From Diplonema papillatum (taxonomy: Eukaryota > Euglenozoa > Diplonemea > Diplonemida > Diplonemidae), in assembly GCA_030068145.1 (NCBI GenBank), contig JAPJBO010001107.1, positions 1 through 64,000 on the forward strand: a DNA stretch of 64,000 bases. Direction: 5' to 3'. The notes beneath the pieces were generated by a model. That model was given only the letters and a program-made list of their open reading frames with translations. It was not told the origin of the DNA and made no database searches. Shown in pieces: positions 1-64,000 of this stretch (within the stretch, counting starts at the first letter, position 1; every line of letters starts with the position of its first letter). The position numbers and the translations under genes are program-made.

Positions 1-750
1 TTTTAACCACAATGAAACGCTAGAAAAGGCTGACGAAGCCACCGAAAACGTGTGGGGTACTGGTAACCCCTCGGAGCGGTTATACTCAAAGCTGTTCGTG
101 GCTTCGTTCGTCAACGCAAGCCCGACGTTGTGGCAAAATGTTCGCCCAAACCAACCTCGAACCCCCCTGCGTAGACTTGCTCCTTTTTGCGGTGATGAGA
201 TCCTCATGGGGAGAGTCTCTGTTTCGCGCAAAGAAGAACTCTTTGTCAGGGACGATACCAGGGCTTACGTCTTGGAGCTAAATACCTACTGAAAATTAGT
301 ACGTAGGGTCAGGCAAAAAATAAATAGAGCATAGGAGGCTCACCTGCCGGTGCTGCATGTCTTTGCCTCTGCCTCCTCTCCGGCCTCAACCCTCCAGTGG
401 ATCTGCCGACCGGAAACTCCGGTACTGCGGTTGATTCCCCAGATGAATCTGCAGAAAAGATAGTACGTGCTGAGAACGTACTGATTTCAGCGCGTGTCCA
501 CGTACTGATTCAGCATGTGTACAAAAAGAAAACTAATGAAATTAGCGGGCTGAAATCAGCACGTCCAGCATGCTGAACGTAAGGCCTGGACGATACATCT
601 AATACGGTGTGTGCTCTATTACCGGGGTGGAGTAAACAAGTACAAGCGTACAGTTGCAAAAGAGCCGTGAAGAAAAAAAGCACACAAAACCGTCTTCTTG
701 TTGCGTTAGTGGGCGTCATATTTTGCATGCAAATGAGTACCACACAAAAT
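1..750. other. No gene seen
   Basis: Mixed composition without a convincing reading frame. A short motif, CACGTACTGATT(T)CAGC, recurs three times between about 475 and 570, partly inverted. Nothing else was recognised. Confidence 0.4.
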
Positions 751-751
751 C

Positions 752-918
752 ACGAAACCACCAATGACCAACAACCAAGGTACCCACCCTCTTACCTCGT
801 GTAACCACCACTCTTACGGCACTCAGAGCACAAAGGGTATCTTCCCATAACGACGAAGGTCACCCGGAGACTTTAAAAACCCGGAGTTTCGAGCGAACTT
901 TCACTCTGCAATGAAAAT
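752..918 (+). repeat. R4 dispersed repeat
   Basis: Member of a roughly 240-bp family whose core reads CGAAACCACCAATGACCAAC, then TTACCTCGTGTAACCACCAC, and ends with the 55-bp module GGTCACCCGGAGACTTT...CACTCT. Fuller copies are at 36606-36850 and 47623-47882. Confidence 0.8.
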
Positions 919-1740
919 CCCCTTATCGGCTGGTGTATCTTTCAGCTGCCGCCTGGAATGTGCTTCTTGACCGGTTACGGGACCCGAAGGAACTGCTTGC
1001 ACTGCCCCGGCTCCGGCGGAGATCGCCAGCCGAAGAGGGGTTTTGCGCCCCCGTCCCCCCCTTTCTCTCTCCCACACACAATGGCACACAAACGCTTAAA
1101 TAAATAAAATAAAAATAAAAATAAAAATAAACCCCATACGCTCTCGCCTTTGGAGGAGTTTCTTTGCGGGAAAATGTCTCTAACTCGTCTCTCTCTCTCT
1201 CTCTGTCTGTTTTCACTACGCTAACCTCAAAGAGTCGAACAGATACCGCCGCTCGCAAATAATATTAAAAAAAAAAGAGGAATCCGATACGAAGAACGAA
1301 AGTGACCCGTGGCCACACACGAACGAAGCTTCCGGGTGCGGCCGTGAGGCTCCAGGGTTCGGTGAAAAATGAAGAGATTGGACACCATGGAAGAAGAGGT
1401 TCTTTCTGCACTGCCAAGGTAACGCGGCTTTGGTTTCTACTAGGTACCGAAGCAGTGTACACCCTTACGCACACTCCCGCAGAAAAAGAGTGGTCTCCCA
1501 CGCGGGCCACTCTCCACAGCACCAGAGGTGTGTGGCGAGATAAAAAGATGAACCCGACCGTCCACCCACCGCCCCGACCCCGAATCCCCACCCGCAACCT
1601 TCTTTCCCCACCCTATCTTCCCCCTTACCATTTCGACTTCCAGCCTCAACGGCCAACCGGGAGACTCTGAAATAGCCCGGGTCTGGTGTTGCTGTAAACA
1701 AGCCAGAATCCAGAGAGTGGTGCTTCAAAAGCGAACTTCA
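919..1740. other. Low-complexity intergenic sequence
   Basis: Contains an AAAAT-rich run (1104-1130), CT repeats (1185-1205) and a C/A-rich stretch (1555-1625). A diverged R4-type module starts at about 1645 (CAACGGCCAACCGGGAGACT). No gene seen. Confidence 0.4.
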
Positions 1741-2246
1741 CTAAGAAAATGACGATAACTTGGTCCAGGGATTATCCTGCATGGTTAAAAAAAGTAGTTT
1801 CTTCACAAAGAACATTTCCGGAGTTGGGGCTCGCACTGATAAACGAAGCAACGGACAATCAGCATCAACTGACCAAAGGTCATGGTGATGATAAGGCAAA
1901 AGTTTCTTGTTCTTCGCGTGTACGGGGTATAAAACTTTTTTCGTTGGCTTCGTTTTCTCTTTCATGTGCAACCGTTGTTCCGGAAATGTTCCCGTCAGTA
2001 CAGATGTACTATTTAAAAAAAAAAGTTATCCGCACAACAGGCCGGTTAAAAAAGGTCTTTTTTTAGCCACAGGAGTGTCTGGTGAAAACCTTTTGCTAGA
2101 GGATGCAAGACCCACAAGTGGGGTCTACAACAAAGTGGTGCGAAGCAGCAACACGCCCACGAAGGTCTTACAGGTCATCAAAAAAACCTCGCTCAACGTG
2201 GAAAACAAATATTTCCGGCCATGCTACAGACTCTTTCACCACGATT
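1741..2246 (+). repeat. R13 repeat, plus-strand copy
   Basis: Parts recur inverted elsewhere: 2025-2205 matches the complement of 23562-23760, and 1815-2000 matches the complement of 40150-40385 and 50570-50780. The family includes the segments CAGGGATTATCCTGCATGGT and GAACATTTC(C/T)GGAACA. It is more than 500 bp long, with short ORFs but no recognisable domain. It is probably a non-autonomous transposon. Confidence 0.6.
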
Positions 2247-2249
2247 TTC

Positions 2250-2505
2250 CCGAATTTCGGGGATTAGAATAACTCCTGCTTGTTGTCTAAAATAGAATTG
2301 CACTCTAAAAAGATGCCAACCCGCCCGCTGATGCATACCGTCGCACCGGGAACAGACATAATGCTTGCGTGCGTTCCCGAATTTCGGGGATTAGAATAAC
2401 TCCTGCTTGTTGTCTAAAATAGAATTGCACTCTAAAAAGATGCCAACCCCCCGCTGATGCATACCGTCGCACCGGGAACAGACATAATGCTTGCGTGCGT
2501 GCGCC
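2250..2505 (+). repeat. 126-bp tandem duplication
   Basis: Two adjacent, almost identical copies starting CCCGAATTTCGGGGATTAG (2250 and 2376). They differ by a CCCG slip. The first 40 bp recurs at 24557, again after GCTACAGACT, so the unit belongs to a dispersed family. Confidence 0.8.
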
Positions 2506-4494
2506 CTGATGCGAGCTTCGGGCTCCTTGGGAGCCAAAGCCCCACCGCCCGAAGAAATAGGGACACCCGCGCGGAGAGGGTGCCCGGCTGACGATTCCGG
2601 CAGGTCGCGGCGGAAAACATTCTTACCTTGTGGAACCACCGCCCGTACACGCGGAGCATACAAAACGATATCTTCCCATCCATGATAGTACTGCCGACGG
2701 TCACCCGGAGACTTTGGAAAAAAAAAAAAAAACTCGGAGTTTCAAGCGAACTCTCGCTCTAAAAAACGGAAAACCCCCAAACCCAAGCACCCTCTAAACG
2801 CGTTAGGGGACTTCACAAGGTTTCACAACGGAGTGACACAACACCCGAAACGAGTCGCACTCTTTTACTTTTCTCAACCCCCCGCCATACCCAAGCCTCT
2901 ACGGTCAACCGGAGACTTTAAAATACCGACCTTCTAATCCACAAATAACGCTGGAAAAAAGTGAGCAGAGATTCAGTGCCAGAGAAACTCAACAGCCCGA
3001 AACCTAGAAAGTAGAACACGGGAAAGCAAAAGTGCTGAGGGTGAGAGGGGGCCCCACTCCGCACGTCAGGTATTGGTGTTTTGATGACGTGATACGTGGC
3101 CCGCATCACGACTTGGCTGATACATATACAGACAACTTATCAAAACCGCACTGCCGTTGGGCGGCCCCCAGGACGGCTTCTGGGAGAGACAAAGGGCGAG
3201 GGTTGTCACGCCTAGCAGTCCCAGAGCCACTTCCCATCCGCCTGCATTGCACCAAGTGTTCTCAGTGGCATCGCTGACTTTACGCAGAAAGAGAGACGTG
3301 AAGAGAGGACGCCGGTGGAAAGGGGCGACTCTAAACCGCCGACCCGTCCTAAACCACACAAAACAGTGGTGTCGGTCACGAAAACAGTCCGACACGGCTA
3401 ACCATTACTCATAATGAAAGTGTACACCAAAGGAACAACCCACTCCCACATAGCCCTTACTTGCTCTTAAGAGAACCCAATTAGCAAATGTCACCCGGAG
3501 ACCCTAAAATACCGGAATCTCAAGCGAACTTTCACTCTAAAATGACGCTAAACTGCAAAAGAACGGCTATATCGCACGACTCATTCTAGCTTAATCGCGA
3601 GCGCGCTCCGTCGAAGAGTGTTGGAATGCGGGCGCGGCTCCTTGCACCCAGCTGTTTCTGAAAGAAAAAATAAAAAGTAAATTAATACCAAAAAAAAAAA
3701 AAAAAAACATAGCGGCGAGTGAAGTTCCTGAGGACTGGGAAAGCGTGCTGTTTTACGAAATTAGGCCTGAGGGCCTGTTTGTTCGTGGAATAGTGAGCAC
3801 TGTGGAACTCACCTCAAACATATGCCACGTGTTGTGCAACATGTGAAACCTCGTACCAAAAGGGTTGCGTGCTTGGCGCCATCAATCAAAGGTGTTCTTG
3901 GCGCGCTCGTGAGGCTAGAGCTCGGACTGGGAAAAGGTTCTGCTCTATTCAAGCAGTGCCAGAGCGCGCGAAAACAAGCGTGTTCCAAACAGGAATCGAA
4001 CCCGCAACGTCCACCCGCTGGGCGTTGTGCAACATGGCCGTATTTATTGATAGGCGGGCTGGCTGGACACACAAACTACAACCAGTAGGATAAAAGGTAG
4101 TCACTGCGCAAAATTAAAACCGGAACAAAAACTTTCACTCTAAAAACGACCCCAGGCAGAAACCGAGTGGCCTGTACAACAACGCGCCAACACAGAAGGT
4201 ATGCCGCACCAGGGCCAATAAGCCTTGCGAATACCCACTTTTCTCCTCGGGAACCTTGCAACCGGGGAAACGCAACAAAGAACCGAAAGAAAAATGAAAG
4301 AAGAAAAGCGGACTATACTGCAGCAGTTTTGGCCGCAGCCGGTCAGCAGTTGCGGTAGGCCCTCGCGAAAACGAAAAAAAGGGCGTGGCTCCTATTGCGG
4401 TCGGCCAAAGCAAGTGCTAGGAGGTAGTAGTGTGTGTTAGTAGAGGGGGGAGGGGTTAAGAGCCCCACTCCCCCATTCTACTTGTCTTTGTTTT
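2506..4494. other. Intergenic with R4 modules and a tRNA-like fragment
   Basis: R4 3' modules lie at about 2690-2762, 2896-2952 and 3484-3545. The variant at 2896 reads CTCTACGGTCAACCGG and recurs at 9650 and 29889. A (A)18 tract is at 3691. The A/B-box fragment at 3975-4045 is listed separately. No protein gene supported. Confidence 0.5.
3975..4045 (-). other. tRNA-derived A/B-box fragment
   Basis: The minus strand carries GGTTCGATTCC, an exact Pol III B box, inside a foldable T-arm (GCGGG TTCGATT CCTGT). Ten bases upstream is GCCCAGCGGGTGG, which fits an A box. The spacing is too short for an anticodon arm, and no matching acceptor stem is found, so it is not a functional tRNA. It is probably a tRNA-derived SINE head or relic. 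Confidence 0.4.
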
Positions 4495-4785
4495 CTTATT
4501 TTTTTACATAAGCGCCAGCTTGAAAGGAAATGCGACGATGCTGCCCGACAAAGAACAGAAGGGATCCAAAGTGCTGTAACTACCGAACCACGTGTTGAAC
4601 GGACGTTCCCCTACACGACAAATCACACAAACACAACAGGTCAAAAGTCCTGAGTGAGAAAACAACACACGGTGGTGTAAGCGAAGTACAAATCAGATTG
4701 TGTTTGTATTGTATTTGCCCCTTACCTCTATATTTCCCCCCTTCCATTCGGAGTCGAAGCAGCTACGTCGAGTATTTTATGGCGG
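4495..4785 (+). repeat. R5 repeat, about 285 bp
   Basis: Runs from TTTTTACATAAGCGCCAGC to GAGTCGAAGCAGCTACGTCG. A second full copy is at 43450-43752, and a copy split by an R4 insertion is at 36415-36580 plus 36845-36890. No coding potential. Confidence 0.8.
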
Positions 4786-5910
4786 CGAAAAAAAAAGTAC
4801 CAAAACTGTGCACTCTTTATCAATGGCCCCCCATAGCCATTGCATCTTTTGTCTTTAAATAAGCGCTTTGTAAAGTTCGGGAAAATACTCGAGGCAAGCC
4901 AGGGCTGCAAAATTCCTTTGTTCGTGCGCACTTCCTTCAAACCTGTTTTGTTCATCTAACGGGAGTGAGGATAGTACGCTGCCATCGATCTGTTTTTGTT
5001 CTTGACAAATTGCATTTGTTAGACACAAACACAGGTTAAAATCTGGTTTAACGTTGCGGGTGCAGCGTTCCTAACGAATGCACCCAATCTGCAGCAGTAT
5101 AATTCGTCCCCCGCCGCCGCCCTCGATGAGGTACCGGGGCGACTCTGAGTATTTTTTGAACGCGTGCGAAATGCAGGGAATAGTTGACTAGACCTCTTGA
5201 GCCAGTGCTGCCCACGATCGCGGGGGTCGGAAAACCTACGCAGGCTCCCCTTTCGCCAGAAAAAGCGACGGACAGAAAAAGAAAACAAGGAAGTCTTCAT
5301 TTTCATACACCAGCTGCTACAGCTCGAATGAAAGGAAAATGAAGATTCTTTTACCATGCGATTGGTCAACCTCCTACAACCGGCCAGGGAACACCTGCTG
5401 TTCTGCAGTATCCCCGCAGCAAACTGTGTCACGACCAATTATGCCTGCGCCGCGGACGCAGGAATCTTTTTGAACAGTCGCGCATACGGCTTCAAGAACA
5501 GATGGCAATAGTGTTTCCGCTGGTGCGGGGGGAAAAAAAAGCATCCGCCTGTCCGCCACACAATACTCCCCCTCGCAGCTGGTGGTCTCATTCCCTCCAC
5601 CTTGCAGGGTTTCCCTAGGGGCCTGTTTTTGAGGCCGGCAGCCTGACACCCCAAAACCTAGGTCAAAAAAAGCATCACGCATGCCACGAGCTTCCAGCCA
5701 CAGACTGTGGCGTGCGCGAGAAAGCGAGCGCAGAAGGAAAAAAAAAAAAAAAAAAGGAAGGAAGGATACCAAGAAACGTCGAAAGACAGACTGTACATTA
5801 ACCCCGGTTGATTGGCAACACAATGGTGAGACCCCGGGGTTTTTGGGTGTGTGCACGGGGCCGGCACGGACAAACACACAAGCATCGCGCCTGTTCTTTC
5901 TTTTGTCCTA
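4786..5910. other. Intergenic, one R11 copy
   Basis: R11 (AGTTGACTAGACCTCTTGAG) lies at 5180-5255; other copies are at 52356 and 52905. An A18 tract is near 5738. Open frames here overlap homopolymers and show no domain. Confidence 0.4.
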
Positions 5911-6235
5911 GCAATCTTGCGGGTTGCCCTTCAATGCATTGCGCAGGCTGAAAAGATGTATGCAGCGCGTGTTGTGGTGGTTGATCAGAATTCCTATCCT
6001 GAAAATGACGCAGGGTGAATTCAAGTGGGAAAACGATCAACCGCGGCGCGCACAAACGAAACGAGCACCTGAGCCGGTCGATCCCCTCTTGATAGACCGT
6101 GATAGACCGAAGAATACAGCACCGGGCAATTCGATGCAGCTCTAGGGACCAGGGATGGACCTGATAGACCGTGGTGGGCCGTGATTTCACTGTGATAAAC
6201 AGGCAGGCACTTCGATGCAGGTTCAAGAGATAGGG
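5911..6235 (+). repeat. R1 copy followed by R15 copy
   Basis: R1 (5911-6065): GCAATCTTGCGGGTTGCCC to CGCACAAACGAAACGAGCAC, somewhat diverged. R15 (6066-6235): GAGCCGGTCGATCCCCTCTT to CGATGCAGGTTCAAGAG, recurring at 59694-59840. The two are fused without spacer. Confidence 0.75.
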
Positions 6236-7126
6236 ACGGACCGGCTCACGAGAACCTGTCTTTTTTCTCCGAAACTGAGCTCGTGAGGCACTCACCTTTG
6301 TACAGCCCGGCTGGTCTTGCGAGCACAAGGCCCACATGGACTGTAATAAGTCCACATAAGGCAGCTTTGTAAAGACCCCTTTGAGGCCCATTTTCTCATA
6401 GGAAACCCTGACCCCAGCCCCTCTCCCAGAAATAAGCCGGTTTAACCGGACACGAAAAAAAAAAAAAAAAACCGCTCCGGAAGCAACCGGATACCGGCAG
6501 CCCCGCTGTACCAACATGGCAAGTACAGTGTCCCGCGCTCCAAAAAAAAAAAAAAAGAAAAAACGAAAAAAAGACAAAAAAAAAAAAAAAAAAAAAAAAA
6601 ACGATTCCCCGTTTCTCATTCGAGAAACTCAAACAACAATCATCGGCAGGGGGGAACCTGCGGCTGAGCAGAGAAAATAAGCATTCCAGGGAAGGCGAGT
6701 GACGGAGGACGGACGTATCGAACGGCCTAAAGCATCACCGGACGGATACATTGGACGTTTAAAGCCATGACGTGCTACGCGCAGCAAATACCGACCAACT
6801 GCGATGTGTCATGCCGCGTGACTACTGCCCAATTCGCATACAGTATCCGCTGTCTCTGCGCCAGGTCTGTCCGGGTTGGAGGAAAGAGGGGAAAGGAGTG
6901 TCACAGCGACCAAGCATGTCGTCCTCTCTGTGTGTGTCCGAAACGCAAGCAGTGTCTGCAACCGCAGATGGGCCTTCCTTTGCGTGTTCAAGAGTCTGTT
7001 GGTCGTGCAACCGAAAAGTCCAGCCTGAAAGTCTCGTGCCTGTCACTTTCTGTCCTGGGGTGGGCCAGTCCGATACTTGCTGTCGACAGGGGAAAATAAG
7101 CAAAACTATATGGAAAAAAAAAAAAA
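6236..7126. other. Intergenic with long A tracts
   Basis: Poly-A runs at 6456, 6541 and 6578-6600. They create Phe-rich frames on the minus strand that are not genes. Nothing else was recognised. Confidence 0.4.
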
Positions 7127-7128
7127 GG

Positions 7129-7352
7129 TACCTACACCCCCATGCATAAAATGGATGGCAAACTCGGGTTTTGGCGGTATCCATCTTAATCAAGGGGGTA
7201 TCCATCTTAAACACGGGGGCACTGTAGACTACAGTGTAGTCACCTTACACGGGGGTACCTCACCCCCGTGTTTAAGATGGATTGGCATTCTCGCCCGTTA
7301 TCCATCTTAATCAAGGGGTTTGGCTATCCATCTTATGCACGGGGGGTAGGTA
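7129..7352. mobile_element. Foldback MITE, 224 bp
   Basis: Terminal inverted repeats of about 27 bp: TACCTACACCCCCATGCATA at the left and the complementary TTATGCACGGGGGGTAGGTA at the right. Inside are more inverted ATCCATCTTAA motifs (7180-7320) around a palindromic centre, GTAGACTACAGTGTAGTC, so the whole element can fold. A second copy is at 29834-30107. Confidence 0.8.
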
Positions 7353-8056
7353 AAAGAAGAAAAAAAGAAACAAACGAAACAACAGGAAGCAAGGATCCCC
7401 GTGAGGAGGCTGGAGTTCGGGGAGCGGCTATCTCTTTTCTCTCTCTGTCTCCCCCTCCTCATTCCGGAACAAGACTTGGTGCAACTGACGTTTGAGCCAC
7501 GGGTCTGAGACCACAAAACGCTACGATTCTCCCCGCCCCTTCCCCGTTCCCGAAACTGGCGCGTTGCACAATGTGTGAGTTCTGAAGGCACCCACGACAC
7601 ACATGCAGAACATTCCTGTCGTGTCACTGCACACTGTCAGACGAAAGTCGACCCCAACAGTAGATCCCTCCAACTGGGTTCAAGTCCGCTTCCCTCGACC
7701 GCCGTTTCGCCAGGGAAGCGGGGCGTCAGGGGCTGGGTATGGATCCACTGGAACAAGAGGGGACACTTTTCAGCCCCTCCCCCCCAAACACACCCTCTCC
7801 GGTAGCTCCCGGTCCGCCGACCTCCGCGGTCTTTGAAAAGTTCACTGAAGCTGGTTTCTGTGTGACGACGCGTCCTCTGTCCTGTCCCTGCTGAATGCAC
7901 CGCTTGACGTAACAAACAGCAACAGGAAAGGAACAGCTTCCTGGCGACGTCACTCTCGGAGAGAACGATGTTTTGGGGTGAGGGTCTCATGCCTTTTTTT
8001 TTTCGCAACCTCGGAAGAAGCACCGGGGGGACGCTTCGCGCTGCCGAGGTTATTCT
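7353..8056. other. No gene seen
   Basis: Ordinary mixed sequence with a CT-rich patch (7430-7460) and no repeat that I could match. Reading frames are short and domain-free. Confidence 0.35.
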
Positions 8057-8230
8057 TAGTACTAACAATCTTGCGGGTTGCCCTTCAATGTATTGTGCAG
8101 GCTAAAAAGACGTAGGCAGCGTGTTTTGGGGGTTGGTCAGAATTCCTTACCTGAATATACACAGGGTAAATACAAAGTGGGAAAACGATCAACCGGCACG
8201 CACAAACAAAACGAAGCGCCTGTCTTTTTC
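8057..8230 (+). repeat. R1 repeat, full-length
   Basis: R1 family, about 170 bp: starts AGTACTAACAATCTTGCGGG and ends AACGAAGCGCCTGTCTTTTT, a T-run that would terminate Pol III. The internal GGTTGATCAGAATTCC is the most conserved part. Other copies: 5911, 9109, 23080, 33167, 34452, and a fragment at 24590. Confidence 0.85.
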
Positions 8231-9108
8231 ATGAGACGAAGAATGCGCAGCACAGCGTCTCTTCCTCGTGTGTTGGGGCATTAGATAAGTTCCTTTACCG
8301 GAGAACTGCTTACTGCCCCCGGCAAGGCTCTCGCAGCCTGATGGGCTCACACTTGTGGCGGCGTGGCCTGTAGGCGTTGCAGGGATGCTTCGTTTTTCCT
8401 TTTTCCCCAACACACTGGCCCATCCCTCTCCGTCTCCCTTCCTTCCTCCTGTTCCCCCCCCCCCCCCCATCCATTTGTGTACCTCTCACCCAACCAAATT
8501 CAAAGACGGCTTTCCTTCCTTTGCTTCGCTTTCACCTTTTTTCTTTTCTTCTTTTTTTCTCTTCGAGAGAATTTTTTTGCCCGGTTGATACGGACCAGAC
8601 CGAGTCTCAACACCTGTTGACAGTGTGTAAGTTGTCTTACGGCAGAGTGAACCGATGCCGCTTTTGCCTCACCTTCGTGCACAGATACAGTCGCGATATG
8701 TTTGCTCCTGCTGGGTGCTCGCACCCGACAATGTGCAATTGAGTGGCGCGGCCGTTTGGGTGTGGGTGTTGACAATTGTTGCTTTTTTTCAAGGTTGCGT
8801 GCTAGAAGTCCTTAACCCACGTTCTTCCCCCGCTCGAAGCCAGACTTACGCCGCTGTCCCGCGTGCTCTGCGCTGATGATGGCCCATCTCATGTCTGTCC
8901 ATGGCTTGATGGACTGAAACATGGTGCAGACAGGACCCTGTGCGGGATTGGGCTCGCACACAACGATGCACGTTCTCGCCCTCGATTCCGAGAATCGTTG
9001 CTTTGGACTTGCGCCGCATCGCGCGGCGGCACAGCAATTCGTGTATAAAAGGAAGAGAGCCATTCTTCTAAGTGCTGTCGTGCTGAAGTGCCGAAGGGAA
9101 CATTCTTT
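8231..9108. other. Intergenic, one diverged R8 copy
   Basis: C13 tract at 8455. R8-like sequence (GCTCTGCGCTGATGATGGCC) lies at about 8862-8962; better copies are at 39167 and 56692. No gene seen. Confidence 0.4.
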
Positions 9109-9280
9109 TAGTACTAACAATCTTGTGGGTTGCCCTTCAATGTATTGTGCAGGCTAAAAAGACGTAGGCAGCGTGTTTTGGTGGTTGATCAGAATTCCTT
9201 ACCTGAATACACACAGGGTAAATACAAGTGGGAAAACGATCAACCGGCACGCACAAACAAAACGAAGCGCCTGTCTTTTT
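9109..9280 (+). repeat. R1 repeat, full-length
   Basis: About 97% identical by eye to the 8057 copy, 1.05 kb away in the same orientation. Ends in CTGTCTTTTT. Confidence 0.85.
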
Positions 9281-10262
9281 GGTTTGACGGCAGGTAAGCG
9301 AAGCCCATCGGGAGTCGGCGTCTACCCCGTTTATGTGCGCGCGCGAAGAACAAGAACCATCTTTCCATACCACGCTGCCCATCACTTGATCCAGTTGATG
9401 CTGTTCGTCTGCGGTTTTTTGTTAGTCAGCGCACGTACTTAGCTTCGAAAAGGTTGGGGTGTGGAAGAGGAGGGGGGTTGTAAAACCACGTGTGTCTATT
9501 CTGCGAAGCACGACCTCTGGTCGCCGCAGCGGCCAGACATGCTTTTGTTTGTGGTCCAGTACCCGATAAGTGAGTCTTTGCCGCGGGGGAGCTTCGTAGA
9601 GATATTGGCTAGCCGTAGTTAAAGTGTATAATCATACCTACATGCCTCAATGGTCAACCGGAGACCCTAAAACACCGACCTTCTAATCCACAAATAACGC
9701 TAGAAGGGGACCTCTACGGCACCACAAAGTCCAAGTTACACAGTGGCGAAATACACCTCACACCTCCCGAAAAGAGTAACTTAATGAAAAGGGCACCAAA
9801 AAAAAGACGCTGTAAAGAAAACAAGTCGTCGACAACGAGAAGCACTCTAGAAAAGTATAACAAAACACGAAGAAAACTGAAACAGGGCTACGCAGTCCTT
9901 TCTTCCTTCCACCACTACCCGCCCCCATCCTACTCCATCTTCGTCTATACCAAAGACACGCTGTTTTCTTCTCTTTCTTACGCCTAGTGTGGGGGGGAGG
10001 GCCTGCTACCTGGGGGCGACAATCGCAAGATCGCGGGCCTCGTGCCCTGGCTGCCAACTCTCTCCAGAAAGCAGCCCTGCCGAAGGGAGCGAGGTGGGAG
10101 GGTCGAGAGGGCGGGAGACGCAGGCAACTTCAACGTCGTGGCACCTCGGAAGCGTTAAACGACGGCACAATTGACGGACAACGTCTGGTGCCACGCATAC
10201 CCGCGTTTGGCTATCTGCATCCCACCCCCTCCCCTAACCACCCTGCCTCCCCGAGGCATTCT
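9281..10262. other. Intergenic
   Basis: An R4-type module lies at about 9648-9704 (CAATGGTCAACCGGAGACCC). The remainder has no recognised repeat and no gene. Confidence 0.4.
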
Positions 10263-10645
10263 TTTTTGTATACGCACCTGCTTTGTGGAAAATACTTGAG
10301 GCGGCTGCCAGTTGCGAAATCTGTACCACACGAAACACAAGTGAATCTCGGCTTTTGTGGCGGGCGTGAGCGTTCAACAAACAATTAACGACCGTGGTCA
10401 CCCGGATACTCTAAAACCCCGGATGGATCCGCAAGCGAACGACTTTAACCAGGCTAAAAAAGACCCACTTCGTAGCTGTGTTGTTCCCCCCCCCCCCCCC
10501 CCCCCCCCAAGACTTGATGCTAGCATCAAACACATGAGAGGCAAGCGCCTGAACACGAAACTAAGATTTCCCCCCGCGAAGAAACATTTTCCCCCCCGTA
10601 GCCTCCGTCGAGATTTAGGCACCAGGCATCCCCTCGGGTGTTTCC
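10263..10645 (+). repeat. R3 copy interrupted by R4 and R9 pieces
   Basis: R3 begins at TTTTTTGTATACGCACCTGC and reaches GGGCGTGAGCGTTCAACA (10378). An R4 module follows (10398-10450). R3 then resumes with AAAAAAGACCCACTTCGTAG up to a C20 tract and ends with CTCCGTCGAG (10600-10640). Between them, 10508-10575 is R9 (GACTTGATGCTAGCATCAAA). The structure is nested insertions. Confidence 0.65.
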
Positions 10646-11780
10646 ACAACCTGCAAAAGAGCTTAATAATTTCTTTCGACCCGCGGGCACAAAACTACCG
10701 TTTTTCACACTGCAGCGAAATCTATACGCGGATACGCCCTTTGTCTACACGGCGAACTCCTGCTTCGCAGAAAGATGGAGCGAAGGAGGACGTGGCTGAG
10801 AGGGGGGACAGAAAAAGCGCCTCCTTTTACTGTTGTGAACGGAACACTTCTGGTGCACCAGTTTGCGCAAAACTTAAAGACGAAAAAGTCGCGCACACCG
10901 AATGGCAGTTTTCCAAAAGCTTACGCTTTAAGAAGTGTACTCCCATCCTTGTTGAAGCCGGACGTTTTGCCGTGTGCCCGTTTCGCTTTCTCCCCGCGCT
11001 GCTCCTCCGACCCTCAGCATGCACCCGCCAGTGCTGATGCTAAGGCCCCTAAACTCGGCATCGTTGTCAGCCGGACGGCAACGAGGGTCGTTTTGGGTCT
11101 CAGGATTAGTATCAGCACTGCCCCCCCCCCGCCCCCTGCTTTGTTTTCAACAAAACTACGCATTTTCTTTCCTTCGCTTTTTCCCCTTCTTCTTTTTCGC
11201 CGTCTGATTTTTTTTAGAGTTAAAATTATCTTAAAGTTGTGTTTTACGGCGGCAAAACGCACTGAGCTGTGTGCAATTTAAGCTAAGTTGCGCCGTTCAG
11301 CGCACGGGCGAGAAACAGCCACAGAAGATCGCGAAAAAAGAATGAAGCGAAAGTGTGCGCAAGAAAATGTATGACCAAAGAGGAAGACCCACCCACCTGA
11401 CAGCCGAGATCGCCTTGCTGCAAGAAGTGCCCCCATGTTCATGGTAACAAGCGCCCTACGCGTTTCGTCAATATTGAAACGAACAGTTAAAAGAACTGTT
11501 TTACGACAATGGTCACCCGGAGACTTTGAACCCCCGGATCTCTACGCAAATTTACACTTCGAAAAGAAACGGTCGAAAAAGCGTATCGTGTTGATACACG
11601 TGCGCGCCCGGAGAAGCTTTCGCTCTATAGCAGTCGAAAATTGGCACTGTTCTTCTGGGCTTGGGTCCACCATGTACGCGCTCTCTTGATGGAAGGCACG
11701 TGCGGTTTCGTACAGTAGGCACGAACAACGGCAGGAAAGGGTGTGGAAACGGAGGGGAGGGGGGGTGTGGAAGCCGAGGG
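10646..11780. other. Intergenic
   Basis: An R4 module lies at 11509-11570 (AATGGTCACCCGGAGACTTT). A 226-codon frame at 10357-11037 runs through R3/R9 repeats and poly-C, so it is not regarded as a gene. Confidence 0.4.
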
Positions 11781-12165
11781 AGGGGTGATTGATCTCCCTT
11801 TTTCTTTTTGCACCGCCGCTGTTGTCTCTCTTTTTCGATCTCTATTTCTTTTTGAAAGAGCTTTGCTTTTGCTCGTTCACCAACACCACCCCCCCAACAA
11901 ACCAACACAATAAGAGTGTGCGAGGAGATTCTCTCTCCCTTCCTCTCGTCCCCACTCTGCGCTCGTGTGTACCCAGTTCGCACATGCCCTCCTCTACCCT
12001 ATAGGCTCCCACCTTCACCCCCTCCCCCCCCTTCTCTTTTTTCTTGCTTCTTCATTAGCTCTCTCTCTCGCTTGTTGCCTCCTGTTTCCCCCGCCGCCTT
12101 TTTCTTTCTCTACTCCTTTTCTTCTCCTTGTTTTCTTTCTCTTTCCTCCTTTTTCTTGCTCCATG
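11781..12165 (+). other. 400-bp polypyrimidine tract
   Basis: Strongly C/T-biased on the plus strand (for example CTCTCTCTCTCGCTTGTTGCC and long TTTCTTTCTC runs), with only brief purine breaks. In a genome with spliced-leader processing such tracts can precede acceptor sites. It lies about 480 bp before exon 1 of the helical-repeat gene. Confidence 0.6.
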
Positions 12166-12648
12166 AATACTATGTTTTCTACTTCGTTGCCGTGCTTCTC
12201 CGAAGCCTCGCGCGCGCATTATTTCGCAATTCTCCCTCGTTTCGCCATTTTTCCCACTGAAGATAGCCTCGGTTGAGAATCTTACGACCCGTGGGAGAGT
12301 CGGGGGTTCCCTCCCCAAGTTAATGCTAAGCAATCAAGCGTGAGAGGAGAGCGTTGCGTCTAAACATTGAGCTAAGATCTACCGCCTGATTTTTTTCCAG
12401 AGGGACGCAAACATCGCGCACTGCTCGAGCCGTTTGAGCAGGAATCCGATTCGCAAAAAGACAGGCACCTGGCACATGTTACTCGCACTCTCGACAGGGT
12501 GGTTGCCGCAAAATCGAACGAAGTGAAACAGTCAGGCGAGCCAAAAAGCCACAAGCCCACACAAGGAAGGAAAGAGCGATGCCCGGCCAGCTGCCGAGGT
12601 CAGTCTAGCTGAACGCGCGGGAAACGACGAGCAGCCGCGGGTTCAAGT
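12166..12648. other. 5' flank of the helical-repeat gene
   Basis: No repeat recognised. A short frame beginning ATGCCCGGCCAGCTGCCGAG (12579), followed by GTCAGT, could be a tiny upstream exon, but nothing confirms it. Confidence 0.3.
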
Positions 12649-13021
12649 ATGCTCCCGGCCATCGGGTTCTACAAGCGGCACGCCGTGCGAGCCATGGGCG
12701 ACCAGATGCTGAGCATCGGCACGGCGAACGCCCTCGGGCTGCCGCCTCGGGAGGTCACGACGGTGCTGGTGGCCTTCGCGCAGACCCGCGTCGAGCACCG
12801 GCCGTTCTTCGACTTCATCCGGCCCGTCCTGCAGCAGAACGCGGCCTGCCTCAGCGGGAAGGAAGCGGCGTTCGCGCTCGAAGCGTCGCGAAGGGTCGGC
12901 ATGGCGGACCAACTCCTGGTTGGAACCCTCGTTTCGCGCTTCGTCGAAGCAACCGAGGCTGACATCGAGAGTAAAGCCCGTTTTTCTCGCCTGCTTTGCA
13001 TCGAAGTCGCACACTGTGCAA
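12649..13021 (+). CDS. Helical-repeat protein, exon 1
   Basis: First exon of a large split gene (exons 12649-13021, 13949-15343, 24754-26567). It encodes about 124 residues from the first ATG after an in-frame TGA near 12612. Residues fall into amphipathic helix pairs, for example around REVTTVLVAFAQTR and KEAAFALEASRRVG. This is the look of octotricopeptide/heptatricopeptide (OPR, RAP/FAST-type) repeats, a class that usually binds organellar RNA. Codons are strongly GC-ending, unlike the flanks. The exon ends at a good 5' splice site (GTATGT at 13022) in phase 1, and joining to 13949 restores an Asn codon and an open frame. A spliced-leader acceptor or an upstream exon is also possible, because several AGs lie within 20 bases of the ATG. 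Function is inferred from fold-like pattern only; no named orthologue is recognised. Confidence 0.6.
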
Positions 13022-13057
13022 GTATGTCCTCTTTTCCAGCAAACTTGTTCGAGCGCC

Positions 13058-13141
13058 GCCGCAGCCGGAACACGCCGCCAAGTCGCTGCAGATGGGCGGC
13101 GAGGCCCGGTGCCACCCGGAGACGGTGCCGCGGCACGGCCA
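13058..13141 (+). pseudogene. Exon-2 fragment, diverged copy
   Basis: About 84 bp matching exon 2 at roughly 14154-14237, the helix beginning PEHAAKSL. It has several substitutions (PEHAAKSLQMGGEARCHPETV versus the exon's PEHAAKSLRMLGEARCRPATV) and no intact exon borders. It sits directly after exon 1, so it reads as the oldest of the duplicated pieces in this intron. Confidence 0.55.
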
Positions 13142-13144
13142 TAG

Positions 13145-13263
13145 GAACACTCAGGCTCTGACCGAACCTTTTCTGACACTCAGGCTCTGACCGAACCTTT
13201 TCTGACACTCAGGCTCTGACCGAACCTTTTCTGACACTCAGGCTCTGGCCGAACCTTTTCTGA
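13145..13263 (+). repeat. 29-bp tandem repeat, 4 copies
   Basis: Four nearly perfect head-to-tail copies of a 29-bp unit beginning CACTCAGGCTCTGACCGAAC. The last copy has one A-to-G change. A single further partial copy (CAGGCTCTGACCGAACCTTT) occurs at about 13623, after the exon-2 pseudo-copy. This suggests the unit was once spread across the duplicated segment. Confidence 0.8.
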
Positions 13264-13373
13264 CAAAGGTCACCGAGAGACTTTGTACCGCCGGATTACT
13301 AAGCGAACTTACACTCTAACAACGAGAAAAAACGAGAAACAGTCAGCACACACGCAACACCGCTCTCTCCCAT

Positions 13374-13610
13374 TCACCCCCGCACTGCAGATCTCTGTCG
13401 GCACCACGATCCGCAGCTCACCCGGCTGCTGTTCGCAGTCCTGCGCGGGTATCCGTACTTCACGCACAACTCGTTCTTCTCGACGATCTACTACCTGTTC
13501 AAGGCAGAAGGCGGGCGGGCCGTGCGGCGGTTCGTCGACTCTGATCGAAGACAAGCGGCTGGCGCCGCTGCGGCAGCCCGAGCACGCCGCGAAGTCGCTC
13601 ACCCCCTTTG
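13374..13610 (+). pseudogene. Frameshifted copy of exon 2 start
   Basis: Near-identical to 13936-14190, including about 50 bp of the upstream intron with its acceptor. Relative to exon 2 it lacks 24 bp between two TTCGTCGAC repeats plus 2 bp just after. The net 26-bp loss shifts the frame. After the AAGTCGCT stretch it runs into unrelated sequence. The acceptor looks usable, so inclusion would give a truncated product. Confidence 0.75.
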
Positions 13611-13948
13611 TGCCCTTGTGCCCAGGCTCTGACCGAACCTTTCACCGGTGCACAATCTCCGAGTCAAAAGACCCAGACGTAAGAAACCACTCTGAAAAGA
13701 CGTTGGCAAAAATAAAGTAAGTCGAATAGCAGCAGTAGGCAATACAGACACCCACCCAAGAACACGTACTGCCACAACCGCAGATACGATACGCATACTA
13801 GTATACGATACCTCAAAAGGGACCTTTTCGACAATGGCCACCCAGAGACTTTAAGCTTCCGGATTCCTAAGCGAACTTACACTCTAAAAACGAGAAACAG
13901 TCAGAACACACGCAACACCGCTCTCTCCCATTCACCCCCACACTGCAG

Positions 13949-15343
13949 ATCTCTGTCGGCACCACGATCCGCAGCTCACCCGGCTGCTGTTCGCAGTCCT
14001 GCGCGGGTATCCGTACTTCACGCACAACTCGTTCTTCTCGACGATCTACTACCTGTTCAAGGCAGAAGGCGGGCAGGCCGTGCGGCGGTTCGTCGACGAG
14101 AACGCGTCCGACTTCGTCGACTCGCTGATCGAAGACAAGCGGCTGGCGCCGCTGCGGCAGCCCGAGCACGCCGCGAAGTCGCTGCGGATGCTCGGCGAGG
14201 CCCGGTGCCGCCCAGCGACGGTGCTGCGGCACGTGCGGACGCTAACGGCGCACTACTTCGCGCAACTCACGCTGTGGGAGGCGGCGGAGATCGCCCGCTG
14301 CCTCGCGTGCCTGCACGGCCGCGGAGCGGCCCCTCCGACGGCCCCGCCCACGACAAAGGCAGACCCGCCGTCCAACGCAGCCCGCGACAACAGCAGCAAG
14401 CAATCCCTCGTCAGCCCGAAACATCAGGTTTCCACAACCACCACGAAGCCATCTGCTCCGACACCCCCGTCCGCCACAAAAACAAACCCACCGTCCAACA
14501 ACATCAACATCCAACCTCCGGTCAACCCAGAACAGCAAGTTCCCGCACCCACCACGAAAGTACCTGCTCCGACACTTCCGCCCGCAACAAAAACAGATCC
14601 ACCTTCCTGCAACAACCGACCCCCCGTCAACCCAGAACAGCAAGCTCCCCCGCCCCCCATGCAACCACCTGCTCCGGTGCCCCCGCCCACAACAACGGCA
14701 GACCCGCCCTCCGACGCACCCTGCAACAACAACCACCAACCCCCCGTCAACCCGGAACAGCAAGTTCCCGCACCCGCCGCGAAAGCACCTGCTCCGGCAC
14801 CCCCCGCAACAAAAGCAGACCCGCCCTCCAACACACCCTACGGCAGCAACCAACCCGCCGTCAGCCCGGAACAGCAACTTCCCTCACCCACCGCGCAAAA
14901 CGCATCTAGGGTCCACGAACCGCGCTCTCCCGCGCCGCTGGATCGGGATGGCGAAGAAGCCGGCGTGCCGTCCCGCGTCTACGACACGCTCGCCGGGATC
15001 ATTTGCCGCGACCTGCAGTACTGCGCCGGGAAGCTCGCCTCGACGAGCGACGTGGCCGCGGCCGCGAGGGAGAGGGGCGTGCTGCCCGTGTACAAGACGC
15101 GGTTCCGGCCGGCTGCCGGCGGGGCCGTCAAGCCGCTGGTGCCGGCCGAACAAGCGCTCGCGCTGCTGGTGGCGCTGGCCGCGTGCCAGCGGGGGGACCC
15201 GGACGTGCAGGGCGCCTTCTTCGCCCCGGTGCTGCGCGGCGTGCTCGCGTTCCTCGACGCTGCGGTTCGGGAGGGGCTGCTTCGGCTGCTCTGCAGCGAG
15301 ACGAGCAAAATGGTTGTCATTCTTGGTGTGTTGCTTCATTCAC
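13949..15343 (+). CDS. Helical-repeat protein, exon 2, with Pro-rich linker
   Basis: Starts after CACTGCAG and continues exon 1 in frame. The first part (about 120 residues, LCRHHDPQLTRLL to ARCLACL) is alpha-helical repeat. The middle (14326-14910) is a low-complexity Pro/Thr/Ala linker made of five degenerate 35-40 residue repeats around DPPS, PPVNPEQQ and PAPT. The last part, from about 14942, returns to helices (VYDTLAGIICRDL; AEQALALLVALAACQ). The frame stays open to a TGA at 15367-15369. I place the donor at 15344 (GTTGTC), because it leaves phase 1 and matches the phase of exon 3. A donor after AAAATG at 15313 is an alternative but does not match that phase. The linker probably separates two helical arrays. 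Assignment to the OPR/RAP-like class is inference. Confidence 0.6.
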
Positions 15344-15422
15344 GTTGTCTTTTTATTGTCATAGATTGACAAACTCCTTTTCAGAAGTTGTTGAAATTGC
15401 CCATTTTTTTTCACAACTTGAC

Positions 15423-15526
15423 TGTGTGTGCGAAGGACCTGTTTTGTATCTTTACATGGCAGGTTCCAACGCTGCCAACTTTCTTTTTTGTACTGACATG
15501 TCCAGCGTGGTATGTTGTTCCAAAAA
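15423..15526 (+). repeat. 104-bp terminal repeat, 3' copy (A2)
   Basis: Begins TGTGTGTGCGAAGGACCTG and ends GTTGTTCCAAAAAA on the plus strand. It matches 19445-19548 along its length at an offset of 4,022 bp. It lies about 400 bp beyond the RT stop, as expected for the inner A repeat of an A1-ORFs-B1-A2-B2 arrangement. Confidence 0.8.
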
Positions 15527-15923
15527 AGAAAAGGCGTCGTTGAGCACGTGTACCCCTTTTACGTCGGTAAGTACAAGAGTCGTTGGAAGTTGGAAGAGGA
15601 AGATCGCCGAACCACTCTTCGGTCTTTTTTAGTACTGCTGCTTGTTGGCTCTTGCCGTGCAGTAATTTTAGTCTTGTCATATAACAACTTCGCTCGTTGT
15701 GGCCTCTCGGCATTGTTTGCTGGAAAACTCTGTCGGGACTGCCGAAAGAATCTTCGCAGGCTGGTCCTCAGTTCTTACTGGGGACTGTGAGACATGTTGC
15801 AGACGCGTCACATCACTCGGAGAAGCGCTTGTGATAACGGCAATGAGCTGCCAGTAAGGCGCTACGAGGCCGAGGTCAAGCAAGGGCCAGCACAATGGGT
15901 TGCGTCAAAGAAAATCAAAGCTT

Positions 15924-18446
15924 CTAGAGGAGGGACCCAGACCAGCGTCTTTGGTAGGCCATCCGGGTGAATTTATCGGCCACATTAAGGGATCCAGGGA
16001 CGTGCATAGCCTCGACAAAATTTCGGTCCAGAAGTTCAACCAGCTCATCGAGTAGTTCTTGCGTCTCAGATATCAGGGAATAACCTTTATTCAGGATAGC
16101 GACCACAGTTGTGTTGTCCACCTCGATCTGAATCCTGAACCGGATGCCCGGTACGCAAATTCGTTTTACTGCCTGGACCGCCGCGTATAACTCTTTTATG
16201 TTGATGTGGCTTTTAGTATAGCGATTCGGGAAAACACCGTGGGCAATGCTCTTTTCGGTAAGAACGTAAGCCCATCCCGACATAGACGCGTCGGAGACAG
16301 TCCGAACCGTGCATTCCGGCCGCAGCCACCGTTTCCAGCTGTTCGAGGCTAGTATGTCGACCTCTCTCGTGAGTATGGAACGGACAGGGTCCGGGATATC
16401 GCAGAGGGCGCTCCAAGCGATGTCCGGAGCGGAAACGGAGGACATCCAGCCCAACAACGTCTTGACGTGGTGGAGAGGCCGAGCCATGACGTGGTACCGC
16501 CACATGATACAGCCTGCGACTCGCCAAAAATCTCTCAACGGGGACCTGCAGCGGAGTACCAATTGGAGGGCTGGCACAACGTTTTGAACCCACGTAGTGC
16601 TCAGTCTCCACTTCTTGTCTTGGAGATTCACTTCCATTCCAAGGAGCGAGGCTTCGGACGTCGGTCGGCCTTCCTCACCAAGTACAATTCCGTATCGGTC
16701 GCACAGCGAACACAATCGTCTTTGGGTGTTCCACAACTTTTCCTCGTGTATGTCTCCGAGTATGAAATTGTCGATCCACTCGATGTGAACCGAAGAAGGA
16801 GAACTCTTCGCCGCAAGTCCACCGATAGACTCGGCCACAGCTTGGCTCGCTTGAGGTGCTGGCGAGTAACCCATCGGTAGCCGAGTTAACCTGCGTTTCG
16901 CAGACCCGACTCTAAACGAGAAAAACTTTCTCACTGAGGTCGGCAGCAAAAACTGGTAAAAAAAACCTTTCGCGTCATTCTCACAAACGAAGTTACATTG
17001 CATGAGTTTCAGCAGCATTGAGTTGTACGAGGGAAGGTGGCATGGCGGAACCGGGTGTCCCGACATTCTCACCGCTTCATTCACCCCCTTGCACGAGAGA
17101 ATGAACCTGAGTACCCCGGCCTTCTTTTTAGCAACTGTGAAGGCGCCGTGGAACCAGGATCTTTCCGCCTCCGACCGGGGGACTGCCTCACAGAGACCGA
17201 TTTCCTCTAGTCTTTTAAGGTGCTGTTTCAACTTAGTGTTAGGGGGGCCTGGGGCGTTCTTGAACTCGGTCGAAAGGATATCCTCGAGGAAAGCGGGATT
17301 TCGAAACCACTTCAAATTGATCTCTAAGGCAGGGAAGTCTCGTAGCAACAGGTCAGTGTCCACCCACGATTCAGTGATGCTGTCGACGAGGCCCTCAAAG
17401 CAGGCCTTTGTGGCACGGGAGCCTCGGGGCATCTCGTGGTCCACCCACCTCATGGCGTAATCATATGTATGCAGTTTACTTAAGCTGCGGGCCACATTAG
17501 GAGCCCAGAAGGGACGGTCGAAACCTACTGCAGAATTCCGGCCCCCCGGATTGTTCCGCTCGTCGACTCCCAAGTCTCCATCGGGGTATAGAACCTCACG
17601 TTCTTCACGTCTACGTGCCTCCCCATTGCTTGCGCCGCTTGTTCGCCACCCACCCGGGCGATCTCGGTGAGTGCACTGTGGCGAATCATGTGACTGGTGA
17701 CCCCAAGATGGCCTCTGAGCCACTTGTTGTAGGCTGCGATGCTTAGGCCCGGAAGCAGGAGAGTTGATCTCTGTCGTCTCCACCAGCTGATCACGGTCTG
17801 GAACACCCATCCCGTCTTCGGTATGAGGATCCCTTGACCTTGGTGCGTAGGGTCGGTCTTCCCCCCTACGAGAAGTACGAGGAAAAACTCTTGTTTCTCC
17901 TTTATGTGTCCGACCTGGAGACGTTCCAGGTCCACAAAACGAGACGCGAGGCTCCATTGGGCGGCCAACGCCACCTTGTATAACCCTGTGGATTTCGCCA
18001 GCAGTCCAAGAACCTGGCTCTTGGAGACCAGTTTCGTCTCCAGGAGTTCCCTTCTCTCGAGCTCTCTCTCCTTCAAGTGCAGTGCTTTTCGAAAAGCCTT
18101 TAGCGGGGGGATATCGGCCATCATCCAGTATGTCACGTACTGGCTGGCTGAGCCTGGTTGGATTTCCTTCGCATCGATTTTTCGTTGCAGCCACATGAGG
18201 AAACCCATCTCTCTTGAGATTTCCGGGTCCAACTGTCGTAGCTGCTGAATGAATAGCTGAGCCCGGGTCACCACCGACGTCATAGCCGAGGAGGTAGTGT
18301 CTTTGTAACACTCGGCCAGCGTTCTCAACGTCTCTTGACGCAGCCCCTGGACAGCCTCTGGGCTGATCAGGTAGTCGGCCTTCTGGGGGCGGCCCCGACT
18401 CCGCTTCAGCGGTTGGAGAGGACTTGGCGCGGGGGGAGTCGTTCAT
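15924..18446 (-). CDS. Reverse transcriptase-RNase H of the retroelement
   Basis: 840 codons from an ATG overlapping the gag stop. Residues 1-307 overlap the recombinase gene and look like a shadow reading (Gly/Arg/Pro-rich, no domain). The real protein probably begins near residue 308-332 (MRWVDHEMPR). RT motif A is CENDAKGFF (Asp491), motif B is LPMGYSPAPQASQ, and motif C is EWIDNFILG, where the usual second Asp is Asn560. RNase H follows with its four acidic residues in VSDASMSG (Asp719), NIKELYAA (Glu752), EVDNTTV (Asp777) and NVADKFTR (Asp824). The Asp-Asn-Thr signature is typical of DIRS/Ngaro-type RNase H. No protease or methylase is present. Reading is -1 relative to gag/YR. Confidence 0.85.
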   Translation of the reverse strand: MNDSPRAKSSPTAEAESGPPPEGRLPDQPRGCPGAASRDVENAGRVLQRHYLLGYDVGGDPGSAIHSAATTVGPGNLKRDGFPHVAATKNRCEGNPTRLSQPVRDILDDGRYPPAKGFSKSTALEGERAREKGTPGDETGLQEPGSWTAGEIHRVIQGGVGRPMEPRVSFCGPGTSPGRTHKGETRVFPRTSRRGEDRPYAPRSRDPHTEDGMGVPDRDQLVETTEINSPASGPKHRSLQQVAQRPSWGHQSHDSPQCTHRDRPGGWRTSGASNGEARRREEREVLYPDGDLGVDERNNPGGRNSAVGFDRPFWAPNVARSLSKLHTYDYAMRWVDHEMPRGSRATKACFEGLVDSITESWVDTDLLLRDFPALEINLKWFRNPAFLEDILSTEFKNAPGPPNTKLKQHLKRLEEIGLCEAVPRSEAERSWFHGAFTVAKKKAGVLRFILSCKGVNEAVRMSGHPVPPCHLPSYNSMLLKLMQCNFVCENDAKGFFYQFLLPTSVRKFFSFRVGSAKRRLTRLPMGYSPAPQASQAVAESIGGLAAKSSPSSVHIEWIDNFILGDIHEEKLWNTQRRLCSLCDRYGIVLGEEGRPTSEASLLGMEVNLQDKKWRLSTTWVQNVVPALQLVLRCRSPLRDFWRVAGCIMWRYHVMARPLHHVKTLLGWMSSVSAPDIAWSALCDIPDPVRSILTREVDILASNSWKRWLRPECTVRTVSDASMSGWAYVLTEKSIAHGVFPNRYTKSHINIKELYAAVQAVKRICVPGIRFRIQIEVDNTTVVAILNKGYSLISETQELLDELVELLDRNFVEAMHVPGSLNVADKFTRMAYQRRWSGSLL
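17525..18283 (-). CDS. Tyrosine recombinase of the retroelement
   Basis: Integrates the cDNA circle by site-specific recombination in place of an integrase. The frame is open from immediately after the gag TGA (18442) to 17525, 305 codons, but the first ATG is at 18283; the span given uses it. Catalytic residues are recognisable: Arg in SLASRFVDL, Lys in the GGKTDP hairpin, HxxR in TSHMIRHSAL, His in AMGRHVD and the nucleophile Tyr in NVRFYTP. This completes the R-K-HxxR-H-Y set of the phage-integrase fold. The gene lies wholly inside the 5' third of the RT ORF in a different frame, and in the same frame as gag. Expression may be by stop readthrough, reinitiation at the internal ATG or a subgenomic RNA; the sequence does not decide. 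Confidence 0.85.
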   Translation of the reverse strand: MTSVVTRAQLFIQQLRQLDPEISREMGFLMWLQRKIDAKEIQPGSASQYVTYWMMADIPPLKAFRKALHLKERELERRELLETKLVSKSQVLGLLAKSTGLYKVALAAQWSLASRFVDLERLQVGHIKEKQEFFLVLLVGGKTDPTHQGQGILIPKTGWVFQTVISWWRRQRSTLLLPGLSIAAYNKWLRGHLGVTSHMIRHSALTEIARVGGEQAAQAMGRHVDVKNVRFYTPMETWESTSGTIRGAGILQ

Positions 18447-19423
18447 ACGGACTTCCGCCCGTTTCCCGACTTCGAGAGGGTTTCGGTCCTTCTCCTCTTG
18501 GAGAATTCACCTTCGGACGAGGCTCTCTTGAGCCCGTCCGTGTTCCTCCTTCTCCTGTCCTCCTCGTTGGCCACCTCGACAGCTCGCAGGGCGTTTCTTA
18601 ACACTGTGCGAGAGAACTCAGAGGCATCTACCAACTGCAGCTTGGACTCCCAAGCCAGTTGTTGAGGCATACCCTGCAGCTTGCGGATTCTTAGGGCCTC
18701 GAGGCGAACCAGCAGTTGATGGGCAACCTGTAGGACTTGTCTCGAGTCCTTCGGCACAGGGAGGAGTCTGTCCAAGACAGAAAACAGGACACGGGTCTCG
18801 TGCACGTACGCAGGTACACTGGCCTTGAAGTCTTCTTCAATGGGCCCGTAACGGTAGCGCACTTCGGTCATCATCTGACTCTTCTGGTTAGAGGTTGCAA
18901 CCTTCGGTACCCATGAGTTTGCCATTCGTATGTCAAACTCTCCAATTCCCTCTTGGGTTTTGGTTTGGGCAAGAAGATGTTCTACGAGCGCCTTTAAGGG
19001 CCCTGGTGGTGTTTGTTCGAGCAATTCGTCGACGTCGACGCCGGCGATGTTTGAGCCCGGGTTCGGACGGCTCTCGAGTACTGCGTCCACGCCTTCCATC
19101 TCCCGATCGTCCTCCCACTTCTGACCCCGCTGCAGAAGCCACGTACAGACCGGGCAGACCCATTCGTCTTCCCCCATTCGGTCCACGAAGCCCTGGGCAG
19201 TGCTCTTGCACCCCAGGTTTGCCTTCAGGCAATACGCGATCGCCGTGAGGCCGCATCTGAAGCAGTGGGTCAGCCCTTCCCCGGCATGGCTCTTTGAGCA
19301 CATCGGGAAAATGCAAGCGCCGTCTTCCTCGGCTCGGATAATTCCCGGGGGCACCGACACCTTCGTCTGGATCGAAGACCAGTCGAAAGAGCCCCCGTCG
19401 AAGTCGCTTCTCAGAACGGACAT
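18443..19423 (-). CDS. Gag-like protein with PHD/RING-type zinc finger
   Basis: 326 residues from the ATG at 19423, the first Met after the terminal repeat. Residues 37-93 hold eight cysteines (37, 42, 54, 57, 65, 72, 90, 93) ending in WVCPVC, the usual end of a PHD finger. This is a cross-brace type zinc module rather than the CCHC knuckle of most Gags. The rest is mostly helical, with a basic Arg/Lys-rich tail (KRASSEGEFSKRRR). The stop TGA overlaps the ATG of the following ORF (ATGA). The reading frame simply continues after this TGA into the recombinase, so a readthrough Gag-YR fusion is possible. A nucleic-acid-binding or particle role is inferred from position. A chromatin-reading role is speculative. 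Confidence 0.65.
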   Translation of the reverse strand: MSVLRSDFDGGSFDWSSIQTKVSVPPGIIRAEEDGACIFPMCSKSHAGEGLTHCFRCGLTAIAYCLKANLGCKSTAQGFVDRMGEDEWVCPVCTWLLQRGQKWEDDREMEGVDAVLESRPNPGSNIAGVDVDELLEQTPPGPLKALVEHLLAQTKTQEGIGEFDIRMANSWVPKVATSNQKSQMMTEVRYRYGPIEEDFKASVPAYVHETRVLFSVLDRLLPVPKDSRQVLQVAHQLLVRLEALRIRKLQGMPQQLAWESKLQLVDASEFSRTVLRNALRAVEVANEEDRRRRNTDGLKRASSEGEFSKRRRTETLSKSGNGRKSV

Positions 19424-19444
19424 ATTTTTAGCACGTGTTTTATG

Positions 19445-19548
19445 TGTGTGTGCGAAGGACCTGTTTTGTATCTTTACATGGCAGGTTCCAACGCTGCCAA
19501 CTTTCTTTTTTGTACTGACATGTCCAGCGTGGTATGTTGTTCCAAAAA
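19445..19548 (+). repeat. 104-bp terminal repeat, 5' copy (A1)
   Basis: Second copy of the element's direct repeat. The gag start codon lies only about 22 bp inside it, so this repeat probably carries the promoter and most of the 5' UTR. It runs into an A-tract at 19543-19555. Confidence 0.75.
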
Positions 19549-19554
19549 AAAAAA

Positions 19555-20597
19555 ATCTTGAAATTTTGTGAAAAAACGTCAAGGTAGTAGCTGCAGTTTC
19601 TGTGCTTTCCTGGTTGCTCACACGGCAAATAAAGCTCGGCGAGGGCTCCGCAAACGTGGTGAGAAGAAGCGGCGGACACCCGCCACGGCACGACCCCCTT
19701 CTGCGGCCGCTACGACGTTCACGCCTTCGACTACCCTGAGCAACGCACTGTGCACAGAGTCGGTGTCTACGTAACAGCAGATGGGTCGCTGCGGGGGCGG
19801 CTCACGCCTGACAATCACTCTACTGCAACAAACGCCCACCCTGTGACAATCAGATGAGCCTGATCGTGAGGTGCCTGTAAAGACCAGATGCCTGTAAATA
19901 TCAGATGCCTGTAACGAACAGATGCCTGTGAGGGACAAATGTCTGGGAGAACGCCTGTAGTCACTACTGAGCGAGGCCTATAGCGAGCAGATTCCTGCAA
20001 TGAACAGTTGCCTGCTATGCGCAGATGCCTGTCGACAGATCCTGTTATGAACAGACGAAACGCTCGGATGGAATGGTGCAAGTGCGTAAACACCACAGGA
20101 CAAAAAGTACATGTGCGCCGGTAAAGACCGGCGCCCAGCGAGATTCGAACCCGGACGAGGCACTTTTCCGGTCGACAATGATTTTCGGGGTTTGTAAAGT
20201 TCGGAAAACAGCAAAGTTCGGGCGAAACTAAGTTGCTAAGATGCAAAAGCAAAGTTCGGGCGAAGTTGACTTCTGGTGAAGCAAAGTTCGGGCGATGCTC
20301 AGTTCTGGTAGACTGACTCACGTTACCCAAGGGGACCCAAAGACCGCGAGTTATTGAGAAACTCTGCAAAAAACAAAAATTTCGGTGTGCCTCGTGTTGT
20401 GCGGGTGTTTTGTATCCCGTGAAGTTCTTTTCTGGTGCAATCCGACGAGACTGGCGCCGAGTTTTGTCTCACAGCTGGTTTCCTTGGGCTGCAACCTTAA
20501 GGGAGAGGCAACGACAGGCGCAATTCACCTCAAAAAAGACCACACACCCCCACTCAAGGACAGTGCACATTCACTATTTTTTACAAAATTTCAAGAT
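19555..20597. repeat. Repeat-rich block with 15-bp inverted ends
   Basis: ATCTTGAAATTTTGT at 19555-19569 recurs inverted at 20583-20597, about 1 kb away, each beside A/T runs. Inside are a minisatellite around CAGATGCCTGTAA (19860-20060, about 10 degenerate copies), four copies of GCAAAGTTCGGGCGA (20195-20300), a perfect hairpin GCGCCGGTAAAGACCGGCGC (about 20115-20134) and a B-box-like GGGTTCGAATC on the minus strand (20140-20152). It has the size and ends of a small non-autonomous element, but no coding capacity or target duplication was found. Confidence 0.3.
19589..19612 (+). other. Spliced-leader-like 24-mer
   Basis: AGCTGCAGTTTCTGTGCTTT followed by CCTG and then GT (19613). From memory, the 3' half of the diplonemid spliced-leader exon differs from this by four transitions in 24 positions and is also followed by GT. 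The 5' half is poorly matched, and I see no Sm site or T-tract typical of an SL RNA gene downstream. At most this is a relic or retroposed leader; chance is possible. Confidence 0.25.
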
Positions 20598-20860
20598 CTT
20601 TCTTTTTTCTTTTTTACACAAAGATGTAAGAAAGAAGTAGTTAATTTTGAAAAACATGTGGAAAAATGCAAAGATCTTTGTAAATCCATGTATTGTGGGA
20701 GTGTGCGTTGGAGCTCAGTTGTGGGTCATCCCTGCGTGGTGCCCGTCTTAGCGAGCGAGTGTCCACGAGTGTGTGTGGCGGACTCATTTTCACGTGGCGC
20801 CCCCCTTAGCGAGAGTGTGTCCACGCGAGTGTGTGTGTGTGAGTGTTGGAGTCTCTTCTG

Positions 20861-21166
20861 AGCGACGTGGCCGCGGCCGCGAGGGAGAGGGGCGTGCTGC
20901 CCGTGTACAAGACGCGGTTCCAGCCGGCTGCCGGCGGGGCCGTCAAGCCGCTGGTGCCGGCCGAACAAGCGCTCGCGCTGTTGGTGGCGCTGGCCGCGTG
21001 CCAGCGGGGGGACCCGGACGTGCAGGGCGCCTTCGCCCCGGTGCTGCGCGGCGTGGTCGCGTTCCTCGACGCTGCGGTTCGGGAGGGGCTGCTTCGGCTG
21101 CTCTGCAGCGAGACGAGCAAAATGGTTGTCATTCTTGGTGTGTTGCTTCATTCACGTTGTCTTTTT
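20861..21166 (+). pseudogene. Copy of exon 2 end, first
   Basis: Matches 15050-15350 almost base for base, from the codons SDVAAAARERG through TSKMVVILG and on past the proposed donor. One TTC codon is lost and there are few substitutions, so the frame stays open. The left breakpoint joins GT-rich spacer; the preceding CTCTTCTGAG could act as an acceptor, but in the wrong phase to follow exon 2. It lacks the rest of the exon. Confidence 0.75.
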
Positions 21167-21638
21167 TGTGTGGGAGTGTGCGTGTGTTGGAGCTCAGTTG
21201 TGGGTCATCCCTGCGTGGTGCCCGTCTTAGCGAGAGTGTCCACGAGTGTGTGTGGCGGACTCATTTTAGCTTGGCGCCCCCCTTAACGAGAGTGTGTCCA
21301 CGCGAGTGTGTGTGTTGCGGACCCGTTTTAACGTGGTGCCTCCCTTCACCAAAGTACGACCACGCTCATTTTTGGCCAGGTAACGGCCGGTGCACCCCCG
21401 GACTGGGAGTGGGGGTCTCTGTTCACTCTTCTGTTTGCATGGTGCTTCGGGCAGCAGCTGGCTAATGCTTCGTTTGCTACTACGCAATCGCCGCAGCGTC
21501 CTAGTCTGTGAGCTGTGCATAAGTGCATCAGCGGCCGTAGACCATCCGATCCGTGATGATGCTGCTTGAGGCGACAGCAGGTCTCCGCCGGTGTGTGTGT
21601 GTGTGTGTGTGAGTGTGTGAGTGTTGGAGTCTCTTCTG

Positions 21639-21930
21639 AGCGACGTGGCCGCGGCCGAGAGGGAGAGGGGCGTGCTGCCCGTGTACAAGACGCGGTTCCG
21701 GCCGGCTGCCGGCGGGGCCGTCAAGCCGCTGGTGCCGGCCGAACACGCGCTGGTGGCGCTGGCCGCGTGCCAGCGGGGGGACCCGGACGTGCAGGGCGCC
21801 TTCTTCGCCCCGGTGCTGCGCGGCGTGCTCGCGTTCCTCGACGCTGCAGTTCGGGAGGGGCTGCTTCGGCTGCTCTGCAGCGAGACGAGCAAAATGGTTG
21901 ACATGCTTGGCGTGTTGCTTGATTCAGGTT
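21639..21930 (+). pseudogene. Copy of exon 2 end, second
   Basis: Third occurrence of the 0.3-kb exon-2 tail. It has a 9-bp in-frame deletion in the AEQALALLVALAA helix and several changes after the donor point (GTTGACATGCTTGG). Its left junction, CTCTTCTGAGCGACGTGG, is identical to that of the 20861 copy, so the two share an ancestor that was already truncated. Confidence 0.75.
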
Positions 21931-22626
21931 GTCTTTGTGTGGGTGAGTGTGTGAGTGCTGGAATCCCTTCTGTTTCTTCACTATAAACGGAGATGCAGGA
22001 GCGCCGGACATTTTCGAAGGGGGGAGTACAAAAAGGGGGCAAAACGGTGGAGCCTGCGTTTTGTCAGTTTTTGCTTTTCCCTCCAACCTCGCTTTGGCGA
22101 GTGGATATGGGGAGTACGCTCAGAAACGTAAGGGTTCCAGCTTGACGCGCCGAAGGCGCTCAAGCAAGCTTGCTGTGTGTTATGGACCCGTTTTTCAACG
22201 TAGCGCCTCCCTTCACGAAAGTACGACCACGCTGCGTGGGTGTGTGTGTGTGTGTATGTGTGTTAGAATTCATGTATGGGTAACCCCTGCTGCGGAGTAT
22301 GGCCCAGGCCGTAGGCTTCCTCACGTCACAGCTGATGCTCCTTCTTGCTGCTCGTGATGACCACGCGCTGTCCGGAACTGTAGCTTTGTTTGACAATGGC
22401 TCCCCGCTTCGTGTCCCGTGTGCTGCTGGCTGCAACATGTATCCGGGGGAGGCGGCTTCTTGTGCACACGGAGCAGCGAGCCGCGTCGTGTTTGGAACAC
22501 TTCGCTTTCTTATTCCCTGCTCGCTGCACTGTAGCTGCCCTTCTCTGCTGTGTGTTGAAGCTCAGTTGTGCGTAAGTGTACGCGTTATGCGCAGTAGGCT
22601 GCAGCCACCAGTAGGCGGCACCACGA

Positions 22627-22895
22627 CCGCCGAGTCGCTGCAAATGATGAACGACGGAAAGCCACCGAAAGACGCGACCTTCCTCGCTACTGCGATGCTG
22701 GAGCGGCTGGCCGGGAGCGCGAAGCGCGAGTGGGACACGCCAGACGTGTGCAAGATAGTAGAGCTGTGCGGCGAGCTGCGCTGCGACGTCGGCGGTCCGG
22801 TGGCGCGGGTCTCGTCGCTGGTCGAGAGCCCGCGGTGCCGGTGAGCTGTGCCGCCTGCTGCGGGGCATCTGCTTCTTCGACCCCCATCCCATGCT
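22627..22895 (+). pseudogene. Broken copy of exon 3 start
   Basis: Matches 24754-25035. Small losses of 3, 9 and 11 bp near CTGGTCGAGAGC and CGGTGCCGGTGAG shift the frame into a stop. Upstream it keeps GCACCACGACCGCCGAGTCG, which the functional exon lacks. The original exon may therefore have been longer, and this fragment preserves it. Confidence 0.7.
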
Positions 22896-23079
22896 GGCAC
22901 GGGGAAGTGGCGCCAATCGTCTTGTCGCCAAGCAATCTAACAACGCTGACGACTGCTACCCCCCTGTGTGTGGGTGTTAAAGCTCAGTTGTGGGTAATCC
23001 CTGCGCGGAATTCCTGTGTGTGGTTGAAGAGGGGAGTACAAGAAGGGACAAACGGTGGGCTGCGTTCGTCATTTTTCTT

Positions 23080-23222
23080 GAGTACTAACAATCTTGCGGG
23101 TTGCCCTTCAATGTATTGTGCAGGCTAAAAAGACGTAGGCAGCGTGTTTTGGTGGTTGATCAGAATTCCTTACCTGAATATACACAGGGTAAATGCAAGC
23201 GGGAAAACGATCACCCGGCACC
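23080..23222 (+). repeat. R1 copy, 3'-truncated
   Basis: Typical R1 start (GAGTACTAACAATCTTGCGG). It breaks at GATCACCCGGCACC and is joined there to an R13 piece (CAGGGATTATCCTGCATGGT). Confidence 0.8.
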
Positions 23223-23270
23223 AGGGATTATCCTGCATGGTTAAATAGCTATTTATTCACCGAGAGAAAA

Positions 23271-23360
23271 GTTGTTTCTTGCACGAGGGTTTTCCAGATT
23301 GCCACGAGAGCCCGTAGGGCTCGAGTGGCAATCTGGAAAACCCGAGTGCAAGAAAACAAC
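23271..23360. repeat. 90-bp near-perfect hairpin
   Basis: Two arms of about 43 bp (GTTGTTTCTTGCAC... and ...GTGCAAGAAAACAAC) around a 3-base loop GTA. The main mismatches are two places where one arm has CACGAG and the other CGAGTG. It follows a truncated R1 copy and a piece of R13 (CAGGGATTATCCTGCATGGT). It could be a foldback insertion or a source of hairpin RNA. Confidence 0.7.
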
Positions 23361-23561
23361 GTTCTCGAGGTAAGAAGATAGCTTTACTGCCAGGGGCAAC
23401 TTACTTTTCTGCACCACGAGTGAGCTACACGGCCAGCCACAGCCCGCCAACGCTGTGTCGACAACATCGTAGTAGGTGCAGGTTTGACTCCTAGCTTTTG
23501 CAAATCTGCTTGCCAGGTTGATGTACAGAAGCAGGTGCTTATACAAAAAAGAAATTCCACG

Positions 23562-23760
23562 TTGCGCGAGCTTTTTTTGAATGGCCTGTAAGTCTGGTAT
23601 GCGACCTTCGTGGGCGTGTTGCTGCTTCGCCACTTTGTAGTAGACCCCACTTGTGGGTCCTGCAGCCTCCGTGTCTCTGGCCTTGCAACAAGAAAGGTTT
23701 TCACCAGAAACTCCTGTGGTTAAAAACCCTTCTTTAAGCGGGCTGTTTTGAGAATCCTTT
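23562..23760 (-). repeat. R13 repeat, inverted copy
   Basis: Reverse complement of 2025-2205, roughly 85-90% by eye, including ACCCCACTTGTGGGTCCTGC and GTGTTGCTGCTTCGCCACTT. It lies beside the 23271 hairpin. Confidence 0.7.
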
Positions 23761-24104
23761 TTTTTTTTTTTTTGGTGAAGAAATAATTTTTACTGCCGGG
23801 CAATTTACTTTTCTGCATCACCGTGAGCTACTTTTCTACACTCCAAGCTTACTTTTCTTACACTCCAAGCTACTTTTCTTACACTCCAAGCAAAACTGGT
23901 TTCCAGTGGTAAATAGCCTGTCATACTGACATCTTAAGGGGGAAAAAGCGGGCAATCCGCGAAGAATCTACCTCAACGAGAGCATTTTTTGCCACACCAT
24001 GCTCCCCGCCTGCAGACCTGCCGGGCCCGCAAACATGGACCAAATGCGAAGAATGAGGGATAAGTTTGACAATCGGAAGAGAAAACAGGCCAAGTCCACG
24101 AGGT

Positions 24105-24560
24105 TGCTACTTGAAATTGGAAAGCACATCTTTGTAGGAAATGCTTGAGGAGACTGCCAGTTGCGATAGATCAAAGGAGGTAAATGTGCTGTAGCCCACA
24201 CGAAACACAGGTAAATCTGGGTTTAGTGGCGGGCGTAAGCGTTCAACAGAAATGCCGAAGCAACTCGACAGGTCGGGCGCGGTGAGTTGGGTGAAGAGGG
24301 TGGTCGGGCACTGATGTCCCGTCCCTTTTTTCCTTCACCGCCAACAACCGCTCTCTCTCGACGGTGTTGGAAGGTCGCCCGCGAGGTCGAGGGCACCGCG
24401 GAAGCCGGGCTGAGGCGCCTCCTGCGTAAGCGTTCAACAAAAAAGACCCACATTGTAGTTGTATTGTTTTCTCCCCCTCTAGCCTCCTTCGAAATGAGCA
24501 CAAGGCAGTCCCTCGAGTATTTCCGGCCCATGCTACAGACTTTTTAACCATGAAATTCCC
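24105..24560 (+). repeat. R3 copy with a 175-bp insertion and target duplication
   Basis: R3 is interrupted after GCGTAAGCGTTCAACA (24233-24248). The same 16 bases recur at 24424-24439, where R3 resumes. The 175 bp between (24249-24423) is GC-rich and unrelated to R3. The duplication marks a clean transposition or retroposition event. R3 ends at about 24530 and is followed by the CCCGAATTTCGGGG repeat. Confidence 0.75.
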
Positions 24561-24753
24561 GAATTTCGGGGATTAGAATAATCCCTGCCCGGCACGCACA
24601 AACAAAACGAAGCACCTGTCTTTTTTTGCGACAACCAATTTCTGCTTCCCTGGAGACAGTATTTGTTACAGCTCCCACCCTCTCCAACCTCTGTGTGCCC
24701 GTGTGTGTAAATATATGCGTTACGCGCACTAAGCTGTAGACACAAATACACAG

Positions 24754-26567
24754 AGTCGCTGCATATGATGAACGACGGAAAGCCACTGAAAGACGCGACC
24801 TTCCTCGCTACTGCGATGCTGGAAAGGCTGGCCGGGAGCACGAAGCGTGAGTGGGACACGCCAGACGTGTGCAAGATAGTAGAGCTGTGCGGCGAGCTGC
24901 GCTGCGACGTCGGCGGCCCGGTGGCGCGGGTCTCGTCGCTGCTGGTCGAGAGCGTCGGCAGCCCGCGGTGCCGGTGGCCCGCCGACGAGCTGTGCCGCCT
25001 GCTGCGGGGCATCTGCTTCTTCGACCCCCATCCCATACTCGCAGAAAGCCTCGCGAAGGTCACACACCAGCGTTTCGAGGAGCAGGAGCGCGCCGCCGCC
25101 ACCGAACGCGTGATGCTCGGCGAAACCCCCGCCGCAACCCGTCCCCCGCCCTCCGCGCCGAAACACGGCGCAGCCGGGACCCGTGCGGCACTTCCTTGCA
25201 ATCCCCCACCCTCCCCGCCGCCTCCGCACGCCTCCACGCTCATGCGAATCCTCGAGAAGCAGCCGAAGGGCGGTCTCCCGGCTCCGGATGCGGACCGGGC
25301 CGCGGGCACTCACCGCAGCGCCCGGGGATCGACGCCGGACGCCGCAGCCCAAAAGCTGACCGCCTCCGGCCTGACTGCACTCGCGTCTGCGGAGCGGATG
25401 CTCCGGGGCAAGGGCAGGTCGCACGCCCTCGCGTACAGGGGGACACTTCAGGCGCTGGCGTGGGTTAATTCGGCGCTCGGGCTGCGGTGCGAGCCGGGGG
25501 AAATACCGGCGGTCGAAGCGACCCGGATTCGGGACTTGAACAAGATCCTCACCGCCACGCAGCAGGCCGGTCGGCTAGGCCCCGCCGCCGCAGGCGGGCT
25601 GCGGCGGGCGTTTGCGGAGCTGACCCGGAAGGAGCTGGGTAAGGGGATCGGACAAGGCGCTAGGCCCGTCGTCATCGCCGGTATCTCGGCGCTTGCGAAG
25701 GCGAACGCACTCGATCAGGCGTGCCTTGACGCTGGGCTGGAGCTCGTCTGGCAGCGGTCTGGGCCCGGGTACAAGCCGCTGTCGGTCATCGAAGCCGCGT
25801 CCCTGGTGCGCTGCGTCGGCCGGGATCAGCGGCTGCAGGGCGCCAGGCGGCTGGATCGGCTGCTGCGGACGCGGGTGTCGGCGGTCGGTGCGTCGGCGGG
25901 CTGCTGCGCGCAGCTCTTCTCGTTTTTCGCGGCTTCCTCCGGCGCGGCGGCGCCGCCGGCCGTGTTCGCGGCGGCGCTTTCGGCGCTGGACTTAACCCCA
26001 GCTGACTCGCTGTCGATCCTCTACTCGTTGAACGGCCTCGCGTACCCATACGAGGAACACGTCGGGCGGTTGATCGACCGGCTCGTTCGGTTCTTGCGGA
26101 CGTCCTTTTCCACGTCCGCACCCGCGTTCGACGTGTTGGTGGACGCGGTGGAGATCGTCGAAGGGTACCCCGGGCCGTGCTCGGCGGATCTGGTGGCGGC
26201 GGCGCTGCCGCTGTTCGGGCGGCGGGAGTACTCCGCCGGCTTCGCTGTTCTCTCCGCGAGGCGCGCGGGCAAGGTGGTCGTGTCGGTGGCGCGGCACCGG
26301 GTCGCCGCCGGGCCCGAGCGGGCGCCCGACTTGCTGGACGCGTGCCTGCGGCGGGTGGCGGCCGGCATCCGGACGCTTTCCGCGCACTTTGTCCGCAAGT
26401 TCTGCGCGGCCGTCGAGGTCCTGCTGCGGGCCGGCTGGTTCGAGCGCACTGCGGGGCGGCCGCTCCACGTGTTCGCGGCGCGCGTCCGCCGGCTGTCGCT
26501 TCGCCACCCTGGCTTCGACCACCCTGACATCCAAGGCTTCGTCTCTCGGTGGTCCCTACCTGCCTGA
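24754..26567 (+). CDS. Helical-repeat protein, exon 3 and stop
   Basis: Terminal exon, 604 residues to TGA at 26565-26567. Exon 3 opens with a helix resembling the start of the duplicated helix in exon 2 (ESLHMMNDGKP versus KSLRMLGEARC). A Pro/Ala-rich spacer follows (about residues 110-190 of the exon), then about 400 residues of alternating short helices rich in Ala, Leu and Arg (for example RDLNKILTATQQAGR, PVVIAGISALAKA, AFDVLVDAVEIVEG, RAPDLLDACLRRVAAG). The pattern is of OPR/heptatricopeptide type arrays. I do not see a C-terminal RAP domain; the end, HPGFDHPDIQGFVSRW, may be a degenerate cap. GC-ending codons dominate. Such proteins in relatives act in organellar RNA processing or ribosomes; that role is inferred and no targeting peptide was identified. 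Confidence 0.65.
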
Positions 26568-26774
26568 GAACACTCGGACTCCTAAGCGGCAACTCACACC
26601 CGGGCTACTAACCTGCACGTAAACAGTGAAGAGGAAAGCGATCGAAAGTTTTTGGCGTCACGCAGGCTCCGGGAGTCCTACACCATCCCCATCCGTTTGG
26701 TGAACTGAAAAGCCAAAGAAATTACCTACCCGGCTCCTGTGTATTTGCGATTCGGATACCGCCAAACAACAGTG

Positions 26775-27067
26775 CTTAGCACGGCTGCTGCGGGCCAAGG
26801 TGGTCGTCTCGGTGGCGAGGCACCGTCCTCCACTCCTTGAACGAGGAACACGATCGATCGGCTCATTCGGGTTTTGCGGATGTCCTTCTTCCACGTCCGT
26901 GCTCGCGTTCAACGTGTTGTTGGTGGACGCGGTGGAGATCGTCGAAGGGTACCCCGGGCCGTGCTCGGCGGATCTGGTGGCGGCGGCGCTGCCGCTGTTC
27001 GGGCGGCGGGAGTACTCCGCCGGCTTCGCTGTTCTCTCCGCGAGGCGCGCGGGCAAGGTGGTCGTGT
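26775..27067 (+). pseudogene. Copy of exon 3 segment, first downstream
   Basis: A mosaic of exon-3 pieces: about 26790-26815 resembles 26268-26295, then 26840-27067 matches 26060-26286 (AFDVLVDAVEIVEG through GKVVVS) with a duplicated codon and frameshifts early on. It ends exactly where 194 bp of unrelated sequence (27068-27261) interrupts the match to the exon. Confidence 0.65.
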
Positions 27068-27261
27068 CGAAACAACAAGCAACAAGTATATTTACAAACA
27101 ACTTGGTTGCCTTCTGTTGCCGGGCGCCAGAGAGGCATGAAAGAAACCGGGTCCAGGGAGACCCGACAGAAGAAGAGTATCAAGAGGCCCTCTGGGACAT
27201 GCAGGGCGGGGAGGAATGCGCGAGTTACTCAGGGCACATCGGATTTATCGGGCCACGACTA
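27068..27261 (+). other. 194-bp insertion splitting the exon-3 copy
   Basis: AT-richer sequence starting AAACAACAAGCAACAAG, located between two halves of the exon-3 pseudo-copy. It has no match elsewhere that I could find and no obvious target duplication. It could be an inserted fragment or filler DNA made at a repair junction. Confidence 0.5.
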
Positions 27262-27540
27262 GCTTCGGCGGCACAGGGTCGCCGCCGGGCCCGAGCGGGC
27301 GTCCGGCTTGCTGGACGCGTGCCTGCGGCGGGTGGCGGCCGGCATCCGGACGCTGTCCGCGCACTTCGTCCGCAAGGCCGTCGAGGTCCTGCTGCGGGCC
27401 GGCTGGTTCGAGCGCACTGCGGGGCGGCCGCTCCACGCGTTCGCGGCGCGCGTCCGCCGGCTGTCGCTTCGCCACCCTGGCTTCGACCACCCTGACATCC
27501 AAGGTTTCGTCTCTCGGTGGTCCCTACCTACTCCTAAGCG
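27262..27540 (+). pseudogene. Copy of exon 3 end, second downstream
   Basis: Matches 26296-26560 (from ACRRV helices to DIQGFVSRWSLP) with one 9-bp deletion (FCA lost from VRKFCAAVEV) and few substitutions. It lacks the TGA at the equivalent place and leads straight into the 157-bp tandem array. Confidence 0.7.
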
Positions 27541-29560
27541 ACAACTGGACTAACCTTCACGTAAAAAATGAACGGGAAAGCGAACCATTTTTTGGTCTTG
27601 TCCAGCAGGCTCCGACGGGAGTGACATCCAAGGCTTTGTCTCTCGGTGGTCCTCTACCTGCTTGAGAACACCCGGACTCCTAAGCGACAACTGGCACCCG
27701 GGCTGCCATCCTTCACGTAAAAAAGTGAACAGCAAAGCGAGGAAGTGTTAGTGTTGTCGAGCAGGCTCCGACGGGAGTGACCTCCAAGGCTTTGTCTCTC
27801 GGTGGTCCTCTACCTGCTTGAGAACACCCGGACTCCTAAGCGACAACTGGCACCCGGGCTGCCATTCTTCACGTAAAAAAGTGAACAGCAAAGCGAAGAA
27901 GTGTTAGTGTTGTCCAGCAGGCTCCGACGGGAGTGACATCCAAGGCTTTGTCTCTCGGTGGTCCTCTACCTGCTTGAGAACACCCGGACTCCTAAGCGAC
28001 AACTGGCACCCGGGCTGCCATCCTTCACGTAAAAAAGTGAACAGGGAAGCGAAGAAGTGTTAGTGTTGTCCAGCAGGCTCCGACGGGAGTGACCTCCAAG
28101 GCTTTGTCTCTCGGTAGTCGTCCCTACCTGCCTGTGAACACCTGGACTCCTAAGCGACAACTGGCACCCGGGCTACTAACCTTCACGTTAAAAAGTGAAC
28201 AGGGAAGCGAACAAGTTTTGGTGTTATCCAGCAGGCTCCGACGGGAGTGACATCCAAGGCTTTGTCTCTCGGTGGTCCTCTACCTGCTTGAGAACACCCG
28301 GACTCCTAAGCGACAACTGGCACCCGGGCTACTAACCTTCACGTTAAAAAGTGAACAGGGAAGCGAAGAAGTGTTAGTGTTGTCCAGCAGGCTCCGACGG
28401 GAGTGACCTCCAAGGCTTTGTCTCTCGGTAGTCGTCCCTACCTGCCTGTGAACACCTGGACTCCTAAGCGACAACTGGCACCCGGGCTACTAACCTTCAC
28501 GTTAAAAGGTGAACAGGGAAGCGAAGAAGTGTTAGTGTTGTCCAGCAGGCTCCGACGGGAGTGACCTCCAAGGCTTTGTCTCTCGGTGGTCCTCTACCTG
28601 CTTGAGAACACCCGGACTCCTAAGCGACAACTGGCACCCGGGCTGCCATTCTTCACGTAAAAAAGTGAACAGCAAAGCGAAGAAGTGTTAGTGTTGTCCA
28701 GCAGGCTCCGACGGGAGTGACATCCAAGGCTTTGTCTCTCGGTGGTCCTCTACCTGCTTGAGAACACCCGGACTCCTAAGCGACAACTGGCACCCGGGCT
28801 GCCATTCTTCACGTAAAAAAGTGAACAGCAAAGCGAAGAAGTGTTAGTGTTGTCCAGCAGGCTCCGACGGGAGTGACATCCAAGGCTTTGTCTCTCGGTG
28901 GTCCTCTACCTGCTTGAGAACACCCGGACTCCTAAGCGACAACTGGCACCCGGGCTGCCATCCTTCACGTAAAAAAGTGAACAGGGAAGCGAAGAAGTGT
29001 TAGTGTTGTCCAGCAGGCTCCGACGGGAGTGACCTCCAAGGCTTTGTCTCTCGGTAGTCGTCCCTACCTGCCTGTGAACACCTGGACTCCTAAGCGACAA
29101 CTGGCACCCGGGCTACTAACCTTCACGTTAAAAAGTGAACAGGGAAGCGAACAAGTTTTGGTGTTGTCCAGCAGGCTCCGACGGGAGTGACCTCCAAGGC
29201 TTTGTCTCTCGGTAGTCGTCCCTACCTGCCTGTGAACACCTGGACTCCTAAGCGACAACTGGCACCCGGGCTACTAACCTTCACGTTAAAAAGTGAACAG
29301 GGAAGCGAACAAGTTTTGGTGTTGTCCAGCAGGCTCCGACGGGAGTGACCTCCAAGGCTTTGTCTCTCGGTAGTCGTCCCTACCTGCCTGTGAACACCTG
29401 GACTCCTAAGCGACAACTGGCACCCGGGCTACTAACCTTCACGTTAAAAAGTGAACAGGGAAGCGAACAAGTTTTGGTGTTGTCCAGCAGGCTCCGACGG
29501 GAGTGACCTCCAAGGCTTTGTCTCTCGGTGGTCGTCCCTACCTACCTGAGAACACCCGGG
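27500..29560 (+). repeat. 157-bp tandem array from the gene's 3' end
   Basis: About 13 head-to-tail units of 155-158 bp. Each begins with the codons for DIQGFVSRW and continues through the stop region and about 110 bp of 3' flank, as at 26526-26680. Two unit types alternate: A (TCGGTGGTCCTCTACCTG) and B (TCGGTAGTCGTCCCTACC), roughly in the order AAABABAAABBB. Every unit keeps a small hairpin, TTCACGT-A/T-run-GTGAAC, and many keep CTACTAACC. The units are out of frame or stopped, so they are not coding. Because the array repeats the gene's terminator region, it may influence 3'-end formation or splicing. Confidence 0.85.
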
Positions 29561-29833
29561 CTCCGAAAGCGAGCCTTCACGGAAAGGGCCGACATGTTTT
29601 GTGGCGAACGTTGTCTCCGCCGGTCAAGAAGTCAGAGGTCCTACCCGGGAAATACAACCACACGACCCACGACGGCATCCGACTGACCATCCGTCGAACG
29701 AAGAGGCTACCGCTCGAGCCAACCGGTCCGCACCGCTGCGCGCCCGCCTCTCCAACGAGCTGAGAAGCGCCGAGACACACCGAAGGCACGACCGTCGAAT
29801 AACAGATTTCGTGATATTATTCGATTTGTCGAA
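29561..29833. other. Flank after the 157-bp array
   Basis: Diverged last array unit, then unique sequence. A palindrome around TTATTCGATTTGTCGAATA (29817-29835) resembles the one at 49009. No gene seen. Confidence 0.4.
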
Positions 29834-30107
29834 TACCTACCCTCCCCCGTGCATAAGCTGAGAGGGCCCCCCGCCATACTCAAGCCTCTACGGTCAACCG
29901 GAGACTTTAAAATACCGACCTTCTAATCCACAAAAAACTCAAGAGGGGTTTCCATCTTAAACCCGGGGGCACTGTAGACTACTGTGTAGTCGCCTTACCC
30001 AGGGGTACCTCACCTAGGTGTTTAAGATGGATTGGCATTCTCGCCCGTTATCCATCTTAATCAAGGGGGATTGGCTATCCATGTTATGCACGGGAGGGGG
30101 GTAGGTA
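29834..30107. mobile_element. Foldback MITE, second copy with nested insertion
   Basis: Same ends as the 7129 element (TACCTACC...; ...GGGGGTAGGTA). About 70 bp of R4-type sequence (CTCTACGGTCAACCGGAGAC, 29869-29935) is inserted near the left end, which shows the R4 module moved after this MITE arrived. Confidence 0.75.
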
Positions 30108-30464
30108 CTAGAAAATAGTTTGGGTACGCATGATGCGCGCCGACAGTAGCAGGGTCCACTGGCACGCCGCCTCGGCGCGCCGCCGTCCCAAAAGCTTCCT
30201 CTCTCCATGCTCCCCTCCTGCCCCAGCAGCTTACGAACCACTGCAAGGGAAAACACCTTTCAAACCGTTCGATCCCGCCCGTCTTTTTCTTCGTGCAGCC
30301 GGCTCGTTTAGGCTCGCAGACATAGTGAAAAGGAGGTAAAAGAAGTGCCCATTTTTCTTGCACCTTCTGAGGGTGACCCCTTTCGACACCCAGCACCGAA
30401 TGCTACACAGCAAAGCGACTCGCATCAACCCAAAACTCGTTCCAGTCCCCCCTTGAACAAGAGG
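30108..30464. other. No gene seen
   Basis: Unique-looking sequence between the MITE and the phosphatase-related array. No repeat or coding signal was recognised. Confidence 0.4.
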
Positions 30465-31315
30465 CGTCGTCTACTGAAGGAATCACGGGTGAAGGCACCA
30501 GTGCTAGGCAGTCTGTCACCTCTGGCCGCCTCTCGTACTACGGTTGCCGTTTATTGAAGGAATCACCGTTGAAGGCCTGTTCTAGCTGTGGCCTTCCACC
30601 CTGTCTGCCCCTTGAGTCGTCGTCTCTTGAAGGAATCATGAATGAAGGCACAACGGCTCTTTCGTCTCTGTCTGCCCCTCGTACGACGGTAGCGGTTTAG
30701 TGAAGGAATCACGGATGAAGGCACCAGTGCTAGCTGTAGCCTTCCGCCCCTGTCTGCCCTGAGTCGTCGTCTACTGAAGGAATCGTGGATGAAGGCACAA
30801 CGGCTCTTTCACCTCTGGCTGCCCCTCGTAGGGTTAGCGAAGGAAACGCAGATGAAGGAATCAGTGCTAGCTGTAGCCTTCCGCCCCTGTCTGTCCCTGA
30901 GTCGTCGTCTACTGAAGGAATCATGGATGAAGGCAGTCTTTTTACCCGTGTCTGCCCCTCGTACTAGGGTTGCCGTCTATTGAAGGAATCACGGATGAAG
31001 GCACACAGGCTAGCGACAGTTTCACCCCTGTCTGCCCCTCGTATAGCGGCGTTTAATGAAGGAATCACGGATGAAGGCACACAGGCTAGCGACAGTTTCA
31101 CCCCTGTCTGCCCCTCGTATAGCGGCGTTTAATGAAGGAATCACGGATGAAGGCACACAGGCTAGCGACAGTTTCACCCCTGTCTGCCCCTCGTATAGCG
31201 GCGTTTAATGAAGGAATCACGGATGAAGGCACCTGTACTCCCTGTCTGCCTCTCGGTCGCCGTCTCTTGAAGGAATCACCGTTGAAGGGCCTCAGAGCTA
31301 GCTGTAGCCTTCCAG
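30465..31315 (+). repeat. Tandem array homologous to phosphatase N-terminus
   Basis: About 12 units of 57-84 bp, each starting near TGAAGGAATCACGGATGAAG. Three copies around 30980-31206 are a perfect 76-bp period. One reading frame of a unit gives STEGITDEGTSASCSLPPLS, which aligns with SSEGITEEGSSASDCLSPLT at residues 48-67 of the phosphatase at 31722. Period and stops break any continuous frame. The array starts about 1.2 kb upstream of that gene and is in the same orientation. Confidence 0.8.
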
Positions 31316-31721
31316 TTGTCTACTCCGTCATCACATCGCTTGAAGATCCGGTTCGAGTCAGGGAGCACAGGGCTTCCCGCTTACAGTTTGGCAGTCTCTC
31401 TACAACAACGTATCCCTTTTCGTTCACATGCCAACACCACGCCAGGGGTTTCTTAACAGAAAGCAAAAAGAGAAAACAGCACACACTTAGACTACCGAGG
31501 CACAAGAGAAGAGCCCGAGAAAAGAGTCGTAAGAGAAGAGCTTAGCCGCACACACTCACACAGCGAGAAGAAAAAAAAAGGAAAAAGCTTTCCTTCGGCA
31601 ACAAAAAAGCTCTCCAAAAAGCAAAAAAGAAGAGCAGTCTCCGAAGACCTTACCGCTCGCACAGACTCACTCTCACACACCCGCACCCCCTTTCGAAGAA
31701 ACCAAAGGGAAACCGGCGAAT
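31316..31721 (+). promoter_or_regulatory. Phosphatase 5' flank with possible trans-splice acceptor
   Basis: Purine-rich stretch (31500-31640) followed by a C/T/A-rich tract (CTCACTCTCACACACCCGCA) and AGs at 31698 and 31706, 15-25 bases before the ATG. If this organism uses a spliced leader, this is the natural acceptor region. No TATA box or other promoter motif is evident. Confidence 0.3.
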
Positions 31722-32567
31722 ATGGGTTGCGAACAGTCGAGATTCGAGCAGCGCACGTCGTCGACGGGCAGTTCTTCGAACGCCCGCAAGGCGTTGCTCG
31801 TCGATGACAGGGTGTCTTCGGCTGCGTCGGACGCGACCCTGAGGCGCGGCCCGCCGTGTTCGGCGCCGTCGTCGGAAGGCATCACGGAAGAGGGCTCGAG
31901 CGCGAGCGACTGCCTTTCGCCGCTGACCACCCCCCGCACCATCCCCGTGATCACCACGCCCGTGCCAACCTCAACCGGTATGTTCAAACCCGTGAAGACC
32001 AACGAGATGCAGGGTGGCATGTGCCTCATGGCATTCCCGCGAAAAGGCGACATGGCCGCGTTGAAGAAGGCTGGTTGCCACGCGGTGGCAACGCTTCAGA
32101 AGGACCACGAAGGCGCGCTGGACATCAAAGAACAGGCCGCGAGCCTCGAATTGGAGTCGATCCACGAGGACTTCTGGCTGCTTTACCACGGAAAGCGCGC
32201 GAAGGAGATCATGGTCGGCGTCACGAGGGCGGCGGAGCTCATCCGCAGCGGGAAGAACGTCATGATCCACTGCACGGCCGGGATCCACCGGACGGGCATG
32301 TTCGCGTACTCCGTCCTGCGTACGCTCGGCTACACGCCGCGGGCCGCCGTGCAGTCGCTGAAGAACATGCGCAACATCACGTTCACGCGCGTCGGAGCGC
32401 ACCGGATCCAGACGATCGAGAAAATCCTGTCCAACTCGTTCCCGCACCCGCTCCCGGCGCCGATGAAGATCTCCGACGCGGACCTGCCCCCCGTGGTGAC
32501 CCGCACAGTCCCGCTCCCCGTCCTGGTGAAGCTGCTCTGCACCGGCCAGTCGGTCGACGACCTCTAG
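31722..32567 (+). CDS. Dual-specificity-type protein phosphatase, N-acylated
   Basis: 281 residues, intronless, GC-ending codons. The active site HCTAGIHRTG fits HCX5R(T/S), with Cys184 and Arg190 forming the phosphate-binding loop. Upstream, GGMCLMAFPRKGDMAALKKAG and the downstream helix TLGYTPRAAVQSLKNMRN fit the cysteine-dependent PTP/DSP fold. The general acid is probably an Asp or Glu in HEDFW but cannot be fixed. The N-terminus MGCEQS is a textbook myristoylation (Gly2) plus palmitoylation (Cys3) signal, so membrane attachment is expected. Residues 10-95 are a Ser/Thr/Pro-rich linker containing one copy of the motif that is tandemly repeated upstream. The substrate is unknown: phosphotyrosine, phosphoserine and phosphoinositide remain open. 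The ATG is supported by the acylation motif and by the 5' flank. Confidence 0.85.
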   Translation: MGCEQSRFEQRTSSTGSSSNARKALLVDDRVSSAASDATLRRGPPCSAPSSEGITEEGSSASDCLSPLTTPRTIPVITTPVPTSTGMFKPVKTNEMQGGMCLMAFPRKGDMAALKKAGCHAVATLQKDHEGALDIKEQAASLELESIHEDFWLLYHGKRAKEIMVGVTRAAELIRSGKNVMIHCTAGIHRTGMFAYSVLRTLGYTPRAAVQSLKNMRNITFTRVGAHRIQTIEKILSNSFPHPLPAPMKISDADLPPVVTRTVPLPVLVKLLCTGQSVDDL

Positions 32568-33166
32568 ATACTCGAGTCTGGAACGGAGGGGGGTATTTTG
32601 TGGAATGTGGAAACCACCATAAAAAATTCGAAAAGAAAACATGGTTTTCAACTGTGACCCACCACACGTCACTCCTGCCCAAAAAAAAAAAAAAATGTGT
32701 TTTCTGCACCGTGGCTGCAACCTCGGTTGATTGCCGGCAACTTCCCTCGGGATCGACGGCAAGAGAACAGAACCAACAACAGAAGAAAACTCTCCCTCCT
32801 CGTAACTGGGAGGTGGGGAAGGGATCTTGCCCTCCCTCCTTCCTCCATCCTGACAAATGGTACGCCGTGCAAGTCTAAAAAGCTTTCACTCTCAAGAACG
32901 AGCGTACAAAAATTGGTCTGTTGGACCCCCCAGGTGGGCCAAAGCAATGAAATCCCAGAGCCGCTGAGGTGGGGGAAGGAAAAAAAAAAAGAAGGGGGAA
33001 AAAAGGGGGAAAAAAAGGAGAGAAGAACGAAGAGAGGAACTCCCCCACTTCAGCTTCTGGCCATCATTGAAAAACAATTGCCGACTTGATCGCGCAAAAA
33101 GAAAATAAAAATGGCACAAACTACACCAAATAACCAAGCACACGCACTACGAGGAAAATTGTTTTC
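32568..33166. other. 3' flank of the phosphatase gene
   Basis: Contains A-rich runs at 32681 and 32980-33020 and nothing recognisable. Longer frames read opposite or alongside the phosphatase and are shadows of it. Confidence 0.4.
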
Positions 33167-33340
33167 AGTACTAGCAATCTTGCGGGTCGCCTCGCAACGT
33201 ATTGTGAACGCTGAAAAGACAAAGGCAGCGTGTTTTGATGGTTGATCAGAGTTCCTCACCTGAATAATGGAACAGGGTACAGAACAAGTGGGAAAACGAT
33301 CAACCGGCACGCACAAACAAAACGAAGCGCCTGTCTTTGT
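33167..33340 (+). repeat. R1 repeat, diverged
   Basis: Starts CAGTACTAGCAATCTTGCGG and ends AAACGAAGCGCCTGTCTTTG. It carries a small insertion (AATAATGGAACAGGG) in the middle. Confidence 0.8.
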
Positions 33341-34451
33341 TAGCAGAGACTATACTATATGGGGGGGGACGGAAGGGATCCCCTTCCTTTCCACAAGCAG
33401 GCCGAACACATCCGTCGTTGCAACCCGTGGCCCTCTGGTAAGCTGGCGTCGCTGAAAATCCGCCGTTTTTGACCAGAGTTCGCGTTGGAGGGGAGCTTGC
33501 CTCCGTGTATGGCACCCCCCCCGGTTGGATGATACGTGTTTGAAGGGAACAACAGGCCCAATAGGCCCCGCCACGCTGCTCGTGAGCAACGAAACGTGGC
33601 GGACCGTTCGGCGTTAGACCTCGAATGAAAACAGGGGGAAAAGTGTGAGTAAAAAAGAGCGAAGAACCAATGAACAAAGTCATAGAAACCCAACACGCAC
33701 AACCGCAACCGAAAAAAAACAAACAAAAATAATTGAAAAGGGTGGGGAAGAAATAACGCCCAAAGCAAAGAAACCCCCACACACGGTCACGGAGGCTCGG
33801 CTTTGACGGCTCTCGAAAACCGGTCGCTCTAGAGAAGAAGAGAAGAAAAGGCCGCTCCTGGTCCAGGAACGTGACGGTCAACCACAGCTTGCAAAGCTTG
33901 AGTCGGAGGCAGCACAGTGCCCCAACTCCGTCCGCTCTGCCCCTGTGGCTGACCGTCTCGACGAGCTTGTGTTCAGCGCGAGCGCCAAGCCCCAAGGTGC
34001 GCCAAGCCTTGATGCTTTAGTTTGGGAAATTGGTAGCCACTTGACCCGTAGGCCCGTGGCTCTGCAGTACCGCCGAACACGTGAAGCTTGGCTCCCGTGT
34101 AGCAGGCTTTCCCTGGTACGGTCACTCTAAAAAAAAAAAAAAAAAAAATACACCTCCAGAAATATTGACAACAGCTTGAGAGCCGCTGTCGATGTTTTCA
34201 TCCGACGAAAACCCTTTTCCTTTCCACGTTTTCTGTTTTTTTTTTTCTTCTTCTCCGATTTTCATGTTCCGTGAAGGGAGAAACCACTGAGAGAACGTGC
34301 CGGGAGATGCCAGCCAATCGACACTCTTTTTTGAAAGTGAAAGTCTTTCTTTGATCGAATTGTAGCGGCGGTGTGCTCCACTCAGGATCTGATCTTGTGT
34401 TCGTTCCTTATGTTGCAACGAAACAAAACGAGATTTGACGCACCGACTTCT
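33341..34451. other. Intergenic with R18 repeat
   Basis: R18 (33977-34134), starting AGCGCCAAGCCCCAAGGTGC, recurs at 42318-42460 and ends in an R4-like CACTCTAAAA. Otherwise nothing was recognised. Confidence 0.5.
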
Positions 34452-34624
34452 TAGTACTAACAATCTTGTGGGTTGCCCATCAATGTATTGTGCACGCTAA
34501 AAAAGACGTGGGCAGCGTGTTTGGTGGTTGATCAGAATTCCTTACCTGAATACACACAGGGTAAATACAAGTGGGAAAACGATCAACCGGCACGCACAAA
34601 CAAAACGAAGCGCCTGTCTTTTTT
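34452..34624 (+). repeat. R1 repeat, full-length
   Basis: TTAGTACTAACAATCTTGTG to AACGAAGCGCCTGTCTTTTT. One of the best-preserved copies. Confidence 0.85.
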
Positions 34625-34769
34625 ACCTCCGAAACGATCCAAAAAGAGACTCGAAGATTGCCGGGGCTTATCCTCCAAATACCTCAAACCCGACGGCACA
34701 CCTCGCTTTTCCATGAGGGGCCGAAACCTTTCGGAACCTGTGGAGCATTTCGGTGCCGTTTTCTTGTGC

Positions 34770-34876
34770 TACCAATGCATTGTTGGTACTAAGAATTAGT
34801 AGTTGGCAGCGTACTACATGAAACTTACCAAAGCAGGTGAGTTCCCGCTCTTGCGCACAAACAAAAGAAAGCGCCA
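34770..34876 (+). repeat. R2 repeat
   Basis: R2, about 100 bp: a palindromic start ACCAATGCATTGTTGGTACT, then GGCAGCGTACTACATGAAAC, CAAAGCAGGTGAGTTCC and GCGCACAAACAAAAGAAAGC. It shares its ends with R1 (GGCAGCGT and GCACAAACAAAAC) but differs in the middle. Other copies: 35525-35655, 50018-50113, 57928-58018, and a fragment at 55025-55085. Confidence 0.75.
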
Positions 34877-36414
34877 TACAATTTTTTGACATGTGGTATT
34901 CCGGGAATAAAAGCAGCTTGTAGAAGGTTGCCGCACACACACGGCACACAGTTCAATCATGTTGGCTCTCTTGGCGCAGTATCGTAGTTTCTTTCTCCCT
35001 TTTTCTTTTCTTGGACTGACGTACATCGTCGGAAATGCAAAAGATCGAAGAAGAACATTCACTCTAAAAACAGTAGGAATCTGCAATGCGGCGCGCCCCA
35101 AATAGAGGATGGATTCGTGCTCTACGCACAAACGGTCACACGGCACACGTAAGTGTGCTGAACGACCGAAGAATGACTACGACTGCGCATTTCTTATCTA
35201 GAAACCCCCTTTTTTTTTGTATAAGCACCTGCTTTGTAGGAAATACTTGAGGAGGCTGCCAGTTGCAAAGATCAAAGGAGGTAAATGTGCTGTAGCCCAC
35301 ACGAAACACAGGTGAATCTGGGTTTAGTGGCGGGCGTAAGCGCTCAACAAAAGTTTCTCCCCCTCTAGCCTCCTTCGAAGTAAGCACAAGGCAGCCCCTC
35401 GAGTATTTCTTCGTCGTATAAGATCGCAGATGTTAGAAGATTAAAATAACCGACGAATACCTACCACTTGTACAAGGTTAATAAGCTATCCCAAAATCAC
35501 CGTAACTTCACCCCTCGCTTGAGGGTTTGCCCAGCAATGTACTGCGCGGGCTACCAAGACGCAGGCAGCAAGAAGTTAGTAATTGGCAGCGTCCTCCATG
35601 AAGCTTACCAAAGCAGGTGGGCTCCGCTAGCGCGCACGAAACGCATAAGCCGCCTCCCACGACAAACACCACACGTGTGATCGACGAAACAGACCCTGCG
35701 TCGATGTAGATCCAGTCGTTGTCAGTTGAAAGCACTGCTCCACCGTGTCGCGGCGGTGCCGCGCACATTTCCGGCAGCATACTCCGCAGCCTCCTCTGAC
35801 GAAGCAGTCGCCGCCACATGGAAGCTGAGAAGATATGGAACCAGAACATGTGTCGGAAAAGGTGTAAACGGGGGCAACTTGCCGCATTGTGGTTCCTCCT
35901 TGTGGTTCCCGCCCTTTTCCTTCTCCCCAGGGAAAGGCCGATGCAACCCCACTCACGCGCGAATCGTAGGACGCTCTCCAAGCAGAACACGTGATTCGCT
36001 GCACCCCCCTTTTTACAAAGAAAAAAAAACGGGAAAGGGAACAAAGATTAGTCCACGCGACAGGAACTATTCTCCTTCGAGTCCAAAAAAAGAAAAGACA
36101 ATAAACGAACGAGGAAAAAATAACGGTAAAACAAAAGAAAGAAGTTCATGAGAAAAAAAAGAAAAAAAAAAAAGATTTCGTCGCCGACAACACAAAATAT
36201 GAACAGAGAACGAAAGAATCCTCCACCACGCCCGACGGTCAACCGGAGACTCAAAAAACGCCGGCTTCTTAAAACTCGAAACAGTCTGAATACGGAGGCA
36301 CATTATTTATTGCCCCCACCCCCACGCCACAGCCCCCCTTTTAATTTGAAAGCGTATTTAGCAGCACCTCCCCACCCCCCGTTTTTCTTCCTCTCGTGTT
36401 GCAACATGTGTGCA
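34877..36414. other. Intergenic with R3 and R2 copies
   Basis: R3 lies at 35213-35405. A hybrid R1/R2 copy lies at 35525-35655, starting like R1 (GTTTGCCCAGCAATGTACTG) and ending like R2. An R4-type module lies at 36234-36290. Purine-rich runs occur at 36080-36180. No gene seen. Confidence 0.5.
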
Positions 36415-36890
36415 CCGACATCCTTTTACATAAACGCCTGCTTGGAAGGACATGTTCGACGAAGCTGCCACACAAAGAACCGAAGGGATCCCAAGTGCTG
36501 TAACTACCGAAACCACGTGTTGAACGTGCGTGAGGTTATGCACAACAAGACGCACGAACACAACAGGTCAAAGTCCTGAGTGAGAAAAAGAGAAAGACGG
36601 TCATACGGGACCAACAGACAGTCACCTACTGCGGCACCATACTGAGGAGGGCCTACCGTAAGTAAGGTATGTCAGTAAGGTATGGACAATGGCCGAAACC
36701 ACCAATGACCAACAACCAAGGTACCCACCGATCCTCTTACCTCGTGTAACCACCACTCTTACGACACTCAGTGCACAAAGGATATCTTCCCATAACGACG
36801 AAGGTCACCCGGAGACTTTAAAACCCCGGAGTTTCAAGCGAACTTTCCTCCCTTCCATTCGGAGTCAAAGCAGCTACGTCGTGTATTTCT
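36415..36890 (+). repeat. R5 copy split by a full-length R4
   Basis: R5 from TTACATAAACGCCTGCTTGG is interrupted near 36600 by an R4 copy (36606-36845, AGACAGTCACCTACTGCGGC to GTTTCAAGCGAACTTTC). R5 then resumes at CCTTCCATTCGGAGTCAAAG. This gives the R4 length as about 240 bp and shows it inserts as a unit. Confidence 0.7.
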
Positions 36891-38859
36891 TTCCGAACGT
36901 CGCGCACGAATGCACAGGTGGTGACGGGCAGCAGGCGTCAGAAGTCGAACACCACCTGTCACGGGAATTCACATGTCATACCGTACTCATGGGAATTCAC
37001 ATGTCATACCGTAATAGGAATCATGTTGAACTGGACCAAAACCGGAACGGGTAAACGACACTATCGCATGTTATGGTGTTCACAGTGTGGAATCACTGGT
37101 AATTTCCACAACGAGTCGTCGTGTACACAAACCCCCTTTCTCCCCCTCCCCGGAGTTTCAAGCCAAGACAGTTTTGACGAAGAAGAAAGGAAGAAAAAGA
37201 ATGAAGCAGAAAAGAAAGAAAAGAAGGAAAGCAAAGCAATGCCATTATCAACACAGATACGGGTTTTGTCTCACAAATCAGCGTTCTTCCACGTGGGGCG
37301 AAAAAGGAACGAGGCAAACATTGCACCGAAGGAAGCGGAATTCTGCTTACTGGTCTGCCTACGCCTTGTGTTTGCTGATGTAAAGTCTGCGGGATACTTC
37401 TTGGTGCAATGACTGCAGGAAAGAACGAAGACAACTCAAACCATCCAGGGTAAACCTATCGCTTACATTGCGTAGGGGCAAGATCTCGTCAATCGAGGTG
37501 CCCGTTATCATTTCACATCCTTCCAGATGCCTAGTCCTCCAACTCCCTTTCGCCAGCCGGGCAGCACGCGTCCCGGCAGCGTGGCTGAAGCAATGATCCC
37601 AAATCAAAAGCCAAAGCGAAGAGGAGGTTCGCTCCTATCAGCATAAGTGCCACGCCCTAAGGTACAGCACCCATGGTACGGCGCGCCTCAACGCTCTGAA
37701 AAGCAAAAAAAAAAAACTGCCTTCGGGTAGGCTAGTCTGACACTAGTTGTCGTCGGGAAAAAAAAAAAAAAAAAAAAAAAAAAAAGCGAACTTCTACTCT
37801 AAAAAAGAAAGAAAAGAACGAAGCTCACCGAAATCCGCTCCTTTTGGGAAATGTGGCGAACACACAAAAGTCATTGACGGTTGGGTTGCTTCTTTTTTTT
37901 TCCCTTCCCTGCAGCGACACAGACCAGGCCCACGTTCTGCGTGGGCCGGTTCACATCGCAGGCAGGGGCGGGGCGAAAATAAACCAGTCGTCATGTGATG
38001 TTTCCTTGTCGAAAAAGTATGCAAAAAATAAATAAAATAGAAGCCTGCGCGATGGGCATTGCTCTCCACCCCCGCCCGTCAACAGCTCTCGGAATCGGAC
38101 GGCCACACTAAGGTGATTCGCACGCGCGCATGTTCCTTCACAGAAACACATCGCCGACACAAGGCCCGACGGTGCAAACATCCTAACTCTGTATTGACTG
38201 TATTCGCGTCCTAAAACTCTGTGTCTCGACGACCTAATGACCCGGTGTTCGGAACGCGAGATCGCAATTTTCACGAGAGCGACTTCGTTCGCGATGTTTT
38301 CGGTATGCCGGACAGAATGAGTATGGTTGACATACCACGCGCTTGGAAAACATGGAGGGAATTCGGCTTTGCCAAAAAAATACAGAAGCTCGAACCAAGG
38401 GTCAAGATAGTTGGAAAGACACGATGGCGCAATACAAAAGAAAAACAGGGCAGTACGACACACAGAAGCAGAAAAATAGCTGGCGGGAGAGAGAGTGATA
38501 CGGCTGCCGCGCACGACAGAACCACCCCCCCCCCCTTTTTTTAAAAAAAAAAAGAGAAAAAAGGTTCTCTTCCCTTTTTTCACGTGAACTTCTTCACCTT
38601 TTACGAACGGTCAGCCGGAGACCCAAAACTAGCCGGCTCACTGTATAACACGCAAAAAGTATCCTCAACCCCACATGCCTCGAACTCGTGTGTCCATCAA
38701 AACGTCACACCCTTCCACGCTAGATCTACGGGTTCTGCTCACAAATACGAAAGAACCGCACCCATTTTCCCTCTGCAAAGGATAAAGCAAACAGGATACT
38801 AGGGCAGCCGTTGTGCCACACACGGAATCAGTCGGGGAAAAGTGTCCACTTGAAACCAC
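36891..38859. other. No convincing gene
   Basis: A 28-bp direct duplication GGGAATTCACATGTCATACC lies at 36963 and 36991. A long A run lies at 37760-37785. An R4-type module lies at about 38606-38650. A frame with CSQCGITGNFHNESSC (about 37074-37121) looks like a loose zinc knuckle but has no supporting context. Confidence 0.4.
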
Positions 38860-39025
38860 CGAATGTGAGGTATGTGAAGAACCCACCAACGATCAACAAC
38901 AAAGGTACACACCGATACTCTTACCTCGTGTAACCACCACCCTAAACTGTGCACGCAGAGCACATTGCCTAAGGTCACCCGGAGGCTTGAAAACCCCGGA
39001 GTTTCAAGCGAAACCTTCACCCCCC
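38860..39025 (+). repeat. R4 repeat, internally shortened
   Basis: Reads GAAACCACCGAATGTGAGG, then ACGATCAACAACAAAGGTAC through TTACCTCGTGTAACCACC, and ends in the GGTCACCCGGAGGCTTG module followed by a C17 tract. Confidence 0.75.
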
Positions 39026-42000
39026 CCCCCCCCCCCAAAAAGCGTAATTTCACGGGTTTTGCTGGGAAGAACTTCGGAACGGAATCTCGAGCGAACCTTA
39101 ACGCACGGTTGGTCGGAAAAAAGCTGAACTCGTTAACGTCGCCTCCTCCGCGGCCGCCCTGCAGACACTCAGGTTCCGCGCTGATGATGGTCCGCCTTAT
39201 GTGTCCGTGGCTTTAAAGGACCGAAACACGGCGCAGACGGGACCAGTGCGGTGCTGAGCGCGTATCCATTCCGAGCACGTTCTTGCAAACCTAGGAAAGG
39301 GTAAAAACTGCGGTACCGCACTGACAAACCACCCCTCCTACACATTGTACCAGCTGTGGTACCCCCGAAAACCGAAGGAACGAAGTACGCAAGAATTCCG
39401 CACAAACTACGCGTAATGGACCTTTCTTCGGAGGGGCTCACGCACTCAAAGATCGACTTATACGCATGAACTGCGCGGGAAGTACGCAATACGGGGGTTT
39501 CGGGGGTACCAAGTTGCGAATTCCGAAACGCGGTACTCATTTGCATGTGAGCCGGTTCACCCCAGCTGGCTGCTGATAGACTGTGGCAGACGATAATTGT
39601 TGAGGTACGAATGCAGAATATCTGTAAGGATGGCCTGCATTAGTCACACTAGAAACCCACAGAAACCAGGCACCATGTTAAGGGGACTACCTATGTGGAT
39701 CTTGGCCGAAACCACCGACGAACAACAACGAAGGCTCGCACCGATGCTCTCTACCCACCAGTGCGGCCGCTATCTCCAAGAACACACGGCGAGCGCGCAA
39801 GCCTAAAAAGACATCGGGGCATGGTCGGATTTCGGGCCCACACAACGAGTTTCCTGCTTTTTCTCGTCACCAATGCGAAGCGAGTTCCAAAGTCAAAACC
39901 ACACCCCAGGACCCCCCTCGCACTAAAACTAAGATTCCCCCCCCGCCCCTGAAACTAGCAATCAAATCAACGGGCGCCGAAGATATTCATCTTGTCGCCC
40001 TAAAAAAACTTACTTCCGACGGCCGAAGGGGGGCGCAGCACATGTCACGTTCGCACATGTCATTTTAGCGGCAGTTGGGCGGCCGCGGCCATACGGCGAG
40101 TGCTTCGAATCCTAGGCGATCTTAAGCAAAGCTTTACCGTGTGCGTACATTCGTGCTGACGGGAACATTTCTGGAACAGAGGTTGCACATGAAAGGGAAA
40201 ACGAAGCCAACAAAAACTTATCAACACATACTAAAAAGTGCTAATGCAGGAGCCCCCCCCCCCAGAAAGGGGTTGTCCCTGTACGCGCGAAGAACAAGAA
40301 ACATTTGCCTTCTCATTTCCATCGGTCGACGCTGATCGTACGTTACTTCATTTATCAGTGCAAGCCCCAACTCCGGCAATGTTCTCGGCTTTGCCGGAAA
40401 ACTGGATACACTCCTACGCCACTTCGCCACGCGTACGGCACTGCCGGTCGGCTCCAACAAGCCTTGCAGAGCTTTTTCTTGCTTTCCCTCAGGCGGGAAT
40501 GCTCCTTCCTGAATGCAGCGCGATGGCAGGCAAGCAATAGAAGGTTGGCCCCTGGCGACGTGCACCGTTTGTGTTGCGTCCCCCACAAAGTGAAACGAAC
40601 GGGCTGTCCTCAGTTCATCCGTTAGCCCTCATCCTCTCTTCGAAGAAGACTTGAAGCCAGCAACAAACATGCACGAGAGGCAGACAGCCCTACACCAATG
40701 TTTCCCCCCTCTGGTTCCACTCTGTTTCGGCCAATGGCCGCAAAGTAATAGTCCCTACTCTGCACTCCCGTCTGGGATCAGTACCGCGCCGAAACAAAGA
40801 TCTAGTGTTCAGAATAGTATTTTTGCATGCACAGAATCGGCGGTCTGCGTTGGTCGCTGAGAGGACTATCACATCGCACGCATCCAGCGCGTTGCACCTA
40901 ATCGCCTCCTCATCTTTGCGCGGCCGCTTTCGCGCCCTTTCTCCAGCCAATTCTACGCAGCACCAATTGGGGATCCAGCCATTGGGTGGGTGTTTATTGG
41001 ACAGCACATGTCAGGAAATCTATCAACGTATGGACGGGCTTCGGATGTTCAACGAAGACGCGGCAATCGTTTTTGCTAGAAAGAAGCAGAAATTCAGCTC
41101 CCAAACCCCTCTTAATCCACAACAAAACGCTAAGAAATACTAAGGGTCGAAAGACACACGCACACCAATCCGTACGCCCGTACGGGCACAAAACCATCCA
41201 ATCCGACCAACAAATCGGCGCACCTCGTGAAAGACGAGAGCTGAAAACATATCAGACCGCCGGGCTTCTGAAAACGCCGGGAGAATTGAGGGGACGGGGG
41301 CCGAAAACAGGTGCCTCTTTGCTATTATTCTCCGACCATTCATCGAACAGCTGCGTCGCGAACACAGTGAAAGGGCAGCACTCGCACGCACGAGACTCGG
41401 GAGACATGAAACGGATTCGGCACCTCAATCTCTCGAGAAGGGTCAGCGCGGTGGTTGTGATGACCCTTCTCGAGAGATGACCACGAGAACACGTACAGGT
41501 GGGTGGCGAGACGCTGGGACTGCTGAGGCGTGACCACCTTCGTCCCTGTCTCACACCCTCTGACTGGTTTTGATGTGTTTTCTCTCTCTCTCTCTTCGGT
41601 CTCCTCGGTGGCACCGGAAACCCGGGTCTGATGGGACATTGAATGAAGTCAACAAAAACCCCAAAGGGGTCTTCAGTTTTCCCACACGACAACTGTTACA
41701 GTGTAAAGGGAGCGAATATTATCTTTTTTATCGACGAGCCAACCTCTACGACTGCTCAGGAGCAACTTCAGGAAAATAAGGTTCCTCTTGGCTAGCCAAA
41801 GCCAGAATTCAGGTAGTTTGTTGCGGCTTGTGCAGTCTATCGTCACAGATTGTTGCTGCGTGTTAACTTCAAACTGCTGATCTTACTAGTCATATGACTA
41901 CTGTCAGTAGCCATTTTTACAAGTGAATGAGTTCACTTTTAATATGGCCATCCATTACGCAGTTTTTCAAATGACTAGCGCGCCGCGTACCTGGAAGTGA

Positions 42001-42317
42001 CGTGATTTTACCCGTCGCGGAGAGCTCCAGATTAGCCCGCTCGCCAAAGGTGTAGAGTTGCTCTTCGATAACGAAAATGAAAGAACCAAAAGTTACAGCA
42101 AACAAAAAGGCACGGGCGACCCGAGGTACTGGGAACTTGCCGACCGCACACCGTCCCCTCTTGTCCAGACTCCGCCCTAACTTGGCAAGGGACTCCACCC
42201 TTCGCCTTGCATGTCAATCGGAGCATCTGGCCTCGCCGGATGTCTCGGAAACCGTGGGTAAGACGTGCAAAAACTTAGACCCTATATCGAAGCATTCATC
42301 GGCAGAAAAACACGGAA
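39026..42317. other. Intergenic with R8, R4, R13, R9 pieces and a hairpin
   Basis: R8 at 39167-39290, an R7-like piece at 39590-39650, an R4 start at 39708-39770, an inverted R13 at 40141-40400, R9 at 40648-40712, and a perfect 17-bp inverted repeat at 41429-41477. No protein gene is supported. Confidence 0.5.
41429..41477. repeat. Perfect 17-bp stem hairpin
   Basis: TCTCTCGAGAAGGGTCA, a 15-base loop, then TGACCCTTCTCGAGAGA. It is not part of any repeat family I recognised and is too GC-rich to be a chance A/T palindrome. No T-run follows. Confidence 0.7.
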
Positions 42318-43449
42318 AGCACCAAGCCCCAAGGCGCACCACGCCTTGATGCTTTAGCTTGGGAAAACCGCAGCCACTTGACCCGTAGCTCTGCAGTACC
42401 GCCGAACACGCGACGCTTGGCTTCCGTGTAGCAGGCTTTCCCCGGTACTCTCGGAAGCTGCAAAAGAAAAAGGAGAAACCCCGTGCAGCACCGAGTGAAA
42501 CCTGTACAGCCACTGAATCGAAAAGTCGCTCAAAAAAGAACATACGTCGGCCGCAGACAGCCCTCGTACCCGCCTCCACACGATTTTTGCCCACCGCCAC
42601 AAAAAAAAGAAATCGCCGTGCGCCGAAGCTGTACAGCCGGTCCGTCAGCAGTAAAATCTGGACGTAGTCTTATGCCCAGTGAGCTCCGCCCGACTGTCCG
42701 TTGCCACCGACGCAAAAACACACACAAGAAGTTTGTTCTTTGGGCCATCGCCCAAAGAACAACGAAGTATATACACCATCCGATGGACCCTCGCCATCAC
42801 ACCGTCTTATGACGACTTTGCCCACAGCCACAACCACAAAATCTCTCGGAGAACAACCGAAATATACGTATACGCACTGAAGCCGTGAAAACGATCATGA
42901 GTTTGTCAGAAGCGAAATCTGAACGTGACAGTGAGCCGTCAAGCTCACGCGCACGTGAGATGAGTTCGCACACCCGTCGCAGAATCAAGTTACCTAGGGA
43001 ACAACAAAGTATAAGCATTTGCATTGACCGTTCGATAGACTCCCACCGCCTGAAGACGATTCGCCTACCGTTCGCTCAGTGAACGACGGCATTGTTTTCA
43101 CCGAAGCTGTAGAGCACTGCCTCGATTTGTCGAAAACGAAGGATATTACAGAAAACATGATTTGCGCCGGGTTTGCAAGCTCAAGGTCACCCGCACACGG
43201 AAGATGAGTCTGACGAAGCGAACCCGCCCAAAGAACAGAGGGAAGGCTGAAAGATCGTCTTCGCCACACAACCCAAGACGGGCTTCTGCGCTACCGCAGA
43301 AGCGATGACCGCTTTTCGCAAACAAAGGAACCAGCCCCAGTCTTGCGCTCCCCCACATCCGCCCGTAACGTCGCAGCGTGGGCCTAGGCTGCCTGTCTTC
43401 GTACCAACCCTCACGAGACGCGGCAAACACATTGCTGCACCCACAACGA
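42318..43449. other. R18 copy and unremarkable sequence
   Basis: R18 lies at 42318-42460 (GCACCAAGCCCCAAGGCGCA). The rest holds a short local inverted repeat, TTTGGGCCATCGCCCAAAGA (42738-42757), and no gene. Confidence 0.45.
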
Positions 43450-43752
43450 ACCCTTTTTTATTTTTACATAAGCGCCAGCTTGAAAGGAAATGCTCGACGA
43501 AGCTGCCAGACAAAGAACCGAAGGGATCCCAAGTGCTGTAACTACCGAACCACGTGTTGAACGGACGTGACGTCATGCGGGTCTACCCTTACACGACAAG
43601 ACACACAAACACAGCAGGTCCATAGTCCTGAAGAAGGTGGTGTAAGCGAAGAACATATCAGATTGTGTTTGTATTGTGTTTGCCCCTCTACCTCTATATT
43701 TCCCTTCCCTTCCATTCGGAGTCGAAGCAGCTACGTCGAGTATTTTTTGTAT
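43450..43752 (+). repeat. R5 repeat, full copy
   Basis: TTTTTACATAAGCGCCAGCT to GAGTCGAAGCAGCTACGTCG, close to the 4495 copy with small indels. Confidence 0.8.
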
Positions 43753-44636
43753 CAGTGCCGCTGCTTGCAGAAAGCGAGAGGAAGCGTTTTTCTGTGTTCC
43801 CTCTTTCAGTAAGGCTCCCCAGCAGGCCCGGCCTACCGATCGACCGGCTTCCAGGCCGGCACGGAGGGTTTCGGGTTGGAGAACAAACAACCGCTCTTTG
43901 TAGCAACGTGAACGGTTGCGGCCGCCATTGCCACGAACAAAAGAAGAAGAAGAAAAGGCATAAACCGCGTTCGGAACGAGGAAAAAAGCGTAATTTTCGC
44001 CTGAGTCTTGCGCGCCCCTTTTTGAAGTTTTTTTTGCCGCAAAAACTAAAAAACGCTGAAAAAAGAAATCCAAAGTTAGTGGGGGTGGCCAGAGCCTCTT
44101 CGGAGATAAGGCCCCCCATCCCCTCCGTGCGCTATAGTTGGTTCCTCCTACGTCTTCTTTAGATATTGATGCTTGATTGAAGCCAGATCACATCTTGTAG
44201 CGGACACAGAAGGCCCAACTCGCGCTTGAGAACGAAGAACCCAGCCTGTTCCGTCCTTCGCACCGCCTCTCGTTTCCAACATCAATGTTGGTGTTGGACC
44301 GGACAGTCGACGTCTTTGGAAAAAGAGACGGTCCCGTGTCACCAGCACTCGCCTCTCGCACTCTCTCTATCTCGGAGAGATTCACTGCAACCGCTTTTTT
44401 TACCCACCCCTCGATTAGTACGAAGTTCGATAACCCAACCCGCTTCCGGCCAACCTCCGGAGGCTCAAAATATACCGGCGTCATGAAGCTCGAAAACAGT
44501 CCAAAACAAGAACCGCCATGAATTGTTTGATCAGTTGACGCTGGTCGTGGTTGCCGCAGCACAAAATGAAGATCGTGCCGAGTTCAACGCCTACTCAAGG
44601 TTTGAAGCCCGAAGGAAGCCCCAACTTTTTCTTTGA
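43753..44636. other. No gene seen
   Basis: An R4-type module variant lies at about 44448-44512 (CCAACCTCCGGAGGCTC). Short frames in this stretch have no recognisable domain. Confidence 0.4.
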
Positions 44637-44860
44637 TTTTTTGTATAAGCGCCCGCTTTGTAGGAAATGCTTGAGGAGACTGCCAGTTGCGATAGATCAA
44701 AGGAGGTAAATGTGCTGTAGCCCACGCGAAGCACAGGTAAATCTGGGTTTTAGTGGCGGGCGTAAGCGTTCAACAAAAAAAGACCCACTTTGTAGTTGTA
44801 TTGTTTTCCCCCCCTCTAGCCTCCTTCGAAATGAGCACAAGGCAGTCCCTCGAGTATTTT
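44637..44860 (+). repeat. R3 repeat, full-length
   Basis: R3, about 230 bp: TTTTGTATAAGCGCCCGCTT, then AGGAGGTAAATGTGCTGTAG, GGCGGGCGTAAGCGTTCAAC and TCCTTCGAAATGAGCACAAG. Nine copies are in this window, all in the same (+) orientation. Confidence 0.85.
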
Positions 44861-46263
44861 CGGGGGAAGCAGTATTGTCCGTGCGTGCCGCCATATCTGG
44901 CTGTTGTTGTTGTCCCATTGGGCGTGGCAATTGCAACTTGAAGCCGTTCACCGAGCAGTATGCGAAAATGAAGCAAATGTCAGATGGCGTTAGAACATGA
45001 GCAATATCCCAAAGAGCAGCAGTCAGGTAGTACAACCTGGCTGTAAGCGTATTCGGCCTCGCCGCTTTACGAGGGCACAAGGCAAGCCAGGACCTGGCAA
45101 TCGCGCATGCCGGGAAAAGATGGCCGCCCCCAAGACGAAGCTCCCACGAACCGAACCCGAACGCAGGTCCGCTGGGCGCAACAGGCCAAACGAGCCACAC
45201 ACCCCTCGGCTTGCTTGAAGGAAGAAACAGACGAGAAGGAACACCTGCGACTCTTCATTCCGCACTCCTCTCACCCCCTTGTGTACAACATCCATAACAC
45301 CCACGAAATAGAGTCTTTACAAGCGAACCGCCACTCTTAAATAAAAAAGCGCAAAAAAAAAAAAAAAAAAAAAAAAAAGAGCAAAAGAACCGAGGGGAAA
45401 AGGGAAGGTATAGCGAAAACCGTCGAAAGGCACCAGAGACTGTTCATCAGCCTGTCTGTTGATTGTCGGCAACATAAAAATAAAATAAAATAAAAAGCAT
45501 ACCCCGCAAATCCAATGGGTTTGCCTCACTCGTCGCCCAAAGGCGGTTCTAACTATTTTTACTTTGGCCGGCCTCATTGATATGGAGAGTCGGCGCGGGA
45601 GGGATTAGTGCCAAACGATGGGATCGGTGTGTCGATCCAGAGATGAGCCGGTCCACCCCATGCTGATAAGACTGAGACAGTCTGCTGGAGTGGTGGTGTG
45701 GTGTGGGTTAGAATGCAGAGTATCTGTAGCGAGGTGGCCGCCTTAGTCACCAGGTGGCTACCTCTTCGATCGTACCGTGTCGTGCTTCAGGCGTTTGCAC
45801 TCATTCGAACCATCGTCTTCGCACGGTCGGTTTGCGTCCCTTCCCTTCCACGCCGGTGTGCATGCTCCTGCGGTCCCTGCCTTCGCTTTCACGGGTGTGA
45901 TGTACCTTGACAGTTGAAGTTAGAATGCAGAATATCTGTAGCGAGGTGGCCTGCAATGGCCACTAGGTGACTATCTCTTCGATCGCACCGGGTGTCGTGC
46001 TTCAGGCTTCGATACGCTTCCAGGAAATAGGGTGGACTGGCTGTAGGGATCTCGATCAATACACTTAAATGGCCACTTCCGACGCAGCGCCGGCCGGGTC
46101 CGTAAAGGGTTAAAAAAAGTACATTCGTTAACAGAAGTCAAGCGAACCACTTCTTCGCTCTGAAAAAAAGACCATGTCCTTGGCCACTGCTAACGAAAAA
46201 GCGCGAGGATTTCCTCAAAAAAAAAACAGGGCAAAACTACGCTGTTCTTCACTGGCGCGTCTT
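44861..46263. other. Intergenic with two R7 units
   Basis: R7-like units lie at 45690-45800 and 45915-46015 (GTTAGAATGCAGA, CTCTTCGATCG). An A29 tract is at about 45350. No gene seen. Confidence 0.45.
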
Positions 46264-46700
<437 letters not shown>

Positions 46701-46705
46701 TATAT

Positions 46706-46990
46706 CTTGTATACGCACCTGCTTTGAAGGAAATACTTGAGGAGACTGCCAGTTGCGAAATCTCAAGGTATAGGCATCGTATGGTACTCATCGGGTGACT
46801 CCCCACTATCGCAACACTGTTCCAAATCTCAAGGGAGGTAAATGTGCTGGAGCCCACACGAAACACAGGTGAATCTGGGGTTTAGTGGCGGGCGTAAGCG
46901 TTCAACAAAAAAAGACCCACTTTGTAGTTGTATTGTTTTCTCCCCCTCTAGCCTCCGTCGAAATGAGCACAATGGCAGTCCCTCGAGTAT
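46706..46990 (+). repeat. R3 repeat, long form
   Basis: Carries an extra internal module (GGTACTCATCGGGTGACTCC, about 46765-46825) between GCGAAATCTCAAGG and the AGGGAGGTAAATGTGCTG core. The copy at 54432 has a longer version of the same module; other copies lack it. Confidence 0.8.
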
Positions 46991-47622
46991 TTTCCCTTTT
47001 TCCCTACCCGCAAAGTGCTTCGCAAGCCCTCCGAAGTTGCCGCAGTCCAAGACTGCGTAAGCTACTCCCGGAAAGGTAGAAAGAAGCACCCTTGCTGTAC
47101 CCCCCTGCTTGTGCGGGCAATTATTTGACCCGACGGGGGGAACACCCCCCCCGCGGCCTTTAAAAAACACGAAACCAAGCTTAAAAAGTATTTGCGAGGG
47201 CAAAGCACCTGCACGCGTGTGCAAGGGGACTCCCCGCACGCTATACCGGAATGCTTCACAACAGGGTCGCACCTCCCCTCCTCCGCGCCTTTACTATTTG
47301 TGCATCCCGTTACTAGACAACATCTTCCTCGAAGAAGACTTGATGCTAGCAGCAACCATGCATGAGAGGCAGTGCTCTGCCTAACCAGTAAACGAAGATT
47401 CCCCCCCGCCCCCTTCCAGACCTATCTTCTCATAACGAGATATAGCAGGGGCAAGAAAGAAAGAAGAACGCCACCAGACCGCCGGCCTTCGTAAAAAAAA
47501 AAGAAGAAGAAAGCCACCAGCTGTACATCAACCCCGGTTATTTGTCGGCAACACAAAAAGACAACCCGTGCTGTAAAATTATCTCAAATACACGAAAAGA
47601 GACGGTCAGACGGTACCAAGAC
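46991..47622. other. Intergenic with R9
   Basis: R9 lies at 47338-47415 (GACTTGATGCTAGCAGCAAC, ATGCATGAGAGGCAGTGC). The rest has nothing recognised. Confidence 0.45.
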
Positions 47623-47882
47623 GACAGACAGTCACCTACTGCGGCACCATACTGAGGAGGGCCTACCGTAAGTAAGGTATGTGGACAAAGGCCGAAACCA
47701 CCAATGACCAACGACCAAGGTACCCACCGATCCTCTTACCTCGTGTAACCACCACTCTTACGACACTCAGAGCACAAAGAATATCTTCCCTTAACGACGA
47801 AGGTCACCCGGAGACTTTAAAACCCCGGAGTTTCAAGCGAACTTTCACTCTAAAAAGTTTCAAGCGAACTTTCACTCTAAAT
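47623..47882 (+). repeat. R4 repeat, full-length with duplicated tail
   Basis: From AGACAGTCACCTACTGCGGC to TTTCACTCTAAAAAG. The last 24 bases (GTTTCAAGCGAACTTTCACT...) are repeated twice in tandem. Confidence 0.8.
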
Positions 47883-48045
47883 AAAGGCGACGGGCAACAA
47901 AGCTTGAGGAAATGCTCCCCAGCAGTGTTTAGCCCATGAGGATCAAGTCGAATCCGTTGGCTCGGCGGAGCTCTTAGCCGAAAGAGATGGTGCGGTCCTT
48001 GCAAAAGCGAGTCAGGCCGCCCCTTGATGGACTGATAAACGCTGA

Positions 48046-48645
48046 TAGTTGAGGTTAGAATGCAGAAGATATCTGTAACCTGCATTAGCCACTGGGTGAC
48101 TACCTCTTCGATCGTACCGTGTCGTGCTTATCTGATAGACTGTGGGTATGGGTTAGAATGCAGAAGATATCTGTAGCCTGCATTAGCCACTGGGTGACTA
48201 CCTCTTCGATCGTACCGTGTCGTGCTTATCTGATAGACTGTGGGTATGGGTTAGAATGCAGAAGATATCTGTAGCCTGCATTAGCCACTGGGTGACTACC
48301 TCTTCGATCGTACCGTGTCGTGCTTATCTGATAGACTGTGGGTATGGGTTAGAATGCAGAAGATATCTGTAGCCTGCATTAGCCACTGGGTGACTACCTC
48401 TTCGATCGTACCGTGTCGTGCTTATCTGATAGACTGTGGGTATGGGTTAGAATGCAGAAGATATCTGTAGCCTGCATTAGCCACTGGGTGACTACCTCTT
48501 CGATCGTACCGTGTCGTGCTTATCTGATAGACTGTGGGGATGGGTTAGAATGCAGAAGATATCTGTAGCCTGCATTAGCCACTGGGTGACTACCTCTTCG
48601 ATCGTACCGTGGCGTATCTGATAGACTGTGAGTATGGGTTAGAAT
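48046..48645 (+). repeat. 98-bp tandem array, about 6 copies (R7)
   Basis: Units start GGTTAGAATGCAGAAGATAT and run through CATTAGCCACTGGGTGACTA, CTCTTCGATCGTACCG and CTGATAGACTGTGGGTATGG. Internal units are nearly identical; the outer ones are diverged. Solitary relatives at 39590, 45690 and 45915 show the unit is itself a dispersed repeat that was amplified locally. Confidence 0.9.
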
Positions 48646-50332
48646 GCAAGAGTCTGTGGCGATAACCTGCGATAGAAAACAGCAAGCCATTCGATGCAGT
48701 CCAGAAAAGGGGCGAACCGGCTCGAAAAGGGTCTGGGCCTGTCGAAGGGCTTTTGGTAGATACTCAAGGCCATTTTGCGGAACTACGCAGGAGGCAATGT
48801 CTGTTCCCCCTGTCCGGAGACGTTGGGGAGCTGAGCGGAGAGCACACTTGCAAACACGTATTTGCACTCTTCCCCCGGCCTCTTCGAAAACGAGTATACA
48901 GGGGGGGGCGAATAATAACAGTTATTTGACACATGTCTGGTTATCTAAAAGCACTACCACTATTTGATCCTGCTACTGTTCGGCTACCCGGATCTTTTTT
49001 TATTATTCGACAAATCGAATAATAACACAGGTGTTATTATTCGACCCCCCCCCCCCCCTTTATAGACGGCCTCTCTGAGTATGCCGCAAAACGGTACGAC
49101 GTTCTGACGTGGCCCCCCCGCCTGAAGATCCGAGGTCGGGGTGCACAGGATCTGCGGCGATATGCACTAGACCCACCTGAGTTCGTGTTTTCCGGCGCGT
49201 GCACTCATTCGCGTCATCTTCTCCGGCGCGGACTCCCTTCGAACCGTCAAAGACAGGATGAAAACCGTGGCGTGGTGGCATCACCCAGGCCCCAATACCT
49301 GACAGAAATGACTTCTCTGACACTCTAGAAAGCCAGGAGCTGCGACCAGATGGACCGCACCAACTTCCAAAAAGGCAGCGCTTATCCAAGTTCTCGAACG
49401 AAATACTGCAGGGGACGGATGACTAGGCCTCTTGGAGCGAGAAGAGCGCGCGGGATTCCAACACTCCCCTTTCCCCTCTCTCTTTTCTTCGAACAAAGCT
49501 ATGCCCCATCAAACATGCATGGGCGGTGTTCCGCCCAAACATGAAACTAAGATTCCCCCACCCCCCCCCTACCTTCCAAACTTTCAAAGAAATACGCCAA
49601 AACTGTCTCCTCATTGAAACTCCGTCCCCTCCCGTCTCTTCCCCTTTTTCCTCACCTTTTGAGCAGCCTTGGTGTTAGGGTCAAACACGCGTGGGTGGGT
49701 GCCCGTGTTCTGCCTTAACACCTCAAATTGTCGACCGTTGACTGAAGAAAAACATGAAACTCAAAGCGGAACGACTTTCCAGGGGTCAGGGGACGTGCAC
49801 CGACACATGAACGAACAGCAGGCAGCCAGGCATCCACTGATCAACCGTGGTAGAAATGGGCAAGTTGAACACAAACTTACACTCTAAAATGAATAATCCG
49901 TCACAGACGGGGGTAACATCACGAGTGGGAACCTTTTTGTCCTGTTCTTTCGAAGCCAATGCATTGGCTTCAAAAGAAAGCTTGATCAAAAAGGCGTTTC
50001 CCACCCACTTCTTGTGTTAACAATGCATTGTTGTAGGTATTTAAGAGTAGTTGGGCTGCGTACAGCATGAAACTTGCCGAAGCAGGTGAGTGCACGCAAA
50101 CAAAATAAAGCGCCAGCCTAATTCTTTTTGCTTCGTTCATTTCGCCTTGTCACGTGCAGCTGCCCCCCGTCCGGGAAGGTTTTCACCTTACCAGCGAACT
50201 CAACCAACTTCCGCCGGCAGAGATACTCTGCCGAAAGGAATCAAACCCACCTTAGCCGGGGCTGGGGGGTTAGTACAGCTCAAAGTATCTGCAGATCACA
50301 CCGAAGCCTCTAGACAAAACCCCGTTTTCACA
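48646..50332. other. Intergenic with palindromes, R9 and R2
   Basis: R9 lies at 49488-49560 and R2 at 50018-50113. Palindromes lie at 49008-49051. A 20-bp perfect palindrome GAAGCCAATGCATTGGCTTC lies at 49952-49971. A C14 run lies at 49046. No gene seen. Confidence 0.5.
49008..49051. repeat. Double TTATTATTCGA palindrome
   Basis: TTATTATTCGA-CAAA-TCGAATAATAA is followed at once by GAATAATAACA-CAGG-TGTTATTATTC, sharing one arm. The right arm of the first hairpin is the left arm of the second, so two exclusive stems are possible. A weaker relative lies at 29817-29835. Confidence 0.75.
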
Positions 50333-50560
50333 CTTCTTTTTTTGTACAAGCACCTGCTTTGTAGGAAATACTTGAGGAGGCTGCCAGCTGCAAAAGATAG
50401 ATCAAACGAGGTAAATGTGCTGTAGCCCACACGAAACACAGGTGAATCTGGGTTTAGTGGCGGGCGTAAGCGTTCAACAAAAAAGACCCACTTTGTAGTT
50501 GTATTGTTTCTCCCCCTATGGCCTCCTTCGAAGTAAGCACAAGGCAGCCCCTCGAGTGTT
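50333..50560 (+). repeat. R3 repeat, full-length
   Basis: TTTTTTTGTACAAGCACCTGC to GCAGCCCCTCGAGTG. It is followed immediately by an inverted R13 copy (50570-50780). Confidence 0.85.
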
Positions 50561-50569
50561 TCTTGGTAC

Positions 50570-50780
50570 ATTGGTACTGACGAGAACATTTCTGGAACAG
50601 CGGTTGCATATAAAAGAGAGATTCGACGCGCTAATACAGGAGAGAGGTTTATATACCCTGTACACACGCAAAGAACAAGAATTTGTTGACGTCGCCTTTC
50701 ACTACTTTTGGTCAGCTGATCCGTCACTTCGTTTATCAGTTTATCCGTGTAAGAAGCCACCGGAAATGTTCTCTCATGTC
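50570..50780 (-). repeat. R13 repeat, inverted copy
   Basis: Reads GAACATTTCTGGAACAGCGG on the plus strand and corresponds to the complement of about 1800-2000. It shows the same segment as 40141-40400. Confidence 0.65.
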
Positions 50781-52355
50781 CGCATCCATCTCTCCATTAT
50801 TCTCACGCGTTTGCGACTTTCTTAGCCGAAGAGCATTCTCTTCTTGCATGCCGTGGGCAGCACAGAGGAAGCAAGACTCCTCAATGGCACCTTATTTTTA
50901 AAGCCCAGAAGAATACCGCAGTCAAGAAAGGACCCCCCCAATTGGTCCCGTCACTAAAGGACTATGCAAGTTACTGATCGTTGTGTTGTCGACAACAAAA
51001 ACAAGAAAACCCCCCTACCACCGTCACACTCCACGCACGAAGCTGAACCTCACAAAGCACAAAAGGTCGAAAGCCACGGGTCTGTACGCCCCGTTCGGGA
51101 TCGTCGAAAGCACACAGAGGAAAAAAGTGGAAAAAAAAAGCATTTGATTTTACCTACGCATTTGTTCTCCCGGCTGCGCCTCCTGCAGTTGCGAGCTTTT
51201 CCTCCTCGCCTTTTTGCGTAGTTTTCCTCTTAGACCCCAGCACGATTAGCACCATTTGTAGTCGCGTTGTTTCAACAAAATTACGCATCTTCTCCTCCAA
51301 CTTCCGTCGAAGGCTGGCCCCTCGAATATGTTTCACCGAAGAGTACAGTTAAGGTACAGCCCTCCGTGTTGGGTCCATACCATGAACTTGTAAAACATGC
51401 TACCGAATCAAGCTGCCCACATAGCGCCCCCCTTCCAAGAAGAAGCGAGTCTAAAAAACGCCCTTTCAGTTCTGAACCCAAGCAACTGTCATACGGTTGA
51501 ATCCTGCAGAGAAGGAACAAACCACCCTTGGACTAGTCGTCGGAAATACGAGAAAAGAAAAATAAAGCAGCAGGACCGATCCAGTCCAGCACGCCATCAA
51601 ATCGGGAACTGAAGATGGTAAATGCGTGACGAAAGAAGAAAGGAAAACAGCGACCGTCGCCGCAGACTCGAAAAAAGGATCAAAAAGAAACAAAGTTGAG
51701 CAAGCAAGTCCGTACGAAGCTGTCAGGCATCAGAACGACGTACACTTTTCGTCGTCGAAAAAAGAAGAAAGAAAAGACAGACAAGAAGCAACTTGTCACA
51801 CAAGACAACAAACCTTTCTCCCTCTCTTCTTCGACCAGGCCCCCCCCCCCCCCCCCCCCCCCATTTCTTGTTGTTTCGCGTGCGTACGAGGAACGCCGTT
51901 TGTTAAAGGAGGTATTCGCTCTCTCGCCGTTGATCGCCCCTCTCTCCCGCTAGCCGTTGATTTTTTCTTTGTCGCCAAACATGAAGTGCTGGAGGAAATG
52001 AGTAGCTCGTTCACCGCAAACCGTGGCGTTTTCCCTTGCGTCCTGCTTGACGTAAAAAACGATCAGGCGCTCGGCGAAAACAACACTCTCTCCCCCATCA
52101 TCATTATCATCATCATCATCACTAATTTTGTTAGCCGCGGTTGTGCGAGTGACGAGCTTGTATTGTTTCCTCCTTTACCCCGTGCCTGGCTGACAAACCC
52201 CTCGCAGTAAGACCTGCGCTTCGAACGGTGGTAGCGGTGCAAGTATTCTCTGAGAGGCAGTATCATTGCACACAGAAGACGACCAAAATTCTCCCCTCAG
52301 GGGACGCCACTAGCATTATCGAAAGTTTGCCACTAAGTATGCTAGTATACTGCTG
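50781..52355. other. Intergenic with short R14 copy
   Basis: R14 lies at 51972-52165 with its short ATC core (52097-52124). A C22 run lies at 51840-51862. The 194-codon frame at 51626-52210 spans the poly-C and the R14 repeat and is not accepted as a gene. Confidence 0.45.
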
Positions 52356-52675
52356 GGGAGCAGTTGACCAGACCTCTTGAGTTTGTGCTACCCACGATTG
52401 GGAGTCGGGGAGCCTGACGCAACGTAAGGCAGGACCCAACCCCCTTTTCGTGTGAGAAAAGCGCAGAATCAAAACACCTTTTTTTCTGATCTGTGTTGTC
52501 AAGAGCTGCGACTCAACTATTATTTCTTTTCTAGCCGCGTCGAACTTCGTTTCTTTCTCGGGGAAGATGCAACGCCCCCGCGAAAGACTCGGATGATGCG
52601 ACAGCGCAAGTTCAGAGGACGCGAGGAAGCTTTCGCGTACTACGGGCGCACGGGCCGGCCCGATTGGGTTCCTCT
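52356..52675 (+). repeat. R11 copy and first GGGGAAGATGCAA hairpin
   Basis: R11 lies at 52356-52445 (CAGTTGACCAGACCTCTTGA, CACGATTGGGAGTCGGGGAG). R12, GGGGAAGATGCAACGCCCCC, lies at 52560-52579. Confidence 0.7.
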
Positions 52676-53005
52676 TTTTTTTGTATAAGCACCTGCTTTG
52701 TAGGAAATACTTGAGGAGGCTGCCAGCTGCAAAAGATCAAAGGAGGTAAATGTGCTGAGGTGAATCGGGGTTCAGTGGCGGGCGTATGCGTTCAACAAAA
52801 AGAAGACCCACTTTGTAGTTGTATTGTTTCTCCCCCTCTAGCCTCCTTCGAAGTAAGCACAAGGCAGCCCCTCGAGTATTCTTCTTGAAAGTATGCCAAT
52901 ACTGCAGGGAATAGTTGACTAGACCTCTCGAGTTTGTGCTAACCACGAATTGGGGAGTCGGGAGAACCTACCAAGCCAAAAGCAGGACCGACCCACCTTC
53001 CCGCG
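52676..53005 (+). repeat. R3 copy followed by R11
   Basis: R3 (52676-52880) lacks the GTAGCCCACACGAAACAC segment. R11 (52905-53005) reads AATAGTTGACTAGACCTCTC. Confidence 0.75.
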
Positions 53006-54431
53006 TGCCTCTCGTTACGAGGCTTGGCACCTCGAGAGATTTGGCAGCAGGCACCGTTCTCGACGGTTTTTCTGCCTTCGCCAGCTCCAACCACACGTGC
53101 TGCGGCGTTGGTCGTTGCCCTCCCGGTCTTTTCGTGCGCGGGGAAGATGCAATGCCCCCTCCACGGACGACTGCGGGTATGCAAGCCAACGAGCATGCAA
53201 ATAATGCTTGCCGCACGGCCGCAAGTTCCACGTGTTCGGCAGAACGACGCGACGACAGGCTAACTATCTCCAAAGGACCGATACCGAACGAATGCAGTGG
53301 TAGAAAGATGCATATAACTTTGAAGAGAGGCCAAGAGTCTCTGCAACCGATGAGCGGTAAGATTTGGAGGGCTCGGTGGGCTTCCGATTGTGACGAACGT
53401 TGGTAGTATTAACGGGGTGTTTTAGTGTTAGCGCTTCTTCGTTGTACGTTTCAGGAAGTTTCGCGTTTCGATCTGTGATCAATGCATCAAACCGCGTCCT
53501 CAGAATCTCCGAAGCTACCCATTTTCGGATCTTCAGATGGCAAAACCTCGCAAACTCCGAAAAAGAATCGTTTCTCCGCGCCAGATTTCGCGTGTCCGTA
53601 CAATTAGTACTGGCGCTGATACTAGTTAACTCCCCTCCCCCCAGTAGCCCCTGACTGAAAACGTTGCGAGCGCTACCCGGACTGGCCCCAGGGGAAGATG
53701 CAATGCCCCCTGGGGAAGTCTTCGAGGAAGCGGGCAAAGAAGTATGGGAAGCAGTGGGCCAAGGGGGGGGTCCCGATTTCTCAGCTGGGACTGGTCGCCA
53801 TTCTCTCCTGCTCTTGCGCAGGCATCGCGCGCATGTGCCGCCGGCAGCGAGTTTCCTCTTCTTCTTTCTTGGGGAAGATGCAACGCCCCCTCGGAAGGGT
53901 CAGAGGACGCGAGCGCACAGGTGCCGGGGGAGCGCGTGCTGCTGGGCCTAAGGGGGGGTGCGCACAGTAGTAGACATACTGAGCCACAAACAGTATTAGC
54001 CCCTGCTGTACCGAAGCTTCGTTAGCGGTGATTGGGGCAAGCTTCCTCTTTTTCTTTCTGGGGGAAGATGCAATGCCCCCTGGGAAGTCTTAGATGGCTG
54101 CGAGCCCAAGCGTCACTCGGATCGGGAAAGCTTGCTGCACTCATGGTTTCGGGCGGTGTTGCGAAGAGCGCGGATCGAAGGGTCACACGCCGCTGATTCT
54201 TAGCTTCTTTTGGGGCTTTGGTTTGTAAGGGGGGGGCGTTGCTCCGAATAACACAAGGTCAGCCGTCGGCCAGGCGGGGCTGTGGTGTCTTAACTAGCTC
54301 CGATTATTCAGGCTTTGCACGTCGCGGCGTGACCGTTGGCGATCTAGCCCGCCACCCCCGGAGCAACGAAAAAGAAAACTGCGAGAGGAAAATAGCAAAC
54401 CTACGCACTTCTCCTCCTTTGTTCCTTCTTT
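53006..54431 (+). other. Stretch with four R12 hairpins
   Basis: R12 copies lie at 53140-53159, 53691-53710, 53871-53890 and 54061-54080. Three of the cluster's copies sit just after a TTTCTTTCT(T/C/G) pyrimidine tract. Surrounding sequence is moderately GC-rich with small frames in all three phases and no domain. Confidence 0.6.
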
Positions 54432-54735
54432 TTTGTTTTTGCATCTGCTTCGTAGGAAATACTTGAGGAGACTGCCAGTTCCGAAATCTCAAACCTGACG
54501 AACTCGTCACAAGCTACCAGCAGCAGATGCAGCCGTCGCGGGTTGCACCACGACGGAAGCGCGCCAAGAGTGACCCATCCGGTGTGGTACTCATCGGCAT
54601 GCCGATGACTTCTCACTATCGCAATAAGATCAAGGGAGGTAAATGTGCTGTAGCCCACACGAAACACAGGTAAATCTGGGTTTAGTGGCGGGCGTAAGCG
54701 TTCAACAAAAAAGACCCACTTTGTAGTTGTGTTGT
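54432..54735 (+). repeat. R3 repeat, longest form, 3'-truncated
   Basis: Carries a module of about 120 bp (54497-54627, including GGTACTCATCGGCATGCCGA) between GAAATCTCAAA and AAGGGAGGTAAATG. The normal end is replaced after TTGTAGTTGTGTTG by unrelated sequence. Confidence 0.8.
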
Positions 54736-57700
54736 GCGGCGGGCAAAAAATAGTAGTGTCATACTAACTTGGCGACACGTGGCTTTGCGGCCTTGGCGAC
54801 TTGTGGGCCTAGACACACCCTGCATGTGGACCAACCTGTGGCACATGTGGGGGAAAAAATAAATCAAAATCCACATGTGGCATCTTTGGATCCACACGTG
54901 GGGGAAAAAAACTCCAAAAAAAATAAGGTGTGGAAATCCAGACGTTCCACACGTGGAGCGTAAGCCCTGCCCCACGTTCAAGGTTGCTCCGACCGCTGCA
55001 CCCTCTGCCGTTGCGCTCGCCGTCGATGAAATTCACCAAAGTGGGTGAGTTCCCCGGATGCGCACAAGCGAAAGAAACGCGCCATGACACTGATTCTTTC
55101 TTGGGAAGCATGCAACGCCCCGAAAAAAAAGAAAAGTGGTCATGGCGTGTTGCGCCTCCTCCCCGTTGGAATGGACACCCGTTATCCCACCCCTCCCCGT
55201 GCTACGGGAGTATCTGGCAACCGCTGCTTAACATGTGGTTCATGTACTTAAAAGAACTCCACGCTTAACAGTGCTCACGTGGGCGGTGTCTTCGGACAGC
55301 ACCTCGCGATGTTCGCATCACAAAACAAAGAAGACAGAAATGGTCGTTACCTGGTCGGGTTTCGCTCGCGACCGTTTCCTGAACAATGCTTCACTAAATC
55401 CGCGGTTAAATAACCTGGCCTCAGTGGTGCAAGCACCACGCGCTCTTCAAACCCAAGAAACATTTTCTCCCCAGGATGGAGCTGCACTTATCTGTCCGCG
55501 CTGATGCCTAGCATGCATGCCAGTTGCACTGCAGAAAATCTGGCAGCTTCCCCCTGAAGGAAGAGTGTGTTCGTGGCTTGCACCGTGGACCATGCACTCT
55601 TACGCACGCCTGGCTTTGTGATACCAGTACGCGGCCAGCTATGGGTGGATCGCTGGAGCATCATCCATTTTCGGGACCGGTGCATTCGGCAGGTGAGTTG
55701 TTACACACTCATTATCGGATGCCGATATCCATGGCCACCGTCCTGCTGTCAAGATGCACCCTTTGTGGGATCTGATGAGCCATCTCGGACAACTTAAGTC
55801 GGCTCTCGGTTCATCCCGCGTCGAAGGACCGAAACACGGTGATAAACAGAGGGGCACATACATACCATTCCAATGAAAGGAAGGGCATAACCCAGCCCAG
55901 GGGTCATCCGATACGACTGCGGCAGCTGCATTTTCTTTAGATTCTTTTTTGAGATTGCGTTTTACCGTTGAGCAGAAGAGCACCCACTCCTGAAGCAACA
56001 CAGCTTTTTCACGCCCCGCCGACTTTCTTTTCCGCCCTCCCGTCTTCCCTCCTCCCTCCCCCTTGTTGGTCGCCTGGTGTGTCGAGCCTTCACATGCTTC
56101 AAAAGACACGCACTTCTTTTTGCGACGTGGGTTCCAGCCATCGTGCCCAACAAGGTTTTCCGGCGCTAGCATCGACACTGGACTGAGCCCACCAGTAGGC
56201 CTTTGCCCTCTCAATAAACATAAATCAAGACCATCCGCGAGACAATCTCTTGTTTACCGACCCCCCCTGGAAGGCAGTGTTGCGCCGAACCATCAAATTA
56301 AGACCTCCCTCCTCTGCGAAGACTTGACGCTACCATCATCGAGAGGCAGCGTTCTGTCTCAACATTCAACTAAAAGACTCCCTCCCCCCGCCCTCAAGAA
56401 GTACAACTGATGATGTGCACCTGCGCGTAAAGCGGTAAAAGAGAAGAAATGAACAATTCCTCGGGGGTGGAGTTCCGTTGCTTTTACGGAGTGTGCTCGA
56501 CCCCCTTTTCTCACCATTCTTCTCGAAGAAGACGTTTGCTTTGACGTGCACGAATAGCACTGTTCTGCCGGAAGCATTAAAACAAGAACTACGACTTACC
56601 CCCTCTCCCCCCCCAGGGTCAAAACCGAATATCAGGCTACGGGTGGTCCTGGCTATGACGAGCTACGAACAGCCGCGCTGTCCTGTCAGCAGACACTCAG
56701 GTTCCGCGCTGATGATGGTCCCCATGTGCCCGTGGCTTCGGGGACCGACACACGGCGCAGACGGGACCAGTGCGGTGTTGAGCACATATCCATTCCAAGC
56801 ACCCCCGGTACGTCTCTACGGGCTTGTGTTCAACGCAAGCGCCACGAGTTTTTACGGAGGTTTTCGGCCGGATTCTAGCAGTACAAGTCGGATGGCGCTC
56901 CGTTGTGCTGTGAGAAGGCAGCTCGAATGCATCCAAAAAACTCCAACGCGCATGAGAGGCAAACTTTCAACTCAGATTTACCGTCTCCCCTCCCCACCTT
57001 TTTAAAGAAGAACGGACGAAGGAAGGAGGAAGTGGAACCATATACCGTATGGTTTCAAACCACGGAGTCCTGGACTCCTTTCCCACACTTTTTCTGCGAA
57101 GCAGACGCACAAAGGGACGGTGCCACGGCATGATTCGGCAGCCGCTGCTAAACGAACATCGGCAGCATAGAGAAAGAAGAACTCCTCTACGGCACCAGAA
57201 AGTCCAAAAAAACCATGGTAAAGAAAGGGTAGAAGGAGAGACTTGATGCTAGCATCAAACACATGAGAGGCAAGCGCCTGAACACGAAACTAAGATTTTC
57301 TCCCCATCCCGAAGTTTCGCACAAAGGGGAGCCCATTCGATAGCAACACACACGGGTGAGGAGCTTGCCTTTCGTTCAGAGGAATAGAGCACTTTTAATG
57401 GGTGCGTCGAGAGCCGCAGCCATCTCAGGCAACTAACTAACTAAGGGGAAGTGCCACGCTGGCATTATCTTCATAGGCGGCTCGCAAGTCTTCCGTTAGT
57501 GCAACTCGGATGACAGGTCCGTTGCATTGGGACGGAAAACTGAGAACCCATTTACCACAGGTCACCCGGATACCGCACAGAGAGAGCCAGTAATGCCGGA
57601 AAGCATTGACACACGGGGTATGACGACTCCTGTCCCTTGACATCAATGTTGGATACTCCTCGGAGAGATGGTCCCTGCACTCTAACTCGTCTCTCTCTCT

Positions 57701-58969
57701 CTCTCTCTCTCAATGTTGCTCGATCGGCCAGTGCGGTTGTTCAGAGGAATTGTGCTTTTCGGATTACTAGTAGTCAAGTCACGGCTATCTGCTGTGAACA
57801 CTCTGCAACACACACCTCACCACCGCACGTCGTTTCCAGCAGTGCAAACTCGGATGACATTCCGTTGTACTGCGGTGGCGTCTTCGTGGGCAAAGAAGAA
57901 CCCGACCGGCAATTTCTTGAGTTAACAACGCTTTGCTGGTACTAAAATTAGTACTTGGCAGCGTCCTACATGAAACTTACCAAAGCAGGTGAGTTCCGCT
58001 GGTGCGCACAAACAAAAAATTGTTCCGTACACCATTGAAGCTGGCCGACCATCTGGGCTGGTTTCAAAAAGAGCGGGCTTTTTAGGGTGTTTGTGCGTGT
58101 GTGTGTGTGTGCGTGTGTGAGTGAATATCGAGAGGTACGATCTCCGCCCACCTGCTTGTTGTCTGCCTTCCATTCTGCAATTCTAGCACCGATACCTTCT
58201 GCAAACTACCCTTCCTCCCGTGCGTCATTTTCAGAAGCCCATTGACATGCGCTCCAGACCTTTCTATCCACGTTCCCCCGCACCTATTTTTCTCATATTC
58301 ACTGTGCCAACGCTATGACCCAGGATAGTTCCACCCTTCTAACTCGAAACATGATACAAGTGTCTGCGAATTTGCCAAAAAGAAGAATCGAGAAAGAAAA
58401 TGGTCTTCATTCTCCAACACGAACTGTTACAGCAAGTGAAAAGGAGCGTCAATCGGAGGTTTGAAAAAGACACCGGCTTCTTGAAACAAGACAACAGTCA
58501 AGGAGGAGATGAAGATTTGAGCGATCCAAGTTACGGAGTAGATGGGTCGGTTGAGAGAGAGCAAGGTGCGAGCGAAACCCGGTAGGTTGTAATCCAGCGT
58601 GAAATCTGGTGGACGCCCGCAAAAACAGGTGACGGGATTGCGGGTGCCACACCCACAAAATGGACCCCAGGTAAACTTCCCCACCTGGTGCTGGAGCACA
58701 CCTGGGTTGTGTACAATACCGGGGGGACTGCAACAACGTGCTTCGAATGGAAACGAAAAGGGAGGGTCAATTATCGTCCAAGCGTCCAGCGGGCAAGGAA
58801 ACGGCTACGCAAGGGCACACCCTGGAAGAGCAAGGAGACGTTCCCGTTTCCAGTTGCAGGCAAGAAGAAAACACCCCAAAACCCCCCGGATTGGGAACGG
58901 GTTTACTTGCCGTCGTATTTTTCAATTCGCATCATCGCACGCGTTAAAACCCTGGGCAAATACAGTACC

Positions 58970-59050
58970 ATAGGCTATTATCGACATATTATCGCACGCC
59001 GATTATATGCGATAATTTTGTGCGTTAATGCGATAATTATTATCGCATGC
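58970..59050. repeat. Cluster of TGCGATAAT palindromes
   Basis: Five or so copies of TGCGATAAT in both orientations in 80 bp (TTATCGCACG, ATGCGATAATTTTG, AATGCGATAATTATTATCGC). They end in the perfect palindrome TGCGATAATTATTATCGCA. They look like tandem binding sites or a foldback core. Confidence 0.65.
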
Positions 59051-59120
59051 GAATCATTTGACCACTATGCCTGGGTGCATGAGAAGGCGCACGCCGTGGA
59101 AAAGCACCCTAAACCGAATC

Positions 59121-59150
59121 AGTGCAAGTCGGATGGCATTCCGTTGCACT
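59121..59150. repeat. R10 conserved 30-nt stem-loop
   Basis: AGTGCAA, then GTCGGATGGCATTCCG, then TTGCACT: outer arms are perfectly complementary and the inner CGGAT/ATTCCG is nearly so. Four other copies (56881-56909, 57498-57528, 57841-57871, 59884-59911) vary at a few positions but keep the fold, with compensating changes such as GTACAA versus TTGTAC. Confidence 0.7.
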
Positions 59151-59216
59151 GTGACGGAGGCGTGGTTCGGGCGCTCCTGTACGACAGGAAGTCCTAGTTC
59201 TGCTAGGTGTCCTACT

Positions 59217-59436
59217 TTTTTTGTATAAGCACCTGCTTTGTAGGAAATGCTTGAGGAGACTGCCAGTTGCGATAGATCAAAGGAGGTAAATGTGCTGTAG
59301 CCCACACGAGACACAGGTAAATCTGGGTTTGTGGCGGGCGCAAGCGTTCAACAAAAAAGACCCACTTTGTAGTTGTATTGTTTCTCCCCCTCTAGCCTCC
59401 TTCGAAATGAGCACAAGGCAGTCCCTCGAGTATTTT
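59217..59436 (+). repeat. R3 repeat, full-length
   Basis: TTTTTTTGTATAAGCACCTG to CAGTCCCTCGAGTATTTT, standard form without the extra module. Confidence 0.85.
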
Positions 59437-61662
59437 TGGTCGTAGGTGCCACGGCAAGTTTTGGTGGCCGCTGCTTAGCAAGAGTGCTCGCCTGCCTTCA
59501 TGGCACTCGCACTTTACAGAACTCAATGCTTAACCAAGTTTGACGTGTGGACGGCTTTAGATTTGCATCTGAATGACACCTAACGCAAAACAAGTTGTCG
59601 ACAACTATGAAAATAATAAACAAAACTACGCATTTTCTAATTTGACCCGATCACTAATGAAACCCTTCACTAATAAAGCCCTTCACTAATAAACTGAGCC
59701 GGTCCATCCCCTCTTGATAGACCATGATTGACCGAAGAATACAGCACCGGGCAATTCGATGCAGCTCGGGACTAGAGATGGACCTGATAGACGTGATTCA
59801 CTGTTATAAACAGCGGCAGGCGCTGCGATGAACTTGTACACATAGTGCGTCCCACACGCAAATGAGGCTTCGCCTTTCCCGCGGTGCAAGTCGGATGACA
59901 TTCCGTTGTACTTCGATAGAGGCTACAGTGACTCGACAGACGCCTCAGCTCGGACTATGTAACTTCTTTATTCTGCAAGCACAGCGAAAGCAGCAGTGTT
60001 TGAGGAGACGTTCCGGGATTGTTTGAAAGTCCTACAGCTCTCGCTGGTGATGGGTCTACAAATCGAGCGAGACACGAAACTGTAGGCATAAAAAGCGAAC
60101 TCTCACAAAAAAAAAAAAAAGAATCGTGTCTGTCGCCAGAGTTAACTGTGAAGTTGCAAGGATGCACATGTATATATAAATGACAGCAAACAGAAAAGCA
60201 GGGACCGCCCCAACCGACGGGAAACACATTAGCCCCATGAGCCCAGATACTGATTCAACCCCTCCGCGCGTGTCATCCGGATACCTAGAGCCCCAGAGTC
60301 CGCTCCCCCCCGCTTGACCAGTGCGGTGTTGAGCACACGCCCCATTCCAAGCACGTTCTTGCAATCCCCCGCGCGTCGGCCACGAGGACGAGGTTTCAAT
60401 CTATAAAAATAAAGCGAGAAAGAAACGAAAAGACGCGAAGAAACAGTCTACTAAAGTGAACCCAAGGCATTCCCTTCCCGGTTTGTTTTTTTCTCGATAC
60501 AATTATCCTAAGAGAGGGCTGAGACTCGGCTCTGTGTTGTTCGCCTCCTTTTCAACAACGGAAACACGACATGCCAAGGTTTACCCTGCGGCGACAGACT
60601 ATCCCGCCCGGGGGTTTCTACGGCGAAAGAAAGAAGATGAAGGACAAAAAGAGAAGAATGACAGCAACAACCCGCCAAGAGAGTGCTCTAAACGGGCCGC
60701 TTGTGTGGGAAGGACGAAGGTCACCCGCAAAGGGCGCAGCATGCTCGACATTTTCACTCTGAAATAATCCACAAATGACGACGCTGGTGAACTGACGACG
60801 AACGGACACGCTTCATGGCAACCACTGCTCAACAGTACTAATCCATGTGGTCATGTACTTCAACTTGATGCTCTTAACACTGATGACCAGTGCAAACATG
60901 CCCGCTCTTTTGTTTTTCCTTAGGTTTTGTACTCGGTTGTTCCCTGTGTTTCGCGCCAGTTCTTCGAGGGGGTTTTCAACAAAACTACGCATTTCTTCCC
61001 CCCCCCCCCCCGGCGAACAAAGGGACACCACGCGCAAGAGAGAGCACGAGCGCCTGCTGAAAACCCCCCCGCCCTCCCGCTGCTGAATCGCTTTCTTTTC
61101 TCTTTCTTTTCCCGAGTAGCTGTCAGCAGCAGCGACGACAAATAGAAACACACCGCACAACTCCCCTGCGAGATGGCCAAGGCGTGCCGACCACTTGGTC
61201 TGCGCTCACGAGCGAAAACCGCGAAGAACGAGTCTGAGGTGAAGGAAGAAGACTAGCATCAAACATGCACGAGAGGCAGTGTTCTGTCGAAACATTAAAC
61301 TGAGATTTCCCCCCCCTTCCTCTCTCTCCTGGTTGAAGAAAAACGCTAAAAAAGAAAGTCCCAGAAGTCGTAAAAAACCACCCCCGCCTCAACGGTCAAC
61401 CGGAGACTCAAAAATACCGGCTTCTTAGTACACGAAACAGTCTAAAAAGAAGGCGTCATCAGAAACTCAAACAATTGGTAGGGGGGACTTACTGAATAAG
61501 TCAACCAGGTCTGTGTTAGTGCCAGACTCGGGGGGAGGGGGGAACTACGGCTCGTTCAACATGGAACACGTTCTCTCAACACTACACGTTTTCCGAAAAA
61601 GAGGGTTGTTCCCATTTCTTTGTTTCTTGTTTGTACTTTCTCCTTTACCTTGCATCAAATAG
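59437..61662. other. Intergenic with R15, R10, R8, R9 and R4 pieces
   Basis: R15 at 59694-59840, R10 at 59884-59911, an R8 end at 60315-60365, R9 at 61250-61312 and an R4-type module at 61391-61445. The segment at 61541-61640 (TTCAACATGGAACACGTTCT) recurs at 62535-62610. No gene seen. Confidence 0.5.
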
Positions 61663-62305
61663 GTGTCACGGCAAGTTTTGGCAGCATCTGAACATCAACA
61701 TCTGAACACCTCAACCACAATATGTTGTCGACAACAAACAAGTAAAAAGCAGGGACTGCGCGTGCATCAACGGTTCTGCAAAGAAAGACCACCAACGGTT
61801 CAACTAGAATACACACTGCAAGGTCCCGCGAAGAAACGAGACAGATGCCCATTTTGCAACAGCGACGGACGAACAGTGGGGAAACCACTTTTCACAAGTC
61901 TACGCCATCATGAGCCCTGGTGCAAAAAGAAACACAAAGCAAAGCGACGCGCTACCTCTATGAAACCGACGGACGAAAAACTAGATACACCACGGGTACC
62001 CAGTGTGCCCAGAGTGCCCTAACTGTGGCGAGCAACGAACAGTGCAACTACTTATCTTCAAAAAAATTTTTTTTCACTACCGAGAGCGACGACGTCACGC
62101 ACTTCGAAAATCGCAACGTTCGTTTCTACCCGCAAACCTCTCTGAGTTATTCTACACTCTTCTCTACGTAGAGCCATGGTGCGAACAATGGACCGGTACG
62201 GTTTACAGGGCAACTCCTGCTCAACTTGTAAGACGTGGGGAGCCCAAGAGCACTCACCTATCCTGGCGAGAACTTGGTGTCGGTCACAAATTGTTTCGAA
62301 CCTGA
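61663..62305 (+). pseudogene. Broken zinc-finger ORF fragment
   Basis: Without an ATG at the start, the frame from 61663 reads KQGLRVHQRFC and then CPFCNSDGRTVG...RHHEPWCKK, two C2HC/C2H2-like fingers in tandem with a basic linker, and stops at 62022. In another frame, from about 62003, CPECPNCGEQ and later YVEPWCEQW follow, which suggests one frameshifted parent array. GLRVHQRFC-type fingers are common near the N-terminus of non-LTR retrotransposon proteins. No reverse transcriptase is found nearby. Best reading: a decayed retroelement or zinc-finger fragment. Confidence 0.35.
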
Positions 62306-64000
62306 CTCGTCTAAGCGAGCAAATAAAGTGTACACGAAAGAAGCCATGCATGCCCCCCCAAACCCACCCAGTACGTATTAGCTTTAAAAGAACCCATTCG
62401 ACGAAGGTCACCCGGAGACTCTAAAATCCCGGATTCTCAAGCGAACTATAACTCTAAAATAATAAACAAAGCTACGCGTTTCTTTCTGAGAAAAAGTATC
62501 GCATGTGCCGGAGGTCCCCGGGTGAAATTGGCTCCTTTAACATGGAACACGTTCTCTCTCAACACTATGTACATGTTTTCCGAAAAAGAGGGTTATTCCC
62601 ATTTCTTGTTCTTTTCTTTCTGAGGAAAATATCGCATGTGCCGAAGGTCTCCGGGTATAATTGTCCGTCCCCTGGCAAGCGAATTTTCACTCAAAAAAAA
62701 AAAAAAAGCACACAAAGAGGCAGGCTTTGAGACCGTCAATGCTCCTGGTCTCCCCCACTCTTCTCCTCTGTTTAGCAACAGATGCGCTACTGCGTTGTTG
62801 TTCTTTTTTTTTTAATTTATTTGTCGGGGATGTTTCTTCCTCTCTCTCTCTTTCTCTCTCATTCAAGCATCGGACAATGTTTCGTGGCATCCCGCTCCTT
62901 TTCCGCCTTTTCTCCTCTTGCAGCTTTCTGTGGCGCGGCAAGCGCCTGAAAGCTCATGTGTGCCTGCGCGTGTGTGTCGTTCATCCATCCGCCTAACTTG
63001 AGCCGTTCACCCGTGCCTGATCGAACGTTGTCGAGCGTTATAGTTTAGGTTAAAATGCAAAGAACTTTAACCACATACGGACGGAGGGGGTGGGTTAATT
63101 TAGGAAAAAGGGACTTTTTTGGGTAAGCCTCAGGTCATACTCAGAGGAGGTCGCATTTGAAAGACCTGTGCCATGTATTTCCAATAAAACAAACGACGAC
63201 CACTTTCAATGAGTATTTGACTTCGTACATGCTCACAGGAATAACCTTGTATTAAACGACACATATATGCGTCGTTCGTCCGTATGCAGTTAACTCTAAA
63301 TAATCTGTGGCGATGATCTGCATCGCCGGCAGCCAACGTAATTGAGCTTAGTGGAGCATTGTAAAGTGCAATCGAGCACTTGCGTGTCATCGCCGTGGAT
63401 TCGTGCTGACTCACTTCGTTTCAGGGAAGGTAGGTGAATCGGCTCATACCTCTCGAAAAAATAAACAAGAATACACCCTCGATCATCTTCTTTCTTTTGC
63501 TCCTTTTTTTTTTTGCTTTACAGGGTTTCCTAGGAGATTTCCTGCGAGTTTTGTCCCTTACTCGGACAAACGGCGGAAAGAACCTATTTTTGACGAAGGT
63601 CACCCCGGAGACTGTTATTGAATTAGCCGACTCAAGCTATGGAGTTCACTGAACATGCTACACCGGCCATGCCCAGAGAAGGATATTCCCGAGAGTTCTC
63701 AAGCGCGGCTTTGGGTCTCAGCAGGACTATCGCTTGTGTTCGAACATCGGCTTGCGGGTCTCCTAGGATAACCCTGTCCTTTGGCAATATTTTGCAGTAC
63801 TTTTGTACTGAAGGAAACATTTCCGGAACTGTTGCACATGATGAGTTAAGCGAAGCCAGCTTAAAAGCGCTGTTTAACAGCTACAGGAATTGTGCTAGCG
63901 TCAAACATTGCCTAAACATGAACTCAGAGAGGTAGAACACCCCGTTCAAGAATCCTATGCTTCATTTTCAGCATCCTTAGTCGGTTGATGCTGATCGCCT
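62306..64000. other. Intergenic to window end
   Basis: R4 modules lie at 62403-62460 and 63595-63630. The unit CGCATGTGCCG(G/A)AGGTC(C/T)CCGGGT lies at 62500 and 62633, the same segment twice. An R13-like GTACTGAAGGAAACATTTCC lies at 63807. The 98-codon frame at 63639-63935 shows no domain. Confidence 0.45.

Follow-up and report, generated by a model that had tools for sequence, protein, structure and literature searches.

The minus strand of the window (the whole 64,000-nucleotide stretch of DNA analysed here) carries what is, judged from its sequence, a recently mobile tyrosine recombinase (YR) retrotransposon of the order Gag-YR-RT/RNase H, akin to TATE and VIPER. Our best explanation of its coding arrangement, which we put forward tentatively, is that its three products part at one short junction at the end of gag. 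Most ribosomes would terminate at the gag TGA and so yield Gag; a minority would shift frame just upstream of the TGA, most likely by -1 slippage on the heptamer G_GGA_AAC or, alternatively, would reinitiate at the overlapping ATG, and would then cross YR in the RT frame, with the residues there serving as mere passage, to reach RT/RNase H; another minority would decode the TGA as sense to give a Gag-YR fusion. The features concerned, with the basis for each, are listed below.

19424..19551, minus strand: leader and 5' end of the element (a T run, then GGAACAAC), containing repeat A1; copy alignments
19445..19549, minus strand: repeat A1, 105 bp, identical to 15423-15527
18443..19423, minus strand: gag ORF, 326 codons plus TGA (ATG at 19423-19421, stop at 18445-18443); ORF reading
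18461..18467, minus strand: G_GGA_AAC, a candidate -1 slippery site in phase with gag that would move ribosomes into the RT frame; unchanged across all 30 loci
18443..18446, minus strand: ATGA, the gag TGA overlapped by an RT-frame ATG; sequence and family loci
18383..18448, minus strand: GT...AG stretch of 66 nt whose excision would join gag to YR in frame; found by eye and belonging only to a disfavoured rival reading
17525..18442, minus strand: YR frame, 305 codons plus TAG, in the gag frame (open 18442-17528, TAG at 17527-17525), first ATG at codon 54; weak profile matches and genome matches
15924..18446, minus strand: RT ORF, 840 codons from the ATG at 18446-18444 down to 15924, the first ~305 overlapping YR in the -1 frame and the remainder RT plus RNase H; weak profile matches
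15423..15527, minus strand: repeat A2, 105 bp, 3' of RT, identical to A1

Of the 17 other copies with an identical YR, 15 lose their similarity to the window at 19549-19552, and the upstream flanks of all 18 such copies are distinct. Repeats A1 and A2 show a single mismatch immediately outside the repeat, within a T run; they would provide the A members of a split direct repeat arrangement (A1...B1 A2 B2), for which a convincing B1/B2 pair was not found. Inverted terminal repeats were likewise not found, the sole inverted pair of at least 20 nt between 13000 and 22500 being 19544-19585/20567-20608, which lies almost entirely upstream of the element. A search for further copies inside the window returned one other tblastn match, at E 0.92, and an Rfam search of 15300-20700 gave nothing at E 1. 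The gag ORF matched no Pfam family and is named Gag by position alone, and no Pfam methyltransferase match was present in the RT ORF at E 0.1.

The putative recombinase is assigned from weak matches to Pfam PF00589 (E 0.0015, 18.8 bits, under the 27.1-bit cut-off) and to the phrog_1 integrase (E 5.9e-4), together with an HxxR...Y pattern spotted by eye in the YR frame. Its coding frame is conserved across at least 131 matches in the 271-Mb eukaryotic genome assembly searched (129 of 809 first-look candidates scored). A eukaryotic LSU rRNA fragment was identified for the host. Searching the PDB by sequence gave one non-significant match for YR and none for RT; no relative of either was confirmed among viral contigs, nor one of RT among prokaryote genomes, and phages yielded no relative of YR. 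A model of YR made by AlphaFold without an alignment was unusable (mean pLDDT 36.5).

At the junction itself the original prediction was exact to the base in placing the gag stop at 18445-18443 and 305 open codons behind it in the gag frame, and it was also right that the first 53 YR codons lack an ATG and that the gag TGA and the RT ATG overlap. Comparison of genomic copies, which it had proposed as a check, bore this out: the TGA and the ATGA are kept at all 30 closely related loci, and an early YR ATG is absent from the 18 copies with identical YR. The junction sequence (stop codon, gag frame, heptamer and ATGA) was read in this one family, and since its 30 loci are near-identical, the shared heptamer and ATGA are weak evidence. 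Other families contribute 97 matches at 37-43% identity. In 87 of these an in-frame stop lies no more than 15 codons above YR codon 1, the remaining 10 exceeding that bound, which argues that the arrangement is not due to chance. In 92 of the 97 rows similarity begins at YR query codons 4-18 (the alignment ends being soft), that is, 36-50 codons upstream of the first YR ATG, and this suggests that YR is entered from upstream. In two copies (C176:269265 and C794:23101) the YR frame extends over 673 and 640 codons, compared with 308 and 311 in their apparent kin; the excess of 365 and 329 codons is about the length of gag, as if gag shares the YR frame there too, divided from it only by a stop.

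The lack of an ATG near the head of YR is the reason for which we infer readthrough to a Gag-YR fusion, as a working product made in a minor proportion. The gag stop lies in the context UGA ACG, which is not known to be among the leaky readthrough contexts and differs from a leaky example, UGA CUA. Decoding of TGA as a host sense codon is unlikely, given that the gag-YR frame contains TGA at the boundary only and TGG 14 times, and that two long ORFs, 24765-26567 and 14080-15369, terminate in TGA (these are putative genes, neither with a Pfam match). Synthesis of both the recombinase and RT probably requires some departure from the standard rules of translation.

The RT frame is open across the whole of YR, with no stops where a mean of 7.3 would be expected under a synonymous shuffle (P 5e-5), 8.1 when the codons are permuted (P 2e-4) and 9.2 when they are redrawn (P 1.5e-4), whereas the third frame has 17 stops compared with 16.4 expected under the synonymous shuffle. 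This openness suggests that ribosomes in the RT frame pass through the YR region. When the window is compared with L020, a member of a 97%-identical subfamily, 16 of the 25 substitutions in YR are synonymous in the YR frame (~26% expected) but only 3 of the same 25 are synonymous in the RT frame (~27% expected). The synonymous excess in the one frame and not in the other indicates that the constrained protein is YR, and the RT-frame residues within the overlap look unconstrained. All five subfamily copies with a whole YR have an RT-frame stop or disrupted sequence 3' of YR, so that these copies are uninformative on RT expression. Neither the open RT frame across YR nor the heptamer at 18467-18461 had been mentioned in the original prediction.

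The heptamer lies 15 nt before the gag TGA, shifts into the RT frame and is the sole X_XXY_YYZ heptamer among the 326 gag codons. The probability of finding one within the final 21 codons of gag, the part over which the RT frame is open, is 0.0099 by permutation and 0.038 by synonymous shuffle, values that are modest and come from a test picked post hoc. G_GGA_AAC has been ranked among the shiftiest -1 sites on mammalian ribosomes (PMC5009743, in part), and the presence of a canonical heptamer upstream of the TGA raises the possibility that RT is made by -1 frameshifting instead of reinitiation. Hairpins are predicted near the junction; one pair is lost without compensation in the subfamily (ACGACTCC to ACGACACC, pairing by eye), so that they do not establish a conserved frameshift stimulator.

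In the scheme of the original prediction, RT would instead arise by termination-reinitiation, the ribosome backing up from the TGA to the overlapping ATG, and YR by readthrough; we regard this as possible though not probable. The ATGA kept at 30 of 30 loci and the RT frame open across YR both agree with it, and couplings through AUGA and UAAUG are known, that of the SART1 ORFs requiring downstream structure (PMC5972666, in part). However, reinitiation needs no open RT frame 5' of the ATG, yet 20 further codons are open there and a canonical heptamer is present, and the start context of the RT ATG is weak, with C at -3. What stands of the proposed single-stop switch is that three frames diverge at one stop and that a stop recurs at the head of YR in other families; as a route to RT, a -1 frameshift site just before the TGA appears at least as good as reinitiation.

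The remaining alternatives concern how YR is reached. An in-frame intron at 18448-18383 (GTATGA...CCGCCCCCAG, its 66 nt being divisible by 3) could excise both the TGA and the RT ATG to leave a Gag-YR mRNA, with unspliced RNA giving Gag and RT, but the 66 nt are retained in 30 of 30 loci and spliced from none, and similarity to other families begins within them (YR codons 1-20) in 92 of 97 rows, allowing for soft alignment ends; we consider splicing quite improbable. It is also unlikely that YR starts by itself through a separate transcript or reinitiation, whether from the codon-54 ATG or from a non-ATG codon directly behind the stop. Codon 54 has a G at -3, but the similarity extending 36-50 codons upstream in 92 of the 97 other-family rows speaks against a start there, as would a helix predicted at residues 28-47, although at a pLDDT of 36.5 this is hardly evidence. 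Returning to frameshifting combined with readthrough, its most explicit form holds that within ~25 nt one mRNA would give Gag by stopping, Gag-RT by a -1 frameshift and Gag-YR by readthrough of that stop, that the RT frame is an unconstrained stop-free tunnel through YR, and that the same layout may hold in about ten related families of this genome with YR just behind a stop; taken as a whole, we find this rather doubtful.

Control of the Gag : recombinase : RT ratio seems to have been little studied in YR retrotransposons, and this element offers a short junction at which the question becomes testable, as well as a clear instance of a frame held open for passage and not for its residues. A literature search on YR elements, with most subscription journals outside its range, returned no title on readthrough or frameshifting as a route of expression, and in the parts of YR-element papers examined 'frameshift' refers either to copies that are damaged or to a YR ORF lying in a different frame, with no readthrough described.

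The order Gag-YR-RT/RNase H of VIPER and TATE is found here, with Gag identified by its position and the enzymes by weak profile matches. The element resembles them in having a Gag-like product, YR and RT/RNase H, with RT in the third ORF and no methyltransferase named (PMC6681497; PMC12278014, in part); of their split direct repeats, the A1 and A2 members are seen here. The YR and RT ORFs of TATE/VIPER overlap (PMC12278014, in part), as they do here, although in Viper ORF overlaps are described as not usual (PMC3266345). The contrast drawn in the original prediction, with YR lying in its own ORF or in a frameshifted one in known YR elements, is overstated: in two Bodo saltans TATE copies a single ORF spans gag, YR and RT (PMC6681497), a precedent for Gag and YR sharing one frame, and in fungal Ngaro YR can be in frame with RT-RH (PMC3783388, in part). 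Compared with TATE/VIPER, the element has exactly one stop between a same-frame Gag and YR, together with the ATGA and the heptamer, and its B repeats were not found. DIRS1 also has Gag first and a pol ORF overlapped by the YR ORF (PMC3266345; PMC5633606, in part), whereas in this element neither inverted terminal repeats nor a methyltransferase was detected. Ngaro shares with it the lack of a methyltransferase and has split direct repeats, of which A1 and A2 would be the counterpart here (PMC8547959 and PMC3783388, both in part), and in each YR may share the frame of a neighbour, RT-RH in fungal Ngaro and gag here, but YR lies 3' of RT/RNase H in Ngaro (PMC8547959, in part) and 5' of it in this element. 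The proposed scheme is also like retroviral and LTR gag-pol recoding, in which the Gag stop is bypassed to give Gag-enzyme fusions and the G_GGA_AAC heptamer is met (PMC5009743, in part), with the difference that here two distinct enzymes lie past one stop, in two frames.

The frame layout of the original prediction was confirmed on the minus strand for gag, YR and RT alike:

19423 (ATG) to 18445-18443 (TGA), minus strand: gag ORF, named Gag by position only
18442-17525, minus strand: YR frame, 305 codons behind the gag TGA, with its first ATG at codon 54
18446 (ATG, overlapping the gag TGA) to 15924, minus strand: RT ORF

The RT frame is -1 relative to both gag and YR. YR and the RT protein match PF00589 and PF00078 of Pfam, respectively, each weakly and below its cut-off, and the RT protein also matches ribonuclease HI of NCBIfam (E 2.6e-4, 20.8 bits; cut-off 140). 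Two identical 105-bp direct repeats bracket the coding region, one (A1) directly before gag and the other (A2) after RT. Read by eye, a 15-codon upstream ORF (19474-19521) lies within repeat A1, ahead of the gag ATG.

In the 271-Mb assembly of the host (2910 contigs), at least 131 YR matches are present, a lower bound because 129 of 809 YR candidates were scored. Among the matches listed, 34 rows are the window element's family or pieces of it, 18 of these with 100% amino-acid identity across the entire length of YR; the other 97 rows belong to other families, at 37-43% identity. The TGA proposed as a switch among Gag alone, a Gag-YR fusion and RT is indeed kept across copies, being identical, as are ATGA and GGGAAAC, in all 30 family loci (L001-L018 and L019-L030), which are close kin. 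More telling than this sameness are the other families, where stop-to-stop frame length minus matched codons sets an upper bound on the distance of the stop upstream; by this bound 87 of the 97 matches have their stop no more than 15 codons above the position of YR codon 1. For the remaining 10 the bound runs from 17 to 371 codons, exceeding 30 in eight. These 97 rows make up about ten groups by match range and frame length, as judged by eye without clustering. At C176:269265-270119 the YR frame has 673 codons against 308 in apparent kin, and at C794:23101-23940, 640 against 311. The excess, 365 and 329 codons, is close to the length of gag (326 codons in the window element), so that, from frame lengths alone, these two matches would appear to carry gag in frame before YR with the dividing stop lost.

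In 92 of 97 rows the similarity of the other families begins between YR query codons 4 and 18, and in the other five at codon 25, 29 or 40, in every case upstream of the ATG at codon 54. The YR protein thus extends almost as far as the stop, and translation probably enters it from upstream. A 66-nt GT...AG stretch spanning YR codons 1-20 might be read as an intron, but other-family similarity starts within these codons and speaks against it, though alignment ends are soft. Initiation at a non-ATG codon directly behind the stop is an admissible alternative. Given a YR with no ATG near its head and a single stop between it and gag, readthrough of the TGA would be the simplest route. UGA ACG, however, is not known as a leaky readthrough context.

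Across YR the RT frame contains no stops, compared with 7-9 expected from three kinds of shuffles (P from 5e-5 to 2e-4), and the third frame contains 17, about the expected number. Through YR the frame stays open in 23/23 loci with whole flanks, 18 of which are identical over this stretch. The subfamily copies L019, L020, L022 and L024 each differ from the window at 24-25 bases of the YR region; 15-16 of these changes leave the YR residue unaltered, compared with 3 that leave the RT-frame residue unaltered. Over the RT core, L019 differs from the window by 43 changes, 29 of which are synonymous in RT. The RT frame across YR is thus kept open without apparent conservation of its residues, which indicates that ribosomes traverse YR in this frame en route to RT. 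Beyond YR, the RT frame meets a stop or the sequence is disrupted in all five subfamily copies whose YR is whole, so part of their base changes may be later than the loss of RT. In L019-L024 the YR frame is intact (97-99% identical) and RT is broken or replaced downstream.

This open frame agrees equally with -1 frameshifting and with the reinitiation proposed in the original prediction, in which RT would start at the ATG overlapping the gag TGA. The overlap itself stood, and AUGA and UAAUG overlaps are described as coupling ORFs, SART1 included, in the part of PMC5972666 consulted. Frameshifting nevertheless holds a slight lead, as no stop interrupts the RT frame over the 20 codons above its ATG and this overlap with gag contains G_GGA_AAC in gag phase. 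It is the only X_XXY_YYZ heptamer in gag (P 0.0099 by permutation and 0.038 by synonymous shuffle, tested after being noticed), and an excerpt of PMC5009743 ranks it among the shiftiest -1 sites with mammalian ribosomes. Against frameshifting, no conserved stimulatory structure was found: the subfamily lacks one hairpin pair and shows no compensating change. Another -1 heptamer, G_GGT_TTC (18200-18206, YR codons 80-81), lies in YR phase and would likewise lead into the RT frame.

The 18 copies with identical YR have no base differences from the window over YR and the next 1500 bases, and their gag differs at 0 bases in 8 loci (the window's own included) and at 1 in 10. Their upstream flanks are all different, and similarity to the window ends at 19549-19552, beside a T run, in 15 of the 17 other copies; in L003 and L015 it ends closer to gag. 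Near-identical copies, differing flanks and ends beside a T run together point to recent mobility of the element and to insertion at T-rich sites. One arm of a 42-nt inverted repeat pair (19544-19585/20567-20608, 83% complementary) abuts the 5' end of the element; the pair is possibly another mobile element that served as insertion target. Repeated sequence flanks the element on both sides (15045-15352, 20860-21164 and 21638-21936; pairs up to 99% alike). Elsewhere are four copies of a 29-bp tandem repeat (13147-13262) and a 200-nt eukaryotic LSU rRNA fragment (55605-55803, minus strand).

The view that YR is always a separate or frameshifted ORF is overstated, as Gag and YR in one frame are already on record: PMC6681497, in the part seen, describes two Bodo saltans TATE copies with all three genes within one ORF. 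What appears to be new is the single recurrent stop between Gag and YR, together with an RT frame passing through YR, a combination not found in the literature searched, a scope that excluded most subscription papers, the main YR-element reviews probably among them. B repeats (B1/B2) of the split-direct-repeat type were searched for in the window element and not found. Its organization fits the descriptions of TATE and VIPER in the portions of PMC6681497 and PMC12278014 consulted, namely Gag-YR-RT/RH order, YR-RT overlap, direct repeats and no methyltransferase. It differs from Viper in that ORF overlaps are usually absent there, according to a passage of PMC3266345, whereas YR and RT overlap in the window element.
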